A stretch of 64,000 nt of DNA from Homoserinimonas sp. OAct 916 (GTDB lineage: Bacteria; Actinomycetota; Actinomycetes; Actinomycetales; Microbacteriaceae), in contig NZ_QJHB01000008.1 in assembly GCF_003260275.1 (NCBI RefSeq), forward strand, positions 62,001 to 126,000, given 5' to 3'. Under the pieces are notes generated by a model. It was not told the origin of the DNA, did not search any database, and was given only the letters and a program-made list of their open reading frames with translations. Of this stretch, positions 1 to 64,000 are shown piece by piece. Made by a program: the position numbers and the translations under genes. Every line of letters begins with the position of its first letter. Positions within the stretch are counted from its first letter, which is position 1.

Positions 1-72
1 ACCTTACGTTCGAGTGCCCCTGCCCAACAGTCTGTCAGATGAGTGCCCCCGCGGGTATGTAAGCTCACATCC

Positions 73-669
73 GTGACGAGGATTATCGCGGGATTCGCAG
101 GTTCGCACCGATTGCAGGTGCCGACGAGCGGTACCCGACCGACAAGCGATCGGGTGCGCGAGGCGATCTTCTCCGCCATCGCTGCCCGGTCTTCGCTCAC
201 AGGAGCACGAGTGCTCGACCTGTATGCCGGATCGGGGGCGCTCGGGCTCGAGGCCGCCAGTCGCGGCGCCAGCCACGTGGTGCTCGTGGAGAAGAACCGG
301 GCAGCCGCCCGTGTCGCGAAACGCAATGCAGACCTGGTGACCCGAGCCGCCGAGCATTCGGTTGCGGCAGACGCCCGCCCTGTGATCGTCGTGATTCCCC
401 AGGCGGCGCAGACCTTTCTGGACGCGGGAGCAGAAGCGATGCCCCAGGCCTTCGACATGGTGTTCATCGACCCGCCCTACGAGGTGGACAACCAGGCGCT
501 CGGGAAGAACCTTGAGGCACTCATGCCACTTTTGGCGCCGGAGGCCACTGTCGTGATCGAACGAAGTACACGCTCCGGTCGTCCTCAGGTTCCCTCAAAC
601 CTCGAGCTCGTGCGAGAGAAGTCCTACGGCGACACCACGCTGTTCTGGTTGGAACCCCGCGATCTCTGA
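73..669 (+). CDS. rsmD: 16S rRNA (guanine966-N2)-methyltransferase RsmD
   Basis: Rossmann-fold SAM methyltransferase that would methylate G966 of 16S rRNA during 30S assembly in the cytoplasm. The N-terminal TRIIAG...TRPTSDRVREAIFS signature of RsmD is followed by the SAM-binding LDLYAGSGALGLEA loop and the catalytic FIDPPY motif for exocyclic amine methylation. Length, 198 residues, is normal for the family. I chose the GTG at 73 because the conserved TRIIAG block follows it directly; an ATG 30 bases upstream would only add a poorly conserved tail. It converges on thiL, with a GC-rich inverted-repeat stretch in the short gap between them. Confidence 0.95.
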   Translation: MTRIIAGFAGSHRLQVPTSGTRPTSDRVREAIFSAIAARSSLTGARVLDLYAGSGALGLEAASRGASHVVLVEKNRAAARVAKRNADLVTRAAEHSVAADARPVIVVIPQAAQTFLDAGAEAMPQAFDMVFIDPPYEVDNQALGKNLEALMPLLAPEATVVIERSTRSGRPQVPSNLELVREKSYGDTTLFWLEPRDL

Positions 670-706
670 TCGGCCGACGTCGGCTGTTCAGCCGGCTCGG
701 GGCTGG

Positions 707-1867
707 TCAGCCGGCGTGACCGTCCCAGCCGCGATAGGGATCCCAGCCGGCGGTGTCGGCGGCCACCCCGTCGACGGTGACCCTGGCCGTTGCGGGGGTC
801 CCGGCCTGCCCCTCGGCTGGAGCGGTCACTCGCCCGATCACCCGGAACGGTTCGGGTATGCCGGCCGCATCGGGAAAGGTGGCGAGCAGAGCGTGATCTT
901 CGCCGCCCGCGAGCGCAGCCAGCGGGCGGGGTCCCAGCGCGGCCTCGTCGAAGTCGATGCCCACGCCGCTGGCGGCGGCAATGCGTGCCGCGTCGAGGGC
1001 CAGGGCGTCTGAGACGTCGAGCATGGCCGTCGCGCCGGCCTCAGCGGCCAACCGCCCGGCCGCGATCGGTGGGGTCGGCGCCAATTGTGCCGTGATCTCG
1101 AGCGGATGCTCGTGCCGCAGTGTGGCAGCGGCCCGCGCATCCGCCTCTCCCTCGCCGTCCACTGCCCCCGCGAACAGCAGCGCGAGGCCCGCACCGGCAC
1201 GGCCCAGCTCACCGGCGATCGCGACGACATCGCCGACGCGCGCGCCCGAACGGGTCACCGGGGCACGACCCTCCAGGTCGCCGAAGGCTGTGACCGCGAT
1301 GGTGAGCGTCTGTGAGACCGACAGGTCGCCGCCGACCACCCCGCAGCCGGGCGCCATCCGGGCGCAGGCCTCTCGCAAACCGTCTGCAATGCCTTCCAGC
1401 GTTGACACGGGTGTGTCAGTCGGCGCGGCGATCGCGACCACCAGTGCCGTCGGTACGGCCCCCATCGCGGCGACGTCGGCAAGGTTGGATGCCGCCGCCT
1501 TCCAACCCAGGTCGTGTGGCGTCGACCAGGCCAGCCGAAAGTCTGGACCGTGGATCATCATGTCGGTGGTCACCACGAAGCGCCCGTCCGGCGCAGCGAT
1601 CACCGCGGCGTCATCACCGGGGCCGAGCAGCGCTGCACGGGCCGCGGGCAGCCGCGGAAAGATGCGGGCCAGAACGGCGAGTTCCCCGACGGCACCGACG
1701 GTGTCCTCAACCCCACCGGTTTCGTCGACGCTGTAATTCTCGTCGACGCTGTAATTCTCGCCGGCGCTGTAACTTTCGTCGGCGCGGTAAGATTCCTCGG
1801 CGTTGCCGGTGTCGCCGACACCCCTGTCACGCCTGTGACCTGCCTGCGGTGAAGATGAAGCTCCCAT
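707..1867 (-). CDS. thiL: Thiamine-monophosphate kinase ThiL with repeat-bearing N-terminal extension
   Basis: Phosphorylates thiamine phosphate to the cofactor thiamine diphosphate (AIR-synthase/PurM-like ATP fold). Family marks are LGPGDDAAVI near the start of the core, TTDMMIHGPDF, AASNLADVAAMGA, GCGVVGGDLS and the late AMLDVSDALALDA motif. The core begins only about 48 residues after the ATG at 1867. The extension consists of a degenerate six-residue repeat (ESYRAD, ESYSAG, ENYSVD, ENYSVD) that is not part of any ThiL domain. No alternative start codon is visible between the repeat and the core, so the extension is probably translated. The start lies only 25 bases from that of the divergent lipoprotein gene, so their promoters must lie inside each other's coding sequence or leaders. 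Confidence 0.93.
   Translation of the reverse strand: MGASSSPQAGHRRDRGVGDTGNAEESYRADESYSAGENYSVDENYSVDETGGVEDTVGAVGELAVLARIFPRLPAARAALLGPGDDAAVIAAPDGRFVVTTDMMIHGPDFRLAWSTPHDLGWKAAASNLADVAAMGAVPTALVVAIAAPTDTPVSTLEGIADGLREACARMAPGCGVVGGDLSVSQTLTIAVTAFGDLEGRAPVTRSGARVGDVVAIAGELGRAGAGLALLFAGAVDGEGEADARAAATLRHEHPLEITAQLAPTPPIAAGRLAAEAGATAMLDVSDALALDAARIAAASGVGIDFDEAALGPRPLAALAGGEDHALLATFPDAAGIPEPFRVIGRVTAPAEGQAGTPATARVTVDGVAADTAGWDPYRGWDGHAG
1722..1793. repeat. Four tandem 18-bp units inside the 5' end of thiL
   Basis: Unit tcgtcgacgctgtaattc, copies 1 and 2 identical and copies 3 and 4 diverged at several positions. The unit is a multiple of three, so the thiL frame stays open and the array encodes a six-residue repeat. 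Read directly from the sequence. Confidence 0.9.
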
Positions 1868-1892
1868 ACACAAACGGTAGCCTGAACTCGAC

Positions 1893-2402
1893 ATGACGCA
1901 CCCCACTTCGCCGCGCACGCCTCGTCGCACGCCCCTTGTTCTTCTGCTGGTTGCCGCGACGGTCGCCCTCACCGGCTGCGCGCCGATCGTGCCGATGGAT
2001 CCCGCCCCGGATGCGGTGAACCCCGAGTGCGCCGAGATGATCGTGCGCCTGCCGCAGCAGGTGGCGGATCTCGACATCCGCCAGACGAACGCGCAGGCGA
2101 CCGGCGCGTGGGGCCAACCGGCGGCGGTACTGCTGCGCTGTGGTGTGCCGCCGATCGGGCCGACCACCCTTCCGTGCCTGAACATCAACGGGATCGACTG
2201 GATCGAAGACACCTCAGACGCGCCGATGCTCCGCTACCAGGCCTATGGCCGCATCCCGGCCACCGAAGTGGTCATCGACTCGTCGAAGATCTCCGGCACC
2301 ACGGCACTGATCGACCTCGGCGCGGTGATCTCCCTGGTGCCGCAGACCCGTGAGTGCGTGGGCCCACAGGATCTCGCCCCCTCCCCGTCTCCCTCCGGTT
2401 AG
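1893..2402 (+). CDS. DUF3515 family lipoprotein
   Basis: Probable secreted lipoprotein of 169 residues. A basic N-terminus (PRTPRRT) precedes a hydrophobic stretch ending in the lipobox LTGC, with the lipidated Cys at residue 29. The mature part carries the actinobacterial DUF3515 pattern: CAEMIVRLPQQVADLDIR, AWGQPAAVLLRCGV, GIDWIEDTSD and TREC near the end. The same order (thiL or ddl neighbours) is common for this family in Actinobacteria. Function is unknown; location on the outer face of the membrane is inferred from the lipobox. A Pro/Ser tail follows the last conserved segment. Confidence 0.88.
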   Translation: MTHPTSPRTPRRTPLVLLLVAATVALTGCAPIVPMDPAPDAVNPECAEMIVRLPQQVADLDIRQTNAQATGAWGQPAAVLLRCGVPPIGPTTLPCLNINGIDWIEDTSDAPMLRYQAYGRIPATEVVIDSSKISGTTALIDLGAVISLVPQTRECVGPQDLAPSPSPSG

Positions 2403-2410
2403 CCGCCCAC

Positions 2411-2458
2411 CCCGCTACCCAACCCGCAACTCGTCCCGCTACCCAACCCGCAACTCGT
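2411..2458. repeat. Exact tandem duplication of a 24-bp unit in an intergenic gap
   Basis: Two adjacent identical 24-base units beginning cccgctaccc, followed up to about 2488 by shorter degenerate copies of cccgcaac/acacgt. It lies just after the DUF3515 stop. The rest of the gap to 2683 holds no gene I can support. Confidence 0.85.
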
Positions 2459-2640
2459 CCCGCAACACACGTCCCGCAACCCACGTCGCCGGTCCCACCT
2501 CCGGCCCTCCCGGCCCTCCCCGCACTCGGTCGCGTCAAAAACTCAGGATGACAGGGGCGCCGACGCGCACAGGCCATCGGCAGGGCTGTGCTCCTGAAGT
2601 TGTGCTCCGCGAAGGCGGGGTGATTGGCCGACGTCTGGGG

Positions 2641-2700
2641 CGGTCAGCGGCGGTCGGGGGCGGTCAGCGGCCGTCGAGGGCGGTCAGCGGCCGTCCAGGG
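2641..2700. repeat. Three tandem 20-bp units overlapping the 3' end of ddl
   Basis: Units are cggtcagcggcggtcggggg, cggtcagcggccgtcgaggg and cggtcagcggccgtccaggg. The third contains the last codons and stop of ddl (LDGR-stop), so the array looks like outward duplication of the gene's own 3' end into the intergenic DNA. Confidence 0.88.
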
Positions 2701-3778
2701 CGAGCGCGATCAGCTCGTCGATCAGCGCCGGGTAGCTCATTCCGCTTTCTTGCCAGCATTTCGGGAACATGGAGATCGGGGTGAATCCCGGCATCGTGTT
2801 GATCTCGTTCAGCACGAATCCGTCGTCGCCGAGAAAGAAGTCGACCCGGGCGAGTCCGGCGCCGTCGATGGCGTTGAACGCCCGCACCGACAACTCCTGC
2901 AGCTCGGCCAGCAGCTCGCCGGTCAGGTCGGCCGGGCATTCGAGCTCCACCCCCGGTGCCGCGAGATATTTCGAGTCGAAGTCGTAGAAGTCGCGCCCCG
3001 TGAGCACGACCTCGCCGGCAACGGACGATGCCCGGGCATCGGCACCCGCGCGGCCGCCGAGCACCGCACACTCGATCTCGCGTCCGACGACCGCCGCCTC
3101 GATGAGCACCTTGTCGTCTTCGGCCAACGCCAGCGTCATCGCTGCATCGAGGTCGGCGAGCGACGCCACCTTGGAGACGCCCACGCTGGATCCGGCGCGC
3201 GCGGGCTTCACGAAAACGGGCAGACCCAGTTCGTCGAGTGCCGCGCGGGCCTTCTCGGGTGACGTGACCCAGTCGCGGGCAGAAAGCACGACCCACGGTG
3301 CCACGGCGATCCCCTCGGCCTTGAGAACCGTCTTGGTGAAGTGCTTGTCCATGCCCACCGCGGATGCCAGCACACCGGAACCCACGTAAGGCAGGTCGAC
3401 CAGCTCGAGCATGCCCTGAATCGTGCCGTCCTCGCCGAACGGGCCGTGCAGGATCGGAAAGACCACGTCGACCTGCCCTAACGAGCGCACCTGTCCCTGG
3501 GCATCCGTCGCCGTCAACTCGTGGCCGAGTGCATCGACGGGCCACGCGACCCGAGTGCCGTTGTCGGGCACTTCGGGCATGTGATCGACGTCGAATGTGT
3601 AGTCGAGAACCTCCGCACCCATCAGGACATACGCGCCGTCCCGGGTCAGACCGACCGGGATCACATCGTAACGCTCCGGGTCAAGCGCGTGGAGCACTCC
3701 CGCCGCCGTGACGCAGCTGACCGAATGCTCGCTTGAGCGTCCCCCAAAAAGTAGTGCCACCGTGAGTCTGCGAGTCAT
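2684..3778 (-). CDS. ddl: D-alanine--D-alanine ligase
   Basis: ATP-grasp ligase making D-Ala-D-Ala for peptidoglycan precursors in the cytoplasm. The 364-residue protein begins with the standard VALLFGGRSSEHSVS segment, contains PILHGPFGEDGTIQGMLEL, the PYVGSGVLASAVGMDK core and the metal/ATP site NEINTMPGFTPISMFPK near the end. The start is fixed by the family N-terminus; it lies 98 bases inside the 3' end of gpsA, which is upstream on the same strand. It is the last gene of the minus-strand run leuC-leuD-murA-plsC-gpsA-ddl, which pairs cell-wall and phospholipid precursor enzymes. Confidence 0.96.
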   Translation of the reverse strand: MTRRLTVALLFGGRSSEHSVSCVTAAGVLHALDPERYDVIPVGLTRDGAYVLMGAEVLDYTFDVDHMPEVPDNGTRVAWPVDALGHELTATDAQGQVRSLGQVDVVFPILHGPFGEDGTIQGMLELVDLPYVGSGVLASAVGMDKHFTKTVLKAEGIAVAPWVVLSARDWVTSPEKARAALDELGLPVFVKPARAGSSVGVSKVASLADLDAAMTLALAEDDKVLIEAAVVGREIECAVLGGRAGADARASSVAGEVVLTGRDFYDFDSKYLAAPGVELECPADLTGELLAELQELSVRAFNAIDGAGLARVDFFLGDDGFVLNEINTMPGFTPISMFPKCWQESGMSYPALIDELIALALDGR

Positions 3779-4838
3779 CGATCATCCTTTCGCCCTGGGG
3801 TTCGTCGGGGTTCGTGGTCAGATGTGGGGCCAGTTCACGCGGGTCGAGAGTGCCGGCGAGCACCTGGCCAACCTGATGGGCGATCGGCATGGCCACACCT
3901 CTGGCGCGCGCCAGCGTCAGCACGGGCTCCACCGAAGACAGGCCCTCTGCGGTCTGTTCCATGCTGGCCATCACATCGGCCAGGGTGTAACCCTGCCCGA
4001 GTAGCCGGCCGGCCGTGTTGTTCCTCGACAGCGGTGACTGGCAGGTGGCGATCAGGTCGCCGAGCCCGGCCAGTCCAGACAGCGTGTCTGCCCGTCCCCC
4101 GTAGGCCACGGAGAACTCGGTCATCTCGACCAGTCCGCGGGTGATGATCGTCGCCTTCGTGTTCTCCCCGTGCCCCACTCCGTCGACGATGCCGATGGCC
4201 AAGGCGATCAAGTTCTTGAGCACCCCGCCGAACTCGGTGCCGATCACGTCAGTGTTGATGAACGAGCGAAAATACCGGTTGGTTGCGGTGACCGCGATCT
4301 TCTGCGCGGTCTCACTGCTGATCGATGAGATCACCGCCGCCGTCGGCTGCTCCCGGGCGATCTCCAAGGCGATGTTGGGGCCAGATGCAACGGCGATAAG
4401 TTCCGGGGCGACCTTCAGTCCGGTCTCGATCACCTCGCTCATGCGAAGGCCCGAGCCCTTCTCGATACCCTTCATCAGGCTGACAACGATTGCCCCGGGC
4501 TCCAGGTACCGGCCAATATCGACGAGGTTCTCCCGAACGCTCTGGCTGGGCAGCGAGATGAACACCTGGTCGGCGCCGCGAAGCGCCTGCGCCAGGTCGC
4601 TGGTCGCCTGCAGAGACCGCGGCAGGTTGATGCCAGGCAGGTAGGAGCTGTTGCGTTTGGCTTCGGAGATCTCCTTCGCCTGTTCGGGTCGTCTCGCCCA
4701 CAGGGTGACCGGGGAGCCCCCGTCGGCGACGATCTTGGCGAAGGTTGTTCCCCAACTGCCCGCCCCCAGAACGGCGACGCGGCCGGTGCTGCGGTTCGCT
4801 GCAGGGGCTTTGGCTGCGGTGCGCCTATTCGGAGTCAA
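3681..4838 (-). CDS. gpsA: NAD(P)H-dependent glycerol-3-phosphate dehydrogenase
   Basis: Makes sn-glycerol 3-phosphate from dihydroxyacetone phosphate for phospholipid synthesis. The dinucleotide fold VAVLGAGSWGTTFAKIVA is followed by SLMKGIEKG, ASGPNIALEIA and the catalytic-lysine segment GVLKNLIALAIGIVDG. A TTG start at 4838 is chosen because AAGGAG lies 10 bases upstream and no ATG/GTG lies between it and the fold; it overlaps the plsC stop by 14 bases. At 385 residues it is longer than the usual 330-340. The extra C-terminus (DDSQTHGGTTFWGTLKRAF...) is encoded in DNA shared with the 5' end of ddl. Confidence 0.93.
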   Translation of the reverse strand: MTPNRRTAAKAPAANRSTGRVAVLGAGSWGTTFAKIVADGGSPVTLWARRPEQAKEISEAKRNSSYLPGINLPRSLQATSDLAQALRGADQVFISLPSQSVRENLVDIGRYLEPGAIVVSLMKGIEKGSGLRMSEVIETGLKVAPELIAVASGPNIALEIAREQPTAAVISSISSETAQKIAVTATNRYFRSFINTDVIGTEFGGVLKNLIALAIGIVDGVGHGENTKATIITRGLVEMTEFSVAYGGRADTLSGLAGLGDLIATCQSPLSRNNTAGRLLGQGYTLADVMASMEQTAEGLSSVEPVLTLARARGVAMPIAHQVGQVLAGTLDPRELAPHLTTNPDEPQGERMIDDSQTHGGTTFWGTLKRAFGQLRHGGGSAPRA

Positions 4839-5565
4839 AGCGACCCGTCTCCTTCTGGTTGTGCTGGGTCGGGTTCCAGCGCAACTCGGGTGCGGGCTCT
4901 CCCCGAAGATCGACCAACTGTGCCGTGATCGCATCCATGATCCGCGTCGTCGCCTCATTCATGGTCGCCGAGTCCATGCTGCGGCCCTTGAAATCAGACA
5001 GGTCGACAGGGTCGCCGATCTTGATGGTCACGTGTTTGCGCGGAAAGAAGCTGATCTTCTTCGAGTACCGGGCCATGATCTGCTGTGTGCCCCAATGAGC
5101 GATCGGGATGACCGGAATGTCGTGCTGCAGAGCAAGCCTGGCTGCGCCCGTCTTCCCGCGCATCGGCCACATGTCGGGGTCGCGGGTGAGCGAGCCCTCG
5201 GGGTACACCACCACGCACTGGCCACGGTCGACCAACCGGATGGCCGCCTGCACCGGCTGGTTGTGACGTCCCGAGCCGGCGCGCACTACTGGGATCTGGC
5301 CTGTTTTGCTCAACAGCCAGCCCAACACGGGCACCTCGAACAACGACGCCTTCGTCATGAACCTGGGCGCCCGGCCCAACCGCCACGACACCAGACCGAT
5401 CACCAGCGGGTCGATCTCGCTGTAATGGTTCGGAGTCAACACGTACGAGCCGGTCTTCGGCAGTTTCTGGCCGTCGATGATGGTGTAGCGGGCGATCACG
5501 TTCATGATCGGCAGGACGATGGCCGCGATGGGCCAGAAGAACGACGGTCTCGACTTTTCACTCAC
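4825..5565 (-). CDS. plsC: 1-acyl-sn-glycerol-3-phosphate acyltransferase
   Basis: Membrane-associated acyltransferase forming phosphatidic acid from lysophosphatidate. The HX4D catalytic motif is NHYSEIDP (around residue 46), the glycerol-phosphate binding motif is VYPEGSLTRD, and a hydrophobic N-terminal segment (FFWPIAAIVLPIMNVIA) would anchor it. The 246-residue length is normal. It sits directly upstream of gpsA, whose product supplies the acyl acceptor after the first acylation, so the pair forms a small phospholipid unit within the operon. The gap to murA upstream is seven bases. Confidence 0.92.
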   Translation of the reverse strand: MSEKSRPSFFWPIAAIVLPIMNVIARYTIIDGQKLPKTGSYVLTPNHYSEIDPLVIGLVSWRLGRAPRFMTKASLFEVPVLGWLLSKTGQIPVVRAGSGRHNQPVQAAIRLVDRGQCVVVYPEGSLTRDPDMWPMRGKTGAARLALQHDIPVIPIAHWGTQQIMARYSKKISFFPRKHVTIKIGDPVDLSDFKGRSMDSATMNEATTRIMDAITAQLVDLRGEPAPELRWNPTQHNQKETGRFDSE

Positions 5566-5572
5566 GCGGCTA

Positions 5573-6943
5573 TTATCCCGCGAGATGGAAGTCTGCCCCG
5601 AGCGCCTCGAGTTTCATGATGAAGTTCTCGTATCCGCGACTGATGATTCCCACATTGCTGACGGTGGAGGTTCCCTCCGCCGTCAACGCCGCGATCAAGT
5701 GGCTGAACCCGCCCCGCAGGTCGGGAACGACGATGTCGGCCCCGTGCAGTTGCGAAGGGCCCGAGATCACGGCCGAGTGGTCGAAGTTGCGCCGCCCGAA
5801 CCGGCAGGCGTGCCCGCCCAGGCATTCCTTGTGGATCTGGATCGTGGCACCCATCTCGATCAGCGCGTCGACGAAGCCGAATCGCTGCTCATACACGGTC
5901 TCGTGCACGATCGACACACCCTGTGCCTTGGTCAGCGCGACCACGAGCGGCTGCTGCCAATCGGTCATGAACCCGGGGTGCACATCCGTCTCGATCACCA
6001 CCGGCTTGAGGTCGCCGCCCGGATGCCAGAACCGGATGCCGTCGTCGAGGATCTCGAACTGGCCGCCGACCTTGCGAAAGATGTTCAGGAAAGTCAGCAT
6101 CTCGGCCTGCTTGGCACCGCCGACGACGATGTCGCCCTCGGTCGCCAGCGCTGCGACCGCCCAGCTGGCGGCTTCGTTGCGGTCGAACAACGCACGATGG
6201 GTGTACCCCTCGAGGCGGTCGACCCCTTCGATGCGGATCACCCGGTCGGTGTCGACGGTGATGATCGCGCCCATCTTTTGAAGGATGTTGATCAGGTCCA
6301 TGATTTCGGGCTCGATCGCGGCGCCGGTGAGCTCTGTGATTCCCTTTGCCCGCACCGCGGTGAGCAGCACCTGCTCAGTGGCGCCCACGCTGGGGTACGG
6401 CAACGACACCTTGGCGCCGACCAGCCCGTCGGGTGCCGACATGCGGATTCCGCTCGGCAGCTTCTCGATCACCGCACCGAAATTGCGCAGTACATCCAGG
6501 TGGAAGTCGATCGGCCGGTCGCCGATGCGGCACCCTCCGAGGTCGGGAATGAACGCCTGGCCGAGCCGGTGCAACAGCGGGCCGCAGAACAGGATCGGGA
6601 TGCGGCTGGATCCGGCGTGGGCGTCGATCGCGGCGAAGTGCGCACTCTCCACGTCGACCGGGTCGAGAATCAGTTCTCCGTCTTCGTCACCGGCGACCAC
6701 GGTGACCCCGTGCACCTCGAGCAGCCCTTTGACGACCCGCACGTCGCTGATGTCGGGAACGTCCCGCAAGACGCTGGGAGACTCCCCCAGAAGTGCTGCC
6801 ACCATCGCCTTGGTGACCAGGTTCTTGGCTCCGCGAACGTCGACGCGGCCACGCAACGGACGTCCACCGTTGATGACGATCTTGTCGTGGTGGAGCCCCA
6901 CGAGCTCTCCTGAGGATTTTGAGTCGTGAAGGAGTGAATTCAC
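5573..6943 (-). CDS. murA: UDP-N-acetylglucosamine 1-carboxyvinyltransferase
   Basis: First committed step of peptidoglycan synthesis: transfers enolpyruvate from PEP to UDP-GlcNAc. The catalytic lysine is in RGAKNLVTKAM (Lys40) and the PEP-binding cysteine is in GGCRIGDRPID (Cys138). The usual fosfomycin target is therefore present, unlike mycobacterial MurA, which has Asp there. The GTG at 6943 begins one base after the leuD stop; a second GTG at 6901, with AGGAG five bases upstream, has the better ribosome site and would shorten the protein by 14 residues. Both are compatible with the fold. Confidence 0.94.
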   Translation of the reverse strand: MNSLLHDSKSSGELVGLHHDKIVINGGRPLRGRVDVRGAKNLVTKAMVAALLGESPSVLRDVPDISDVRVVKGLLEVHGVTVVAGDEDGELILDPVDVESAHFAAIDAHAGSSRIPILFCGPLLHRLGQAFIPDLGGCRIGDRPIDFHLDVLRNFGAVIEKLPSGIRMSAPDGLVGAKVSLPYPSVGATEQVLLTAVRAKGITELTGAAIEPEIMDLINILQKMGAIITVDTDRVIRIEGVDRLEGYTHRALFDRNEAASWAVAALATEGDIVVGGAKQAEMLTFLNIFRKVGGQFEILDDGIRFWHPGGDLKPVVIETDVHPGFMTDWQQPLVVALTKAQGVSIVHETVYEQRFGFVDALIEMGATIQIHKECLGGHACRFGRRNFDHSAVISGPSQLHGADIVVPDLRGGFSHLIAALTAEGTSTVSNVGIISRGYENFIMKLEALGADFHLAG

Positions 6944-7540
6944 CTATTTCACCGGCAATGTCTTGGGCCGCCAGCTTTCGCGACGGGATTCGAATTCTGT
7001 GATTCGCGCTTCGTCACGCAATGTCAGCCCGATGTCATCCAATCCTTCGAGCAGGCGCCACCTAGTGTAATCATCTATCCCGATAGAAATGGTGTACTCG
7101 CCGATACTCGCGGTGCGCTCCACCAGGTCGACGGTGATCTGCACGCCGGGGTCTTCGTCGATCATCTGCCAGATGTGTTCCACCTCGGCTTCGGTGATCT
7201 GCCCGGCCAATAGTCCCTGCTTGCCCGCGTTACTGCGGAAGATGTCGCCGAATCGGGGGCTCAGCACTGCCGTGAAGCCGAAATCACGCAGAGCCCAGAC
7301 AGCGTGCTCCCGGGAGGAACCGGTGCCGAAGTCCGGCCCGGCGATCAGCACTCCGCCGTGGGCGAACTCTGGCTTGTTCAGCACGAACTCGGGGTCCTGC
7401 CGCCAGTTGGCGAACAAGGCGTCTTCGAATCCGGTTCGGGTCACGCGCTTCAGGAACACGGCGGGGATGATCTGGTCCGTGTCGACGTTGCTGCGCTTCA
7501 TCGGAACGGCGGCGCCGGTCACACTGGTGATCTTCTGCAT
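6944..7540 (-). CDS. leuD: 3-isopropylmalate dehydratase small subunit
   Basis: Swivelling subunit that, with LeuC, isomerises 2- to 3-isopropylmalate in leucine synthesis. The 198-residue protein begins [26 protein letters not shown] and has the substrate-binding loop [20 protein letters not shown]. The ATG shares its A with the last base of the leuC TAA stop, so translation of the two subunits is coupled. Longer upstream open frame is only the leuC region read out of frame. Confidence 0.96.
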
Positions 7541-9003
7541 TATGTATTCCTCGTCTCGGTCGCTGCGGCGTCTTGTTCGATGTCCCACGGGCTCGAGAGC
7601 GTTCCACGGATAGCGGTGGCCGCCGCCACGAGCGGCGAGACCAGGTGGGTGCGGCCACCCTTGCCCTGGCGTCCCTCGAAGTTGCGGTTCGAGGTGGATG
7701 CGCAGCGCTCCCCCGGGGCCAGTTGGTCGGGGTTCATACCGAGGCACATGGAGCAGCCCGCGAAGCGCCACTCCGCGCCGAAGTCGGTGAAGATCTTGTC
7801 GATGCCCTCCGCCTCCGCCTCGATGCGCACTCGGGCTGATCCCGGAACCACCATGACCCGCAGGTTGTCGGCCTTCGTGTGCCCCTTGACGATCTCCGCC
7901 GCCGCACGCAGGTCTTCCACCCGTGAGTTGGTGCACGAACCGATGAACACGGTATCGACCCTGATCTGCTTCATCGGGGTGCCGGCCTCAAGATCCATGT
8001 AAACCAGTGCTCGCTCGGCAGCGCTGCGCTCGTTCGGGTCATCGATGGTGGATGGGTCGGGAACGACTTCGCTGAGCGGCACACCCTGGCCAGGGTTGGT
8101 GCCCCAGGTGACGAAGGGTTCGAGTTCATCCGCGTCGATGAAGACCTCGGCGTCAAAGACTGCGCCCTCGTCGGTGGGCAGGGTCTTCCAGTAGGCGAGG
8201 GCGTCGTCCCAATCCTGGCCGGCGGGGGCGTGGGCCCGGCCTTCGAGGTAACGGTAGGTGGTCTCGTCGGGCGCGATCATTCCTGCGCGGGCACCGGCTT
8301 CGATCGACATGTTGCAGATGGTCATCCGGCCCTCCATCGAGAGCGCTCGGATCGCGGAGCCGCGGTATTCGAGCACGTAACCCTGGCCGCCTCCGGTGCC
8401 GATCTTCGCGATCACCGCGAGGATGATGTCTTTCGCGGTCACACCGGGGCGCAGGGCGCCCTCGACGTTGATCGCCATCGTCTTGAACGGTTTCAACGGC
8501 AGGGTCTGAGTCGCCATCACGTGCTCGACCTCGCTCGTGCCGATGCCGATTGCGATGGCCCCGAACGCGCCGTGCGTGGACGTGTGTGAATCGCCGCAGA
8601 CGACCGTCAAACCCGGCTGGGTGAGCCCCAGTTGCGGACCGATGATGTGCACGATGCCCTGCTCGATGTCACCGAGCGAGTGCAGGCGTACCCCGTACTC
8701 CGCGGTGTTGGCGCGCAGCGTGTCGATCTGCGTCCGGCTGACCGGGTCGGCGATCGGTTTGTGAATCTCCAGGGTCGGCGTGTTGTGATCTTCGGTGGCG
8801 ATCGACAGGTCGGGCCGGCGCAGCGGCCGGTTCGCCAGTCGGAGCCCGTCGAACGCCTGCGGACTGGTCACCTCATGCAACAGGTGCAGGTCGATGTAGA
8901 TCAGGTCTGGGGCGCCGTCGGAGCCCGGCACGACAACATGGTCGTCCCACACCTTCTGGGCCAACGTGCGTGGCGCCGTGGCTGTTTTCGCTGCTGTGTT
9001 CAT
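7540..9003 (-). CDS. leuC: 3-isopropylmalate dehydratase large subunit
   Basis: Aconitase-family iron-sulfur catalytic subunit, 487 residues. The 4Fe-4S ligands are visible in FIGSCTNSR and in [10 protein letters not shown]; the conserved [14 protein letters not shown] and [11 protein letters not shown] segments are present. It is the first gene of a minus-strand operon whose downstream members are cell-wall and lipid genes, so leucine synthesis and envelope synthesis may share a transcript. A possible short leucine-codon leader peptide lies 66 bases upstream. Confidence 0.97.
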
Positions 9004-9069
9004 CTGAGTTTTTTCCTTGAACTGTGTGAGTGGTCAGCCGATGACAGACACCGCGACGAGCCAGGCTGT

Positions 9070-9117
9070 TCAGGACAGGGGCTCGGCGCGGCAACTAAGA
9101 AGTGTGCGGCGGGGCAT
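9070..9117 (-). other. Possible leucine leader peptide and attenuator upstream of leuC
   Basis: A 15-codon frame reading MPRRTLLSCRAEPLS has two adjacent CTT leucine codons, which are rare in this GC-rich DNA, and a third Leu near its stop. Its 3' half can pair with the following bases (GAGCC with GGCTC, inner CTGT with ACAG). This is the arrangement of a transcription attenuator, but the T-tract is weak and the assignment is speculative. Confidence 0.3.
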
Positions 9118-9221
9118 CACTTCAGAGTATCACCGCGGGCTGTGCCCGGCCGTGCGGGTGCGGCGCCGCGGTCGCCGCAGGCACGAATCGTGAAACGGAG
9201 CACCGGCGTACGGTAGTTCGC

Positions 9222-11360
9222 ATGCCAATCGAATCGGTGACCGCGCCCTTTGCCTCCCTGAACAGCTACATCGCCGTGCCACGGGTTGAGGGCCTTGCCC
9301 TCTCCCCCGACGGCACACGAGTCGTGCTCACCGTGGCCACGCTGAACCGCGAGCGCAACGCGTATGAGCGTGCACTCTGGCAGGTCTCGGCCGACGGATC
9401 GGGCACTCCCGTCAGGCTGACCCGCTCGGCCAAAGGAGAATCCGGTGCTGGGTTCACCGGTTCGGGCGATGTGCTGTTCGTGTCGGCACGCCCCGATGCC
9501 ACAGAGAAGAACGAAGACGGAGCCGCCCAGCTCTGGTTGTTGCCGGCTGCCGGCGGTGAAGCGCGGCCGATCACTCGCCTTGTCGGCGGGGTCACCCAGC
9601 TCGCCGCAACGGCGACCGAATCCGACACGATCGCGATCACGGCCGACCTCGTGCCGAGTGCGTCCGCGGGGCAGCGTTCCGAGGGGCAGCGTTCCGAGGG
9701 GCCGGGCCCTGAAGACTTAGAAACAGACGCAGCAATCCGCACGAAGCGCACCGACAAGAAGATCACTGCCATCCTGCACGAGAGTTACCCGGTGCGGTAT
9801 TGGGATCACGACCTCGGGCCCGCCACCCCGCACCTGTTCGCTCTCGAGCTCTCGGCTCTGGAGGAGGCAGTGGCAGCTGCCCCGGAACTCACAGACGCTG
9901 ACACGAACGCGACGACGCCGTATCCCGCCGAGCTTCCGCGCCCGAGAGACCTCACCCCCGGATCCGGCCGCTCGGGCGATTCCGCTGGGCAGGCACTGAC
10001 TCCAGACGGACACACCCTGATCGCAGCGCTGCGGGCGCAGGAGAAGAATTTCGGCCGATCCATACTCGTGTCGGTCGACGTTGAAACGGGTGCACACACG
10101 ACGCTGTTCGACGAAGAGAACACCGACTTCGAGAAACCGGCAGTCAGCCATAATGGGCTCAGCATCGCCTACCTGCGTTCGGCGTTCAGCACGCCCGATG
10201 GGCCAGCAGACCAGGAGGTCTGGGTCGCGGGAATCGACGGCGGTGACCCACGCCGGCTCGCAGACGGTTGGGACCGGTGGGCCACAGGGGTCGTCTTCGA
10301 TGCCGATGACAGCGCGTTGATCGCGACCGCCGATCAGGATGGCCGTGGCCCGGTGTTTCGCATTCCGCTTGCCGGGGGCACCCCCGAGCAGCTCACAGAC
10401 GACGAATTCACCTATACCGACGTCGCCGTCGATCGCGCAACCGGTGACTTGTGCGCATTGCGGTCCTCGTGGACGTCACCGCCGCATCCGGTCAGGATCC
10501 CGAGAACGGGCGCGATCACCCTGCTGGCGACTCCGGCACCGTTGCCGGCAGTACCCGGGTCGGTCACAGAGGTCGAGACGCGTGCCGGCGACGGCGCCCG
10601 GGTGCGCGGCTGGTTGTTGCTACCTGATGGAGCCTCAGCCGGGCATCCGGCGCCGATGTTGCTCTGGATCCACGGTGGCCCGTTGAACAGCTGGAACGCG
10701 TGGAGTTGGCGGTGGAACCCGCTGCTGGCCCTCGCCCGGGGATACGCGGTTCTGCTGCCCGACCCGGCACTCTCGACCGGGTATGGCCTTGATTTCATCG
10801 CCCGCGGCTGGAACGCCTGGGGTGACGCACCGTTCACCGACCTGATGGCGATCACGGATGCCGCCGAAAGTCGTTCCGACATCGATGCCGCCAGAACAGC
10901 GGCGATGGGTGGGTCATTCGGCGGGTACATGGCCAATTGGGTCGCCGGACACACCGACCGGTTTCGGGCGATCATCAGCCACGCCAGCCTGTGGGCGCTC
11001 GACCAGTTCGGGGGAACGACCGACAACTCGCACTACTGGCAGAGCATCTTCACACCGGAGGCTCTCGACACGAACTCACCGCATCACAGCGTGGCCGACA
11101 TCGTCACGCCCATGCTCGTCATCCACGGCGACCGCGACTACCGGGTGCCGATCGGCGAGAGCCTGCGGCTGTGGTCGGAGCTCGCCGCGCACCATGGCTC
11201 CCCCGACGGCCGAATGGATCACAAGTTTCTCTACTTCCCCGATGAGAACCATTGGGTGCTGAAGCCGCAGCACGCGGTGCTCTGGTATGAAACTGTGTTC
11301 GCGTTCCTTGACCAGCACGTGCACGGGGCCGCGTGGAAGCGCCCTGAACTGCTCGGCTGA
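9222..11360 (+). CDS. S9 family peptidase (acylaminoacyl-peptidase/prolyl-oligopeptidase type)
   Basis: Serine peptidase of 712 residues: an N-terminal beta-propeller (about 1-430) built of WD40-like blades with repeated LSPDGTRV, HNGLSIAYLRS and WDRWATGVVF patterns, then an alpha/beta hydrolase domain. The nucleophile is Ser565 in GGSFGGYM, the acid is Asp637 in HGDRDYRVP and the base is His677 in DENHWV. No signal peptide is seen, so it is probably cytosolic and trims oligopeptides. The ATG at 9222 is chosen because MPIESVTAPFASLNSYIAVPRVEG matches the usual domain start. Residues around 150-160 form a GQRSE repeat encoded by 15-bp tandem units. Confidence 0.92.
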   Translation: MPIESVTAPFASLNSYIAVPRVEGLALSPDGTRVVLTVATLNRERNAYERALWQVSADGSGTPVRLTRSAKGESGAGFTGSGDVLFVSARPDATEKNEDGAAQLWLLPAAGGEARPITRLVGGVTQLAATATESDTIAITADLVPSASAGQRSEGQRSEGPGPEDLETDAAIRTKRTDKKITAILHESYPVRYWDHDLGPATPHLFALELSALEEAVAAAPELTDADTNATTPYPAELPRPRDLTPGSGRSGDSAGQALTPDGHTLIAALRAQEKNFGRSILVSVDVETGAHTTLFDEENTDFEKPAVSHNGLSIAYLRSAFSTPDGPADQEVWVAGIDGGDPRRLADGWDRWATGVVFDADDSALIATADQDGRGPVFRIPLAGGTPEQLTDDEFTYTDVAVDRATGDLCALRSSWTSPPHPVRIPRTGAITLLATPAPLPAVPGSVTEVETRAGDGARVRGWLLLPDGASAGHPAPMLLWIHGGPLNSWNAWSWRWNPLLALARGYAVLLPDPALSTGYGLDFIARGWNAWGDAPFTDLMAITDAAESRSDIDAARTAAMGGSFGGYMANWVAGHTDRFRAIISHASLWALDQFGGTTDNSHYWQSIFTPEALDTNSPHHSVADIVTPMLVIHGDRDYRVPIGESLRLWSELAAHHGSPDGRMDHKFLYFPDENHWVLKPQHAVLWYETVFAFLDQHVHGAAWKRPELLG
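9668..9712. repeat. Tandem 15-bp repeat inside the S9 peptidase gene
   Basis: Two identical units ggggcagcgttccga followed by a diverged third. The array is in frame and encodes GQRSEGQRSEGPGPE in a propeller loop. Confidence 0.8.
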
Positions 11361-11445
11361 TTCGCTTCGGGTGGGGCACGTGCAGAACCGAGGGACCAGT
11401 GGTGTGCGAAGAGTTGGACTACCCATGACCCGGTAGCGTCGAAAC

Positions 11446-11862
11446 ATGGATGCCTGCAGCAGACTCGTCACAATCGTTGAACGACTGGGCTCCGAGACCT
11501 CCGACCCGAAGCGGTTCTTGCTGCAACTCGGAACCGACGCTGCCGGCATTCGCCGGGGTCCCCTGGGTTTCGTCGATCTGGCCCGCGGCGGTAAGAACCG
11601 CCTGCCGGGCGGCGGGGTGCGCGCGTTGGTCGACGACGACACGAATGGCCAGATTCGGCACTTCGTCGGCATCGCCACATCTGTCGCGCGGATCGGACCG
11701 CGCCTCACCCGGTGGCTGTCGATCGTTGTCGGCAAAGACGCCCCGTCTACTCCCGATGGCCGGCTCACCGATCTGGCGGTGGCGTTCGCGCACCGGCTGC
11801 TGTCCGGGGATCTGCCCGTGCCTGAAGCGGCAGCCTGGGTTCGCCGGAACATCTGTGACTAG
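11446..11862 (+). CDS. Hypothetical protein, 138 residues
   Basis: I do not recognise this protein. Base composition by codon position and the residue mix (hydrophobic blocks RLVTIVERLG, VRALVDDDTNGQIRHFVGIATSV and LTDLAVAFAHRLLSG) look like a real soluble, mostly helical protein, better than the overlapping frames. There is no signal peptide or membrane segment. The ribosome site before the ATG is weak. It follows the S9 peptidase gene on the same strand by 85 bases and converges on terC. Nothing nearby suggests a function. Confidence 0.5.
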   Translation: MDACSRLVTIVERLGSETSDPKRFLLQLGTDAAGIRRGPLGFVDLARGGKNRLPGGGVRALVDDDTNGQIRHFVGIATSVARIGPRLTRWLSIVVGKDAPSTPDGRLTDLAVAFAHRLLSGDLPVPEAAAWVRRNICD

Positions 11863-11958
11863 CCATGCGGTGGAGCGCGGCTGGGCATCCGCGTGGTGGG
11901 AAGCGGGTTCTCCGCTGTGGGACGTCGGCCGGTCAGACGGTTCGGGGCGTTGGACCGG

Positions 11959-12948
11959 TCACGAGATCGAGGCGCGCCGTGCGAGCACGCGCGAGCGGAT
12001 CAGGCTCGCGACGGTGGCCACGACCATGGTTCCGACGATCACCAACAGCGAGGCGAGCGTTCCGATGTCGGGCACCTGCGTGAACGGCTGACCGCCATTG
12101 ATGAACGGAACCTCGTTCTCGTGCAACGCATGCAACACCAACTTCACGCCGATGAAGGCAAGGATCACTCCGATGCCGTATTTCAGGTACACAAGGCGCT
12201 CGAGCAGGCCGCCGAGCATGAAGTAAAGCTGGCGCAGACCCATCAGCGCGAAGATGTTCGCGGTGAACACGATGAACGGACTCTGGGTGATACCGAAGAT
12301 CGCCGGAATGGAGTCGAGCGCAAACAGCAGGTCGGTTGAACCGATTGCGAGAAATACGATCAGCATCGGCGTGAAGAACTTCTTGCCGTCGATCACGGTG
12401 CGAACCTTCGAGCCGTCGTAGTCGGGCGAGATCGCGATGTGCCTCCTGAGAAAGGTGATCAGCTTGTTGTCCGAGTCGGGGGCGCTCTCCTTGCCGAACG
12501 TCTGATGGATGGCCGTGAACAGCAGGAACGCGCCGAAGATGTAGAAGATCCAGCTGAAACTCGCGATCAGCTGGGCGCCGAGCAGGATGAAGATGCCGCG
12601 CAGAATAAGGGCGATGATGATGCCCACCATCAGCACCTCCTGCTGGTAGTTCCGCGGCACCGCGAAGCGGGCCATGATGATCACGAACACGAACAGGTTG
12701 TCGATGCTCAGGCTGTACTCGGTCAACCAGCCAGCGAGGAACTGGGTGGAGATCTCCGCATCACCGACGAGGAACAGACTGAGCGCAAACAGCAGGGCGA
12801 GCACGACGTAGAAGCTGACCCAGAGGCTGGACTCGCGCAGGCTCGGAACGTGCGGCCGTTTCCAGACAATCAGCAGGTCGGCGACGAGAATCACGGTGAG
12901 CACGACGAAACTCGTGATCTCGAACCAGATGGGTAATGCCAGATGCAT
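11959..12948 (-). CDS. TerC family membrane protein, probable Mn2+ exporter
   Basis: Integral membrane protein of 329 residues with about nine hydrophobic segments. TerC family signatures are present: the acidic membrane motifs TEYSLSIDNLFVFVIIM and IGSTDLLFALDSIPAIFGIT, and LRQLYFMLGGLLERLVYLKYG. Family members Alx (E. coli) and MeeY/MeeF (Bacillus) export manganese, in part to load exoenzymes. That role is supported here by the Mn riboswitch in the leader. The ATG at 12948 gives the family N-terminus (PIWFEITSFVVL); the frame is open further upstream but runs through the riboswitch. Confidence 0.93.
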   Translation of the reverse strand: MHLALPIWFEITSFVVLTVILVADLLIVWKRPHVPSLRESSLWVSFYVVLALLFALSLFLVGDAEISTQFLAGWLTEYSLSIDNLFVFVIIMARFAVPRNYQQEVLMVGIIIALILRGIFILLGAQLIASFSWIFYIFGAFLLFTAIHQTFGKESAPDSDNKLITFLRRHIAISPDYDGSKVRTVIDGKKFFTPMLIVFLAIGSTDLLFALDSIPAIFGITQSPFIVFTANIFALMGLRQLYFMLGGLLERLVYLKYGIGVILAFIGVKLVLHALHENEVPFINGGQPFTQVPDIGTLASLLVIVGTMVVATVASLIRSRVLARRASIS

Positions 12949-12994
12949 TGTGGGGGTACTTTCCTTCGGGGCCGCCCGCGGGCGTGCGCAATTC

Positions 12995-13102
12995 CCGAAA
13001 GTCTCTCCCGCACCTGAAAAAATGTGCCCCCGTGCCCGGATCCGCATCGATGCAGATCGTCTTGACGACCACGGTGTGGTGGGATACTCCCCTTCGCTTC
13101 GG
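12995..13102 (-). promoter_or_regulatory. yybP-ykoY manganese riboswitch in the terC leader
   Basis: Read on the minus strand, the leader has the class hallmarks in order. These are the P1 5' strand CCGAAG, the L1 loop AAGGGGAGTA, a hairpin region with GTCGTCAAGACGAT, the second Mn-contacting loop GGAGAGAC, and the P1 3' strand CTTTCGG. A GC-rich GCCCGCGGGC palindrome and the ribosome site GAAGGAAAG lie between it and the ATG and could be the expression platform. In known members Mn2+ binding turns the downstream gene on. Recognised by eye; no covariance search was run. Confidence 0.75.
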
Positions 13103-13109
13103 CAAGGCT

Positions 13110-13163
13110 ACAGCACTGCGGCCCGATACAGTACTGAGGCCCAAGACAGGACTGAGATCGCCC
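13110..13163. repeat. Three 18-bp tandem units upstream of the terC riboswitch
   Basis: acagcactgcggcccgat, acagtactgaggcccaag and acaggactgagatcgccc, imperfect copies. They occupy the probable promoter region of the terC leader. With the riboswitch they account for most of the gap 12949-13332; the remainder shows nothing else I can name. Confidence 0.75.
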
Positions 13164-13332
13164 ACGGGACGGGTGTCGGCCGCAGGACTGTCTCCGGTTC
13201 CAACGCGGCGGAACCGCGCACCGGCGGGTTTCCCATCAGCGGCCGCAAGTTCTGGCTAGACTTGTAACGGCAATTACAGCGCGACGCGGGAGATCCTGCG
13301 CTCTGTCGCACGATCTTGGAGGAGACACCACC

Positions 13333-13503
13333 GTGAAGGTACCCGCGTTCATCATCGTGTTCGCTATTTTTTGTTTTGGCATCTGGATGATGGGTCATGC
13401 CTTCGAGGTCGAGGCCTTCCAGGCCGAGTACTTCCTGGGTGGCATCCTCGTGGTGTCACTGGCGATCGGGATCCCGGCGCACATCTTGGGCCGCACCGAA
13501 TAG
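13333..13503 (+). CDS. Small membrane protein, 56 residues
   Basis: GTG start with GGAGGAG nine bases upstream, ending in TAG at 13501-13503. The product has two hydrophobic helices (VPAFIIVFAIFCFGIWMMG and FLGGILVVSLAIGIPAHIL) separated by an acidic linker, so it would be a two-pass membrane peptide with a short polar C-terminus. I do not recognise a family. The strong ribosome site and the clean membrane topology are the reasons to call it a gene. It converges on the META-like lipoprotein gene. Confidence 0.6.
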   Translation: MKVPAFIIVFAIFCFGIWMMGHAFEVEAFQAEYFLGGILVVSLAIGIPAHILGRTE

Positions 13504-13585
13504 TTCCGGAGGCGCAGGCTTCCACGACCGGCTGGGTTTGGCACGACGCGGCTGTGCTCCCGCGCACGCTGGCTCGTACACTCTG

Positions 13586-14449
13586 TCAGCCACGGTCGAG
13601 CCGGCACAGCTCCGCGCCCGGCGCATCGAACAGCACCAGCTGACCGTCGGCGAATCCCGCGTAGGCCGCGGTCGATACCCACTCCGGCACGGGTGCGCCA
13701 TCGCAGCCAATGTCTGTCATCCCGCCGACCGTGGCCAGGAACCGGCCATTGTCGAGAGCCGTCCAACGCGTGAGCGTGCCGTTGCATCCGTCGGATGCTC
13801 GTGCATTCTGGTCTGCGCTGAATGTCACGTGTGGGTCTGTCGAATACTCCCCCACCGGCTTCCACGTTCCGAGTAGCGTGTCGATCGTTGCCGGGGTGAA
13901 CCCATCAGGGAGAGGCTGCGGTTGGAGGAGAGCCTGACGTGTCTGTTCGGTGACGATGGGTGGCTTCGCGTATTCATCCGCGAGGGTGGCGGACGGTTGC
14001 GGTGCACCGTCGATCGTGAGGGTCGCCACGGTGTGACCGGCGAAATCGAGCAACTGCCAACCGCCGGTATCGGCGCGAAACTCGGTTGCGTCATCCAACC
14101 AGGTAGCGGCAGGAGGCCGGATTGCGCCCGCCCCGCAGCCCATCGAGTAGCCGGTGGGTTCTGTAATGATCTGGGCGTCTGCAGCGGCCCATGCGTAGTC
14201 AATGCCTCCGCACGGGCGCCAGAGGATCATCACGTCGGCATCGATGCGCAGCCAGGTGTCTGCGGTCTCGCCGGCCGCACCCGTGACTCGCCAGAGGTTG
14301 ACGAGGCCGAGCGCTACCGATTCGTCGCCCGGCGCGGCAGACACCGTGTTCGAGCCGGGGTCGACCGGTGTGCTGCCGGTGCATCCGGAGAGTGTGCCGG
14401 TGGCGAGAACCAGCGATATGCCGAACAGAACCACACCGGTGAACCTCAT
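13586..14449 (-). CDS. Lipoprotein with META/HslJ-like domain
   Basis: The 287-residue protein begins with a signal peptide ending in the lipobox LSGC (Cys23), so it is probably anchored on the outer face of the membrane. The C-terminal third has the META (HslJ-like) pattern: LLGTWKPVG, PHVTFSADQNARASDGCNGTLTRW and TDIGCDGAPVPEW. The middle part resembles a second, more diverged copy. META domains are found in secreted stress and motility-linked lipoproteins; a specific role here is not shown. It lies downstream of the tRNA-Glu terminator on the same strand. Confidence 0.8.
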   Translation of the reverse strand: MRFTGVVLFGISLVLATGTLSGCTGSTPVDPGSNTVSAAPGDESVALGLVNLWRVTGAAGETADTWLRIDADVMILWRPCGGIDYAWAAADAQIITEPTGYSMGCGAGAIRPPAATWLDDATEFRADTGGWQLLDFAGHTVATLTIDGAPQPSATLADEYAKPPIVTEQTRQALLQPQPLPDGFTPATIDTLLGTWKPVGEYSTDPHVTFSADQNARASDGCNGTLTRWTALDNGRFLATVGGMTDIGCDGAPVPEWVSTAAYAGFADGQLVLFDAPGAELCRLDRG

Positions 14450-14487
14450 GGCTGAAGACTACTGTTCAGGGGCGTGTGAGCCGACGG

Positions 14488-14526
14488 AAAAAAGTCCGGC
14501 ACCTGAACATTTCCAGATGCCGGACT
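14488..14526 (-). terminator. Rho-independent terminator of tRNA-Glu
   Basis: On the minus strand, five bases after the tRNA 3' end, AGTCCGGCA and TGCCGGACT form a perfect 9-bp stem around a 16-base loop, followed directly by a run of six T. Classic intrinsic terminator. Confidence 0.9.
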
Positions 14527-14530
14527 GATG

Positions 14531-14603
14531 TGACCCCAACCGGATTTGAACCGGTGCTGCCGCCGTGAGAGGGCGGTGTCCTAGGCCGCTAAACGATGGG
14601 GCC
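14531..14603 (-). tRNA. tRNA-Glu (anticodon CUC)
   Basis: Read on the minus strand the 73-base molecule starts GGCCCCA and ends TGGGGTCA, giving a seven-pair acceptor stem with a G2-U71 wobble and discriminator A. The anticodon arm is CCGCC-CTCTCAC-GGCGG with anticodon CTC; the T arm carries GGTTCAAATCC. The 3' CCA is not encoded. It reads GAG, a frequent Glu codon in this genome. Confidence 0.96.
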
Positions 14604-14714
14604 GTTTGCGCAACTCATCGAGTATGCCACACCGAACGCGATGACACCAAACGCTGGGTCTCGCTGACACCACACACAGTTGCGGACGCGCGGAAATGAG
14701 GGTTAGCTCGCTAT

Positions 14715-15353
14715 ATGCGACTGACAAAACTTGAGCATTCGGCACTGGTCCTGGACGACTCCGGCAAGAAACTGATCATCGACCCCGGATCCTTCACGAC
14801 CCCGATCACCGAGTCTGCCGGCACCATCGCTGTGGTCATCACCCACGAGCATGCCGACCACTGGACTCCCGAGCAACTCCGCCGCATCCTGGACAAGAAC
14901 CCAGGCGCCGTCGTCTACGGACCCGCCGGGGTGGCTCAGGCCGCCCACGACTTTCCCGTGACAACAGTGGCGGCCGGCGACGCGGTGACGATCGGCCCGT
15001 TCGAGCTCCGATTCTTCGGCGGCAAGCACGCGGTGATCCACCCGTCCATGCCCGTGGTCGACAACGTCGGGGTTCTGGTCAACGGCGAGCTCTACTACGC
15101 CGGCGACTCCTTCACCGTGCCGGAAGGGGTCGAGGTGGACGCACTGGCGGTTCCGTCGGGCGCGCCCTGGCTGAAGATCAGCGAGGTGATGGACTACGTC
15201 GCCGAAGTGCGGCCCAGGCGCGCCTTCGCGGTGCATGAAATGCTGCTTTCCACCGCGGGCAAGACGCTCTCCAATGCGCGCATTCGCGAGGTGCTGGAAC
15301 GAAGTGGCGGAGAGTTCCTCGACCTGCAGCCGAACGACACGGTCGACCTGTAG
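14715..15353 (+). CDS. MBL-fold metal-dependent hydrolase
   Basis: Metallo-beta-lactamase-fold protein of 212 residues. The metal motif is THEHADHW near residue 45, followed by the GDAV/GPFELRFFGGKHA segment, the YAGDSF aspartate and the late VHEM histidine. It resembles the UPF0173/L-ascorbate-lactonase-like branch (short MBL proteins beginning with LTKLEHSALVL). Probably binds one or two Zn or Mn ions; substrate unknown. No signal peptide. It stands alone between the tRNA and the convergent paa operon. Confidence 0.85.
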   Translation: MRLTKLEHSALVLDDSGKKLIIDPGSFTTPITESAGTIAVVITHEHADHWTPEQLRRILDKNPGAVVYGPAGVAQAAHDFPVTTVAAGDAVTIGPFELRFFGGKHAVIHPSMPVVDNVGVLVNGELYYAGDSFTVPEGVEVDALAVPSGAPWLKISEVMDYVAEVRPRRAFAVHEMLLSTAGKTLSNARIREVLERSGGEFLDLQPNDTVDL

Positions 15354-15416
15354 TCACGCCGGGCCGGACGCACCCGGAACCGGATACCGGGATGTACCCG
15401 GGCGAGGCAACGAGTG

Positions 15417-16193
15417 TTACGAGCTTCGACCGGTGAAGTGTGGCGGGCGCTTGGCCTGGAACGCAGCGAAACCCTCCGCATAGTCGGGGGTGCTCGCCAG
15501 GTCGGCCTGGGCCACGTTCTCGCCGTGAATGCTCTGCCAGAGCCCGATTCGCTGGTCGCGCAGCTGGGCCACGAGCTTGCGGCTCTCGAGGAACGACTGG
15601 GTCGCACCCGCCGCCACCTGTCGCACGCGGCCCCGAGTGAACTCCAACAGGTCGTCGGCGGGCACCGCCCGGCTGAACAGGCCGGATGACACGGCCTCGG
15701 TTCCGCTGATCAGGTCGCCCGTGTAGATCAGGTCGAGTGCCCGGTGGGCTCCCAGCCGCTCGACGAACAATGAGTGGCCGCCCGAATCGAGCACAGCACC
15801 CAGTTTGGCGAACGGCGATCCGATCTTCGCGGTGTCGGCGAGATACACCACATCGGTGGCGATCAGCAGGCCGAGCCCCACCCCCAGGCAGGCGCCCTGG
15901 GCCGCGGCGAACGTCGGCGCGGGGAACGCGGCCATCCGCTTCATCGCTGGCATGACGGCGTTCTCGAGAAAGCCGCGCACGTCATTAGTGGCGGGGTCGA
16001 TCTGGGAGATGTTGCGTCCGGCGCAGAAGGCGCGACCCTCGCCGCGCAGCAGGAGCGCCCGCACGCCGGCCTGCTCGGCCTCGTCGTACGCCTCGCCCAA
16101 CTGGCGCAAACCGTCGTCGTCAATCGAATTCAACCGGTCGGGTGCATTCAGGGTGACCTCGGCGACATCCGCCTCGATGCTGAGTTCGATCAT
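15417..16193 (-). CDS. paaG: 2-(1,2-epoxy-1,2-dihydrophenyl)acetyl-CoA isomerase PaaG
   Basis: Crotonase-fold enzyme that would turn ring-1,2-epoxyphenylacetyl-CoA into oxepin-CoA. PaaG-type features are RAFCAGRNISQID (oxyanion loop), KIGSPFAKLGAVLDSGGHSLFVERLGAHRAL and the C-terminal DYAEGFAAFQAKRPPHFTGR, which parallels E. coli PaaG (REGVSAFLAKRSPQFTGK). Length 258. It is the last gene of paaABCDEG, 27 bases after paaE. The alternative, a generic enoyl-CoA hydratase, is less likely because a separate PaaF-type hydratase is encoded at 32.4 kb. Confidence 0.88.
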   Translation of the reverse strand: MIELSIEADVAEVTLNAPDRLNSIDDDGLRQLGEAYDEAEQAGVRALLLRGEGRAFCAGRNISQIDPATNDVRGFLENAVMPAMKRMAAFPAPTFAAAQGACLGVGLGLLIATDVVYLADTAKIGSPFAKLGAVLDSGGHSLFVERLGAHRALDLIYTGDLISGTEAVSSGLFSRAVPADDLLEFTRGRVRQVAAGATQSFLESRKLVAQLRDQRIGLWQSIHGENVAQADLASTPDYAEGFAAFQAKRPPHFTGRSS

Positions 16194-16220
16194 GGACGCG
16201 TCTCCTCCTGATGGTGTGCT

Positions 16221-17333
16221 CTAGGCATCGTAGTCGACGGTCACCGCGTCGGACACCGGATGCGACTGGCAGGTGAGGATGTACCCGGCTTCGACCTCGT
16301 CCGGTTCGAGCGCCCAGTTCTCGTCCATCGTCACCTCACCGTCGATGAGTTTGGCGCGGCAGGTTCCGCAGACCCCGCCTGCACAGGCGAACGGCACGTC
16401 GGGGCGCACCCGGAGCGCCGCGTTCAAGACGGTCTCCCTGGCGTTCACGGGGGTGGTCACCAACGCCGTGCGCCCATCGAGGGTGAAGGTGATCCTCTGG
16501 TTGGCGCCACCCGGATCTTCGACGACGCGGCGGCCGCGAGATCCCTCCACGGTGCCCGGATGACCGGTGGTGAACAGTTCGAAGTTGATCTCGGTCTGTG
16601 GCACCCCGGCTGCCTTCAGGGTGTCGCGGCACAACTGCACCAACTCGAACGGCCCGCACAGGAACCATTCGTCGACCTGGCTGGGGCGGATCAGTTCGGT
16701 CAGCAGGATCTGCAATTTTTCGTGATCGAGGCGACCGGAGAACACCGCAGCGCTCCGTGCTTCCCGAGAGAGCACGTGGTTCAACGAGAACCGTGCCGGG
16801 TAGCGGTCTTTCAGGTCGGCGAGTTCCTCGAGAAACATCACGTCCTGCGCCGTGCGGTTGGCGTAGACGAGGGTGAACCGGGAGCCGGGAGATTTTGCCA
16901 GAACGCTTCGTGCGAGCGCCATGATCGGCGTGATGCCGGAGCCGGCGGCGATCGCCACGTAGTGCTTCTGGTCGGCCAGATCGATGGTGGTGGTGAACGT
17001 GCCCTGCGGGATCATCACGTTCATCTGCATGCCGGCGGTCAGGGATTCCAGGGCCCAGGTGGAGAAGAGGCCTCCGAAATCCTTCTTGATGGCGATCCGC
17101 AGCTCCCCCGCCGTCTGCGCCGAACAGATGGAGTAGCTGCGCCGCAGCTCTTCTTCCTCGATCGTCGTGCGCAACGCCACGTACTGCCCGGGCAGGTAGC
17201 TGAAATCTTCGGCGAGCTCGTCGGGGATCTCGAAGACCACCTCGATCGCATCCTCGGTCAGTCGATTCACCCCGGTCACGGTCAGCGGGTGGAACAGCGC
17301 CCGGCGCCGGGCTGGCAACGTCGTGGTTGTCAT
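16221..17333 (-). CDS. paaE: Phenylacetyl-CoA epoxidase reductase subunit PaaE
   Basis: Electron donor of the epoxidase: takes NADPH electrons through FAD and a plant-type 2Fe-2S cluster to PaaA. The ferredoxin-reductase part has LRRSYSICS (FAD) and AAGSGITPIMALA (NAD(P)H); the C-terminal ferredoxin has CAGGVCGTC (CX4CX2C) plus the late cysteine in ILTCQSHP. The ATG at 17333, three bases after the paaD stop codon ends, gives 370 residues, the usual length. The open frame continues further upstream but only as a shadow of paaD. Confidence 0.95.
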   Translation of the reverse strand: MTTTTLPARRRALFHPLTVTGVNRLTEDAIEVVFEIPDELAEDFSYLPGQYVALRTTIEEEELRRSYSICSAQTAGELRIAIKKDFGGLFSTWALESLTAGMQMNVMIPQGTFTTTIDLADQKHYVAIAAGSGITPIMALARSVLAKSPGSRFTLVYANRTAQDVMFLEELADLKDRYPARFSLNHVLSREARSAAVFSGRLDHEKLQILLTELIRPSQVDEWFLCGPFELVQLCRDTLKAAGVPQTEINFELFTTGHPGTVEGSRGRRVVEDPGGANQRITFTLDGRTALVTTPVNARETVLNAALRVRPDVPFACAGGVCGTCRAKLIDGEVTMDENWALEPDEVEAGYILTCQSHPVSDAVTVDYDA

Positions 17334-17335
17334 CA

Positions 17336-17935
17336 CTAGAGCACCTTGAAGTAGTCGAACGGTTCGTGGCAGGACTGGCACTGGTAGAGCGCCTTGCACG
17401 AGGTGGATCCGAACCGAGCGAGCTCGCGGGTGTTCAGTGAGTTGCACTGGGGGCACTTCACCGCCAGTTGCAGGTGCACCTTGCCGGCGGCCGCGTGGCC
17501 GGTCGGCGGGGCGATTCCGTACTCGGTGAGCTTGTCTTTGCCGGCGCGGCACATCCAGTCGGTGGTCCAGGCCGGAGACAGCACGAAATCGACGCGGGAG
17601 TGCGGATGGCCGGCATCCGCGAGCGCTGCCATCACGTCGGTGGCGATCGTGTCCATGGCCGGGCAGCCGGAATAGGTCGGCGTGACCACCACGACCGCGG
17701 TCTCGACCGCACCGTCCTGGCTGTCGGCGACCTCGACTCGCGCATCGCGCAGAATGCCGAGGTCTTCGATCGTGAGCACCGGCAGTTCCGGATCGCAGAC
17801 GGTCGCCGCGATATCCCAGATCGCGGCTGCCCTCGCATCGCTGGGGCGCGGCCGGGCCTCCCGCTCAATATTGCTCGTGTCAGTAGTGTTCTTGTCAGTA
17901 TTGTTCGTGGTCGTCGAGGCGGTCATCATCGTCAC
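17336..17935 (-). CDS. paaD: Phenylacetyl-CoA epoxidase subunit PaaD
   Basis: DUF59/MIP18-type protein needed for active epoxidase, probably in iron-sulfur maturation. The DUF59 part has VCDPELPVLTIEDLGIL and TPTYSGCPAM; the C-terminal zinc ribbon has KCPQCNS and YQCQSCHEPF. The GTG at 17935 overlaps the paaC TGA as GTGA and has GGGGG seven bases upstream; two ATGs six and nine bases later are alternatives. The first 20 residues are a low-complexity Thr/Asn/Asp tract encoded by tandem 15-bp units that is absent from typical PaaD. Confidence 0.94.
   Translation of the reverse strand: MTMMTASTTTNNTDKNTTDTSNIEREARPRPSDARAAAIWDIAATVCDPELPVLTIEDLGILRDARVEVADSQDGAVETAVVVVTPTYSGCPAMDTIATDVMAALADAGHPHSRVDFVLSPAWTTDWMCRAGKDKLTEYGIAPPTGHAAAGKVHLQLAVKCPQCNSLNTRELARFGSTSCKALYQCQSCHEPFDYFKVL
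17866..17910. repeat. Tandem 15-bp units in the 5' end of paaD
   Basis: caatattgctcgtgt, cagtagtgttcttgt and cagtattgttcgtgg, three imperfect in-frame copies. They encode the Thr/Asn/Asp-rich N-terminal tail of PaaD. Confidence 0.75.
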
Positions 17936-18801
17936 CAGCTTGCCCCCGGATGCTGCCGGGCGAGCACCTGCATCTCGGCCAGGAGCGGCCCCAGGTACTC
18001 CGAGTGCACCCCGCGCCTGCCCCCGCCGCGGGCAATGAAGGTTGCCGGGGCTGTGAGCTCTGCGCGTTCGAGAACCTCGGCCGTGCGGGAGTCGAACCGG
18101 GCACGGAGGGTCGACGGCACCACTGCGATGCCCGACAGCTCTGACTTCAGTTTTCCATCTTTGGTGACGGCGTGGTCGTGAAAGAGCTCGTCGACGTAGG
18201 GCCACAGGTCGATCAGGGCCGTGGCCATCCGTGCGTGCGACTGGTCGGTGCCGATGCCGAGCCTGAGCGTCCACTGTACCGCGTGATCACGGTGGTAGTC
18301 GACCTCCTTGACCGCCTTTGCTGCAATCGCCTGGATCATCGGGTCGGTCGATTTAACGAGCTCGGAGTACAGCTCGAACTGGTAGCTGGAGAAGATCAGC
18401 TGCCTGACAATGGTGTGGGCGAAATCACCATTGGGCTGCTCGACCAGGTGCACGCTGCGAAACTCCGGCTCGTCCCGAAAATAGGCGAGGTCGTCTTCGC
18501 TCTTGTCCCAGGCACGGCCGGCATAGCTGAGCAGCTGGCGGGCATGACCCAACAGGTCGAGGGCAATGTTCGCGAGCGCCACATCCTCCTCGAGCTCAGG
18601 TGCCCGAGAGATCCACTGACCCAACTGCTGGGCGAGGATCAGCGCATCATCGCCGAGGCCGAGCGCGTACTCGGCCACCGCTGTGGACGGCACTGCGGTC
18701 TGCCCGGTCGACGAGTTGGCTACTGCCTGGTTCTCGACCTGGTCGGTCACAGGTTTGTGGGTGACAGCCTTGTCGGTGACGGGCTTGTCGGTCACACTCA
18801 C
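17932..18801 (-). CDS. paaC: Phenylacetyl-CoA epoxidase structural subunit PaaC
   Basis: Ferritin-like helical subunit that forms the PaaAC heterodimer core of the epoxidase. Core segments are YALGLGDDALILAQQLGQWI, ANIALDLLGHARQLLSYAG and KAVKEVDYHRDHAVQWTLRLG. A full diiron ligand set is not expected in this subunit. The GTG at 18801 overlaps the paaB stop as GTGA and gives 289 residues. The first 35 residues precede the family core and consist largely of the repeat TDKPV/TDKAV/THKPV, encoded by four 15-bp units. Confidence 0.95.
   Translation of the reverse strand: MSVTDKPVTDKAVTHKPVTDQVENQAVANSSTGQTAVPSTAVAEYALGLGDDALILAQQLGQWISRAPELEEDVALANIALDLLGHARQLLSYAGRAWDKSEDDLAYFRDEPEFRSVHLVEQPNGDFAHTIVRQLIFSSYQFELYSELVKSTDPMIQAIAAKAVKEVDYHRDHAVQWTLRLGIGTDQSHARMATALIDLWPYVDELFHDHAVTKDGKLKSELSGIAVVPSTLRARFDSRTAEVLERAELTAPATFIARGGGRRGVHSEYLGPLLAEMQVLARQHPGASW
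18740..18799. repeat. Four tandem 15-bp units in the 5' end of paaC
   Basis: Unit ttgtcggtgacgggc with imperfect neighbours (tggtcggtcacaggt, ttgtgggtgacagcc, ttgtcggtcacactc). In frame, encoding the T-D/H-K-P/A-V repeat. Confidence 0.8.
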
Positions 18802-19133
18802 AGGTGCTTCACCCCCTCCGACTTGGTGTAGTAGGAGGCATGTCGGTACTCCTTGCCCTGCGCGGATTCGAAATAGGCGCCCTTGGCGTCGGGATCGCTG
18901 GCGGTCACCTCGGCCGACGGCACCACCCACACCGAGACGCCTTCCATGCGCCGGGTGTACAGATCGCGGGCATTGCGCACGGCCATCGTGGCGTCGGGGG
19001 CGTGCAACGAACCGGCGTGCACGTGTGAGAGTCCACGCGCAGAACGGATGAACACCTCCCACAGCGGCCAGGTCTCGTGCCCGGCAGCCTCGGTGGCCCG
19101 GTTCTCGAACTTGCTGTTCTCCGCCTTCGCCAT
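18798..19133 (-). CDS. paaB: Phenylacetyl-CoA epoxidase subunit PaaB
   Basis: Small PaaB-family subunit (111 residues) that bridges PaaAC heterodimers in the epoxidase. The WPLWEVFIRSARGLSHVHAGSLHAPD segment and KGAYFESAQGKEYRHASYY are characteristic. The ATG shares a base with the paaA TGA (TGATG), and the stop overlaps the paaC start, so the three subunits are translationally coupled. Confidence 0.96.
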   Translation of the reverse strand: MAKAENSKFENRATEAAGHETWPLWEVFIRSARGLSHVHAGSLHAPDATMAVRNARDLYTRRMEGVSVWVVPSAEVTASDPDAKGAYFESAQGKEYRHASYYTKSEGVKHL

Positions 19134-20140
19134 CAGGCTGCCGCTCCTTCGACTGCGCGCCCCGCCGTCTTGCGGGCGTATGCGGCGGCAGCTTCCCGCA
19201 CCCAGGCGCCGTCGTTGTGGGCGTCTCGGCGGCGTTGCAGCCTTTGCGCGTTGCACGGGCCGCGGCCGGCCAGAACTTCCGCAAATTCGTCCCAGTCGAG
19301 CTCGCCGAAATCGTAGTGCCCGCGCTCCTCATTCCATGCGAGTTCGGGGTCGGGGAAGGTGATGCCGAGAACCTCTGCCTGCGGCACGAGCATGTCGACG
19401 AAACGCTGCCGGAGCTCGTCATTGCTGAACCGCTTGATGTTCCACGCCATCGACTGTGCCGAGTTGGTCGATTCCGCATCGGGCGGCCCGAACATCATCA
19501 GGCTCGGGGCGAACCAACGGTTCACCGCATCCTGCGCCATTTCCTGCTGTGCTTGGGTGCCCTGCATCAGCTCGAGCAGAATCTCGAAACCTTGTCGCTG
19601 GTGAAACGACTCCTCCTTGCAGATGCGCACCATGGCGCGGGCGTAGGGGCCGAAGGATGCCCGACACAGCGGCACCTGATTGACGATCGCGGCGCCGTCG
19701 ACCAGCCAACCGATGGCGCCCATATCGGCCCAGGTGGGGGCTGGATAGTTGAAGATGGACGAGTAGCGGGCCTTGCCCTGGATGAGCTGATCGTTCAGCA
19801 CGTCCCGGCCGGTACCGAGCGTCTCGGTCGCGGAGTAGAGGTAGAGCCCGTGCCCGGCTTCATCCTGCACCTTGGCCATCAGGATCGCTTTGCGTTTGAG
19901 GCTCGGTGCGCGGGTGATCCAGTTGGCCTCCGGCTGCATGCCGATGATTTCGGAATGGGCGTGCTGCGACATCTGGCGCACCAGGGTTCTGCGGTAGGCC
20001 GACGGCATCCAGTCACGCGGTTCGATTCGCTTGTCGTCTGCGATGACGCTCTCGAACAGTGCTCGTTCCTCGTCGGTGCCCTCACCGGCATCCGTGACTG
20101 CTGACACCGCGTGGGGGGTGCGTGGTTCACTCACCGTCAT
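19133..20140 (-). CDS. paaA: Phenylacetyl-CoA epoxidase catalytic subunit PaaA
   Basis: Diiron oxygenase subunit (335 residues) that epoxidises the aromatic ring of phenylacetyl-CoA. Iron-ligand motifs typical of the ferritin-like fold are visible: [14 protein letters not shown] (E..H) and [14 protein letters not shown] (E..H); the earlier [15 protein letters not shown] helix is also conserved. It is the first gene of paaABCDEG. The 209-bp divergent gap to paaI carries two copies of the proposed PaaR operator, one near each gene. Confidence 0.97.
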
Positions 20141-20197
20141 GACAACCTCGTCTCACTGGTCCTACCGCCGGGATTGGGGTAGAGCCCCGCGGCACTC

Positions 20198-20224
20198 TAA
20201 TTACCGACCGCTCGTTCAGTATAG
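20198..20224. promoter_or_regulatory. Proposed PaaR operator at the paaA promoter
   Basis: taATTACCGACCGctcgTTCAGTAtag. It shares ATTACCGACCG exactly with the sites before paaI (minus strand) and paaJ. TetR-type PaaR of other Actinobacteria binds ACCG/CGGT palindromes of this kind; binding here is inferred from the threefold recurrence. Confidence 0.65.
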
Positions 20225-20312
20225 TTTGCAAGTCTAGTCACCGTGGGATGCCCGAGCAATCATTCCGGGACCGGCGGCGATGGGCACACTGACGCCTTCG
20301 CACCTACTATGG

Positions 20313-20342
20313 GATTACCGATTGACCATTCGGTCGGTAATC
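20313..20342. promoter_or_regulatory. Proposed PaaR operator at the paaI promoter
   Basis: Perfect 9-bp inverted arms GATTACCGA and TCGGTAATC separated by 12 bases; the minus strand reads ATTACCGACCG as at the other two sites. It ends about 16 bases before the paaI start, where a bound repressor would block transcription. Confidence 0.7.
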
Positions 20343-20358
20343 GATCGAGGTGACGCAC

Positions 20359-20898
20359 GTGACGAGCAAGCCTGTTGCCGCGCCGGGTTGGACGGGGCCC
20401 ACCCTGGCCACCGATTCCGCAGCGGCAGCCGTGCGCATGTTCGAGAACGATCGGGCATCGGCGGCACTGGGGATGCATGTCATCACGCTCACCCCCGGCC
20501 ACGCAGTGATCACCATGCGAGTGCGCAACGACATGCTGAACGGGTTTGCGATCGCGCACGGCGGCTTCATCTTCGCGTTGGCCGACACGGCATTCGCCGC
20601 GGCCTGCAACGAGGACGAACGGGTGACGGTCGCTTCGGGCGCCGAGATCTCGTACCTACGCCCCGCGCGGGAGGGCCAGTTGCTCACCGCAACCGCGCAC
20701 CGCCGCCACCTGTCAGGGCGCAACGGTATCTACGACGTGCAGGTGACGAACGAAGACGAGGTGATCGCGGAGTTCCGTGGGCGCAGCAGGATCACGTCGA
20801 TGTCTGCTCCAACAGCTGTGTCGCCCGAAGAGAAAGTGTCACCCCAAGAAGAAGTGTCACCCAAAGAAGAAGTGTCGCCTCCCGACGAAGGAGCCTGA
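20359..20898 (+). CDS. paaI: Hydroxyphenylacetyl-CoA thioesterase PaaI with repeat tail
   Basis: Hot-dog-fold thioesterase that frees CoA from dead-end (hydroxy)phenylacetyl-CoA derivatives. The hot-dog motif is MLNGFAIAHGGFIFALADTAFA, with the helix after HGG; ASGAEISYLRPAREGQLLTATA forms the following strands. The GTG at 20359 has GAGGTG six bases upstream; a GTG at 20350 is the alternative. The family core ends near RGRSRITS. It is followed by a tail of four acidic/basic hexapeptides (VSPEEK, VSPQEE, VSPKEE, VSPPDE) not found in the family. Next gene paaK starts two bases after the stop. Confidence 0.92.
   Translation: MTSKPVAAPGWTGPTLATDSAAAAVRMFENDRASAALGMHVITLTPGHAVITMRVRNDMLNGFAIAHGGFIFALADTAFAAACNEDERVTVASGAEISYLRPAREGQLLTATAHRRHLSGRNGIYDVQVTNEDEVIAEFRGRSRITSMSAPTAVSPEEKVSPQEEVSPKEEVSPPDEGA
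20818..20889. repeat. Four tandem 18-bp units at the 3' end of paaI
   Basis: gtgtcgcccgaagagaaa, gtgtcaccccaagaagaa, gtgtcacccaaagaagaa and gtgtcgcctcccgacgaa. In frame, encoding the VSPxEE tail. The last unit also supplies part of the purine-rich sequence leading into the paaK ribosome site. Confidence 0.9.
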
Positions 20899-20900
20899 TC

Positions 20901-22223
20901 ATGTCGCCGACCTCCACCACCCGCCTGGGCCCTGCCCCCAACCCCGATTCGCTCGACGTCGAAGAGCGGATGAGCCGGGACGAACTGGAGAACCTCCAGT
21001 TGACCCGCTTGAAGCAGACCCTCCACTACGCCTACGAAAAGGTCGCGCTGTATCGGCAGAAGTTCGATGACGCCGGGGTGCGTCCCGATGATCTGGTCAC
21101 ACTGGAAGACCTCGCCAAGTTTCCGTTCACGACCAAAGAAGACCTGCGCGTCACCTACCCATACGGGATGTTCGCGGTGCCGATGAACGAGGTGGTCCGC
21201 ATCCACGCCTCGTCGGGCACCACCGGGCGGGCCACGGTTGTCGGCTACACCAGACAGGATCTCGAAACCTGGGCCGGCCTCATCGCCCGAAGCCTGCGTG
21301 CCGGCGGGGTGCGTCCGGGCCACGTGGTGCAGAACTCCTACGGTTACGGGTTGTTCACCGGCGGCCTCGGCCTGCACGGCGGTGCGGAGAGACTCGGCTG
21401 CACCGTGATCCCGATGTCGGGCGGACAGACGCCGAAACAGGTGCAGCTGATCGTCGATCTGAAACCGGATGCCATCTTCTGCACCCCCAGCTATCTGTTG
21501 ACGATCGCCGACGAGATGATCGCCCAGGGCATCGACCGGGGGTCGACCTCGTTGAAGTTCGCGGTTCTGGGCGCAGAGCCCTGGACGGCAGAGATGCGTG
21601 GGGAGTTGGAGGAGCGGCTCGACATCGATGCCACCGACATCTACGGACTGAGCGAGGTGATGGGGCCAGGGGTCGCCAACGAGTGCGTCGAGTCGAAGGA
21701 CGGGCCGCACATCTGGGAAGACCATTTCAGACCGGAGATCGTTGACCCAGACACTGGCCAGGTGCGTGCCGACGGCGAGCACGGCGAACTGGTCTTCACA
21801 TCGCTGACCAAGCAGGCCCTCCCTGTCATTCGGTATCGCACCCACGACCTGGCGGCGTTGCTTCCGGGAACCGCCCGGCCCGCAATGCGTCGGATGGAAC
21901 GGATCTCCGGCCGCACCGACGACATGATCATTCTGCGCGGGGTGAACCTGTTCCCGACCCAGATCGAGGAACTGGCCCTGCACATTCCGCAACTGTCCCC
22001 GCATTTCATCCTGGAGCTGACCCGACCGGCCAGGCTCGATGTGTTGACGGTGCGTGTCGAGCCACGGGAGGGGCTTGAAGCTGTTGCCGCCGACCTTGCC
22101 GCGCTCGAGTTGTCGTCATCGATCAAGCGGCACATCGGCGCTACCGTGAGGGTCGAGCTTGCGGCCGTGGGCAGTCTGGAGCGCAGCAGCGGCAAGCTGA
22201 AGCGCGTCTACGACCACAGGTGA
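20901..22223 (+). CDS. paaK: Phenylacetate--CoA ligase
   Basis: Activates phenylacetate to phenylacetyl-CoA with ATP, the entry step of the pathway. Adenylate-forming signatures are IHASSGTTGRATVVGYT (P-loop), IYGLSEVMGPGVA, YRTHDLA and RTDDMIILRGVNLFPTQIE (hinge); the catalytic lysine is in the terminal SSGKLKRV. Length 440 fits PaaK. GAAGGAG seven bases upstream supports the ATG. A longer open frame across paaI is not the gene. Confidence 0.97.
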   Translation: MSPTSTTRLGPAPNPDSLDVEERMSRDELENLQLTRLKQTLHYAYEKVALYRQKFDDAGVRPDDLVTLEDLAKFPFTTKEDLRVTYPYGMFAVPMNEVVRIHASSGTTGRATVVGYTRQDLETWAGLIARSLRAGGVRPGHVVQNSYGYGLFTGGLGLHGGAERLGCTVIPMSGGQTPKQVQLIVDLKPDAIFCTPSYLLTIADEMIAQGIDRGSTSLKFAVLGAEPWTAEMRGELEERLDIDATDIYGLSEVMGPGVANECVESKDGPHIWEDHFRPEIVDPDTGQVRADGEHGELVFTSLTKQALPVIRYRTHDLAALLPGTARPAMRRMERISGRTDDMIILRGVNLFPTQIEELALHIPQLSPHFILELTRPARLDVLTVRVEPREGLEAVAADLAALELSSSIKRHIGATVRVELAAVGSLERSSGKLKRVYDHR

Positions 22224-22263
22224 GCCGCGCCACGCGCACGCCAGTGCGAGCACCACGTTTGCA

Positions 22264-22339
22264 GCCAGCACCAGGCTTTTCAGCCAGCACCCCGTTTCTT
22301 AGCCAGCACCACATTTCTTAGCCAGCACCACGACTTGAG
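22264..22339. repeat. Four tandem 19-bp units between paaK and paaR
   Basis: gccagcaccaggcttttca, gccagcaccccgtttctta, gccagcaccacatttctta and gccagcaccacgacttgag, with a more diverged copy just upstream at about 22241. Noncoding; fills most of the gap and ends next to the paaR leader. Confidence 0.9.
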
Positions 22340-22369
22340 AAAGGACGAACGGCTCGCCGCCAACGAATC

Positions 22370-23020
22370 ATGACCCCCACCCGGATTGAAACCACCCAGG
22401 ACAACACGGTCGCTCCGGCCACCGCTGACGCACCAGCCGCTCGACGCGGTCGGCCCGGCTACGACCAGCGTGCCGTGCTACAGGTCGCGGTCACGGCGTT
22501 CAACACCCATGGCTACGAGGCCACGTCGATGGGAATGCTCGCCGACGCGTTAGGCATCAGCAAGTCGGCGATCTACCACCACGTCGCCAGCAAGGGAGAC
22601 CTGCTCCGGCTCGCGCTCGATGAGGCCCTGGGCGGCCTGGAGGGCGTACTCGCCGAACCGGGCGCGACGACCGGGCCGGTGGACGCCCGCCTCGAACACG
22701 TCATCCGCGGCGCCGTACATGTGCTGGTGGAGCGGCTGCCGTTTGTCACGCTGCTGCTGCGGGTGCGCGGCAACACCGAAGTGGAGCGGGATGCCCTCAC
22801 CCGCCGCCGCGACTTCGACCACCGGGTGGCACTTCTCGTCGACGCCGCCCGAGACGAGGGCAGCCTGCGCCAGGACGTCGATGCGCGCGTGGTCACCCGG
22901 CTGCTGTTCGGCATGGTCAACTCCATCGTCGAGTGGTACCGGCCCGATGGCCCCGAACCCGCGCAAAAACTGGCCGACGACATCGTCACGGTCGCCTTCG
23001 ACGGCCTGCACAGTCGCTGA
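22370..23020 (+). CDS. paaR: TetR family regulator, probable phenylacetate repressor PaaR
   Basis: 216-residue TetR protein. The helix-turn-helix lies in about residues 32-78 (AVLQVAVTAFNTHGYEATSMGMLADALGISKSAIYHHVASK), with the YHHV recognition-helix motif; the C-terminal part is a ligand-binding helical domain. Downstream of paaIK on the same strand, and with a shared palindrome at all three paa promoters, it is the natural candidate repressor, with phenylacetyl-CoA as the expected inducer. No copy of the operator precedes its own gene, so it may be read through from paaIK. Confidence 0.85.
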   Translation: MTPTRIETTQDNTVAPATADAPAARRGRPGYDQRAVLQVAVTAFNTHGYEATSMGMLADALGISKSAIYHHVASKGDLLRLALDEALGGLEGVLAEPGATTGPVDARLEHVIRGAVHVLVERLPFVTLLLRVRGNTEVERDALTRRRDFDHRVALLVDAARDEGSLRQDVDARVVTRLLFGMVNSIVEWYRPDGPEPAQKLADDIVTVAFDGLHSR

Positions 23021-23062
23021 ACCACGCTCTCGGGCATGCGCCGACCAGCGCTCTCCCTCACG

Positions 23063-23123
23063 GCGCGCCACTTGGAACGCATCGCCCCGGTTCAACCGGG
23101 CGCCTAGTGTTCCAACTGGAGCG
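23063..23123. repeat. 61-bp palindromic repeat, copy A
   Basis: Begins GCGCGCCACTTGGAACGC and ends GTTCCAACTGGAGCG; an imperfect hairpin with CCCCGGTT/AACCGGG at the tip. It matches copies B and C over exactly 61 bases. It lies 42 bases after the paaR stop and contains the stop of the frameshifted gene on the other strand. Confidence 0.85.
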
Positions 23124-23606
23124 ACCTGTGAAAATGGGCGGTCAGAGGCTCGAGTGTGATGGCTCTTGGAGGGCCGGCACCCCGGTCGCGCTTGAGATAC
23201 GCATACGGGAAGCTCGAACCGATCAGCTGCCAACCGTCGGCCACCAATCGCCTCACCGTTTTCGGCGAGATCGTCACCCGACGATGCTCCCACTGTGTGT
23301 TCGAATGGATGACGCGGTGATGGGTGGCGCCGAACTCCACGCGTGCCAGCCGTACTGTCCGGCCAGCGCCAACTCCTGCATCTCGTCGAAACTCGTGGTT
23401 GGCCCGATGGTGCGCTCATTCGGGTCGTGTGCTGCCGGCACGGCAGCCGGCGGCGCGAAGCGCTTCTGGGCCGCCTGCTTGGTCATGCCGAGCGTCGCCC
23501 CGATACTCTGCCAGGTGGCTCCCGCTGCGCGCGCCGATCCGACGGTCGTGTGCAGTCTCGCTGACCTCTGGTCGAAAGCCACGGCCGATGATGCGTGCAG
23601 CCACAC
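23104..23606 (-). pseudogene. Frameshifted DNA-binding (HTH) protein gene
   Basis: Two frames on the minus strand make one protein of about 165 residues. The upstream frame reads ARAAGATWQSIGATLGMTKQAAQKRF (helix-turn-helix) and runs to ALAGQYGWHA. The downstream frame continues VEFGATHHRVIHSNTQWEHRRV and VRRLVADGWQLIGSSFPYAYLKRD, which are the expected next segments of this actinobacterial family. The switch falls near 23338, at GCACGCGTGGAG, where one missing G would restore the frame (GCG-GTG-GAG). Either a recent inactivating deletion or an assembly error. Function unknown beyond the HTH. Confidence 0.7.
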
Positions 23607-23640
23607 GCCTCAGGACGGGCAGAAAGTGCGTCACCGGGTA

Positions 23641-23669
23641 TTGTCAAACCCTATACAGGCGCATAAAAT
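23641..23669 (+). promoter_or_regulatory. Promoter of the tetR-ABC operon, apparently leaderless
   Basis: TTGTCA at 23641-23646 and TAAAAT at 23664-23669 with a 17-base spacer. The expected start site, six to seven bases on, coincides with the ATG at 23677, and no ribosome site is present. Direct repeats ctatacaggcg and ctatacatgcg, 20 bases apart, flank the -10 and are candidate autorepressor sites. Confidence 0.65.
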
Positions 23670-23676
23670 ACTATAC

Positions 23677-24378
23677 ATGCGTGCAGTACCCTTCATTCGT
23701 AACCCTGACCTGACCACGCGCGCGCGCCTGCGCAACTCCGCCATCGAAGAGTTCGCCCTCCGCGGGTTCGACGCTTCGGTTCGCGAGATCGCGGCGCACG
23801 CCGGGGTGAGCGCAGGGCTCATCACGCACCATTTCGGTTCCAAGCAGAAGTTGCGCCAGGAGTGCGACGCCGAGGTGCTCAGCCAGTACGGCACCCTCAA
23901 GAGCGACGGCATCGCCATGTCTCCGACCCAGACGATGGCCATGATGGCCGAGCTCGACGACTATGCGCCGATGCTCGTCTACATCTTGCGCAGCGTGCGG
24001 GAGGGGGGCCCGGCAGGGGTCACGTTTCTCGAGAACATGATCGATGAGGCGGTCAGGTTCTCCGAAGAAGGAGTATCGGCCGGCATTGTGCGGCCCAGCC
24101 GAGACCCGTTGGCCCGCGCCCGCTATCTGGTCACCTCGAGTCTCGGCGGGTTACTCCTCCAGCTCTCACTTCAGCCCCAGCTCGACCTCGCCGACGTTGG
24201 ACCGACTGTGCGCCGGCTCGTCGAAGAGATCACTCTGCCCACGCTCGAGTTGTACACAGAAGGCGTCCTCGCAGACCGCCGGTACCTCGACGAATACCTT
24301 CTCCAACTCGGTGAGCCTCCCGGGGGCACGGCCACGTTCACCGCATCCACCCCACAATTTCCGGAGAGCACCCCATGA
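23677..24378 (+). CDS. TetR family regulator of an ABC exporter
   Basis: 233-residue TetR protein with N-terminal HTH ([39 protein letters not shown]) and a long TetR C-terminal domain. The stop overlaps the ATP-binding protein start as ATGA, so it is the first gene of a three-gene export operon and probably represses it in response to the exported drug. The ATG lies at the predicted transcription start, pointing to a leaderless message. Confidence 0.88.
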
Positions 24379-25298
24379 CCACTACATTCGCCGTCGACGT
24401 TCGCGGACTCACCAAGAGATTCGGTACCACACGGGCCCTCGATGGGCTCAACCTGCAGGTCGAAGCCGGAACCGTCGCCGGCTTTTTGGGCCCGAACGGA
24501 TCCGGCAAATCCACGACAATCCGCATCCTGCTGGGCCTGCTGCGGGCCGATGGTGGCGAGGCCACGCTGCTGGGCGGGGACCCCTGGCGGGATGCGGTTC
24601 AACTGCACCGCCGCATTGCCTATGTCGCCGGCGACGTGACGCTCTGGCCGAACCTCACCGGCGGCCAGACCATCGACATCCTCGGTTCGCTGCGCGGCGA
24701 CCTCGACCGCGACCGGGTGGATGACTTTCTCGCCCGGTTCGACCTCGACCCGACCAAGAAGGCACGCAGTTATTCAAAGGGCAACCGTCAGAAGGTGGCA
24801 CTCGTGGCCGCGTTCGCGAGCCGTGCCGAGCTGCTCTTTCTCGACGAACCCACGAATGGGCTCGACCCGTTGATGGAAGGGGTGTTCACCGAGTGCGTCG
24901 CCGAGGCGCGAGCCGAGGGGCGTTCAGTGCTGCTGTCGAGTCACATCTTCGCCGAGGTGGAGAAGCTGTGCGACACCGTGACGATCATCCGCGACGGCCG
25001 CACCGTCGAATCGGGCACCCTGAAGGACTTGCGTCACCTGAAGCGGTCGACGGTGACCGTGACCCTGGACAGTGATCCCGCGGCACTTGAGGCGATCGAC
25101 GGAGTGCACGACCTTATCGCCGACGGTGGGCACACGAGTTTCACCGTGGACAGCGTGGCGCTACCTCGGGTTCTCACGGCGCTGGCGGCACTCGGGCCGC
25201 GCGACCTCGTCTCGACGCCGCCGTCGCTCGAAGAACTGTTCCTTCGCCATTACGGGGTGCACGCCGCCGCCGATGATCACGAGGTGGCACGGCCATGA
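24375..25298 (+). CDS. ABC exporter ATP-binding protein
   Basis: Nucleotide-binding subunit, 307 residues. Walker A is GPNGSGKST at residues 39-47, the signature is YSKGNRQKV, Walker B is [12 protein letters not shown], and the switch histidine is in [12 protein letters not shown]. Residues from about 225 form the C-terminal extension seen in drug-export ATPases of the DrrA type. Stop and start overlap with the permease (ATGA). Substrate unknown; neighbours of this type export polyketides or other hydrophobic drugs. Confidence 0.93.
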
Positions 25299-26959
25299 GT
25301 ACACGGGTCGCGGCGCGGTCCGCCGCTCCCGACGCCGCCCTGCCTCGAGCGGGCGTGCTGGCAGATGCCGCGCTCGGGGTCGGCATCCTCATGCGTTTCA
25401 TCCTTCGCCGCAACTGGCTGCGAATGCTGATCTGGCTGATTGTTCTGGCGGGCATGGTCGTCTTGGTGATCGATTCACAACGATCACTCTTTCCCACCCA
25501 GGCCGACAGGGACGCCTATGCCAAGGTCGCGAACACTCCCGCCATCGCGGCACTGACCGGGTTGCCGTACGCGGCCGGAACACTCGGTGGCATCCTCAAC
25601 ATCAAGCTCTGGATGACCGTGGCGATCGGCCTCTCCTTCGCCGTGATCTTCATGGTCAACCGCAACGGACGTGCCGAGGAGGAGAGCGGGCGCACCGAGT
25701 TGCTTCGTTCCGGGGTGCTCGGCAAGAACGCCTACTCGCTGGCCAACTGGCTGGTGTTCTCCGCGTTCGCTGTCGTGGTCGGTCTGGCCTGCAGCGCCGC
25801 GGCCATCTCGCAGGGTCTTCCGGCCGACGGTGCGTTCGTGATGGGGGGCTCCTTCGCCGGGGTCGGATTTGTTTTCGTGGGCGTGGCTGCGATCGCCGGA
25901 CAACTGGCGCGCACCAGCCGGGGTGCCAACGCACTGGCTTCGACCGTGCTGGCTGTCAGCTACCTGATCCGGGCCGTGGCCGATGTGAATGCCACCGACG
26001 ACAGGGCGAGTTGGCTGACCTGGCTCTCCCCCATCGGTTGGGGGCAGCAGACGCGATCCTACGGGGAGAACCTGTGGTGGCCGCTGCTTCTCTGTCTGGC
26101 CGGCGGAACCCTCCTGTGCGGTATTGCCCTCGCCCTCGAGCGTCGACGGGACCTCGGCGCGGGGCTGCTGCCCGACCGGGTCGGCCCGCGCACGGCATCC
26201 GCCCTTGTTCGCACGCAGGTCGGGCTGAGCCTGCGGCTGCAACGAGGTTCGCTGATCGGCTGGACCGTGGGCATCATCGTCGGCGGCCTGTTCTTCGGCG
26301 GCGTGGCCAAAGCCATGGTTGACCTGCTCAAACCGGACAACCCGATCACCCAGGCCTTCGTCGGCGGTTCGACGAATGTGCTGGATGGCCTGCTCGGCTT
26401 CTTTCTGATGGCGAACGCGCTGCTCGTCGCGGCTTTCGTGTTGCAGAGCACCGACTCGATTCGGGCCGAGGAGGCAGCAGGGCGTACCGAGATCCAGTGG
26501 TCGTCGGCGATCTCGCGCGTGCGGTGGGCTGCTGCCCGCATGGTCGTCCCCGCAGTGGCCTCCCTCGGGCTGCTCGCGCTCAGTGGCGCCTGCGTCGGCC
26601 TCGCCTACGGCGCTGCAGTGGATGACCCGAGCCAGTCGGGCCGGTTCGCCCTGGCATCCCTGGCCTATTGGCCCACCGCTCTGCTGATGGTCGGGCTGGT
26701 GGTGTTCTGCGCCGCGGTGATCCCTCGCGCCGCCGCAGCCGTCACATGGGGCATCTACGGGGTCGTCGTGATCCTGTCGATGTTCGGCGACCTTTTCGGG
26801 CTGCCCGACTGGGTCACGAAGAACACACCCTTCACCGCAGTTCCGCGCTTGGACGAGACGTTCACGATACTGCCGCTCGTTGTGATCACCGTGCTTGTGT
26901 TGGTCGCGGGCGGGGTGGGCCTGTGGGTGCTGCAGCGGCGCGACATGGTCAGCGCCTGA
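25295..26959 (+). CDS. ABC exporter permease, polyketide-antibiotic exporter type
   Basis: 554-residue membrane protein with about twelve hydrophobic segments arranged as two similar halves. Each half carries the acidic motif [15 protein letters not shown] or [15 protein letters not shown] after a membrane pair, which marks the COG3559-type exporters next to TetR and ABC genes. It would form the channel with the preceding ATPase. Because it already has two halves, one polypeptide plus two ATPases could make the complete transporter. Confidence 0.9.
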
Positions 26960-27083
26960 GAGATCCGCCCCGGCCCAGATTCACGACCCGTCCATGGCTG
27001 AGATTCGCTCGGACCGCGCCCCAGCACTGCCACTGGTTCCGCCCAGTTTTCGAACAGGTCATGGCAGTCGATAGTGTTGTCTC

Positions 27084-28352
27084 ATGAGCACAAATTCCAC
27101 AGGAGTCAAACACGTCGTCGTCGTTGGTGCGGGCATGATCGGCCTGACCACAGCCTGGTATCTGCAGGAGCGCGGAGTGAAGGTCACTGTGGTCGATCGC
27201 ACCGGTGTCGCGGCGGGGTCGAGCTGGGGCAACGCGGGCTGGCTCACCCCGGCACTGACCCTGCCACTCGGTGAACCCTCCGTGATGCGCTCTGCCCCGA
27301 AAACGATGTTGAGCGCCTCTTCCCCGGTATACATCCCGCTGTCCCCCGACCCGAAGCTCATCCGATTCTTGATGGGGTTCGGCTGGCATTCACTTCCTCG
27401 CCAATGGCGCAAGTCCATTGGGATCTTCGCAAAGGTCAATCCGCTGGCCATGGACCCGTTCCATGAGCTCGCCGCACACGGGGTGAACGAACCGGTGCAT
27501 GAGGCCAAGCCCTTCCTCGCCGGGTTCCTCAACGATAAGGACCGTGAGGGACTCCTGCACGAATTCGCGGTCGTGAAGGAGAGTGGCGGCACGGTCGACT
27601 ACGACCTCGCCACCGGCGACGAACTGCGCGCGATCGAGCCGACCCTGTCGAATGCGGTGGCCTCGGGGGTGCTGCTGCGCGGCCAATACTTCATCGACCC
27701 GCCCAAGTACGCCAAGTCGCTTGCCGACTCTGTGGTCAGCCGGGGCGGCGAACTGATTTCCGGCTTCAACGTGGCAGACATCAAGGACACCGGCAACGGG
27801 GTCGAGGTGATTCCAGCATCCGGTTTCACCGGCGGTACCGGCCACATCAAGGCCGACGCGGTCGTCATCGCCACCGGCGCCTGGCTCGGCAAGCTCGCCC
27901 GCAAGTTCGGGGTGAAGACCATCGTCCAGGCCGGTCGCGGCTACAGCTTCAGCGTCAAGCCCGACGTGATCCCCTCGCACCCGATCTATTTTCCGACGCA
28001 GCGTCTCGCTTGCACCCCGCTCGGCGACCGCCTGCGCATCGGCGGCATGATGGAGTTTCGCGACGTCGACGCGGCACCCGATGAGCGCCGTATCAAGACG
28101 CTGGTTGACGCCGCCCGTCCGGTCTTCCAGGGTGTCGACTTCGACGCCCGACAGGAGGAGTGGGTCGGTGGTCGCCCCGTCACGGCTGATGGCCACGCCC
28201 TGATCGGCGCGACGAAATCCTCGCGGGTGTTCGTTGGCGGTGGCCACGGCATGTGGGGCATCGCGCTCGGGCCGCTCACCGGCAAACTGCTCGCCGGGGC
28301 CATCGTCGGCGAGCCCGATCCGGTGCTGAAGAACTTCAACCCGTTGCGCTGA
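27084..28352 (+). CDS. FAD-dependent D-amino-acid dehydrogenase (DadA-like)
   Basis: 422-residue DAO-family flavoprotein. The N-terminal FAD site is VVVVGAGMIGLTTAWYLQERG, followed by SSWGNAGWLTP, and a second FAD contact at VIATGAWLGKL; the C-terminal VGGRPVTADGHALIG and GGGHGMWGIALGPLTGKL segments are typical of DadA/glycine oxidase relatives. It probably deaminates small-chain D-amino acids and passes electrons to the membrane, but the substrate cannot be read from sequence. No amino-acid racemase or permease lies beside it. Confidence 0.85.
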   Translation: MSTNSTGVKHVVVVGAGMIGLTTAWYLQERGVKVTVVDRTGVAAGSSWGNAGWLTPALTLPLGEPSVMRSAPKTMLSASSPVYIPLSPDPKLIRFLMGFGWHSLPRQWRKSIGIFAKVNPLAMDPFHELAAHGVNEPVHEAKPFLAGFLNDKDREGLLHEFAVVKESGGTVDYDLATGDELRAIEPTLSNAVASGVLLRGQYFIDPPKYAKSLADSVVSRGGELISGFNVADIKDTGNGVEVIPASGFTGGTGHIKADAVVIATGAWLGKLARKFGVKTIVQAGRGYSFSVKPDVIPSHPIYFPTQRLACTPLGDRLRIGGMMEFRDVDAAPDERRIKTLVDAARPVFQGVDFDARQEEWVGGRPVTADGHALIGATKSSRVFVGGGHGMWGIALGPLTGKLLAGAIVGEPDPVLKNFNPLR

Positions 28353-28383
28353 CGGAACTGACCAGCATCGCGCTTCACGCCTC

Positions 28384-28444
28384 GCGCGCCAGTTGGAACG
28401 CTTCGCCCCAGTTCCACCAGGCGCGAAGGGTTTCATCTGGCGCG
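28384..28444. repeat. 61-bp palindromic repeat, copy B
   Basis: Begins GCGCGCCAGTTGGAACGC and ends TTTCATCTGGCGCG. Same length and layout as copies A and C. It lies 31 bases after the dadA-like stop. Confidence 0.85.
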
Positions 28445-28501
28445 ACGTGGCGAATGGTCTCAGCTGCGCACATTCGTTTCGCAGGTGTCTAGGCTTCACT
28501 C

Positions 28502-29305
28502 ATGGGCATCAATAACCTTCCCGCCGTCGCGTACGACAGCTTCATGGGTACGTACTCGGCCCTTCTCTCCCCGTTGTTCGTCGACTTCGCCGGCCTCGAC
28601 ACCGCGGCCACCACCGACAGCGGCTTGCACGGTGCGGATGCGCGGGTGCTGGATGTCGGATGCGGAACCGGGGCACTCATCGCCGAACTCCAGTCTCGTC
28701 TCGGCCCCGAAGCCATCTCTGCGATCGATCCCTCTGCGTCGTTCGTGCAGGCTGTGCGCGAGCGCTATCCGCGGGTCGATGTGCGTGTGGCGAGCGTCGA
28801 GAACCTTCCCTTTGCCGACGGCTCGTTCGACGTGACGCTGGCCCAACTCGTGCTGCCGGTCGTGACCGACCCGGTCGCGGCCCTCGAACAGATGCGACGT
28901 GTGACCCGTGGCGGCGGTGTGGTTGCGGCCAACGTCTGGGACTTTGCGGGTGCGCGCTCCCCCTTCAGCCTGTTCTGGAGCGCAGCACGAGAAGTAGAGC
29001 CGCGAATACCCGACGAATCCAACCAGCATGGGTCACGGGAAGGCTCCCTCCACGAGCTCTTCACCGCCGCGGGCCTCCACGATGTCATGGAGGTGCCGCT
29101 CGAGATCGGGGTCGAATACGGCAGTTTCGAGGAGTGGTTCGCCCCGTACGCCGGCGGGATCGGCCCCGCCGGGCGCTTCTACACGAGTCTCGAACCTGCC
29201 CGGCAGGACGAACTGCAAGCCCGTTGCCGGGCCAGGCTTCCGCCGGCCCCGTTCACCGTCACCTCGCGCGCCTGGGCAGCCCGCGGCGTTGTGGAAACTC
29301 TGTGA
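28502..29305 (+). CDS. Class I SAM-dependent methyltransferase
   Basis: 267-residue Rossmann methyltransferase. SAM motifs are VLDVGCGTGALIAEL (motif I), AISAIDPSASFV (acidic loop), VENLPFADGSFDVTLAQLVL and RGGGVVAANVWDF, the layout of Methyltransf_11 proteins. The C-terminal half (EIGVEYGSFEEWFAPYAGGIGPAGRFYTSL) is the substrate cap and does not tell the acceptor. It stands alone between repeats B and C and converges on paaZ. Confidence 0.85.
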   Translation: MGINNLPAVAYDSFMGTYSALLSPLFVDFAGLDTAATTDSGLHGADARVLDVGCGTGALIAELQSRLGPEAISAIDPSASFVQAVRERYPRVDVRVASVENLPFADGSFDVTLAQLVLPVVTDPVAALEQMRRVTRGGGVVAANVWDFAGARSPFSLFWSAAREVEPRIPDESNQHGSREGSLHELFTAAGLHDVMEVPLEIGVEYGSFEEWFAPYAGGIGPAGRFYTSLEPARQDELQARCRARLPPAPFTVTSRAWAARGVVETL

Positions 29306-29337
29306 CGACATCTCCCACACGGGCGCGCAGAACCACC

Positions 29338-29398
29338 GCGCGCCAGAGGGAACGCGTCGCCCCGGTTTGAACCGGGGCGATGCGTTCCTATTGGCGCG
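29338..29398. repeat. 61-bp palindromic repeat, copy C
   Basis: Begins GCGCGCCAGAGGGAACGC and ends GTTCCTATTGGCGCG, with an almost perfect inner stem CGTCGCCCCGGTT/AACCGGGGCGATG. It lies between the convergent methyltransferase and paaZ genes, where it could end transcription from both sides. Confidence 0.88.
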
Positions 29399-29423
29399 AA
29401 GCTGCAGTTGCGCCCCCGGCGCG

Positions 29424-31505
29424 CTATTTTTTCGAGACCAGGGTGAGCACGTCGTAGGTGGCGACGATCTCGTCGTTCTGGTTGTGCAGCACGGCATCCC
29501 AGCGCACCTCGCCGTAGTCATCAGTCTCGCGCGGGGTGATCTCCTTGGCGGTTAGGGTCACCCGGATGCTGTCCCCGGGCGACACCGGCGTGATGAACCT
29601 GAGGTTCTCCAGCCCGTAGTTCGCTAGCACGGGGCCCGGTGCCGGGTCGACGAATAAGCCGGCCGCCCAACTGAGCAACAGGTAGCCGTGCGCCACCCGA
29701 CCGGGGAAGAACGGGTTGGCGGCGGCTGCCTCCTCATCCGTGTGTGCGTAGAAGGTGTCGCCGGTCGTCTCGGCGAAAGCGGTGATGTCTGCCAATTCGA
29801 CCGTGCGCGAACCGGAGGCGATCTGGTCACCCAGCTTCAGCCTCGACAGCGGCTTGCGGAAAGGATGCTCGTCACCCGCCTGCGCCCTGGCGCCAGCGTG
29901 CCACACGCCGGTGATCGCCGTCAGCATGTCAGGGGATCCCTGAATGGCGGTGCGCTGCATGTGGTGCAGCACCGAGCGGATGCCACCCAGCTCTTCACCG
30001 CCGCCGGCACGCCCCGGCCCGCCGTGCGCCAGGTGCGGCACCGGTGAGCCGTGACCGGTTGAGCTGCGCGCGTCGTCGCGGTCAAGCACGAGCACGCGGC
30101 CGTGGTTCGCCGCGATGCCCCACGCCAGCGTGCGCACCACATCCAGGTCATGGCTGACGATCGACGCGACCAGCGAGCCGCCGCCCATCGTGGCCAGGCG
30201 CACCGCGTCTTCCAGACTGTCGTAGCCGACCATCGAGGAGATCGGGCCGAACGCCTCCACGTTGTGTACGGCGTGCGCCTGAGGGTCGTCGAACTGCAAC
30301 AGCACCGGATGTTGGAAGGCCCCGTCTCCGGCGGGCCCCACACTGCCGTCGGCGCGCATGACATCGGTTTCGTCCAGCGACCCGACCACGACGCGGCCGC
30401 CACCGGAGACCAACGCATCCAGACTCTTGCGCACCTCGCCGCGCTGCTCGAGGCTTGCCAGCGGCCCCATCGTGACCCCCTCCGCGCGCGGGTCGCCGAC
30501 GACGACGCGTTCGGCGATCCGATCGGCTACCGCGTCGGCCACGTCACCGGTCACAGCGTTCGGCACGATGACGCGCCGGATGCTGGTGCACTTCTGTCCG
30601 GCCTTGACGGTCATCTCGGTCACGACCGAGCGGATGAACGCGTCGAACTCCGGGGTGCCCTTCACCGCATCCGGGCCCAGCACGATCGCGTTGAGCGAGT
30701 CGGTCTCACTCGTGAACCGCACGCCCCGGTCGGCGATCGCCGGGTGCTTCTTCAGCACCGGCACCGTCCACGACGAGCCGGTGAACGCGACCAGGTCGCC
30801 GAGCTGCAGGTGGTCGAGCAGTTCTCGGGCCGCACCGCAGACCAGTTGGAGGCTGCCGGCCGGCAGGATGCCCGACTCGACGATCATGCGCACGACCCTC
30901 TCGGTGAGGTAACTGGTCGGCGTGGCAGGCTTCACAATGGTGGGCACCCCGGCCAGGAACGCCGGTGCCAACTTCTCGAGCATCCCCCACACCGGGAAGT
31001 TGAACGCATTGATCTGCACTGCCACCCCGGTGAGCCGAGTGAAGATATGCCGGCCGAGGAATGAACCGTCCTTGGAAAGGATCTCCGGCGGCCCGTCGAC
31101 CACCACGTTGGAGTTGGGCAGTTCGCGGCGCCCCTTCGACCCGTAGGTGAACAGCACTCCGATTCCGCCGTCGATGTCGACCATCGAGTCGATCCTGGTG
31201 GCCCCGGTGACCGCCGACAATTCATACAGTTCCGGCCGGCGGGCGTTCAGGTATTGCGCGAGCTCTTTGAGCATGAGCGCGCGCTGGTGAAAGGTGTGTT
31301 CACCCAGGCCCGTCTGCCCGGTGGTGCGCGCGTATTCGATGGCCCCGGCCAGGTCGAGCCCGTCAGAGGTCACCCGAACCACCGGCTCCCCTGTGCTGGC
31401 GTCGCGCACGAGTGTTCCCTCTGTCGCGGCCGATGGGGCGACCCACTCGCCTTCGAGGTAACTGGCCACGACGGGAACGTCGGTGACTACCATGCTGCTG
31501 TTCAT
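29424..31505 (-). CDS. paaZ: Oxepin-CoA hydrolase / 3-oxo-5,6-dehydrosuberyl-CoA semialdehyde dehydrogenase
   Basis: Fusion enzyme that opens the oxepin ring and oxidises the resulting aldehyde. Residues about 1-530 are an aldehyde dehydrogenase: [14 protein letters not shown], Lys192 in VKPATPTSY, Glu267 in [10 protein letters not shown] and catalytic Cys306 in [11 protein letters not shown]. Residues about 545-693 are a MaoC-type hydratase ([30 protein letters not shown]). The ATG at 31505 overlaps the paaH stop as ATGA and has AGGAG ten bases upstream. Last gene of paaJFHZ. Confidence 0.96.
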
Positions 31506-32410
31506 AGTGATTCGGCTCCTTCTGTCGACCAATCAAAAAATCCGCGGCCACTCTTACGACCGAGTTCACCGGCGGCCACCTTCGACCGCAACAGGTCGGG
31601 CGGCCGAAACCGCTCCCCCAACTGGCTGTGCAGGTATTCGGCGATGCCGAGCCGCACGTCAAGGCCGACAATATCGGTCAGGCGCAACGGCCCGATCGGA
31701 TACTTGTAACCCAGCACCATGGCGCTGTCAATGTCTTCGGGCGAGGCGACGCCTTCTTCCACCATCCGGATCGCTTCCAGACCGATGGCCACCCCGAGTC
31801 GGGATGACGCGAATCCAGGTGCGTCATTCACCGTCACCGGGGTCTTGCCCAAGGCGGTCACCCAGTTACGCGCAGCCGCGGCGAGTATGTTGTCTGTGTG
31901 CTCGCCCAGCACGATCTCGACCAGCCCCGAGGCCGGCACCGGGTTGAAGAAGTGCAAGCCGATGAACCGGTTCGGATGCGCGAGCCCCGCAGCCAACCCG
32001 GTGATCGACAGGCTCGACGTGTTCGTGGCGATTGCCGCTTCGGGCGACACCTCGGCCTCAATGCGTGCAAGCGATGACCGCTTCAGCTCCGGGTCCTCGG
32101 GCACGGCTTCGATCACCAGCCCGGCATCGGCGAATGCGGCGGCGTCGGTTCCGACGGCAACCCGGGCCAGCAGCTCGTCCAGGCTCACCGCCAGCCCGCG
32201 CTCGATGCTCCTGGCAAGATCGCGGCGGATGCGCTCCAGCGCCGCTTGCGCCGCAGCCTCATCTCGCTCCACAACTGTGACCCGGCTGCCAGAAACCGCG
32301 AACGCGTGCGCGATCCCGGCCCCCATCCGGCCCCCGCCGAGCACGCCGACATGCTCGGGCACGCCGTCGCCGCGCCCGACATCGTCGGGTCTAGTCGTGT
32401 CTGATCTCAC
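31502..32410 (-). CDS. paaH: 3-hydroxyadipyl-CoA dehydrogenase PaaH
   Basis: NAD-dependent 3-hydroxyacyl-CoA dehydrogenase (302 residues) for the second beta-oxidation-like step of the lower pathway. The dinucleotide site is VGVLGGGRMGAGIAHAFA, the catalytic His is in GLHFFNPVPAS, and KTPVTVNDAPGFASSR plus a C-terminal DIVGLDVRLGIAEYLH region complete the fold. GTG start overlaps the paaF TGA as GTGA. Called paaC in older nomenclature. Confidence 0.93.
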   Translation of the reverse strand: MRSDTTRPDDVGRGDGVPEHVGVLGGGRMGAGIAHAFAVSGSRVTVVERDEAAAQAALERIRRDLARSIERGLAVSLDELLARVAVGTDAAAFADAGLVIEAVPEDPELKRSSLARIEAEVSPEAAIATNTSSLSITGLAAGLAHPNRFIGLHFFNPVPASGLVEIVLGEHTDNILAAAARNWVTALGKTPVTVNDAPGFASSRLGVAIGLEAIRMVEEGVASPEDIDSAMVLGYKYPIGPLRLTDIVGLDVRLGIAEYLHSQLGERFRPPDLLRSKVAAGELGRKSGRGFFDWSTEGAESL

Positions 32411-33149
32411 GGCCGTTTCTTCCTCTCCAGAAACTCCGTCATCCGCCGCATCTTCTCCGGTGACTCAAACAAGACAGACTGGGCGAGATTGTCGAACTCC
32501 GGATGCGCGGCGGTCGGCGCATGCATGGCCCGTTTGGTCAACTGCACGGCGAGCGGGTCGCCCACGGCGATTCGGTCGGCCAGGGCGTGCGCGGCGGTGA
32601 GCAGGGCAGCCGGCTCGTGCACTTCGGTGACCAGGCGCACCGCCAGCGCCTCGGTCGCAGTCAGGATGCGCCCCGCCAACAGGATCTCCTTCGCCAGCGG
32701 CTCACCGATCAGCTCGGCCAAGCGCCAGGTGGCACCGGCAGCGGCCATGATGCCGAGCCCCGTCTCGGGGTTGCCGATCTTCGCGGTGGTGGACGCAATG
32801 CGGAAATCTGCGGCGTAGGCCAGCTCGGCGCCACCGCCGAGCGCGTAGCCGTCGATGGCCGCAATCACCGGCATCGGCAGCCGGGCGATCCGCACGAACA
32901 GGGCCGAGTTGATGCCCGCCAGGGCGTCGTCGCGGCGCCGTTCCCGCACTTGGCCGATATCGGCGCCGGAGGCGAACAGTCCGTTCGCGCCCGAGAGGAT
33001 CAGGATCTTGGGCTCGTCCTCCAACTCGGTGCAGACCGCGTGCAACTCGTCGACCATCTGCTGGTCGATCGCGTTGCGGGTTTCGGCGCGGTCGAGCCGC
33101 ACGTGCATCCGGTCATCGCCGTGTTCGATGACCAGGCGGGTCGTGTCCA

Positions 33150-33150
<1 letters not shown>
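32407..33150 (-). CDS. paaF: 2,3-dehydroadipyl-CoA hydratase PaaF
   Basis: Crotonase-family hydratase, 247 residues. The oxyanion loop is LFASGADIGQ, the second hole segment is IDGYALGGGAELAYAADFRIAS, and the catalytic-type glutamate lies in KIGNPETGLGIMAAAGATWRL. Its ATG shares a base with the paaJ TGA (TGATG), and its stop overlaps paaH, so JFHZ are translated as a coupled set. A longer upstream frame is a shadow of paaJ. Confidence 0.92.
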
Positions 33151-34337
<1,187 letters not shown>

Positions 34338-34362
34338 GAATGCTCCCATCATCGGCCGGCGA

Positions 34363-34387
34363 ATTACCGACCGATCATTCTGTAAAT
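34363..34387. promoter_or_regulatory. Proposed PaaR operator at the paaJ promoter
   Basis: ATTACCGACCGatcATTCtGTAAAT, an imperfect palindrome sharing ATTACCGACCG with the sites at paaA and paaI. The rest of the gap to 34604 shows nothing else. Confidence 0.65.
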
Positions 34388-34604
34388 CATGTCACGGCGG
34401 CCGGGACCGGTCAACGCGACACCGGCAGCGGGCCCGTCCCGAGCCTGCGGATTCACGCATCATCACCGGAGAGAAACATCGGCTCCAGGCCGGGTCCGCC
34501 TGTCCGATTCGGCCGCCCAACGAACTGTGAGCGTTTTCGGCCGGGAGAACCTCGCTTGGTCACACACGCAACATCCGGAAGACAGCGCATGCTCGCTCGC
34601 GGTT

Positions 34605-35267
34605 TCAGCGCGAACGAGGTGCTGGTTCCGGGTGCTTGATTCTGACGCGGTCCGGGCGAAAGCCGTGCTCGATACCCCACAGCAGCGCGTTGGTCCTGCT
34701 GTCCGCGCCGATGCGCCGATAGCAGTTGCGGATGTAGGTTTTGATCGAATTGATTGAGAGGTATGTTCGCTCGGCGATCTCCGCATTTGAGAGGCCTTGC
34801 GTTATCAATGCCAAGATCTCGGCTTCGCGCTCAGAAAGGCCCTCCTCCCGGCCCGGCCAGTCGCCAACAATCACTGTCTGGGCGTCCTCTTGCTCGAGGT
34901 GGAGTTGCTTGCCGCCTGCGCGGATCGTCTCCAGGGCAGAAACTAGCCCGGCGGCCGGAAGCCCTTTGGAGATGTACCCGCCTGCCCCGTTCGACATCGC
35001 CGATTCGATGTGAACCGGCTCGAGGGTCCACGAATAGACGGCTACCACGTCTACCAACGGGTTCGAGACGAGGTCTCGAACCTCGGACCGGTCTCCGCGG
35101 GTGGTGGCAAAGGTGTCGTATAAGGCGATGTCCACGTGCTCGCCGACCTGCTTATTCAGATCGAGCTCAACGACGTGGATCCTGTTCTGGTAGTTACGTA
35201 ACATTTCTGCGACCCCGCGCGCGACCACCTCGTAGTCGTTCACCAGGGCAACGCGCACCGCATCCAT
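34605..35267 (-). CDS. NarL/LuxR family response regulator
   Basis: 220 residues: a receiver domain with phospho-acceptor Asp51 (DIALYDTFA), partial acidic pocket (VNDYEVV) and lysine in GGYISKGLP, then a LuxR HTH (LSEREAEILALITQGLSNAEIAERTYLSINSIKTYIRNCYRRIG). The acidic pair is N-D rather than D-D, so phosphorylation may be weak or absent. No sensor kinase gene is adjacent. The ATG at 35267 gives the family start (VRVALVNDYEVVARG); a GTG at 35288 is an alternative. Divergent from the CsbD gene. Confidence 0.85.
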   Translation of the reverse strand: MDAVRVALVNDYEVVARGVAEMLRNYQNRIHVVELDLNKQVGEHVDIALYDTFATTRGDRSEVRDLVSNPLVDVVAVYSWTLEPVHIESAMSNGAGGYISKGLPAAGLVSALETIRAGGKQLHLEQEDAQTVIVGDWPGREEGLSEREAEILALITQGLSNAEIAERTYLSINSIKTYIRNCYRRIGADSRTNALLWGIEHGFRPDRVRIKHPEPAPRSR

Positions 35268-35306
35268 ATCCCCACGATATGGGATCACGCAGGTTCTCGC
35301 GCAAGT

Positions 35307-35324
35307 TTCACCCTTTGGGGTGAA
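35307..35324. promoter_or_regulatory. Palindrome between the response regulator and csbD genes
   Basis: TTCACCC-tttg-GGGTGAA, perfect 7-bp arms. The half TTCACCC recurs at 35394-35400, about 30 bases before the CsbD start. Candidate binding site for the divergent regulator; inferred from position only. Confidence 0.4.
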
Positions 35325-35429
35325 CCTTTGCTTTCGGATGGGAGATATTTTCGGATCATGGGCATGGCGAATGGGGCTCCGCTCATGTTCTGGTTCACCC
35401 CTCCCCGGCGAAGAAATAGGAGTTTAATC

Positions 35430-35603
35430 GTGACCACATCGAACAAAGCCAAGAACACCGCAGAAGACCTCAAGGGCAAAACAAAAGAGGCCGCGGGGAA
35501 GGTTGCCGACAACGACAAACTTGTCGCCGAGGGCAAAGCGGACCAGGCCAAGGCCAGTGTGAAAAAGGCTGCCGGGAACGCCAAAGACGCGGTCACCAAA
35601 TAG
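35430..35603 (+). CDS. CsbD family stress protein
   Basis: 57-residue, highly charged Lys/Ala/Glu protein with the CsbD pattern NTAEDLKGKTKEAAGKVADNDKLVAEGKADQAKASVKKAAGNAKDAV. Members are abundant general-stress proteins without known activity. The GTG start has TAGGAG seven bases upstream; the frame is open further 5' but lacks a ribosome site. Two inverted TTCACCC sites lie in the promoter region shared with the divergent response regulator. Confidence 0.9.
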   Translation: MTTSNKAKNTAEDLKGKTKEAAGKVADNDKLVAEGKADQAKASVKKAAGNAKDAVTK

Positions 35604-35890
35604 TCCGGCGCGCCTGTAGCAATCGCGACCAGCGTGACGACCCGGAGCCATCGGCTAAGCCCGATCCTTCGACCGAGGAGAGCCTCAATGGGCTCGACTC
35701 GGATGACCGTGAATCCGGCCACGTCTGATCTCCGCTCGACAGCATGAGTAACTCGGGCTGCCGTCGCCAATTCGGGGACGACGGCAGCCCGGCTGGAGAT
35801 ATGACGACCAAAAATTCGAAGCACCTGTCGGCCGAGCGATCGTGACCACCATTTCAAGCACAGCAACACTTTTGGAAGAAAGAGAGAGTC

Positions 35891-36175
35891 ATGGACCAGC
35901 CCGAATCCGCCCAGAGCGATGACAGTGAGGCTCAACACGCCCGCCACTGCGGATCCAACCACCACCGGGGCCAGATTCCGTTTGCTCCCGTGCCGGCGGT
36001 CACGCACGCCCAGGCACACCGTAACGGCGCCATCTCTGATTGGATCCAGAATCTGGTTTCCGAGCGTGACAATCATCTCTCCCCACGAGAACACTTCTTT
36101 GAGAGCGTCACGCGACTGCATGCGGCTGGTCCTGCCGATGAAGCCGCCTCCCTCAGCAAAGGGGAATGCACGTGA
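35891..36175 (+). CDS. Small hypothetical protein, His-rich, 94 residues
   Basis: I do not recognise it. The first half is polar and His-rich (HARHCGSNHHRGQ), the second half is an amphipathic region (DWIQNLVSERDNHLSPREHFFESVTRLHAAG). A purine-rich GGAAGAAAGAGAGAG precedes the ATG, and the TGA overlaps the next gene's GTG as GTGA, which supports both as coupled genes. The preceding 287 bases after csbD show no other gene. Confidence 0.4.
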   Translation: MDQPESAQSDDSEAQHARHCGSNHHRGQIPFAPVPAVTHAQAHRNGAISDWIQNLVSERDNHLSPREHFFESVTRLHAAGPADEAASLSKGECT

Positions 36176-36531
36176 GCTACGAGACCAACGTGAGGGTCGA
36201 ATGGCCGGGAACGGTCAGAACTGTCCGCGTAACCACGAGCATCCGGGACGACCTCACACAAGAGATCAGTGTCGACGGTCGAGTAATTGGATTCATTCAG
36301 CTGGCCGGTCCGGTCTTCGTAGCCTTGCTGGGCGCGCGGTCAGACCGTGCTGTGGAATGCAAGCAATCCCGCTCGTGGAATATGGCCGCGGCACAGCTAG
36401 TGATCGAGACCGGAATCTTTCCAAAGGAACCGGCCGCAAACGGGTCGCGCGGCAGCATCAGATGCCACCATCACCCGCTCTGCCTACGTTCGGCCTACCA
36501 CCGCAGCAACGCCGAACTCAGATACCTGTGA
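36172..36531 (+). CDS. Small hypothetical protein, 119 residues
   Basis: Unrecognised. The first 80 residues (SYETNVRVEWPGTVRTVRVTTSIRDDLTQEISVDGRVIGFIQLAGPVFVALLGARSDRAVECKQSRSW) look like a compact beta-rich domain. The Cys/His-rich tail (RCHHHPLC) could bind a metal. The GTG overlaps the upstream stop (GTGA) and AAGGGGA lies six bases before it; an ATG six bases earlier is an alternative. No signal peptide. Confidence 0.5.
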   Translation: MSYETNVRVEWPGTVRTVRVTTSIRDDLTQEISVDGRVIGFIQLAGPVFVALLGARSDRAVECKQSRSWNMAAAQLVIETGIFPKEPAANGSRGSIRCHHHPLCLRSAYHRSNAELRYL

Positions 36532-37007
36532 CACCAGGCCTACAAGCATGAAAATTGTTGCGAAATTCTTCGGACCGGGCGGCCCGGCCAGCTGTCCCGA
36601 TAACACCATCCCCTCGGAGGAGGTCCGACCCGACCTGGACAAGTTTGCAGCACCCTCATCGCAATTGGGAAAGCACAGTGAAATCACACGCTCAATCGGT
36701 TCCAGGGATAACACCCGGGGCTCGAGAAGGATAACGGCAGTTGCGGCCGAACCGTGCGTCACGAAACCCTTGAACGTGCCCTTGAATTCTTAGTCGTCCT
36801 GAGTTATAAAAACTATACGAATCAATACAGATATACCGATGACGCCCAGCGCGGGTGAGCGGCTATCGCATCCGCTATCGAGGGAGTTGACGAGCGGCAC
36901 GTCTGCGAGCGCGACCGACGTTGCTTCACCAGACGTCTGTATCCCAGGTGGATGGCTGAAGCCATTTTCTCCTTTCGCCGGGAGCCACTATCAGGAGGTG
37001 CAATTAT
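36532..37007. other. Gene-poor stretch with a strong promoter-like site
   Basis: No convincing gene; short open frames here have no ribosome site or protein-like composition. From 36781 the DNA becomes unusually AT-rich. It contains TTGAAT at 36782-36787 and TATAAA at 36805-36810 with a 17-base spacer on the plus strand, about 200 bases before the next gene. Confidence 0.5.
36782..36810 (+). promoter_or_regulatory. Sigma70-like promoter upstream of the 123-residue hypothetical gene
   Basis: TTGAAT, 17-base spacer, TATAAA. The predicted start near 36817 leaves a leader of about 190 bases before the AGGAGG-preceded ATG at 37008. Confidence 0.5.
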
Positions 37008-37379
37008 ATGAGTGCGTGGCGCCGTTACGATTCTCCGCTGTTACCTGCCTTCCACGAACGCTTCGAGGAGCGATGGGGCAAGGGGACCGCTCCGTTCCTG
37101 GATCCTGAAGTGCTCGACCAACCCATGCCGCGGGCGCAATGGATCAACGTGGATACCGGTGCCGCACTGGCTGTGGTGCCGGTGTGGAGCGACGATCAGT
37201 CCCAGCGATCCTTCGCCATGTTCTATCTGCCCCCCGCGGGAGATATCTGGCTTCTGCGTCCTGGCATCACCGACTATCTCGAACCCGGGCCTCTAGAAAA
37301 TTTGAGGTTGCGCAATGATGCCTTTAAAAAAGCCCTCGAGGACGCCCAGACATTCATTGAAGGATCCGGCTCGCTCTGA
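37008..37379 (+). CDS. Hypothetical protein, 123 residues
   Basis: Unrecognised soluble protein. An excellent AGGAGG site eight bases before the ATG and an intrinsic terminator 25 bases after the stop make it a well-defined single-gene unit. The sequence (YDSPLLPAFHERFEERWG, PRAQWINVDTGAALAVVPVWSDDQSQRSFAMFYLPPAGDIWLLRPG) has Trp-rich beta-strand segments and a helical, Lys/Asp-rich C-terminus. No membrane segment or signal peptide. Confidence 0.65.
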   Translation: MSAWRRYDSPLLPAFHERFEERWGKGTAPFLDPEVLDQPMPRAQWINVDTGAALAVVPVWSDDQSQRSFAMFYLPPAGDIWLLRPGITDYLEPGPLENLRLRNDAFKKALEDAQTFIEGSGSL

Positions 37380-37404
37380 TTTCGTTCGCTCACGTCGGAC
37401 TCAT

Positions 37405-37432
37405 CCGGGGTAGGTGAACCCCGGTCTTTTTT
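37405..37432 (+). terminator. Rho-independent terminator
   Basis: CCGGGGT-aggtga-ACCCCGG followed by tcTTTTTT on the plus strand. Ends the 123-residue gene. Confidence 0.9.
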
Positions 37433-37643
37433 GGACGCGAAGTACCGGCGTGCGGTCGGTCTCCCCACCCACATGCCTTCACGCGGCACGGAAGTTCCAC
37501 ATTGATCGTCGCCGGCGGTCGCGAGTCGACCGACCTGGGGGGACGCCGACCCTCCGTGGCCGAAGAGCCGAGTGCGCGGGCGAGACTTATGATGCTTAAC
37601 GGAGCGTCAAATATCGCGAGTTCTACCGGGAGGGCGTGACAGC

Positions 37644-38582
37644 ATGAGCCTTGAGGTGATCTCTCTGACGCCGGCTCAGGCGCTCGGCATCCCGGTTGCG
37701 CTCGTCGGTGCGATCTTCCTCTCTTTAGGAGCGCAGTTCCAACAGCACGGAGTCGCGAAGGTACACGACACGGAGAAGGTCGAAGCTGGACGATCGGGTT
37801 TGGGAATGGGGCAACTTCTCTCCCTGGCCACACGTCCGTCGTGGCTGATCGGGACGCTCATGCTCGGGCTCGCAATCGTCTTCCAACTGGTCAGCCTCTA
37901 CCTCGCCCCGTTGACGGTGGTGCAACCGCTAGGCGCGATCGCGCTGGTCCTCACCTCGGTCATCACCGCCCGGATAGCCAAGACGAAGCTCACAGCGGCC
38001 ACGATTCGCGCCATCATTTACTGCGTCGGCGGGGTCGGCCTGTTCGTGGCCGTTGCATCTCTGACCACCACCACGGTCCCGATCACCGACTCCCAATTGG
38101 GAATCGTGGTGATCGTTCTGGTGTGCATCCTGATCGCGCTCGGATTGGCGTTCGTCTTCCTGCGCAAGCGATTCAGCCGAATTTTCTACGTGGCAGCGGC
38201 AGGAGTTCTCTTCGGCTTCGTCGCAACGCTCGCAAAGGTGCTCATCACGCGAATTCAGACAATCATCCACGGAGGATTTCACATCACGCCCGCAGATTGG
38301 TTGACCGGCGCCTGCCTGCTCGGGCTGGTCGTCGCGGCGCTCCTCGGAACCTATTTCGTTCAAACCGCCTACTCGTCCGGGTCGCCGGAACTGGTTGTCG
38401 CGGCGCTCACCGTCATCGACCCACTTGTCGGGGTAACCATCGGAATCATCGTTCTCGGCGAGGCCACATCCGCGCCGCTTTGGGCGGGGGCGGTATTCAT
38501 CGTTGCCGGACTGATCGCCATCTACGGGGTGATCCAACTCTCTCGGCAACAACCCAAGCCCGGCCTGCCGGTTCACCCATAG
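37644..38582 (+). CDS. DMT-family (EamA/NIPA-like) transporter
   Basis: 312-residue membrane protein with about nine to ten hydrophobic helices. The repeated segments (ALVGAIFLSLGAQFQQHGVAK, LYLAPLTVVQPLGAIALVLTSVITARI and ELVVAALTVIDPLVGVTIGIIVLGE) match the actinobacterial DMT superfamily. The two halves are related, as expected for EamA-type carriers. GGGAGGG lies nine bases before the ATG. It converges on the cytosine-deaminase-family gene. Substrate cannot be assigned. Confidence 0.8.
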   Translation: MSLEVISLTPAQALGIPVALVGAIFLSLGAQFQQHGVAKVHDTEKVEAGRSGLGMGQLLSLATRPSWLIGTLMLGLAIVFQLVSLYLAPLTVVQPLGAIALVLTSVITARIAKTKLTAATIRAIIYCVGGVGLFVAVASLTTTTVPITDSQLGIVVIVLVCILIALGLAFVFLRKRFSRIFYVAAAGVLFGFVATLAKVLITRIQTIIHGGFHITPADWLTGACLLGLVVAALLGTYFVQTAYSSGSPELVVAALTVIDPLVGVTIGIIVLGEATSAPLWAGAVFIVAGLIAIYGVIQLSRQQPKPGLPVHP

Positions 38583-38620
38583 GCGACGGCCCACTTCAGC
38601 AACGCCACCAGTTGCTTCCC

Positions 38621-39880
38621 TTACCTGGTCTTCCTGAAGAGATCGATCTCGATCTCGTAGCTTGGCGCGGGGCGCTTGAACAGGTATTCGCCATTGCGAA
38701 TCGAAGCCAGCACGTCGGCGCGCTGACGCACGGCCTCGAACGGCGTATTGGCGTTCAGTACCAGAAAGTTCGCCGGCTTGCCCACTTCGATTCCGTACCG
38801 GTCTTCCACGTTCAGGGTCTTGGCGCCGTTGTAGGTGATCAGGTCCAAGCACCTGTCCAACTCGTCAAAGGACATGATCTGTGCGAGGTGGATGCCGTTG
38901 TCGAGAATGTTCATCATGTTGCCGTTGCCCACCGGATACCACGGGTCGTTGATGGAGTCCTGGCCGAAGCAGACGTTGATTCCGTTCTCCCACATCTCCT
39001 TCACCCGGGTGAGGCCGCGCCGTTTGGGATAGGAGTCCTGACGACCCTGAAGATAAGCGTTCTCGGTGGGATTCGCGGTGAAGTTCATCCCCGACTTCTG
39101 GAACAGTCCCATCATGCGGTAGGCGTAGGCGTTGTCCACCGAGCCGAAGGAGCAGGTGTGGCTGGCGGTCGTGCGGGCACCAATGCCTTCGATCATCACC
39201 AGGGCGTTGAGCAGCTCGACGAACCGGCTCATCACATCGTCGGTTTCGTCGCAGTGTACGTCGATCAGCTTGCCGTACTTTTCGGCCAGTTCGACGGTCC
39301 GACGGACGGACTTCTCACCGATCTCGCGTGCCCATTCAAAGTGCGGGATGCCCCCGACGCAGTCCGCGCCCATCTTCAGCGCCTCCTCGATCATCTCATC
39401 GCCGCCTTTGTAGGCGTACATACCCTCCTGCGGGAATGCGACGATCTGGATGGTGACGTTGTCCCTCAGTTGTTCGCGGATTTCCAGCATTGCCTTCAGG
39501 CCGGTCAGTTTCGGATCATCCACGTCGATGTGGGTGCGGATGAACTGCACGCCTTTGGAAACCTCTTCCTCGATGCCCTTCAGCGCACGTTCGCGCGCAT
39601 CCTCGAGTGTCTGGGTCTTCTTGACATCGTGCCAGCGGGCGATGCCTTCAAACAGCGTGCCGCTCGTGTTTGTGGCGCCCTCGTTGCGGGCGGTGTACAC
39701 GTAATCCAGGTGCAGGTGGGCATCGACGTACGGCGGCACCACCAGCCGGCCGCCCAGGTCGATTTCCTCGTCTGCTTCGGGCAGATTCGTGCCGATCTGC
39801 GTGATCACACCCTTGTCGACCAAGATCTCGCTGGCGTGGTCGTGCTGTCGGTAGATTCGAGCGTTGGTGAACTTCTTCAT
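38621..39880 (-). CDS. codA: Cytosine deaminase-family amidohydrolase
   Basis: 419-residue TIM-barrel amidohydrolase. Metal and catalytic residues line up with E. coli CodA at a constant offset of about five: His55/His57 (VDAHLHLD), His209 and Glu212 (HCDETDD), His241 (ASHTCSFG) and Asp308 (FGQDSINDPW). The segment NDPWYPVGNGNMMNILDNGIHLAQIM parallels the CodA region after the metal Asp. Cytosine to uracil is the best guess, but the family also includes isocytosine and creatinine deaminases. No codB permease is adjacent. Confidence 0.8.
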   Translation of the reverse strand: MKKFTNARIYRQHDHASEILVDKGVITQIGTNLPEADEEIDLGGRLVVPPYVDAHLHLDYVYTARNEGATNTSGTLFEGIARWHDVKKTQTLEDARERALKGIEEEVSKGVQFIRTHIDVDDPKLTGLKAMLEIREQLRDNVTIQIVAFPQEGMYAYKGGDEMIEEALKMGADCVGGIPHFEWAREIGEKSVRRTVELAEKYGKLIDVHCDETDDVMSRFVELLNALVMIEGIGARTTASHTCSFGSVDNAYAYRMMGLFQKSGMNFTANPTENAYLQGRQDSYPKRRGLTRVKEMWENGINVCFGQDSINDPWYPVGNGNMMNILDNGIHLAQIMSFDELDRCLDLITYNGAKTLNVEDRYGIEVGKPANFLVLNANTPFEAVRQRADVLASIRNGEYLFKRPAPSYEIEIDLFRKTR

Positions 39881-40002
39881 CGCTTCCTCATGTCATTTCA
39901 GTTGATCCGCCGGCTACGTCCCCGCCCATTTTCAGAGGTTGGGAAGAAGCTCTCTGAGTGAGTGTTGCGCAGGTCTACACTTGCCGTTGGAAAGGACGAG
40001 CC

Positions 40003-40608
40003 ATGCCCACCATTCAGCACCACCAGCCACCGTACTCCGTCGGTTACTTCGTCGGCAGCCTGGCGACTAATTCGATCAATCGTATGCTGTCGCAGGCTCT
40101 CATTCGCCTCGCACCGGTCGAACTTGAGTTCACCGAGATCCCCATCCGCGACCTGCCGCTCTACAGCTACGACTTCGACGCCGATTACCCGCCAGAAGGA
40201 CGTGCGCTCAAGCAGTCCATCGAGTCGGTCGACGCCGTATTGTTCGTCACCCCGGAATACAATCGGTCGATCCCTGGGGGCCTCAAGAACGCGATCGATT
40301 GGGCGAGTCGACCGTGGGGCGAGAACTCGTTTTCCGGTAAGCCGTCGGCTGTCATCGGTGGATCCATTGGGGCGATCGGCACGGCCGTCGCGCAACAGAA
40401 CCTGCGCAGCGTGCTCAGCTTCTGCAACTCGCCACAAATGAACGCGCCGGAGGCCTACATCCAGATCACCGATGGGCTGATCACCGATGACGGCGACGTC
40501 ACCAACGAAGGCACCGCCGAATTTCTGCGCGACTACATGAACACGTTTCTCCAGTTCATCACACGGGTGCTGACTGTGGTTCCGCAGCCGCGGTCCTCGG
40601 ACACGTGA
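40003..40608 (+). CDS. NAD(P)H-dependent FMN reductase
   Basis: 201-residue flavodoxin-like reductase. The FMN-binding start is YFVGSLATNSINRML and the isoalloxazine contact is VTPEYNRSIPGGLKNAIDW, the signature of the ArsH/azoreductase-like FMN_red family that reduces quinones, azo dyes or chromate. AAAGGA before the ATG at 40003 supports the start. Divergent from codA and convergent with the antiporter. Proximity to the quinone module 5 kb away may be meaningful, but nothing links them directly. Confidence 0.85.
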   Translation: MPTIQHHQPPYSVGYFVGSLATNSINRMLSQALIRLAPVELEFTEIPIRDLPLYSYDFDADYPPEGRALKQSIESVDAVLFVTPEYNRSIPGGLKNAIDWASRPWGENSFSGKPSAVIGGSIGAIGTAVAQQNLRSVLSFCNSPQMNAPEAYIQITDGLITDDGDVTNEGTAEFLRDYMNTFLQFITRVLTVVPQPRSSDT

Positions 40609-40633
40609 ACCACCGGATCTGCCACGGTGCGGG

Positions 40634-42208
40634 TCACAGGACGACGATCAGCTGCGCCAGAAGGATCTTCACGATGATCCCGAGCGCAAAGATTGCCGCG
40701 TAACCGCCCTCCACCCTTTCGTCGACGACTCGTGAGTCCGCATAGGCGAGGACGGCGGGTTGACCGACGAGGCCTGCAAGGGCTCCCGAGGCTCGTGGAG
40801 CGCTCACCCCGATCCGTCGCGCGGTGACGAGCAGGACGGCCGCCGCAATGGTGACGATCAGAACCGCAGTGAGGAGTACCTTCAGCCCGACCAGTGTGAA
40901 CGCTTGCGAAGCGAAGTCCTGACCGGAGGACAGCCCAACCGCGGCGAGGAACAACAGCAGCCCCAACTGTCGGATCGTTCGATTCGCGGCCGCCGGCATG
41001 CCCCACACAACCGGTCCGGTTCGTTCGAGCCCACCCAACACCATCCCGACCAGGAGCGGACCCGCCGCCGACCCGAGCGAGAAGCTCACCCCTCCGGGCA
41101 GCGGGAGGGCGATCAGCCCCAGCCCCAAGCCCAGCGCCATGCCGATGCCGACGGTGAACGCATCGATCTCAGAAACCCGCTGCTCGGAATCACCGAGGAA
41201 CTCTGAGACGGCCTCGAGTTCGTCACTCGGCACGACGGCGAGAACCCGATCGCCGAGGTCGAGGGTCAGATCGTCGCGCGCCAGGAGGTCGAGGTCCCCG
41301 CGCCGAACGCGTGTGATCACACCCCCGAAGCGTCCGGGCATGTCCAACTCTGCGACGCTGAGGCCGGCGACCTGTCGACGTGATACCACGAACCGCCGAA
41401 AGTCGACCGACGTGCGATCATCGGCGAGGTGTTCAGTGGCTCGTTCGCCCAGGTGGGCGATTGCCTCGTTGACGCGCGCCAGCGGACCGACGACCACGAC
41501 CCGGTCTCCGGGCTGGAGTTCCTCGCCGGGTGTGGCCACGCGAGTGCGGCCGTCACGATCGAGGTACGAGATCAGAACACGCTGGTCGGCGAACCCGGGC
41601 ACATCCTCGAACCGTGTTCGGGTGTTCACCAGTGCGGTGCATGCGTCCAGTCCGAGACTCGCTGTCGGCTGTGGGTCGCGGCGCGCGGGCCACGTTCGAT
41701 TGACAACGACCGACACGGCGAGGATTGCAACCGTCACTCCGATCGGATATCCGAGCGAATACCCGACTGCGGGTTCGGAGGTGCCGGCGGCGGCCGTTGC
41801 GGCGGCGAGCGCCGGAGTCGAGGTCAAAGCCCCCGCGAACGTGCCCGCCGTGAGCGCCCCTCCCAGGTCGAGGAGCCTCCCGATCCCGACCGCGGCTGTT
41901 CCCGCCCCGAGGATTGCGACGACGGCTGCGACCATCAACGGCAGTTGCCGTCGGAGGTCCCGGAAAAACGTGTTGCCCGCTGCGAGACCCACTGTGTAGA
42001 CGAAGAGGGCGAGCCCCAAGGTCTGGATGAGGGCGAGCCCTTCCCCGAGGCGAGGATCCACGGCTCCGAGGCTCAGTCCAACGAACAGGGCTCCCGCGGA
42101 GCCGAATCGCAGCGGCCCGAATGGGATTGCGCCGAACGCGGTCCCCAGCGCAACGACAAGGAAGACTGTCAGAAGGGGAGAGTTCGCCAGGATGTCGAGG
42201 GCTACCAC
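40634..42208 (-). CDS. AspT/YidE/YbjL-family antiporter with TrkA-C domains
   Basis: 524 residues. Two blocks of membrane helices (about 1-170 and 350-524) flank a cytosolic centre with two TrkA-C-type modules (FADQRVLISYLDRDGRTRVATPGEELQPGDRVVVVG and FGGVITRVRRGDLDLLARDDLTLDLGDRVLAVV). The duplicated segment QTLGLALFVYTVGLAAG / QLGLLLFLAAVGLSSGQDF is the AspT duplication. Family members exchange aspartate-alanine or other carboxylates; TrkA-C modules may sense a nucleotide. Substrate unknown. The 229 bases between it and the next gene upstream show no gene. Confidence 0.87.
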   Translation of the reverse strand: MVALDILANSPLLTVFLVVALGTAFGAIPFGPLRFGSAGALFVGLSLGAVDPRLGEGLALIQTLGLALFVYTVGLAAGNTFFRDLRRQLPLMVAAVVAILGAGTAAVGIGRLLDLGGALTAGTFAGALTSTPALAAATAAAGTSEPAVGYSLGYPIGVTVAILAVSVVVNRTWPARRDPQPTASLGLDACTALVNTRTRFEDVPGFADQRVLISYLDRDGRTRVATPGEELQPGDRVVVVGPLARVNEAIAHLGERATEHLADDRTSVDFRRFVVSRRQVAGLSVAELDMPGRFGGVITRVRRGDLDLLARDDLTLDLGDRVLAVVPSDELEAVSEFLGDSEQRVSEIDAFTVGIGMALGLGLGLIALPLPGGVSFSLGSAAGPLLVGMVLGGLERTGPVVWGMPAAANRTIRQLGLLLFLAAVGLSSGQDFASQAFTLVGLKVLLTAVLIVTIAAAVLLVTARRIGVSAPRASGALAGLVGQPAVLAYADSRVVDERVEGGYAAIFALGIIVKILLAQLIVVL

Positions 42209-42437
42209 TCAACCTCCTTCAGGACAGACCGAAAAATGAGGTTCACGCCACTAAGACACGTTGCCTCACACGGAAGCCCGAAAACGTGATGCGGCTCATG
42301 CAACAAGGACACAGCGAGGTTGAGCACCCTGAGACTCGTCACTATCACACGCTATCAAGCGTGCCAACGTCCCGAGGGAGCTGCGATCTGAGAACCGATC
42401 GGCGCACTCCGGCTCAGGGACACTCGAGTCTGTCCGA

Positions 42438-43496
42438 CTATTCGTTTGGATTCACCAGGATCTTTACATGCTCCTCGTTGTTGTTGATGAGCTGGTCGAA
42501 GCCGCCCGAGACAAGCTCGTCCAGCGGAATCCTCGCGGTGATGAACGGCGCGAGCCTGACCCTGCCCTCCTGCACCAGCTTGATCACGGCGGGATGGTCG
42601 TTCGCGTAACCGATCGTCCCCCTCAGATCGATCTCTTTGAGAACCAGAGCTGGCATGTCCACTTCGGGCTTGTAACTCCAGATGGAGACATTCACGATGA
42701 CAGCCCCTGGGCGCACGGCGTCGATCAGCATGTCGAGCACCACCGGGACGGAACTGCACTCGAATCCGACGTCCGCACCGGCCCCGGTGAGTTCACGCAC
42801 CTTGTCGGCGACGTCGACCTCGCGCGGGTCGAACACCTCGTCGGCGACCCCGGTCTCCAAGGCAGCCTTCTTGCGCGCCGCGCTGAGCTCGGAGATGTAG
42901 ACGGTCAAGCCGTACGCCTTCAGCACGGCAGCGGTCAGCAGGCCGATGGGGCCGGCCCCACCGACGACAGCGACATCTCCCGCTTTCGCACCGCTGCGCA
43001 CGAATGCATGGTGTGCGACGGACAGCGGTTCGATGAGTGCCGCCTCATCCAACGGGATATCGCCGACCGGATGCACCCACCGTCGTTGCACCACGATCTT
43101 TTCGGCGAGGCCGCCGCCTCGACCGGCCAGACCGATGAAATTCATGTCATCGGAGAGCTGGTAGGAGTGCCCCGGACCCACTTCGACGTCATCGCGGATG
43201 ATGTACGGCTCCACCACGACGCTCTCGCCGATCTGGAGGTCATCGACGCCCTCGCCGAGGGCGGTCACCGTGCCCGAGAATTCATGTCCCAACGTCACCG
43301 GTGCCTCTTCACCGGAGATCGGATGCGGCGAGCCAGCAGGCGGGATGAAGATCGGTCCTTCTAGGTACTCGTGCAGATCCGTGCCGCAGATCCCGTTCCA
43401 GGCGACGTCGATCGCAACGGTTCCAGGCGTCAACTCCGGCTCCGGAACGTCTTCTATCCGGATGTCCTTGCGGTCGTAGTAGCGGGCTGCTCTCAT
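42438..43496 (-). CDS. 2,3-butanediol dehydrogenase-like zinc alcohol dehydrogenase
   Basis: 352-residue medium-chain dehydrogenase. Catalytic-zinc residues are in NGICGTDLHEY and LGHEFSGTV; the NAD site is VAVVGGAGPIGLLTAAVLKAYG. The lobe that normally carries four structural-zinc cysteines reads VVEPYIIRDDVEVGPGHSYQLSDDMNFIGLAGRGGGLAE without cysteines, the pattern of butanediol/acetoin dehydrogenases of low-GC Gram-positives. Interconverts acetoin and 2,3-butanediol by inference. Single gene; no acetolactate genes are near. Confidence 0.85.
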   Translation of the reverse strand: MRAARYYDRKDIRIEDVPEPELTPGTVAIDVAWNGICGTDLHEYLEGPIFIPPAGSPHPISGEEAPVTLGHEFSGTVTALGEGVDDLQIGESVVVEPYIIRDDVEVGPGHSYQLSDDMNFIGLAGRGGGLAEKIVVQRRWVHPVGDIPLDEAALIEPLSVAHHAFVRSGAKAGDVAVVGGAGPIGLLTAAVLKAYGLTVYISELSAARKKAALETGVADEVFDPREVDVADKVRELTGAGADVGFECSSVPVVLDMLIDAVRPGAVIVNVSIWSYKPEVDMPALVLKEIDLRGTIGYANDHPAVIKLVQEGRVRLAPFITARIPLDELVSGGFDQLINNNEEHVKILVNPNE

Positions 43497-43639
43497 GACG
43501 CATCTCCCTCAACAGTTGTAGTTCGAGTGTATGGCGATCATCGGAAAAATGTCCACTGTCCCCCGCAGCCCTCGAGGGGCCCGTATACCGGGCTTGAAGC
43601 ACGGGACCGCGTCCGGTGCGCGTCTCCGCCGAACGAGTT

Positions 43640-43830
43640 CGAATGCAGAGGACCACCGGTTGGACTTGACCACCACGGCCGGGCAGCGGTACTCGTTCTC
43701 GCTGATGGGGCTGTCAGTCACCGCGTTCTATGACCGCCTCGGACAGGGATTGGCGACGTTGGGGGTGAAGGCGGAGGTCGCCTTGCCACACCCGTTCGAC
43801 CTGCCTGATGCGGATCGTGCGTTCAGCTCC
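43640..43830 (+). pseudogene. Remnant of a DUF5996 gene
   Basis: About 63 codons (EDHRLDLTTTAGQ, LSVTAFYDRLGQGLATLGVKAEV, PFDLPDADRAF) correspond to the middle of the DUF5996 family, where DHxL, SVxxFYxxL, LGI and the Pro-rich turn are conserved. The expected N-terminal 100 and C-terminal 80 residues are missing in every frame, and the 3' end runs into the maleylacetate reductase gene. So this is a truncated leftover, probably from the rearrangement that brought in the neighbouring genes. The flanking bases of the 43497-43871 gap hold nothing else. Confidence 0.6.
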
Positions 43831-43871
43831 CCACGCCCGGCGGTGACCACAATGACGCTCCGACGTCCGGA

Positions 43872-44948
43872 TCAGCACATGCTACCCGGTGAGGTTCCGG
43901 CGTGGGCTGCACCAAGCAGAGCGGTGAGGTTCTCCTCGGTGACGCGACGGGGGTTGGACGCGGGGATGGCGGGCAGGATGAGCTGGACGGCTTCGTTGAT
44001 GCCTTCTGCAGACAGCCCGAGGTCTTTGAGTGCTGTTGGTGCACCCACTGCGGCGCGCAGGGAGTTCAGTCCGTCCACGGCGTTCTCGGCACTCAGCGCG
44101 TCCGCGATTCTGTGGGCCGCCCCCTGAGCGGCGGGAGCGTTGAAAGCCAGCACGTACGGGAGCACGACTGCGTGGGTTTGAGCGTGGGGCATGTTCCATC
44201 GGCCGCCCAGCACATGGCAGATCTTGTGGTGCAGGCCGGATCCGGCGGACGCGAAGGCGACCGCGGAGAGGTATGACCCGTACAGCGCCTGTTCCCTGCC
44301 AGCCAGGTCGTTCGGGTCGTTGCTGATCGCTGGGAGCGCCTTGCTCAGGGTGCGGATGCCGTCTAGGGCCAGCGCCTGATTGATGGGGTCGGTGCGGGGC
44401 GCCCACATCGAATCGATACAGTGGGCCAGGGCGTTCATGCCGGAGGCAATGCTCACTTCCTTCGGCAGCGACAGCGTGAGCGCGGCATCGTAGATCACGG
44501 TCACCGGCAGAACGCGGTCATCGACTCCCGTGGTCTTACGGGATGATTCGGTCAGTCCCCACACGTTGGTCGCCTCGGAGCCTGCGTAGGTGGTCGGAAT
44601 GGCGACGATGGGCAGATCTGTTTTCAGGGCGATGGCTTTGGACAGGCCGGTCGTGGATCCGCCGCCGATACTGACCAGCAGGTCGATGCCGTTATTGATT
44701 GCCACGTTCCGGGCGTTCTCCGCCTGGCCGATGGAGACGTGCGGGGCTACCTCGTCATGGATCAGTACGGGGTCGATGTCGGCGATGATCCGTTCCGCTT
44801 CAGGCCGTTGCCTGGCCGAGGTGATCACCATGACCCTTTTCGCGTCCAGGCGTTCCACCTCGCCGGCCAGGTGTTCCGCTGCGTTGCCAGTGCCGAACAG
44901 CACGCGCTGGCCCAAGGTGATGTGTTCGAACTTTCTCTGCCGTTCCAT
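43872..44948 (-). CDS. Maleylacetate reductase
   Basis: Iron-alcohol-dehydrogenase-fold protein (358 residues) that reduces maleylacetate to 3-oxoadipate with NAD(P)H. The cofactor motif is SIGGGSTTGLSKAIAL, followed by IPTTYAGSEATNVWGLTE and HKICHVLGGRWNMPHAQTHAVVLPYVLAFN, the pattern of LinF/TfdF-type reductases rather than of true Fe-dependent ADHs. AGGAG lies six bases before the ATG. It is downstream of the MarR gene on the same strand, 116 bases away. A CGTTCCA/TGGAACG hairpin (45033-45055) sits in that gap. Confidence 0.9.
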   Translation of the reverse strand: MERQRKFEHITLGQRVLFGTGNAAEHLAGEVERLDAKRVMVITSARQRPEAERIIADIDPVLIHDEVAPHVSIGQAENARNVAINNGIDLLVSIGGGSTTGLSKAIALKTDLPIVAIPTTYAGSEATNVWGLTESSRKTTGVDDRVLPVTVIYDAALTLSLPKEVSIASGMNALAHCIDSMWAPRTDPINQALALDGIRTLSKALPAISNDPNDLAGREQALYGSYLSAVAFASAGSGLHHKICHVLGGRWNMPHAQTHAVVLPYVLAFNAPAAQGAAHRIADALSAENAVDGLNSLRAAVGAPTALKDLGLSAEGINEAVQLILPAIPASNPRRVTEENLTALLGAAHAGTSPGSMC

Positions 44949-45064
44949 GGCGACTCCTGGTCGGTTACTGGTCTCGGGGGCGAACCGGATGGCGGCTGGG
45001 GCTGATGGACGGGGAAATGCCCTTCCTCGGACCGTTCCAACTTCTCACTGGAACGCCGGGGGTG

Positions 45065-45535
45065 CTACCGGTGTGCGTGGGCCGCGCGCAGCTCCGCCAT
45101 CGCTTCAGCGACCATCGCCGCCCTGTCCGCTCCCAGCACGTCGACATAGATCTCCTGGACGATTCCGGCCACGAGGCCCGCGAGTTCGTCAGCCAATCCT
45201 GCGCCCGAGCCCGTCAGTGTGAGGTAGACCACCCTGCGGTCATCGGCGCAGGGGTTACGCTCCACGAGCCCGCGTTTGGCCAGGCGGTCTGCAACTTTGG
45301 TGAACCCTCCGGTGCTGAACGCCGCCTCCCGGGCCAGCGCCGCCATCGGCATCTTGTTGTCCGGGCTGCGTGTGAGCCGCAGCAACGTCTCGGCCTCCGC
45401 CGGATCAAGGGAGAAGGCGTCAGTGACCGCCCGGTGCAGCTTTGTGTTGGTGATCTGGAAGCCTTCAATGACCAGGCCCCACTGGGTGACCGGATCAACG
45501 CCTCGGCGTGCCGTTGCTGATGCCTGCTGACTCAT
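45065..45535 (-). CDS. MarR family regulator (MhqR-like)
   Basis: 156-residue winged-helix protein. The DNA-binding part is DPAEAETLLRLTRSPDNKMPMAALAREAAFSTGGFTKVADRLAKRGLVERNPCADDRRVVYLTLT. It is divergent from a ring-cleaving dioxygenase and esterase gene pair, exactly the mhqR-mhqOD arrangement that in Bacillus senses quinones. One Cys (NPCADD) lies in the wing. It probably represses both directions through the AGGAAGxTA repeats in the 190-bp gap. Confidence 0.87.
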   Translation of the reverse strand: MSQQASATARRGVDPVTQWGLVIEGFQITNTKLHRAVTDAFSLDPAEAETLLRLTRSPDNKMPMAALAREAAFSTGGFTKVADRLAKRGLVERNPCADDRRVVYLTLTGSGAGLADELAGLVAGIVQEIYVDVLGADRAAMVAEAMAELRAAHAHR

Positions 45536-45570
45536 CGACTCATCCTCTCTGCTCCCACATTAGCTCATGT

Positions 45571-45648
45571 AGGAAGTTATTCGCTGGCAACCTTCTTTCG
45601 AAGCATCCTCTTGCGAGTTGACTAAATTACCTTCCTGAGACACAATAT
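45571..45648. promoter_or_regulatory. Divergent promoter region with repeated MarR-type half sites
   Basis: AGGAAGTTA (45571-45579), AACCTTCTT (45589-45597, inverted) and TTACCTTCCT (45627-45636, inverted) form a set of similar half sites in AT-rich DNA. TTGACT at 45618-45623 with CACAAT 17 bases later is a promoter towards the dioxygenase gene. The third half site lies between its -35 and -10, so a bound regulator would block it. Confidence 0.5.
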
Positions 45649-45725
45649 TCTAGAGAGATACATTCGCATGAATATCCGCGCCCGGTCTTCGTGACCGGAA
45701 CTGCCCACAACATTCGGAGGGTCAC

Positions 45726-46697
45726 ATGACCGTAAACACATCAGGCTTGCACCACGTCACCGCTATCGCCGGCGATCCGCAGGCCAACATCGACTTCTAC
45801 GTGCAGGGACTCGGCCTGCGTCTGGTGAAGAAGACGGTCAACTTCGATGACCCGTCCACCTACCATCTGTATTACGGCGACGAAGCTGGCCGGCCCGGCT
45901 CGCTCATGACGTTCTTCCCGTGGAAGGGCATCTCCTCGGGTCGGGTCGGGGCGGGCCAGTCCACGTCCACCGCCTTCTCCGTTCCGGAGGGAACCCTGGG
46001 CTGGTGGCAGAACCATTTCAAGGGCCTGGGCGTCGAATCCAGCATCACTCGGGCTTCGGCCGATGAGGAGCGACTCTCCCTGCGGGACCCCGACGGGCTC
46101 CAGCTGGACCTGATCGCCTCCTCCACCATTGATCCCCGAAATCCCTGGGATTCCGCCTCCGTGCCCGCCGAATACGCGGTGCGCGGCCAGCACTCCTCGG
46201 TCCTCACTGTGGCCGACCCGGACAAGACCATCGGTGTGCTCACCGGAGACCTCGGCCTGCACCTGATCGAAACGACCGGCAACCGCACGCGCCTGGCCGC
46301 CGGTGACGGCAGACCGGGGAACATCGTCGACGTCATCGCCGAACCCAATGGTCGGCCCGGCCTCACCGCCGGCGGAACCGTTCACCACATCGCCTTCCGG
46401 GTGCCCGACGCCGCGACGCAGGAGAAGTGGCGCCAGGAACTGGTCGAGCGCGGATTCCACGTCACCGAGATCCTGGACCGCCAATACTTCACCTCCATCT
46501 ACTTCCGCGAACCCGGCGGCGTTCTCTTCGAAATCGCCACGGACACCCCGGGCTTCGACATTGATGAACCGCTTCTGGAACTGGGTCGCTCCCTGAAGCT
46601 GCCGCCGTGGCTCGAACCCTCGCGCGAAGCCATCGAAAACTCCGTCGCCCGGATCCAGGTCCCGGCGGAGAACAACCCCGCGATGGCCGAGAGGTAG
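45726..46697 (+). CDS. VOC-family ring-cleaving dioxygenase (MhqO/LinE-like)
   Basis: 323-residue extradiol-type dioxygenase made of two glyoxalase-fold modules. Metal ligands are expected from LHHVTAI (residues 8-14), TVHHIAFRV and the glutamate of GGVLFEIATD. Relatives open hydroquinone rings (LinE, PcpA) or are quinone-induced (MhqO). GGAGG before the ATG supports the start. With the adjacent MarR, esterase and maleylacetate reductase it suggests hydroquinone cleavage to a product convertible to maleylacetate; the true substrate is not proven by sequence. Confidence 0.88.
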   Translation: MTVNTSGLHHVTAIAGDPQANIDFYVQGLGLRLVKKTVNFDDPSTYHLYYGDEAGRPGSLMTFFPWKGISSGRVGAGQSTSTAFSVPEGTLGWWQNHFKGLGVESSITRASADEERLSLRDPDGLQLDLIASSTIDPRNPWDSASVPAEYAVRGQHSSVLTVADPDKTIGVLTGDLGLHLIETTGNRTRLAAGDGRPGNIVDVIAEPNGRPGLTAGGTVHHIAFRVPDAATQEKWRQELVERGFHVTEILDRQYFTSIYFREPGGVLFEIATDTPGFDIDEPLLELGRSLKLPPWLEPSREAIENSVARIQVPAENNPAMAER

Positions 46698-46703
46698 ATC
46701 CTG

Positions 46704-47345
46704 ATGACCACGAGTACCACCGCCGTCACCGGCTGGCCGCACCTGTACACCCCCGGGGAGGCGGACACACCGGTATTGCTGATGCTGCACGGCACTGGCA
46801 GCAATGAGAACGACATCGCATCCCTCGGCGCAGAACTCCACCCGGGCGCCGGCATCCTCGCACCCCGGGGGGCTGTCCAGGAAAACGGAAAGCTCCGCTG
46901 GTTCCGTCGCCACGGCGAAGGAAACTTTGACGTCGACGACGTCATTGCGCGCGCGGGCGATCTGGCCGGCTTCCTGACAGCGGCCCGGGAGCACTACGAC
47001 CTGGCCGGACGCCCGGTCATCGCGGTCGGGTTCTCCAACGGCGCCAACATCGCCCTGGCCACGGCCATGCTGCACCCGAAGGCTCTGAGCCAGGTGATCG
47101 CGTTCTCCGGCATGTATCCCTTCGGAGACCGGGAGTCCTCGGTCGAGTTGACGGGGAGCAGAATTCTCGCTCTGAACGGCGAGGCCGACCCGATGGCCCC
47201 ACTCGGCAGCGTCGACACGCTCATCACCACCTTGCGGCAGAACGGCGCCGACGCAGAGCAGGTCCGGCGTCCGGGCGGACACGGCATCGCCCGGGCCGAT
47301 CTGGCCGCCGCGAAGGAGTGGATGGCACGCGCCCTCGAGAAGTAG
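46704..47345 (+). CDS. Carboxylesterase/phospholipase-type hydrolase (MhqD-like)
   Basis: 213-residue alpha/beta hydrolase of the YpfH/MhqD group. The oxyanion region is LMLHGTGSNENDI, the nucleophile is Ser111 in GFSNGA, the acid is Asp161 in NGEADPMAP and the base is His192 in GGHGI. It begins six bases after the dioxygenase stop codon, so the two are one transcript. In quinone-response operons this protein accompanies MhqO; its substrate is unknown. Confidence 0.87.
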   Translation: MTTSTTAVTGWPHLYTPGEADTPVLLMLHGTGSNENDIASLGAELHPGAGILAPRGAVQENGKLRWFRRHGEGNFDVDDVIARAGDLAGFLTAAREHYDLAGRPVIAVGFSNGANIALATAMLHPKALSQVIAFSGMYPFGDRESSVELTGSRILALNGEADPMAPLGSVDTLITTLRQNGADAEQVRRPGGHGIARADLAAAKEWMARALEK

Positions 47346-47470
47346 CGAGGATCTCCGGGCGATGGACAGGCTGCGCCGTCGGCAGAGCGGCCGGCGAACC
47401 AGCATCTGGTGCTCTCGTGCATGCTCCCCCGTCGCTGCAGGATCGTTCACCGCAGGCCGTCTGTCCCCGA

Positions 47471-48964
47471 TTACTTTCGCGACTTCAGGTGGCTGAGTAG
47501 TTTCTCGGTCGCCATGATGGCCCCACCCATCACGGCCGGCAGCCCGCCGCCGGGGTGCACCGAGGCCCCCACCCTCCAGAGCCACGGCCGCAACAGGCTG
47601 CGATGCGGCGGGTTGTGGAATGGCCCGCTCATCCACATCGGCCGCACCGCCCCGTACAGGGCGCCCCGCGAGGACCCGTTGGTCGCGAAGTATGCCGGGT
47701 CCAGGATCGTGGTTTCGGCAAAATGGCTTTCAAGCGGCCGATCCAACATGAGTGCTCGGGTGGCGCGCTCGAGTTCTCGAACCACGAATGGGTCGCGTAG
47801 CGTGTACAGCTTCCCGTTCGCCGGCGCAGTCAGCAGCAGCGCCAGCGTTGCGGCGTCGTTGCCGTTGACCGTATGCGCGGGGTAATAGTTCGCGAAGGCC
47901 ATGGTCTCGGCCGGTTCCTTCCGTGCTTCGAGCGCCGCATACAGCGCGGCCGGCTGATCCGGCACCAGCACCGAGTGCCGCGGCGTACCCGCCGGCAGCG
48001 CGGGATCCAGCACCGCGTAGATGCCCACTGCAGAGCAACTCATCCGGCGCGGCACTTTCGGCGTGCGACCACCCGCGAGCAGACCACCCAGGCGCTGCGC
48101 GTCGATGCCGCTGACGACGATATCGGCCGGGTACGCGGCCCGGCCGGTCACCACCCGGTGGGACGATATGGAGACCACGGGTTCCTCCGTGTGGAAGGCG
48201 ACGCCGACCTCCTCGCCGAGCCGGTGAAGGGCGCCGACCATTTCATTCACGCCGCCTCGCGGAACGAAGACGCCGTCGTGCGCCATGACGGCGGGCATCG
48301 AGGCGTACAGGGCAGGCGTGCGCGAGGGCCCAACGCCGGCGTTGAGTGTGTGGATGGCGATGATCTCGCGCAGCCCCCCCGGCATCCAGTCAAGACCATC
48401 GAGATAGCTGCGCGTGGTCAGGCGCCGCCCGTACGTCTGCCCGAGCCTGCCGAGGGCCGGGAAGGAGCGCCGGTTCAGCGGAGGCGCGGTGAGCAGCCGG
48501 GTGATGTCAGGGCCGAGCCCGCCGTGTTCGGCCTCGAACCGCGCCCAGGCGCCATGCCATGGGTGGCCGAGTGGTACCGGCAACGTCACCTCGCTGCCAT
48601 GCCAGTAGTAGGTGCCGACGTCGGGCAGGCGTTCGAATTCAAGCCCGGAGATCTGCTCCGCGCCCGATGCGCTGGTTGATGATGATCCTGTTGTTCGTGA
48701 AGCCGACTCGGAGCCCGGGTGGTGGCGCCCTTCTGCAGTGCAGCGCAGGCCATCGAACCGATTCAAAAGTTCGGCCCAGACGTCGGGGAAGGTGACCATT
48801 GACGGACCGGTGTCGAGCATCTGCCCCGCCAATATGATTCGTCGGCTCTTGCCACCCAATTGGTCAGTCGCCTCGAGCAGGGTGACGCGGTGGCCGGCTG
48901 CGCCCAGCAGGGCGGCCGCCGTCAATCCTCCGATGCCGCCGCCAACGACAACTACCCGTTTCAC
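47471..48964 (-). CDS. CrtI/CrtD-type carotenoid desaturase
   Basis: 497-residue FAD-dependent oxidoreductase of the phytoene-desaturase family. The FAD site is VVVVGGGIGGLTAAALLGAAG with EATDQLGGKSRRI and LDTGPSMVTFPDVW; the C-terminal signature is GASVHPGGGLPAVMGGAIMA. The GTG start at 48964 overlaps the UbiA stop as GTGA, with the FAD fold starting at once. Because its partner is a carotenoid-type prenyltransferase and no crtE, crtB or cyclase gene is near, a late 3,4-desaturation (CrtD-like) is as likely as phytoene desaturation. Confidence 0.85.
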   Translation of the reverse strand: MKRVVVVGGGIGGLTAAALLGAAGHRVTLLEATDQLGGKSRRIILAGQMLDTGPSMVTFPDVWAELLNRFDGLRCTAEGRHHPGSESASRTTGSSSTSASGAEQISGLEFERLPDVGTYYWHGSEVTLPVPLGHPWHGAWARFEAEHGGLGPDITRLLTAPPLNRRSFPALGRLGQTYGRRLTTRSYLDGLDWMPGGLREIIAIHTLNAGVGPSRTPALYASMPAVMAHDGVFVPRGGVNEMVGALHRLGEEVGVAFHTEEPVVSISSHRVVTGRAAYPADIVVSGIDAQRLGGLLAGGRTPKVPRRMSCSAVGIYAVLDPALPAGTPRHSVLVPDQPAALYAALEARKEPAETMAFANYYPAHTVNGNDAATLALLLTAPANGKLYTLRDPFVVRELERATRALMLDRPLESHFAETTILDPAYFATNGSSRGALYGAVRPMWMSGPFHNPPHRSLLRPWLWRVGASVHPGGGLPAVMGGAIMATEKLLSHLKSRK

Positions 48965-49827
48965 GGAAATCTCCCGAGGGTCAGTGCGGCCACCAGTTGT
49001 ATCCCGGCCACCGTGCCGGCGACGTAGGGAAACGCGATCGAGTAGCGGTAAAGACGGCGGCCGGTCGCGGGCTGGGGCCGGCGCAACAGGGCGACCACCA
49101 GAAAACCGGCGATCAACGCGTTGACCACCGCCACCGGCCAGTTCACCCACGCAAAGAACACTGTGGCGACAACCCACCACACGCCGCTCCACACTGCGGT
49201 ACCGCGCACCCCCAACAGCACCGGGGTGGTGGTGATGCCGACGGCGCGGTCTTCCTCACGGTCTTGCACTGCGTCATAGGCGTGTTTGGCCACGCTCCAC
49301 GCCATCAGTCCGAGCGCTGCCGGCCACACCGGTGGCGCCCCCAGGGCGTAGGGAACGAAGACCAGCGGAAAGGCGTAGGCCGCGTTGCTCAGGGAATCCA
49401 AAAATGGTCGGGCCTTGAACCGAAGCGGAGGTGCCGAGTAAAACAAAAAGACCAGGATATAGGCGCCGATCCAGGCCAACGCGGCAGCCGGTATCGTGAG
49501 CGCGAACCACGCCATGAACGGCACGTTGGTCGCAGTCACCCAGATGAGGATGGTGCGCACTTCCGACGAAGCGATCCGGGCGCCCTCCAGCGACCCCTTT
49601 CGGGAGTTGAGGGCATCGGTGTCCTGGTCGAAGACATCGTTGACCCCGTAGATCAGCAGGTTGAACGGCAGCGTCAACCAGAGCAGCAACGGCAGTGCAG
49701 CCCAATCCCAGAGCGAGCCCGCCAACCACATCCCGATGACGGCGGGGCCGATCGCATTGACCCAGAGCACTGGTCGGGACACATGAACAATGCGTTGCAC
49801 ACGCAGGGAGGTCTTCGTGCTGCACAC
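48961..49827 (-). CDS. UbiA-family prenyltransferase, lycopene-elongase type
   Basis: 288-residue membrane prenyltransferase with about eight helices. The first Asp-rich motif is YGVNDVFDQDTD (residues 60-71) and the second is YDAVQDREEDR; FYSAPPLRFKARPFLDSLSNAAYAFPLVF is typical of CrtEb/LyeJ lycopene elongases that start C50 carotenoids. The GTG at 49827 has GGGAGGAT seven bases upstream. Overlaps the desaturase gene (GTGA). UbiA members for quinones are the alternative, but the desaturase partner argues for carotenoids. Confidence 0.85.
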   Translation of the reverse strand: MCSTKTSLRVQRIVHVSRPVLWVNAIGPAVIGMWLAGSLWDWAALPLLLWLTLPFNLLIYGVNDVFDQDTDALNSRKGSLEGARIASSEVRTILIWVTATNVPFMAWFALTIPAAALAWIGAYILVFLFYSAPPLRFKARPFLDSLSNAAYAFPLVFVPYALGAPPVWPAALGLMAWSVAKHAYDAVQDREEDRAVGITTTPVLLGVRGTAVWSGVWWVVATVFFAWVNWPVAVVNALIAGFLVVALLRRPQPATGRRLYRYSIAFPYVAGTVAGIQLVAALTLGRFP

Positions 49828-50240
49828 TGGGCAGATCCTCCCCCACTAGTCGGAGCTCCAGAGAGTCCTGCTGGCGATTGTGGTCAAAGTCGGTTTCAGG
49901 TGGTGGCCGCCACGGTTGGGTTCGGTCTGTTCGAGAGTACCTTCTCAAGCGCTGCGTCGTGGGCGACCAAAAGTATGCACTCGCAACGCTCATGAGTTGA
50001 GCCGGGTTCAGAGATCTGCACCGCCCAGTCACCGGTCGTCGAGATTGTGTTCGATGATGAAAATCCTATTCGCGGCACCGTGTGTTTCACCGCACGACCG
50101 TTGAGAATGGTGTGATGATGTTCGAGTCTGCCTCACCTGACGGATTCGAGAGACCGCGAGGGCTCGCTGCGCGCGTCGGGCGTTGGGCGTGACGCACCTG
50201 AAACTGCTTGACTTGGACCACTCGGAAGGCTCACTCAGCA
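49828..50240. other. Divergent intergenic region, no supported gene
   Basis: 413 bases between the UbiA gene and the GNAT gene, both transcribed outwards. Short frames exist (for example 49896-50090 on the minus strand), but none has a ribosome site or recognisable protein. It should hold promoters for both sides; I see no clear -35/-10 pair or palindrome. Confidence 0.5.
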
Positions 50241-51095
50241 ATGGTTAGCTCGCTCGGATTCCGCACCGATCTCATGCTGCTGCAACTTCAGGGCAGCACC
50301 ATCGAGCAGCACGATGGATACTTGTGCGTGCGCACTCCGTCGAACCCGACGTTCCGTTGGGGCAATTTCATACTCCTCGATGCAACGCCCCATCCCGGCT
50401 CGCTGAGGAAGTGGGTCGACGTATTCAGACAGGAGTTTCCGCACGCGGAATACGTCGCGATCGGCATCGACAGCCGCGGCGGCGATTCCGGTGGTGCTGA
50501 GGAATTGTTGTCTGTTCGCCTCCGCGCTGAGTCATCTCCGGTGATGACCGCCACCCAGATGGTGCCTCCATCGCGTCGGGTACAGAATGTTGACACGCGC
50601 GTTCTCGATGTCGACAAAGACAACGACTGGGCCGCCGCGATCGCGTTGCAGGTGGCGAACAACACGGAGGAAGAGCCTCGCGGCTACACGACGTTCTTGA
50701 TACGACGCATGGCTACTCTGCGGGCTCTGCAACGAGAGGGCCATGGTGCGTGGTTCGGCGCATTCGCCGGGGATCTGATGGTTTCCGGATGCGGAGTGTT
50801 CAGCGACGGTTCCGGTGTGGCCCGGTACCAGAGTGTCGATACGCACCCCGACTACCGGCGCAGGGGTCTCGGCGCGACGGTTGTGCATGCCGCCGGAACC
50901 TACGCGCTGAATACGCTCGGCGCCCGCACGCTCGTGATCGTGGCCGACCCCGAGAGCGGTGCGGACCGCGTGTACCGCTCCGTCGGTTTCACCGCAACGG
51001 AAACGGAGACGCTCTTGGAGAAAACTGACGACAGCAAGCGCGAGCGCCAAAGAACTCTCGACGACATCGATCCGGTACCGGCCGGTGAGGGCTAG
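50241..51095 (+). CDS. GNAT family N-acetyltransferase
   Basis: 284 residues. The acetyl-CoA binding motif A is VDTHPDYRRRGLGATVVHAAGTYAL (about residues 200-225), followed by LVIVADPESGADRVYRSVGFTATET. The N-terminal half (LDATPHPGSLRKWVDVFRQEFP...VAIGID) resembles a degenerate first GNAT module. GGAAGG ten bases before the ATG at 50241 supports this start; a frame extending upstream is less likely. Acceptor unknown. Confidence 0.85.
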   Translation: MVSSLGFRTDLMLLQLQGSTIEQHDGYLCVRTPSNPTFRWGNFILLDATPHPGSLRKWVDVFRQEFPHAEYVAIGIDSRGGDSGGAEELLSVRLRAESSPVMTATQMVPPSRRVQNVDTRVLDVDKDNDWAAAIALQVANNTEEEPRGYTTFLIRRMATLRALQREGHGAWFGAFAGDLMVSGCGVFSDGSGVARYQSVDTHPDYRRRGLGATVVHAAGTYALNTLGARTLVIVADPESGADRVYRSVGFTATETETLLEKTDDSKRERQRTLDDIDPVPAGEG

Positions 51096-51311
51096 CCGGA
51101 GGTTTTTTCGGCGCCGATCTGAACGTCATCACCGATCACCTTGGGTGCGAAAGTCCGGCGTTTGGTCGGAGCTCACCCGATTGGAGATGGACACCAGCCA
51201 CGGCTGGATGGGCGCGGGTGAATGGGTGACAGGGTTGCCCGGTCGTGCGTGTTATCAGATCTGATCTCACGAGCACTGTCGAGGGCCCCACCCAATTTGC
51301 GTTCGATGGGT

Positions 51312-51596
51312 TCAGGCAGGCGCCATCTCCGTGACGCGTGATCGCGGGGTGCCCGCGAGCGCGGGCGAGTTGGCAGGATTCGACCACACCTGCGTCTCCA
51401 GGAATTGCTGGAACCGTTGTGCTGCTGCAACAGTGGCGAACTCAAGATCAATGAACACGTAGTGCGGATCGTCGACCGGTTGCGTGATCCGCTCGACAAG
51501 AACCCCACCCTCCTTGCGCTGCGCTGCAAATCGCCCGAAGGCCTCGTGCCACGTGTGGAAGTCACTGATGGCGTGTTCGATACGTAGTGTGGACAT
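51312..51596 (-). CDS. Small dimeric alpha-beta barrel-like protein, 94 residues
   Basis: LRIEHAISDFHTWHEAFGRFAAQRKEGGVLVERITQPVDDPHYVFIDLEFATVAAAQRFQQFLETQVW has the ferredoxin-like beta-alpha-beta pattern of ABM-like actinobacterial proteins (also seen as conserved hypotheticals ending SPALAGTPRSRVTE). GGAGGAG lies four bases before the ATG. Divergent from the LuxR regulator at 51700, which may control it. No catalytic residues can be assigned. Confidence 0.75.
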   Translation of the reverse strand: MSTLRIEHAISDFHTWHEAFGRFAAQRKEGGVLVERITQPVDDPHYVFIDLEFATVAAAQRFQQFLETQVWSNPANSPALAGTPRSRVTEMAPA

Positions 51597-51699
51597 GGCT
51601 CCTCCAAAATTGGGATGGTGCGTTGTCTTGACGATAGGACGAGCCGAAGGCGGCCACCATCCCAGAGATCTGGGGGTCGACCAGGGTTAAGCTTGCAAC

Positions 51700-52755
51700 G
51701 TGACAGGTCGCACAGGGGCTGCACGTCTGACGAATGCCGTGGAGCGCATTGCCGCTGCTGGCGTCGACGATCGTGACCTGCGCGCACAGATCCTGAACGT
51801 CATTCGCAATTTGATCCCTTTCGACAACTACGCATTCTTGCTCACGGATCCCACGACCAGCGTCGGCTGTTCACCCGTGGCAGACGTTCCCGACCTCGCC
51901 ACCCTTCCGAGCCTGATCCGACTGAAATACGTCACTCCGGTGAACAGGTGGACCGGGTTGTCTGAGAGCGGGTGCGCGACCTTGGTTCATGCCACGGCTG
52001 GGCGCCCCGAACAAAGCGGGTTGTGGCGCGAATATTTGGCTGGCCTCGGCATCATCGATGTCGTCTCGGTGGTCTTCAACGACCGTTTTGGCTGGTGGGG
52101 GTTTCTGGACCTGTGGCGCCGCGAGAGCCTCTTCACCAATGACGAAGCGACTGCTCTTGCCTGCGCACGGCCCGCGATCACCCTACTTCTCCGAGGCATG
52201 CAGGCAGCAGCATTCAGGGCAACCGAGCTTCCCCCCGAACGCCGCGGCCCGGGCGCGCTGGTACTTTCACCCGAGCTCACTGTGCGTACCCAAACCGCCC
52301 AGACCGACAACTGGCTGAAAGCACTCGTCCCGCCGCCGGTCGGTCAAAGTCCCATCCCGGCAAGCGCGTACAACGTGGCCGCTCAACTTCTAGCGATTGA
52401 AGCGGGCGTCGATACCCATCCAGCGCAGGCTCGCGTGCATGTCGGCGGCGGCTCCTGGCTGACTCTTCGAGCGGATCGCCTCGGTGATTCCGCGCCCACT
52501 GAGCTACGCGACATCGTGGTGACCATGGAGTCCAGCTCGCCTACGGAGCGCCGCGACGTCTTCTCCCGTTCCCATGGTCTGACGAACCGTGAGACCGAGG
52601 TGTTTCGACACGTCGCCGACGGTGCGGACACCCGCGCCGTAGCGACGTTGATGTCAATCAGTGAGCTCACGGTGCAGGATCATCTCAAGGCGGTATTCAC
52701 GAAAACCCTGACGTCGAGTCGTCGCGAACTGCTCGCGCTCTCGCTCGGCAGGTGA
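51700..52755 (+). CDS. LuxR family regulator with GAF-like N-terminal domain
   Basis: 351 residues starting with GTG. The N-terminal 170 residues look like a GAF-type sensor (LRAQILNVIRNLIPFDNYAFLLTD...GWWGFLDLWRRESLFTNDEATALACARPAI). The C-terminal 65 are a LuxR HTH (LTNRETEVFRHVADGADTRAVATLMSISELTVQDHLKAVFTKT). No receiver domain, so it probably responds to a small ligand. Likely targets are itself and the divergent 94-residue protein. Confidence 0.85.
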   Translation: MTGRTGAARLTNAVERIAAAGVDDRDLRAQILNVIRNLIPFDNYAFLLTDPTTSVGCSPVADVPDLATLPSLIRLKYVTPVNRWTGLSESGCATLVHATAGRPEQSGLWREYLAGLGIIDVVSVVFNDRFGWWGFLDLWRRESLFTNDEATALACARPAITLLLRGMQAAAFRATELPPERRGPGALVLSPELTVRTQTAQTDNWLKALVPPPVGQSPIPASAYNVAAQLLAIEAGVDTHPAQARVHVGGGSWLTLRADRLGDSAPTELRDIVVTMESSSPTERRDVFSRSHGLTNRETEVFRHVADGADTRAVATLMSISELTVQDHLKAVFTKTLTSSRRELLALSLGR

Positions 52756-52802
52756 AGCGATTCGATACGGTAGCGTGTCGTCGACGGTCTGCCACCGCTC
52801 TG

Positions 52803-53945
52803 CTAGCTTTCGGTTGTGTCGAGCAGATCGATGCTGAAGCGTGCGATGGTGGCTCGGTCAGCAGCAAGTTGGTTCAGGGCCGGTGTCGGCTCGCTGTCGA
52901 GGCGTTCGAACGGCAGCGCTGACAGGCCGGTGTACAACATCAGGTGCAGGGCGTGGGCGCGCCGTACGACGTCAGCCGAGATCTCGCTGCCTTCCGCGCG
53001 AAGCCCGTCGACGTAAGACGGCAGGATCGCGTCTTCAACCTCCTGAAGCGTGGACGCGCTCTGCCGGCCAATCTGGATATCGCCGACGAGCAGCTGGCCG
53101 AGGTCGAAACCGATGGGACCCTCACCGAAGAAGCCATAGTCGATGAGCGCAAATCCATCCTCGCCTGGCGTGACGAGCAGGTTGTTCGGGCAGGCGTCGC
53201 CGTGCATCGCGCCCTGCGGCAGCGTCGCGAGCTCGTCGACCAGGTCGCGGGCACGGTCGGCGCTCTCATGCAGGCGGTCTCGAAGCGAGTCGTCGAAGGC
53301 TCTGGCCACCAGAGGGTGCTGCCAGACGTCGGAGTTGCGCAGCACGGGAATCACCTGGTTCATGAGGCGTCCGTGGTAATAGTCGTGCACACTCGACTCG
53401 AACTCGCCCACATCGGCACGCTCCCGCACTCGCGGGCTGGCAGCCAGCCGGCCCAGCAGGTAAGCCGCCTTCGAATACCGCGCCACGTCCCAGGCGGCTG
53501 GCACCGTCATGATCTCCTCCAGCCAGACACAGGCTGACTTCTCATCCAGGTCGAACACCCCCAGTGCGCGCGGCATCCGAAGCCCGGCTGGCAGCCGTTG
53601 GCCAAGGTCGGAGCGGTAGGCCAATGGCTCCACTCGCCACGGCACGCCCGCTTCGGCCATCACAGCGATCTCTGCGGGAACCTCAGCGAACAGTGGTGAA
53701 CGGGACCATGACTGCACGTGTTTGACGAAGAAGCAGTAGTGTTGTGGCTCGCCCGCGACGAGTGCTTGCCCACGCACCCAGTAACGACCGGCCGTCGTGA
53801 TCGTCGGCAAGTCATACGCGACACGCTCGGCCTCTGAGCTCACCACCGTTACCCGGTTCGTCGGCTCCTGGACAAGCGCCGCAACGAGCGTCGTCAGCGT
53901 CTCATCACTGACGTTCGCGGTCCCGAGAAGTTCACGATCATGCAT
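52803..53945 (-). CDS. APH/choline-kinase-like phosphotransferase
   Basis: 380-residue protein-kinase-like phosphotransferase. The catalytic loop is GAMHGDACPNNLLVT (Brenner-type HxDxxxxN) and the metal motif is ALIDYGFFGEGPIGFDLGQLLVG; the N-lobe has RVTVVSSEAERVAYDLPTITTAGRYWVRG. The family includes aminoglycoside and macrolide kinases and many small-molecule kinases, so a resistance role cannot be claimed. Third gene of the HD-GYP/LuxR operon, six bases after the hydrolase. Confidence 0.82.
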   Translation of the reverse strand: MHDRELLGTANVSDETLTTLVAALVQEPTNRVTVVSSEAERVAYDLPTITTAGRYWVRGQALVAGEPQHYCFFVKHVQSWSRSPLFAEVPAEIAVMAEAGVPWRVEPLAYRSDLGQRLPAGLRMPRALGVFDLDEKSACVWLEEIMTVPAAWDVARYSKAAYLLGRLAASPRVRERADVGEFESSVHDYYHGRLMNQVIPVLRNSDVWQHPLVARAFDDSLRDRLHESADRARDLVDELATLPQGAMHGDACPNNLLVTPGEDGFALIDYGFFGEGPIGFDLGQLLVGDIQIGRQSASTLQEVEDAILPSYVDGLRAEGSEISADVVRRAHALHLMLYTGLSALPFERLDSEPTPALNQLAADRATIARFSIDLLDTTES

Positions 53946-53951
53946 GGCAGA

Positions 53952-54707
53952 TCACCGTCGCCCAGTCCGCATCCAGTCCCGAATGAGTCGCGAGGTTTCG
54001 GCTGGCCGCTCGAGATTGGGGAGATGGCCAGCCCAGGTCAGCTCAATTCGGGTGGCATCGGGTAGCTCGGCCGCCAGGTGGTCGGCGACCGTGTGAAACC
54101 AACTGAGGTCGCAGGCTCCGGACACGACAGTGACCGGGCAGGTGATGCGGGCAAGATCGGTCTGGACATCGCGCTCCTGCACAGCGTCACCGGCGGCGAG
54201 CTGCACGCGAAAGGCATGCGACTGCATCTCGCGGAACAAGTCCCGAGTCACTTCGTCGACCTGCGGCTGCACCCACAGCTCTACGTTGAGCTCGGTTGCT
54301 CCCGCCACGTCTCCGCTCTCCAGGAGCGCGTTCTCCTTCTCGCCGAAACTTCTCAGCTCGGCAGTGGGCTCTACCCCCTGGGCGGCGGCGCAGAGGAGCA
54401 CCAGGGCGCGCACTCGTTTCGGAACGGCGGAGGCGACCTGGAGTGCGATCGCGCCGCCTCCCGACGACGCCACAATGGCAAAGTCTTCGAGGCTCAAACT
54501 GTCCATCAAGCGGGTGATGTCGTCGACATGAGAGAACGGCTCCGATGTCAATGGTGATCGCCCGTAGCCGCGAAGGTCGGGCGCCACCACGGTGAAGTCC
54601 GGCCCCAGGTCCTCGATCTGGGCCTGCCACTGCCTGCTGTCAGTCGCCGTAGAGTGCAGCAACAGCACTGCTGGCCCCATTCCCGCCACGATGTGATGGA
54701 GGATCAT
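53952..54707 (-). CDS. Alpha/beta hydrolase
   Basis: 251 residues. LLLHSTATDSRQWQAQI is the oxyanion segment, the nucleophile elbow is VASSGGGAIAL (Ser in A-S-S-G-G), the late acid is in VVSGACDLSWF and the base is His in WAGHLPNLERP. It resembles 3-oxoadipate enol-lactonase/haloperoxidase-type enzymes, but the substrate is open. ATG overlaps the stop of the HD-GYP/LuxR gene (ATGA), and the kinase-like gene follows by six bases. Confidence 0.85.
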   Translation of the reverse strand: MILHHIVAGMGPAVLLLHSTATDSRQWQAQIEDLGPDFTVVAPDLRGYGRSPLTSEPFSHVDDITRLMDSLSLEDFAIVASSGGGAIALQVASAVPKRVRALVLLCAAAQGVEPTAELRSFGEKENALLESGDVAGATELNVELWVQPQVDEVTRDLFREMQSHAFRVQLAAGDAVQERDVQTDLARITCPVTVVSGACDLSWFHTVADHLAAELPDATRIELTWAGHLPNLERPAETSRLIRDWMRTGRR

Positions 54708-56287
54708 TGGGACTCCACCTCCTTCAGCGGCATCACCAGTCCGTGCTCAAGCGCATAGAGGCTGGCCCCGACCCGGTTGGTCGCTCCGACTTTCGTGTAA
54801 GTCCTCTCGACGTGGTTGCGCACGGTCTTCTCGCTCAGGAATAGTCGGGTGGCGATCTCCCGGTTGGAGAACCCGCGGGAGACCAGTCCCAGCACTTCGC
54901 GCTCCCGCGCGGTGAGCAGGTCATCGCGCCGTAGCCGGGATACCCGGTGCCCGGCACCATCGAGCACCGCGCCCACACATTCGGTGTCGAGCGCGCCGGA
55001 CGCGCACCTGGCGAGCAGGCGCGCCATTGCCTGCTCGGGGTCCAAAGCCTCTCGGTAGGGCCGTGGCTCCAACGCTGACTGGTAGGCGACTGCGGCGGCG
55101 AGGATTCGCTCACTGTGCCCGAGCGTCGACCCGCCAGCGCCAAGCGGATACCCGGTGCCGTCAATATGCTCGTGGTGCGATCGGGCGACGGTGCGCACGG
55201 CGCCCAGCCCGGGGATTCTGTCAAGCACGCGCTCGGTCAGGTAGGGGTGCATCCGCACTCGCTCCCACTCCGATTGGCTCAATTTTCCCGGCTTCGACCA
55301 CACCTGGTTGGAGATGCCAAGCCGGCCAAGGTCATGAAGGTGTCCCGCCCGCTGGAGCGTGCGGATCTCGCTGTTCCCCAACCCGAGCCGCTCACCGGCT
55401 GATGCCGAAAGCGTCGCCACTGCTCGTGAGTGGCCCAGCGCGAAAGGGCATTTGAGGTCGACGAAGTCGCCGATCGCGCAGACCAGTCGGTCGAATCCCT
55501 CATCGGTGAGCTGCACGTCTCGATCGGGTGCGTAGCCAAGGGCTTCTCTCCAGGCATCCCCATCGGGCGCATCGGTAAAGATCTCTTCAGGGGATGCCAG
55601 CACCGCATCGACCACAGCAGGGTCGAAGTGGCCGCCACGCCTGCTCCGGGCCATCGCGCCAACCGCGTCGAGGCCGTACATGCGGTGGTGAACCTCCGCG
55701 ATGTCAGCGAATTGGGCCACCCGCATCTCGATGGGGATCTGGTCTCCGGAGATGCCGGCCGGCAGTCCGTCGCCGTCGTATCGTTCGAAGGTGTAGGCGA
55801 GCGTATTCGCAACCTCGCGCGTCAGACCGATGTGCGCAGCCAGAACTGCCGCTGACGCGCAGTGCGAATGGATCAGCTTCGCGAGTTGCCCGCGGGCATC
55901 CCGGAAGAGCGTGCCCATGACCTTCAGCCGTTGCGGAAGCGGTTCGCCCTTGGCCACGTTGCCGAGCAGAAAGAGCATGTAGGGCATGCCCGACCAGTCG
56001 ACCAGGAAGGCCTCACGCCGCACAGCGATATCGTCGCCGAACCAGCGAGCGTACTCCTGGGAGTCGGCGTGGCATCCGATCCACATCACCAGCGTGACGT
56101 AATAGACGGTGCCGCGCTGCACAGGGTCAAGACCGAGCCGGTCAGAGATTCTGCAGGCGATCGTCGCCGACCGGAGCATGTGCTCGGCGGGCTGACCCAG
56201 CCCGAGGTCGATCGCGACGGAGAGTCCGGCTAACACTTCGGCCCGCCGCGGAAGGAGTTCGATGCCGTTATTTCCCGGACTCGCCAT
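54704..56287 (-). CDS. Tandem HD-GYP phosphohydrolase / LuxR HTH regulator
   Basis: 527 residues in three parts. Residues about 15-205 are a degenerate HD-GYP unit: GCHADSQEYARWFGDD where an HD is expected, and RYDGDGLPAGISGDQIP in place of the GYP motif. Residues about 285-410 are an intact HD-GYP domain with HLHDLGRLGI and HHEHIDGTGYPLG. Residues about 457-520 are a LuxR HTH (LTAREREVLGLVSRGFSNREIATRLFLSEKTVRNHVERTYTKVG). HD-GYP domains commonly hydrolyse cyclic di-GMP; direct fusion to a DNA-binding domain suggests nucleotide-controlled transcription. Overlaps the hydrolase gene by four bases. Confidence 0.88.
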   Translation of the reverse strand: MASPGNNGIELLPRRAEVLAGLSVAIDLGLGQPAEHMLRSATIACRISDRLGLDPVQRGTVYYVTLVMWIGCHADSQEYARWFGDDIAVRREAFLVDWSGMPYMLFLLGNVAKGEPLPQRLKVMGTLFRDARGQLAKLIHSHCASAAVLAAHIGLTREVANTLAYTFERYDGDGLPAGISGDQIPIEMRVAQFADIAEVHHRMYGLDAVGAMARSRRGGHFDPAVVDAVLASPEEIFTDAPDGDAWREALGYAPDRDVQLTDEGFDRLVCAIGDFVDLKCPFALGHSRAVATLSASAGERLGLGNSEIRTLQRAGHLHDLGRLGISNQVWSKPGKLSQSEWERVRMHPYLTERVLDRIPGLGAVRTVARSHHEHIDGTGYPLGAGGSTLGHSERILAAAVAYQSALEPRPYREALDPEQAMARLLARCASGALDTECVGAVLDGAGHRVSRLRRDDLLTAREREVLGLVSRGFSNREIATRLFLSEKTVRNHVERTYTKVGATNRVGASLYALEHGLVMPLKEVESQ

Positions 56288-56330
56288 GGCCTATTCTACT
56301 TCCGCACTGCGCCTCCGGCCACGTGAGTTG

Positions 56331-57071
56331 TCATCCAACCGACTCCATTTCGCGACGCGTTCCAGTTATTTCCACCGCTGCTGAGAACCGGGCTCGTCCG
56401 ACAAAGAACAAACCGCGCTGGGGCAGCCAGAAGTCGCCGAGATGGGTCTGATCCTCCAAGGGGCCAACCGCACCAAAATCGATTCCATCCAGTTGGGCGT
56501 CGCCGCCGACAACTCGCCACACCTTCAGCGGGGCAGCTTTGAAGGCCTGGCCGTTGGGGGTGCGTCCGCGAAGCCTGATCCGCCCGGCCCCCAAAAAAGT
56601 ACCCGCCATGGGCCCCATCGAGGCGAGCACAGCATTGTTGTTCCACGACCACTGCGGCATGGCACCGCTCATCGACGTCATTGCTCGCGTGGCCGATGTT
56701 GCGCCGAGCGCCAGCCGCCATGAGAGGCGAGCACCCATGGTGACGTCTATTTTCCAGTCATCTCGCCAGTTCACTTCTATCGCCGGAACCTGCTCGACGG
56801 CGGTCACCGAGCCGAAGTACCGCGGACAGCTGACACCGGGGTCGGCGGTCGTGAAGATCGTCCACCGACCGGCAGGGTTGCGGTGCCAGATTGCCCGGTA
56901 TGCAGTTCCCAGCGAGGTTGCCAGCATGTCGCGAAGAACAAGGTAGTGCCCACCGGAATACGGCACACCCATCGCGCCATACCCGGTGAAGCGTTCATCA
57001 GATCCTGGTGCCAGTTCTGGGTGCAGCTCGAGTTCGGTTACCCCTTGGCGTGGTGTCGTTATCGTATTCAT
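56331..57071 (-). CDS. Hypothetical protein, 246 residues
   Basis: I do not recognise the family. It is a soluble, beta-rich protein with Trp- and Gly-rich segments (GAMGVPYSGGHYLVLRDMLATSLGTAYRAIWHRNPAGRWTIFTT, WNNNAVLASMGPMAGTFLGAGRIRLRG), no signal peptide and no membrane helix. It ends 43 bases before the HD-GYP/LuxR gene on the same strand, so it is probably the first gene of that four-gene operon. The ribosome site is weak (TGGGGT). Confidence 0.65.
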   Translation of the reverse strand: MNTITTPRQGVTELELHPELAPGSDERFTGYGAMGVPYSGGHYLVLRDMLATSLGTAYRAIWHRNPAGRWTIFTTADPGVSCPRYFGSVTAVEQVPAIEVNWRDDWKIDVTMGARLSWRLALGATSATRAMTSMSGAMPQWSWNNNAVLASMGPMAGTFLGAGRIRLRGRTPNGQAFKAAPLKVWRVVGGDAQLDGIDFGAVGPLEDQTHLGDFWLPQRGLFFVGRARFSAAVEITGTRREMESVG

Positions 57072-57164
57072 GACCCCAGTCTCAATCGACCACCGACAGC
57101 GGGGCCTGAGGCAACCGCCTCAAATCGTGGAGTACATGCCGCATCCCTGACGATGACCGACAGG

Positions 57165-57857
57165 TTATCGGTCGCTCCCTCCGGCAAGGGATTCGCTTGA
57201 CGCGGGCTTCTTACGCTCGAAACTCAGGTGCACCACGCCGGAGGGTGAGGAAGTCGCCTCGATGGCGAACCGTTGCTCCAATCCCTCCAGCCCATCCCAA
57301 AGCCGCTCGCCCCGGCCGAGCACGATCGGCACCAGCACGATGTGCATCCGGTCGACGAGGTCCGCCTCGAGGAACTGCCGGATTGTGATTGCCCCGCCCC
57401 CGATCCGGACGTCCAAACCGCCAGCCAGGGCGCGGGCCTGCTCGAGAGCCGTGGCCGGATCCGCATCCACGAAGTGGAATGTGGTGCCTCCATCCATCGC
57501 CACCGGCGGACGCGGATGGTGGGTGAGGACGATGACCGGCGTGTGGAACACGGGGTTACTGCCCCACCAACCCTTCCAGTCCTCGTTCTGCCAAGGACCG
57601 CGCTGAGGGCCGAACTTGTTCCGGCCCATGATCTCCGCGCCGACGCCCGGTGCCCAGTTGCTCGCGAACGCTTCATCGACGCCATGTGATGCCGCGCTCA
57701 CGCCGTGGATACCCATGTCACGGAATGTCTGCGTCTCGAACGCCCACTCGACCAATCGCGATCCGGCGTGGCCGAAGGGGGCGTCGAGCCGCTGGCCCTC
57801 ACCGGTGGCGAAACCGTCGAGGGAGACAGAGAAGTTGTGCACACGGACCTTCGACAC
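57165..57857 (-). CDS. Dihydrofolate reductase-family (RibD C-terminal-like) reductase
   Basis: 230 residues with the DHFR/RibD-C fold: VHNFSVSLDGFATGEG at the start, EIMGRNKFG, and GGGAITIRQFLEADLVDRMHIVLVPIVLGRGERLW at the NADPH-binding end. AGGAG six bases before the GTG at 57857 fixes the start. Such stand-alone proteins are not true folate enzymes; substrate unknown. It is separated by 93 bases from the next gene downstream on the strand. Confidence 0.85.
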   Translation of the reverse strand: MSKVRVHNFSVSLDGFATGEGQRLDAPFGHAGSRLVEWAFETQTFRDMGIHGVSAASHGVDEAFASNWAPGVGAEIMGRNKFGPQRGPWQNEDWKGWWGSNPVFHTPVIVLTHHPRPPVAMDGGTTFHFVDADPATALEQARALAGGLDVRIGGGAITIRQFLEADLVDRMHIVLVPIVLGRGERLWDGLEGLEQRFAIEATSSPSGVVHLSFERKKPASSESLAGGSDR

Positions 57858-58183
57858 GGGATCTCCTGAGGTGCTTACGAACTGCATTAACTCTAAGATC
57901 TGCTACTGACTCGACGCAAGAAGGAACATCCGCTCTGCAGCAAGGACGTCTTGTTTACACGGGAATCAACCGCGCCACTCGTATTGATGAGTGCCGCGAC
58001 CTGCTTGTCGACTACCGGGTGGTCCAGTCGGCCGGCTGCGGCCTGCGGATCAACCACCCCTTTTTACCGGGGCTGTTCTGCTCTCCACCTCGATACCGCT
58101 TTCTGGTGTTCGGGGACGGCGTCTGGCCGCACCGGCATCGCTTTGCCATCGCGGCGACCGAACGATGATGCAGAATAGTAGCT
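57858..58183. other. Divergent intergenic region, no supported gene
   Basis: 326 bases between outward-facing genes. Open frames crossing it have no ribosome site, and their products are rich in Ser/Arg/Cys like shadow frames. I see no repeat or clear promoter pair. Confidence 0.5.
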
Positions 58184-58828
58184 ATGGATGCGGTCGAGAC
58201 TGTGATCGAAGATTACGTCGTGGCCCTGGGTCGTGCTTTGCATGGTCCCAGCCGAGTTCGGCGTGGCCTGGTTGCCGAGGCTCGCGATCACCTGATCGAT
58301 GCGACCGAGGCGTATGAGTGCGTGGGTTTAGACCGGCGATCGGCCGCCGAACAAGCTGTGCGGGAATTCGGGCCGGTGATACAGGTTGCTCCGACCTATC
58401 AAGCAGTGCTGGCAGTCGCGGCTGCCAGGCGATGTGCGGTCACCTTGCTCGCTCTGTTGCTCCCGCAGGCCTTTTTGTGGGACAAGGGATTGCTACTTGC
58501 CCCGTTGCCGGGCAACGACGCGCAGTGGCTTTCTGCCGTTCTGCACACGACGATCGAGTGGCTCGGCTTCAGCGCATTGATCATCGCCTTCGTCGCGGTT
58601 GCCATTTCGGGCATCGGTCAGCGATGGCTATCTGTGGGGCAACGCTTCGCCCGCTGGACGGGGATTTCTGTCGCCTGCGGAGCCATCGGCTCAGCCGTTG
58701 TCGGCGTAACACTCCTGATCCTGGACAATGACGGTTCAGCGACGGCCTGGATTCTTGTCTCGGTGTTGATGGTGCTGCCGATGGCATGGACGGCAAACAC
58801 TGCTCGCCTCTGTCTGCATGCGGCATGA
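58184..58828 (+). CDS. Membrane protein with permease-prefix-like N-terminal domain
   Basis: 214 residues. The first 75 form a helical domain of the permease-prefix/HAAS type (VETVIEDYVVALGRALHGPSRVRRGLVAEARDHLIDATEAYECVGLDRRSAAEQAVREFG), followed by four membrane helices. Such proteins are usually encoded beside PadR regulators, as here (convergent padR ends 16 bases away). Function unknown; anti-sigma-like or accessory roles have been suggested for relatives. There is no ribosome site before the ATG. Confidence 0.75.
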   Translation: MDAVETVIEDYVVALGRALHGPSRVRRGLVAEARDHLIDATEAYECVGLDRRSAAEQAVREFGPVIQVAPTYQAVLAVAAARRCAVTLLALLLPQAFLWDKGLLLAPLPGNDAQWLSAVLHTTIEWLGFSALIIAFVAVAISGIGQRWLSVGQRFARWTGISVACGAIGSAVVGVTLLILDNDGSATAWILVSVLMVLPMAWTANTARLCLHAA

Positions 58829-58843
58829 ATCGGGCACCGCAGC

Positions 58844-59164
58844 TCAGCTCGGACTGAGCACAGCGCTGACGACTTTGGAGAACGCAACCCACTCCTGTCG
58901 CTGAGTTGCCAGTGCGCGATGCCCCGCCGACGACAGAGCGTACGTGCGGCGCCGACGGCCAGCGGTTGTCGACCATCCGCTAGTGAGGTAACCAGCCGCC
59001 TCCAGACGGCGCAGCGCTGGATAGACCGTGCCGGTGGGTATGTCCAGCTGGCCGCCGCTACGCCCACGGAGGGCCTCGATGATCGCGTAGCCGTGCAGCG
59101 GTTGCTCGTCCACGACGGCGAGGATCAGCGAGTCGAGGTGTCCACGCAGGGCATCAGCCTTCAT
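58844..59164 (-). CDS. PadR family regulator
   Basis: 106-residue winged-helix regulator with DSLILAVVDEQPLHGYAIIEALRGRSGGQLDIPTGTVYPALRRLEAAGYLTSGW, the PadR-s1 signature. Its own start codon lies inside an ATGTAGACAG element that is repeated in the perfect palindrome 30 bases upstream, so it should autoregulate. It is divergent from the membrane protein-multicopper oxidase pair, its probable target. Confidence 0.92.
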   Translation of the reverse strand: MKADALRGHLDSLILAVVDEQPLHGYAIIEALRGRSGGQLDIPTGTVYPALRRLEAAGYLTSGWSTTAGRRRRTYALSSAGHRALATQRQEWVAFSKVVSAVLSPS

Positions 59165-59216
59165 GTAGACAGACTACAGTAGATGTAATAGCATGGCTGT
59201 CTACATGTAGACAGCC
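59162..59216. promoter_or_regulatory. PadR operator region with perfect 22-bp palindrome
   Basis: GGCTGTCTACA at 59195-59205 followed directly by its exact reverse complement to 59216. A further half element CATGTAGACAG at 59162-59172 covers the padR start. The two lie in the 69-bp divergent gap, where one regulator could shut both directions. Confidence 0.75.
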
Positions 59217-59233
59217 TACTCATTGGATCGATT

Positions 59234-59647
59234 TTGATTGACGGCACGAAAGACTCCATCCGACTTCGCAACGTTGTCGGGCTGGCATCATTGAGCCTGT
59301 TGTTACCGGCCCTCACCGTGGTCGTCAACCAACTCGGCAATTCTGCCAGCTCGATCGCCCCTGCGGCCGCCTGGATTTGGCTCCTGATCGCAGCAGCATG
59401 GGTGGTGATCGTCTGGCTCGCCCGTACGGCACGTCCGCTCGCAACCCTCGTGCTGACCGGACTCGTGAGCGGGGCACTCACCGTGCTTGCCGTCGGCGCA
59501 ATCCAACTCGTGTTCTCCGGTTCAATGGATCTGCTGAAGGCACCCATAGGGATCGTCGCGCTCATCGCTCTGGGCACGTTGGGAGGGTTCATCTGCGGTT
59601 TGATCGCATGGGGCCTTCAGTCGGTCACGAAATGGCCGGAACGGTGA
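59234..59647 (+). CDS. Small membrane protein, 137 residues
   Basis: TTG start at 59234. Four hydrophobic helices (LASLSLLLPALTVVV, AAWIWLLIAAAWVVIVWLA, LVLTGLVSGALTVLAVGAIQLVF and IGIVALIALGTLGGFICGLIAWGL). Family not recognised. Its TGA overlaps a GTG of the multicopper oxidase gene (GTGA), so the two are co-translated under the PadR operator. The ribosome site is weak, so the exact start is uncertain. Confidence 0.65.
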   Translation: MIDGTKDSIRLRNVVGLASLSLLLPALTVVVNQLGNSASSIAPAAAWIWLLIAAAWVVIVWLARTARPLATLVLTGLVSGALTVLAVGAIQLVFSGSMDLLKAPIGIVALIALGTLGGFICGLIAWGLQSVTKWPER

Positions 59648-61182
59648 ACGAGTACCCGACCCCGCGGCAACGAAGTCTGCTCGGGCTCGGGATGACGCGA
59701 CGTGAGTTCCTGATCGCCTCGGGCGCTGTGGGATCTGGCATGGTGCTCGCGCTCACGGGCTGCACCCCCAGCCAGAGCACGTTCCCGCCGTCCGGCACGA
59801 CGCCACTGCCCATCCCCCCTCTTGCACCATCCTCGCTTGCAGGCGGGAAACGCACTTTTGTCCTTACCGCTGCGGCAGGCCAGAGCCAGCTCATCTCCGG
59901 CCGCCCAGAAGTACGGACGCCGACCATGGGTTACAACGGCGCCTTCCTTGGCCCAACCCTGCGCGCGCGACACGGTGAGTACATCAGCGTTCACATCCGC
60001 AATGATCTGAGCGCGCCGACAACGCTGCATTGGCACGGCATGCACCTGCCCGCGCTCATGGACGGAGGGCCACATACCCCGATCGCTTCCGGTGAGACAG
60101 GTACCGCCGAGTGGGAGATCAAACAGCCTGCTGCCACGCTGTGGTATCACCCCCACCCACACGGTCAGACCGAGGCCCAGGTGCTGGCGGGGCTGGCAGG
60201 TATTTTTATCATCGATGACGACGCGAGCCTCGCGTCCGGACTGCCTCAGGAGTACGCCGTTGATGACCTCCCGCTCATCCTGCAAGACCGGTTCCTCGAC
60301 TCGGGTGGACACATCGCCCTTGTAGACGGGGACAATGCGCTCGGCACAATTGGCAACACCCTTCTTGCCAACGGCCTCAGCGGAACCCATTTCGACGTCA
60401 CGACTGAGCTGGTCCGGTTGCGCGTGCTCAACGGATGCAGCGCCCGCTTCCTGGACCTGAGCTTCGACGACAACCGCACATTCACGCTTGTCGGTACCGA
60501 TGGCGGCTTGCTGAGCGAACCCGTCCAACTGGGCCACCTGCCGCTCTCCCCGGCAGAACGCGCCGAAATCATCGTGCAGTTCCGACCGGGCGATCGCGTC
60601 AAGTTACGCACCGAACGCCCCAACCTGCCGGGCGGCAACGCCGGAGTCTCCGACATGACTCCGGGCACTTTCACCGAGTTCCGTGCTGCATCCAACATGG
60701 GTACCGCCATGCCGTGGCGACTTCCCACCGACCAGCGGGCTGCGCTGGACGAAGCGAAGTCAGCACACACCCGCACATTCGAACTGAAGATGCCGTTCTT
60801 GAACGGGAAACTTATGGACATGGAGCGCATCGATGCGATTATTCGCGTCGGCGACATCGAGGTGTGGGAGGTGTTCACTACCGATCCCTTTCCACACAAC
60901 TTCCACATCCATGACGTGCAATTCCGCATCCTCGACATCGACGGCGAGCCGCCTCCGTCACACCTCAACGGGTGGAAAGACACGGTTCCCGTCGTACCCG
61001 GACAGAGAACCAGACTTATCACTCGCTTCGAGGACTACACCGACGACCTCATCCCATACATGATGCACTGCCACCTCCTCCGGCACGAAGACCAGGGAAT
61101 GATGGGTCAATTCCTCGTTACAACCGATGGCACAGGGCCCGATCACATCTCCATGAGTCACGAACACAGCGCGCGCCATTGA
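59644..61182 (+). CDS. Multicopper oxidase (CueO/bilirubin-oxidase type)
   Basis: About 512 residues. A Tat-type leader (TRREFLIASGAVGSGM) runs into a lipobox LALTGC, so it is exported folded and probably lipid-anchored. Copper ligands are visible in order: LHWHGMHLP, WYHPHPHGQ, HNFHIHDVQF and MMHCHLLRHEDQGMMG, which includes the type 1 Cys and axial Met. These serve Cu(I) or phenol oxidation with O2. The GTG at 59644 overlaps the upstream stop; ATG at 59632 or 59692 are alternatives. Confidence 0.93.
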   Translation: MNEYPTPRQRSLLGLGMTRREFLIASGAVGSGMVLALTGCTPSQSTFPPSGTTPLPIPPLAPSSLAGGKRTFVLTAAAGQSQLISGRPEVRTPTMGYNGAFLGPTLRARHGEYISVHIRNDLSAPTTLHWHGMHLPALMDGGPHTPIASGETGTAEWEIKQPAATLWYHPHPHGQTEAQVLAGLAGIFIIDDDASLASGLPQEYAVDDLPLILQDRFLDSGGHIALVDGDNALGTIGNTLLANGLSGTHFDVTTELVRLRVLNGCSARFLDLSFDDNRTFTLVGTDGGLLSEPVQLGHLPLSPAERAEIIVQFRPGDRVKLRTERPNLPGGNAGVSDMTPGTFTEFRAASNMGTAMPWRLPTDQRAALDEAKSAHTRTFELKMPFLNGKLMDMERIDAIIRVGDIEVWEVFTTDPFPHNFHIHDVQFRILDIDGEPPPSHLNGWKDTVPVVPGQRTRLITRFEDYTDDLIPYMMHCHLLRHEDQGMMGQFLVTTDGTGPDHISMSHEHSARH

Positions 61183-61262
61183 CAAATCGATTCCTGGTGA
61201 CACCGCTCCCAGACGCTGCGTCCACGCGGTGGTTGAATGGTTTCGTGGCCGGTGACCCTGCA

Positions 61263-61664
61263 ATGAATCGACGGCTGTTGCGTGCACGCGACGCGATGGA
61301 TCGGGACTTCTCGGCGCCGTTGACCGTGCGTGATCTGGCCGCGGTGGCGTGTGTGTCGGAGGCGAACTTCATCAGGTCTTTCAAAGCTGTGTTCGGTGAG
61401 ACGCCGCACCGCTACCTGCAGCGACGTCGAATTGAACGTGCCATGTACTTGCTGCGCACCACCCGCACCAGTGTCACCGACATCTGCATGGAGGTGGGCT
61501 TCTCGAGCCTCGGTTCGTTCTCGCGCACCTTCACGGACATCGTCGGCGAAACACCGTCGCTGTTTCGTCAACGCGCAGCTTTCACTGAGGTGCCGTCCTG
61601 CTTCGTGAGAGCCTGGATGCGACCGAGCAGTTTTGGAGAAGCAGCACCGATCGACGAGCCGTAG
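61263..61664 (+). CDS. AraC family regulator, short form
   Basis: 133 residues with a double HTH: RDLAAVACVSEANFIRSFKAVFGETPHRYLQRRRIERA and TRTSVTDICMEVGFSSLGSFSRTFTDIVGETPSLFR. There is no sensor domain, which is common for AraC proteins encoded beside VOC-family genes. A GTG at 61197 would add 22 residues; GGTGA before the ATG at 61263 is the better site. Ten bases separate it from the VOC gene, its likely target. Confidence 0.88.
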   Translation: MNRRLLRARDAMDRDFSAPLTVRDLAAVACVSEANFIRSFKAVFGETPHRYLQRRRIERAMYLLRTTRTSVTDICMEVGFSSLGSFSRTFTDIVGETPSLFRQRAAFTEVPSCFVRAWMRPSSFGEAAPIDEP

Positions 61665-61674
61665 GGTCATTTCC

Positions 61675-62097
61675 ATGTTCAATGCAATTACCCGCTCCCA
61701 ACTTTTCGTCCTTGACCAGGATGTTGCGCTCGACTTCTACACCAACACACTCGGCCTCGATGTCGTCGCCGACATGGATCTCGGGTTCATGCGATGGCTG
61801 ACCGTCTGCGTGCCCGGTGAACCCGGTCGGGAGATTCTGCTGGAAAGACCTGGCGCACCAGCGATGGACGACACTACCGCTGCGCATGTTGCGGACCTTC
61901 TCAGCAAGGGCGCCATGGGCGGCTGGCTGAGCATCACTACCGATGACGCGAAGTCGACATTCGAGACACTTCGCGATCGGGGCGTCGATATCACCGACGA
62001 ACCGAGCGAGAAGCCGTACGGCATCGATTTCGGTATCCGCGACCCGTTCGGCAACGCCATCCGTATCGGGCAGATGTTCGATTCACAGCAAGGTTGA
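61675..62097 (+). CDS. VOC family (glyoxalase-like) protein
   Basis: 140 residues with the beta-alpha-beta-beta-beta pattern: SQLFVLDQDVALDFYTNTLGLDVVADMDLG and GGWLSITTDDAKSTFETLRDRGVDITDEPSEKPYGIDFGIRDPFGNAIRIGQ. The usual metal ligands (His and Glu) are not all present, so it may bind rather than transform its ligand. Paired with the AraC gene just upstream; related pairs are involved in drug or metabolite sequestration. Confidence 0.88.
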   Translation: MFNAITRSQLFVLDQDVALDFYTNTLGLDVVADMDLGFMRWLTVCVPGEPGREILLERPGAPAMDDTTAAHVADLLSKGAMGGWLSITTDDAKSTFETLRDRGVDITDEPSEKPYGIDFGIRDPFGNAIRIGQMFDSQQG

Positions 62098-62101
62098 ATC
62101 C

Positions 62102-62569
62102 GTGGTCACGAATTCCCAAGCTGTTTCATTCGACACCACGCTGACCGGGATCGGTACCAACACGGGAATCATGGTTCCAGCCGGAGTACTCCACGAACTC
62201 GCCGGCGGCAGGCGTCCCGCGGTCGATGTCGAGGTGAACGGATACTGTTATCGCAGTACGATCGGCGTCATGGCGGGGCAGTCACTCATCAGTGTGAGCG
62301 CCGCCGTCCGCAAGTCCTCCGGTCTCGCGGCCGGAGACCCGATCCACGTCACGATTACAATCAACGAGACTCCCAGAGCCATCGAGATCCCCGCCGATCT
62401 TGCCGATGCACTACAAGCGAATCCCGGAACCGAGGAGTTCTTCGCGACTTTGTCGAACAGCCTCCAGCGGTACCACCTCGACAACATCGCCGGCGCCAAA
62501 ACCGGTGAAACCCGTCAGAGACGTGTCGACAAGACGGTCGCCCTCTTCCTAGAAGGTAAGAGGCGCTGA
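62102..62569 (+). CDS. YdeI/OmpD-associated, DUF1905 protein
   Basis: 155 residues. The N-terminal DUF1905 part is FDTTLTGIGTNTGIMVPAGVLHELAGGRRPAVDVEVNGYCYRSTIGVMAGQSLISVSAAVRKSSGLAAGDPIHVTI. The C-terminal YdeI-type helices are LADALQANPGTEEFFATLSNSLQRYHLDNIAGAKTGETRQRRVDKTVALFLEGK. GTG start four bases after the VOC stop, so it is the third gene of the AraC unit. Function unknown. Confidence 0.85.
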   Translation: MVTNSQAVSFDTTLTGIGTNTGIMVPAGVLHELAGGRRPAVDVEVNGYCYRSTIGVMAGQSLISVSAAVRKSSGLAAGDPIHVTITINETPRAIEIPADLADALQANPGTEEFFATLSNSLQRYHLDNIAGAKTGETRQRRVDKTVALFLEGKRR

Positions 62570-62842
62570 AACCCGGCGCACTGCTCCAAGGAATCGATTC
62601 CGAAACAAGCGAGCCGGACGAACACCGGAAGGCGCATCGAATGCCATTCGTTAACGTGCGAACGACACCGATTTTCAGGCGGGAAGGCGTTCCCCAAACG
62701 GGTCGGCCAGCGCGCCATGGATGCGGGCACACGCTGTGGCAGTCGCTCCAGGGAGTCCGGTCTGAGCCAGGTTCCTCGAGGCGGCTGACCCACGTCTATT
62801 CGAACAGCGTCTATTCGATCAGAGACCTCCACCCCTGAGTGA
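62570..62842. other. Convergent intergenic region, no supported gene
   Basis: A 65-codon plus-strand frame exists but has neither a ribosome site nor protein-like composition. A short duplication (gtctattcgaacagc / gtctattcgatcaga) lies near 62798-62826. Confidence 0.45.
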
Positions 62843-62860
62843 CCGATACCCAGGTATCGG
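62843..62860. terminator. Stem-loop directly after the merR gene
   Basis: CCGATACC-ca-GGTATCGG, a perfect 8-bp stem starting one base after the minus-strand stop. No T-tract follows, so it may be a processing or stabilising hairpin rather than an intrinsic terminator. Confidence 0.45.
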
Positions 62861-63631
62861 CTATAGGTTGCGCTCGGCGAACACGGCCATCGCGTCGCGC
62901 ACGAAGGTCGCCCCCGCGAGTCCGCCGTAGTTTTTCGCGAAGCGCTCGTCAGCGACGTACGTCTCGCCCATCCAGGTGAAGTATTGCTTCGTCGGGTGAC
63001 CGTCGGGCGTACGCGGAGTGCCGGGGATGCTACCCAGCCAATCGTATTGCCGTTTCGCGAGCGCCTGGGCTTCGTCGGAATCGGTCGCGACACTGTCTTG
63101 AGCCGCGTCCGCCCAGTCGGCGCCGAGTTCGGCTGCGGCGATCAAGAAGTCGTCCTTCTGATCCTGCGACAGCGACCTGTACCAGAGGTCGCTCTTCGTG
63201 TAGGAATCTTTCCCCCAACGCTGCTCGACCTCGTCTTTGTATTCGGTGTGATCGAAGCCGTCGAACATCTTCTCTGCCATCGGTTTCTCGCCTCTTTCCA
63301 GTTCTGTGATGGTGCGCTCGACGCTGGCCCGCTGCCTGCCGAGTCGCTGTTGTTCGTGAACCAACCATTCAAGGTGCGTGCGCAGCGCGGCGGTGTCGTC
63401 GCGTTGCCCGGCCAGCACTTCGCCGATTGCGGGGAGGCCGAGCCCGAGTTCACGCAGCAGCAGCACACGCTGCAGCCGTACCAGGGCGCCGGCGTCGTAG
63501 TAGCGGTATCCGTTGTCGCCGATTCGGCTAGGTGTCACAAGCCCTATGGCGTCGTAGTGACGCAAAGTGCGTCGTGTGGTGCCAGCCAACCGGGCTATTT
63601 CCTGGATACTCCAGTCGCCTTCGGGGTTCAT
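62861..63631 (-). CDS. MerR family regulator, TipAL-like
   Basis: 256 residues. Residues 8-75 are a MerR HTH (SIQEIARLAGTTRRTLRHYDAIGLVTPSRIGDNGYRYYD), then a long dimerisation helix. Residues about 118-256 are a TipAS drug-binding domain (MFDGFDHTEYKDEVEQRWGKDSY ... WLGSIPGTPRTPDGHPTKQYFTWMGETYVADERFAKNYGG). Streptomyces TipAL attaches thiopeptides covalently to a cysteine; this protein has no cysteine at all, so any ligand would bind non-covalently. No target gene is adjacent within the window. Confidence 0.9.
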   Translation of the reverse strand: MNPEGDWSIQEIARLAGTTRRTLRHYDAIGLVTPSRIGDNGYRYYDAGALVRLQRVLLLRELGLGLPAIGEVLAGQRDDTAALRTHLEWLVHEQQRLGRQRASVERTITELERGEKPMAEKMFDGFDHTEYKDEVEQRWGKDSYTKSDLWYRSLSQDQKDDFLIAAAELGADWADAAQDSVATDSDEAQALAKRQYDWLGSIPGTPRTPDGHPTKQYFTWMGETYVADERFAKNYGGLAGATFVRDAMAVFAERNL

Positions 63632-63779
63632 GCTGTCTCCTTTCCAGATCGACTGTATGGGTTGACGTTACGTCCAGGTCAAGCGGGCGCCCCTATGTGG
63701 CCTCGAATTCTTCGGACACGCATTTGTGGGTGCATGGTCGCGTTCGCCACCGACGCCTTCGCTCCTCGGATCGTCGGGT

Positions 63780-64000
63780 TCATTGCGGCATTGTTGTCGG
63801 TTCGAAAAAGGCTAAAAGTACCTCCAGCACGAGGTCTGGCGCTCTATCAATCGCCTCATGCCCTTGGCCGGCAAGCTGGACAACCCGGGCGTGCGGGATC
63901 AGCGACTCGAGCTGGTGTGTGATCGATCGGGCCCAGACCGGGCTGGTGCTACCGAGAAGTAGGAGTGTGGGCGCGGTGATCGTGCGAGAGCTCCCGAAGT
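63780..64000 (-). CDS. Alpha/beta hydrolase, 3' part only
   Basis: The last 72 residues of a hydrolase cut by the window edge. ITAPTLLLLGSTSPVWARSI is the strand before the acid position, and VVQLAGQGHEAIDRAPDLVLEVLLAFFE carries the catalytic His. The stop is TGA at 63780-63782 (minus strand). At the usual acid position the sequence reads GSTSP, so the Asp may lie elsewhere. The rest of the gene, including the nucleophile, is outside. Confidence 0.75.
   Translation of the reverse strand, partial: FGSSRTITAPTLLLLGSTSPVWARSITHQLESLIPHARVVQLAGQGHEAIDRAPDLVLEVLLAFFEPTTMPQ

Follow-up and report, generated by a model that had tools for sequence, protein, structure and literature searches.

The genes paaR and paaZ of Homoserinimonas sp. 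OAct 916 are separated by a block of genes that carries a long palindrome at each end and a third inside, raising the question of what these palindromes are and what placed them there. The features at issue lie in a 64-kb stretch of DNA (the window):

22370..23020, + strand: TetR regulator (paaR by position; Pfam TetR_N, TetR_C_24), adjoining paaZ in relatives; left neighbor of the block
23064..23123, no strand: copy A, a 60-bp four-box palindrome; stop of the TetR gene (paaR) 43 bp upstream
23677..24378, + strand: TetR regulator with which the block's genes begin (Pfam TetR_N, TetR_C_25)
24375..25298, + strand: ABC transporter ATPase of the block, with a DrrA-like C terminus (Pfam ABC_tran, DrrA1-3_C)
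25295..26959, + strand: ABC-2 type membrane protein of the block (Pfam ABC2_membrane)
27084..28352, + strand: FAD-dependent oxidoreductase (DAO) of the block (Pfam DAO)
28385..28444, no strand: copy B, a 60-bp four-box palindrome between the DAO (32 bp) and methyltransferase (57 bp) genes
28502..29305, + strand: SAM methyltransferase, flanked by copies B and C (Pfam Methyltransf_11)
29339..29398, no strand: copy C, a 60-bp four-box palindrome where the methyltransferase gene (33 bp away) and paaZ (25 bp away) converge
29424..31532, - strand: paaZ (aldehyde dehydrogenase plus MaoC domain; Pfam Aldedh, MaoC_dehydratas), right neighbor of the block

Palindromes and the block between paaR and paaZ

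All three repeats were located where they had been predicted, with copy A 43 bp after the paaR stop and copy C 25 bp before the paaZ stop. A profile built from them (nhmmer, both strands of the window) gave forward E values of 1.8e-22 to 4.7e-24 for the three and found no fourth copy, the next best place having an E value of 3.5, in agreement with the original prediction that the window holds no other. Their size had been put at 61 bp; the symmetric core is 60 bp, and the 61st base is the preceding G.

The start of the block's TetR gene at 23677 is our choice, the gene caller having given 23305. Of 39 other genomes, 14 contain matches to the ABC-2 membrane protein with E ≤ 1e-30, the top identity being 50%, and paaZ is 70% identical to its counterpart in Glaciibacter superstes. 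Among six Microbacteriaceae loci, four (L052, L060, L072, and L083) have paaZ and paaR adjacent and convergent without the block, as have two other Micrococcales (L067 and L081); the two Cryobacterium loci have no paaR in reach of paaZ, and in the majority of Arthrobacter loci the gap is occupied by other genes. (The paaK query used in this comparison was partly out of frame, with 4 stops.) Judged by this gene order, the convergent genes paaR and paaZ have been separated by insertion of the block, as had been proposed; empty sites exist, and the block is not present in all relatives. Its description as foreign-looking did not hold up, as its 1-kb G+C content (0.635 to 0.680) is ordinary against that of the surroundings (0.635 to 0.700).

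A four-box element at 40 places in the genome

The repeats had been expected to recur outside the window, and a profile search of the contigs yielded 40 copies in the genome, including the window's three. Raw matches numbered 42; two, C22:58509 at 22.6 bits and C51:430524 at 19.4 bits, scored weakly and fell within predicted genes, and they were discarded. Of the copies retained, 39 match the 68-position model across exactly 68 bases; the other (C62:195196), whose + strand match is 66 wide and - strand match 68, was excluded from the logo. Each arm consists of one box present twice, 19 bp apart, and the arms are inverted, giving four boxes (>> <<). Across the 78 pooled half-sites, information content ranges from 0.08 to 2.0 bits, with three positions invariant. 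The full element appears to be the unit: 71 of 74 half-site matches lie inside full elements (a reversed-pattern control gave 1), and no convincing lone arm was found at ≤3 mismatches in this draft genome of 135 contigs.

Folding energies of -34 to -74 kcal/mol were obtained for 105-nt stretches around 20 copies. The arms of the window family do not covary (864 pairs versus 858 ± 8 expected), and a pairing test with 19 copies remained at the shuffled level, with further pair types at a count that only 25 of 500 shuffles reached.

Placement at gene ends and what it implies

According to gene calls from a small codon-usage caller written for this analysis, 19 of the 40 copies lie between convergent genes, 16 between tandem genes, 4 between divergent genes, and 1 at a contig end. 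The copies sit mostly at gene 3' ends, 36 of the 40 being downstream of a gene, while one (C115:32764) extends 8 bp into the start of a predicted gene. This placement, together with the stable folds, could be read as the mark of bidirectional terminators or 3'-end-protecting hairpins that spread by copying, and stem-loops are described as generally favoring convergent gaps in the portion of PMC1590033 available. A different palindrome occupied the same junction in two of five aligned cases, and by eye other long hairpins follow paaZ in other genera, both as expected for terminators. Against such a role, the window family lacks arm covariation, no T run lies directly behind copies A to C on the + strand, no long stem was found in 12 convergent gaps without a copy, and the identity of box 1 with box 2 is left unexplained, making terminators an improbable account of the family. 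Behind copy C, six T's do occur at a distance of 28 bp, within paaZ.

Copies are clustered, with 8 adjacent pairs less than 3 kb apart versus 1.25 in simulations. This clustering, and the fact that copies flank a block missing from relatives, would suit recombination sites bracketing exchangeable gene cassettes, as would one junction that carries two elements about 400 bp apart in genome G341 and a single element in G368. However, several near pairs are no more similar than random pairs, convergent junctions may simply tolerate insertions, and in genome G206 extra open frames flank the central element on both sides, so we hold recombination sites to be very unlikely. A sibling pair on contig C11 is 90% identical; two distant pairs are equally so, and the C11 pair is not unique in this respect.

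Some orthologous junctions of congeners have no copy, and gene content varies at element junctions. When positions in the window's genus were compared with 74 regions of genome g47, agreement on one side was seen for seven site-region pairs and agreement on both sides for none. Terminus-type sites were set aside, as the 36 listed sites in G341 look evenly spread by eye.

The same layout with other boxes in other genera

At least 11 of 398 genomes, including that of the window, match the window model under strict filters. Versions of 62 bp were found in another genus, with 94, 67, and 68 strand-matches in three species, the g47 version likewise being 62 bp; further versions occur at 12 places in an Arthrobacter metagenome-assembled genome and at 6 in Galactobacter. 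These genera share the four-box layout and differ in the boxes. The left-arm box repeats at 19 bp in 12 of 13 representatives (offsets of 18 to 20 were tried), and over both arms the best box match is 7.31 of 8. Since the maximum was taken over 18 placements for boxes within an element and over 5 shifts for boxes compared between genera, other offsets provide the fair control, with a score of 4.17; 5 of the 13 representatives came from a scan that itself required a box repeat. Together these elements show a REPIN-like class of palindrome, 59 to 62 bp long, in which a single box occurs four times, with the two occurrences in each arm spaced 19 bp apart.

In the 62-bp family the arms do covary (1,968 pairs versus 1,916 ± 12, a level reached by none of 1,000 shuffles; 80 g47 copies, among the matches listed, were used), a point in favor of terminators or protective hairpins. 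A generic palindrome scan recovered one of the window's three copies when strict and two when relaxed, the relaxed scan giving 54 matches versus 10 in shuffled sequence. Model R1, run on 49 of 80 named loci, found a single weak place (L053:6045; E value, 0.025).

A gene for an AbiEi-Vsr-like protein bracketed by palindromes

One gene family, encoding an AbiEi-like DNA-binding part and a Vsr-like nuclease part, recurs beside the elements in six genera. Both flanks reached a palindrome-plus-box score of ≥31 in 9 of 13 such genes, compared with 15 of 500 (3%) random 510-bp segments. In the nine bracketed genes, the 5' palindrome lies 56 to 140 bp before the start and the 3' palindrome -37 to +44 bp from the stop. 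Eight of the nine were found near an element, and the Tsukamurella gene (L306) was found via the protein alone; flanks independent of gene discovery number 7 of 18 (the second flank of g23, g93, and G341 and both flanks of L306 and of the gene from the window's own genome). That own-genome gene has palindromes of another, distinct family on its two sides, a family present at 3 places in 236,153 bases (overlaps counted). The remaining four genes (L304, L305, L064, and L269) have no clear bracketing; by eye, L304 shows arrays of boxes spaced about 19 bp apart. A putative nuclease gene bracketed in this way is a further feature that terminators leave unexplained.

Sequence models and structure prediction show a protein that joins a putative AbiEi-antitoxin-like DNA-binding part to a putative Vsr-like nuclease part. 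All five proteins tested matched PADLOC AbiEi models (best E value, 3.7e-16), in keeping with the AbiEi fold and its N-terminal winged helix. An AF2 model with a pLDDT of 90 matched, among the matches listed, the AbiEi fold 6y8q over residues 1 to 186 (Z, 11.5; root mean square deviation [rmsd], 6.2; 169 aligned) and the Vsr fold 1vsr over residues 190 to 303 (Z, 7.5, below the aligner's caution level of 8; rmsd, 3.3; 102 aligned). Pfam matches were weak, with MTES_1575 below the cutoff in two of eight proteins and no match in three of the eight, and NCBIfam named none of five proteins. Seven residues (E194, R198, D226, E237, D239, K243, and E262) are invariant in eight proteins.

AbiEi antitoxins bind inverted repeats in their own promoters. 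The AbiEi-like protein might accordingly bind four-box sites as operators and control its own and other genes, with dispersed copies that are regulatory or decoys and not mobile. An element 56 to 140 bp before the start of every bracketed gene fits such a regulon, as does the symmetric, position-specific conservation of the window family without arm covariation. However, the second element sits at the stop codon, 36 of 40 copies are downstream of a gene with only 4 between divergent genes, copies cluster and are missing from some orthologous junctions of congeners, and the conserved sequence, judging from the logo, would far exceed what a site needs. We regard an operator role as unlikely.

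A proposed origin for the palindromes

The copies in the window probably belong to a class of REPIN-like repeats of Actinomycetota in which an AbiEi-Vsr protein takes the place of the RAYT transposase. In such a system, the AbiEi-like part would read the boxes, the nuclease part would cut or nick the palindrome, and repair or replication would copy it to new places, with copies surviving best at gene 3' ends. No AbiEi-Vsr gene bracketed by the window's boxes was found near its 40 copies (HMM, E value of 1e-6; at least 1.4 kb searched on each side of 39); the window family is perhaps an orphan, and the two ends of the block may be among the places that its copies occupy today.

The broader proposal, to which we assign roughly even chances, is a previously undescribed Actinomycetota counterpart of the REPIN/RAYT system, in which an AbiEi-Vsr protein, its gene bracketed by two palindromes, reads four boxes and spreads tens of copies to gene 3' ends, boxes are genus specific, and paralogues within a genome can own separate families, the window family being one of these and perhaps orphaned. 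RAYT's place would then be held by an unrelated protein, an antitoxin-type DNA binder joined to a repair-type nuclease. If this is true, palindromic repeats across whole genomes have arisen with a second type of enzyme, a protein family now labeled AbiEi antitoxin or hypothetical gains a function, and every such protein should bind the palindrome flanking the gene that encodes it.

Comparison with known systems

The repeats had been likened to REP/BIME sequences or a small MITE. What stands is a dispersed palindromic family with REP-like placement; a RAYT, REP tags, and MITE-type target duplication were not found. A search for a RAYT-type transposase elsewhere, which had been suggested, gave no match (PF01797 at an E value of 0.01, run on 1 and then on 10 genomes; a control was positive in 6 of 14). 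Among 14-base stretches at either end of 39 elements, GTAG occurred in 1 and CGTC in 0, with the complements CTAC in 1 and GACG in 5. RAYT-driven REPs were rejected for want of both a Y1 transposase match and a REP tag, and the 39 elements have no excess of 3- to 6-bp flanking direct repeats, hence no target site duplication. Among known RNA families only sX6 appeared, below threshold (18.3 bits versus 40). A phage or plasmid origin was also rejected, with no match in viral contigs (two exact-pattern scans) or phages; two 37-bp matches in Paraburkholderia plasmids were taken as chance.

In the sections of the literature available, REPs and REPINs are either linked with RAYT transposases or lack any known mobilizer (PMC3116915, PMC3733652), and among the open-license PMC matches listed there was no report of these elements or of an AbiEi-Vsr protein with palindromes. 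Untagged REP-like families are mentioned for M. tuberculosis in the excerpted text of PMC3733652, so the mere occurrence of REP-like repeats in Actinomycetota has a precedent. GTAG and CGTC REPs as described there are also palindromic and lie in convergent or unidirectional gene gaps near 3' ends, CGTC REPs likewise without a known transposase; they are 20 to 40 bp long, whereas the present elements are 60 to 62 bp and untagged. The long U-poor intrinsic terminators of Streptomyces are similarly long stable hairpins downstream of genes but, in the part of PMC12207403 at hand, are not presented as a boxed repeated sequence.

The N-terminal half of the partner protein resembles the AbiEi antitoxin (AbiE type IV) by PADLOC models and the 6y8q fold, although here it is fused to a nuclease-like part. 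Its C-terminal half may resemble the Vsr-type restriction endonuclease of MTES_1575, by weak Pfam matches and the Vsr fold; in the available extract of PMC3710099, that endonuclease is one part of a far larger protein that also contains HEPN and other domains, in an account where no link to repeats was found. The closest parallels are with REPIN/RAYT systems as far as the excerpts of PMC3116915 describe them. There too the unit is a symmetric inverted doublet with conserved ends and a freer spacer, located between genes; clusters are tandem and nearly identical, flanks included; and a cognate DNA-processing gene adjoins the clusters, as with the bracketing of 9 of 13 genes here by families other than the window's. 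The differences are that the partner here is AbiEi-like plus Vsr-like and not a Y1 transposase, halves rarely occur alone, copies number tens and not hundreds, and each arm holds the same box twice in direct orientation, 19 bp apart.

A genome-wide family of four-box palindromes

The three repeats predicted in the window were present as 60-bp imperfect palindromes at positions 23064 to 23123 (copy A), 28385 to 28444 (B), and 29339 to 29398 (C), and, as predicted, no fourth copy was found in the 64 kb. The window lies on contig C125 of the 3.64-Mb draft genome, assigned to Microbacteriaceae by way of its nearest named relatives. A covariance model built from 19 copies and searched against this genome at an E value of ≤10 returned 42 places, 40 of which were kept as copies, answering the original prediction's call for further repeats. 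Because 39 copies fit the model across exactly 68 bases, the 60-bp core does not change in length among them. Our own gene caller placed 19 of the 40 copies in convergent gaps, 16 in tandem gaps, and 4 in divergent gaps; the remaining copy lay 10 bp past a stop codon, where a contig ends. Compared with window gaps of at least 60 bp (13 tandem, 11 divergent, 8 convergent), this placement indicates a preference for gene 3′ ends. Copies were also clustered, with 8 adjacent pairs less than 3 kb apart versus 1.25 in simulations; the 10 of 13 genes scanned between other close copies encoded ordinary enzymes and secretion parts, with no transposase among them.

A logo of 78 pooled half-sites (0.08 to 2.0 bits per position) resolved two boxes in each arm, CGCGCC and TCGCSCC, set at a 19-bp spacing around variable sequence, the arms being inverted. 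Half-sites with up to 3 mismatches occurred 74 times in the genome, 71 of them inside elements (1 match for the reversed pattern); of the other 3, one was an element already counted, matched one box out of register, and two were chance-like. Arm covariation was not detected in this family, with a pairing score of 864 versus 858 ± 8 expected from columns (P = 0.27) and two of 30 arm positions near P = 0.05.

Variation at the paa locus and other junctions

Between paaR and paaZ, the window carries genes for a TetR regulator, an ABC ATPase, an ABC membrane protein, an FAD oxidoreductase, and a methyltransferase. Consistent with the predicted insertion, paaR and paaZ were adjacent and convergent in relatives (L052, L060, L067, L072, L081, and L083). 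Among 80 named loci, the block's second TetR, membrane protein, oxidoreductase, and methyltransferase had no match at an E value of 1e-15, and its ATPase had only weak matches (29 to 34%) in four. The gap from copy A to the TetR gene (23140 to 23676) holds a 110-codon minus-strand frame, 23274 to 23606, that by eye looks like a remnant. Long hairpins of unrelated sequence stood at the paaZ 3′ end in L066, L067, L081, L085, and L118 (17 loci viewed by eye); none was evident after paaZ in L060. In Microbacterium, a CGCGCCGAGCATGTC-like box array with steps of about 19 to 21 bp lies behind paaZ (L083:12040-12260).

Another junction had two elements in G341 versus one in its congener G368, and one in genome G206 had additional open frames to the left and right of the element compared with its congeners G091 and G154. 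At this G206 locus (L133), two similar frames with a LANTG-type C terminus surround the element; the flanks are close together in L135 (G091) and L140 (G154).

Versions in relatives and turnover of positions

At an E value of ≤1e-5, 11 of 398 genomes of the bacterial family, including this one, matched the model. A 62-bp version occurs in three species of a different genus, g47 (94, 67, and 68 strand-matches), and its arms co-vary across 80 copies (1968 pairs versus 1916 ± 12, reached by 0 of 1000 shuffles).

Element positions turn over between congeners, which may reflect gain or loss. Of 33 G341 regions, nine had a match among the 26 element regions of G228 (in one case weak and one-sided), 6 G341 regions matched one of 15 in G368, and 7 G228 regions matched in G368, with aligned flanks mostly 78 to 92% identical. 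Another 9 G341 sites had orthologous positions among 16 G228 stretches; the element was present at one (L258:15107), and no element match was found at the other eight, one of which aligned one-sidedly only. Of three G228 sites checked in G341, one had the element, one lacked it, and one aligned one-sidedly. Five aligned gaps comprised three without an evident element and two with a different palindrome that has ACACCGGTGTTCG ends. This different family (ACACCGGTGTTCG ... CGAACACCGGTGT) lies in G228 at L270:15860-15945 and L262:5940-6025, junctions at which G341 has the four-box element.

More widely, a model-free scan of the 80 named loci gave 11 hits versus 0 in shuffled sequence, including Arthrobacter, Rothia, Kocuria, Galactobacter, and Promicromonospora; the hits in L098 and L122 may be chance. 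The element recurred at 12 places in an Arthrobacter metagenome-assembled genome and at 6 in Galactobacter. Left-arm boxes repeated at 19 bp in 12 of 13 representatives and at 20 bp in Rothia, five of the 13 coming from a scan that itself requires a box repeat. Boxes agreed at 7.46 of 8 bases within an element (maximized over 18 placements; 4.17 at other offsets, the fair control) versus 4.06 between genera (over 5 shifts). Palindromes of 57 to 65 bp with CAGTGAAGG/CCTTCACTG-type parts in Prauserella (L109:5728 and L109:2913) and Saccharomonospora (L123:14810) are possibly a related class in Pseudonocardiaceae.

An AbiEi-Vsr gene bracketed by palindromes

Among open frames beside elements at 139 loci, one gene family recurred, at 11 loci in six genera, encoding proteins of about 300 to 360 residues. 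In eight of these proteins, Pfam found AbiEi_4 in four (one above cutoff), AbiEi_1 in one, the MTES_1575 REase domain in two (both below cutoff), and no match in three; PADLOC AbiEi models matched all five proteins tested. A passage of PMC3710099 names the MTES_1575 domain a Vsr-type REase. In an AlphaFold2 model (pLDDT 90.2, pTM 0.88), residues 1 to 186 matched AbiEi antitoxin 6y8q (Z 11.5), with MenT-type nucleotidyltransferases as a further match (Z 7 to 9), and residues 190 to 303 matched E. coli Vsr 1vsr (Z 7.5) along with other REases; R2 retrotransposon proteins also matched these residues, through their C-terminal part and at a lower score. Invariant in eight sequences were E194, R198, D226, E237, D239, G240, K243, Y244, E262, R265, and E266.

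Flanks of 450 bp on each side of 13 such genes were scored for a 54- to 69-bp palindrome with a box repeat at 18 to 20 bp. Nine genes scored at least 31 on both flanks, a score reached by 15 of 500 random segments: two from Arthrobacter and one each from Galactobacter, G368, G341 (the orthologue of the G368 gene), genomes g23 and g93, locus L159 of this genome, and Tsukamurella L306. In all nine, the 5′ element lay 56 to 140 bp ahead of the start codon, as chosen by us, and the 3′ element lay −37 to +44 bp from the stop codon. L306 is the clean test of bracketing, since its gene was picked up through protein similarity; on either side of it, at 1809 to 1867 and 2966 to 3024, stand 59-bp palindromes that are nearly identical and carry box CGCTGCCG. 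L304, L305, L064, and L269 did not reach 31 on both flanks. In L304, also Tsukamurella, GGGGGA boxes were seen by eye on both sides of the gene at steps of about 19 bp, in arrays (steps about 19 to 21 bp) at 1800 to 1920 and 2930 to 3200. Support for an association between these palindromes and AbiEi-Vsr genes is good in several genera.

In the DNA examined from this genome, one AbiEi-Vsr gene was seen, at L159 (about C135:27147-28109), with a copy of the window's family roughly 685 bp away. A second palindrome family, with CGAGWGATG-like boxes, brackets it, with copies at C135:26955, 28144, and 28340:

L159:3555-5012 (C135:26955-28410), second four-box family region, one copy before the gene and two behind

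No AbiEi-Vsr gene was found within the window, and no further one beside the 40 window-family copies (1.4 kb or more covered on each side for 39 of them). Either the window's family has lost its partner gene and is an orphan, or that gene may lie elsewhere in the genome; the former would agree with the missing covariation between arms.

Relation to REP and REPIN/RAYT systems

The window repeats differ from REP sequences in tag, length, and transposase, and the REP membership suggested by the original prediction did not hold. AbiEi-Vsr is a candidate partner with a predicted function, and its tie to the window's own family is putative. Compared with REPIN/RAYT, in which a Y1 transposase is the usual partner, the anatomy of these palindromes works alike, with another enzyme as the candidate partner.
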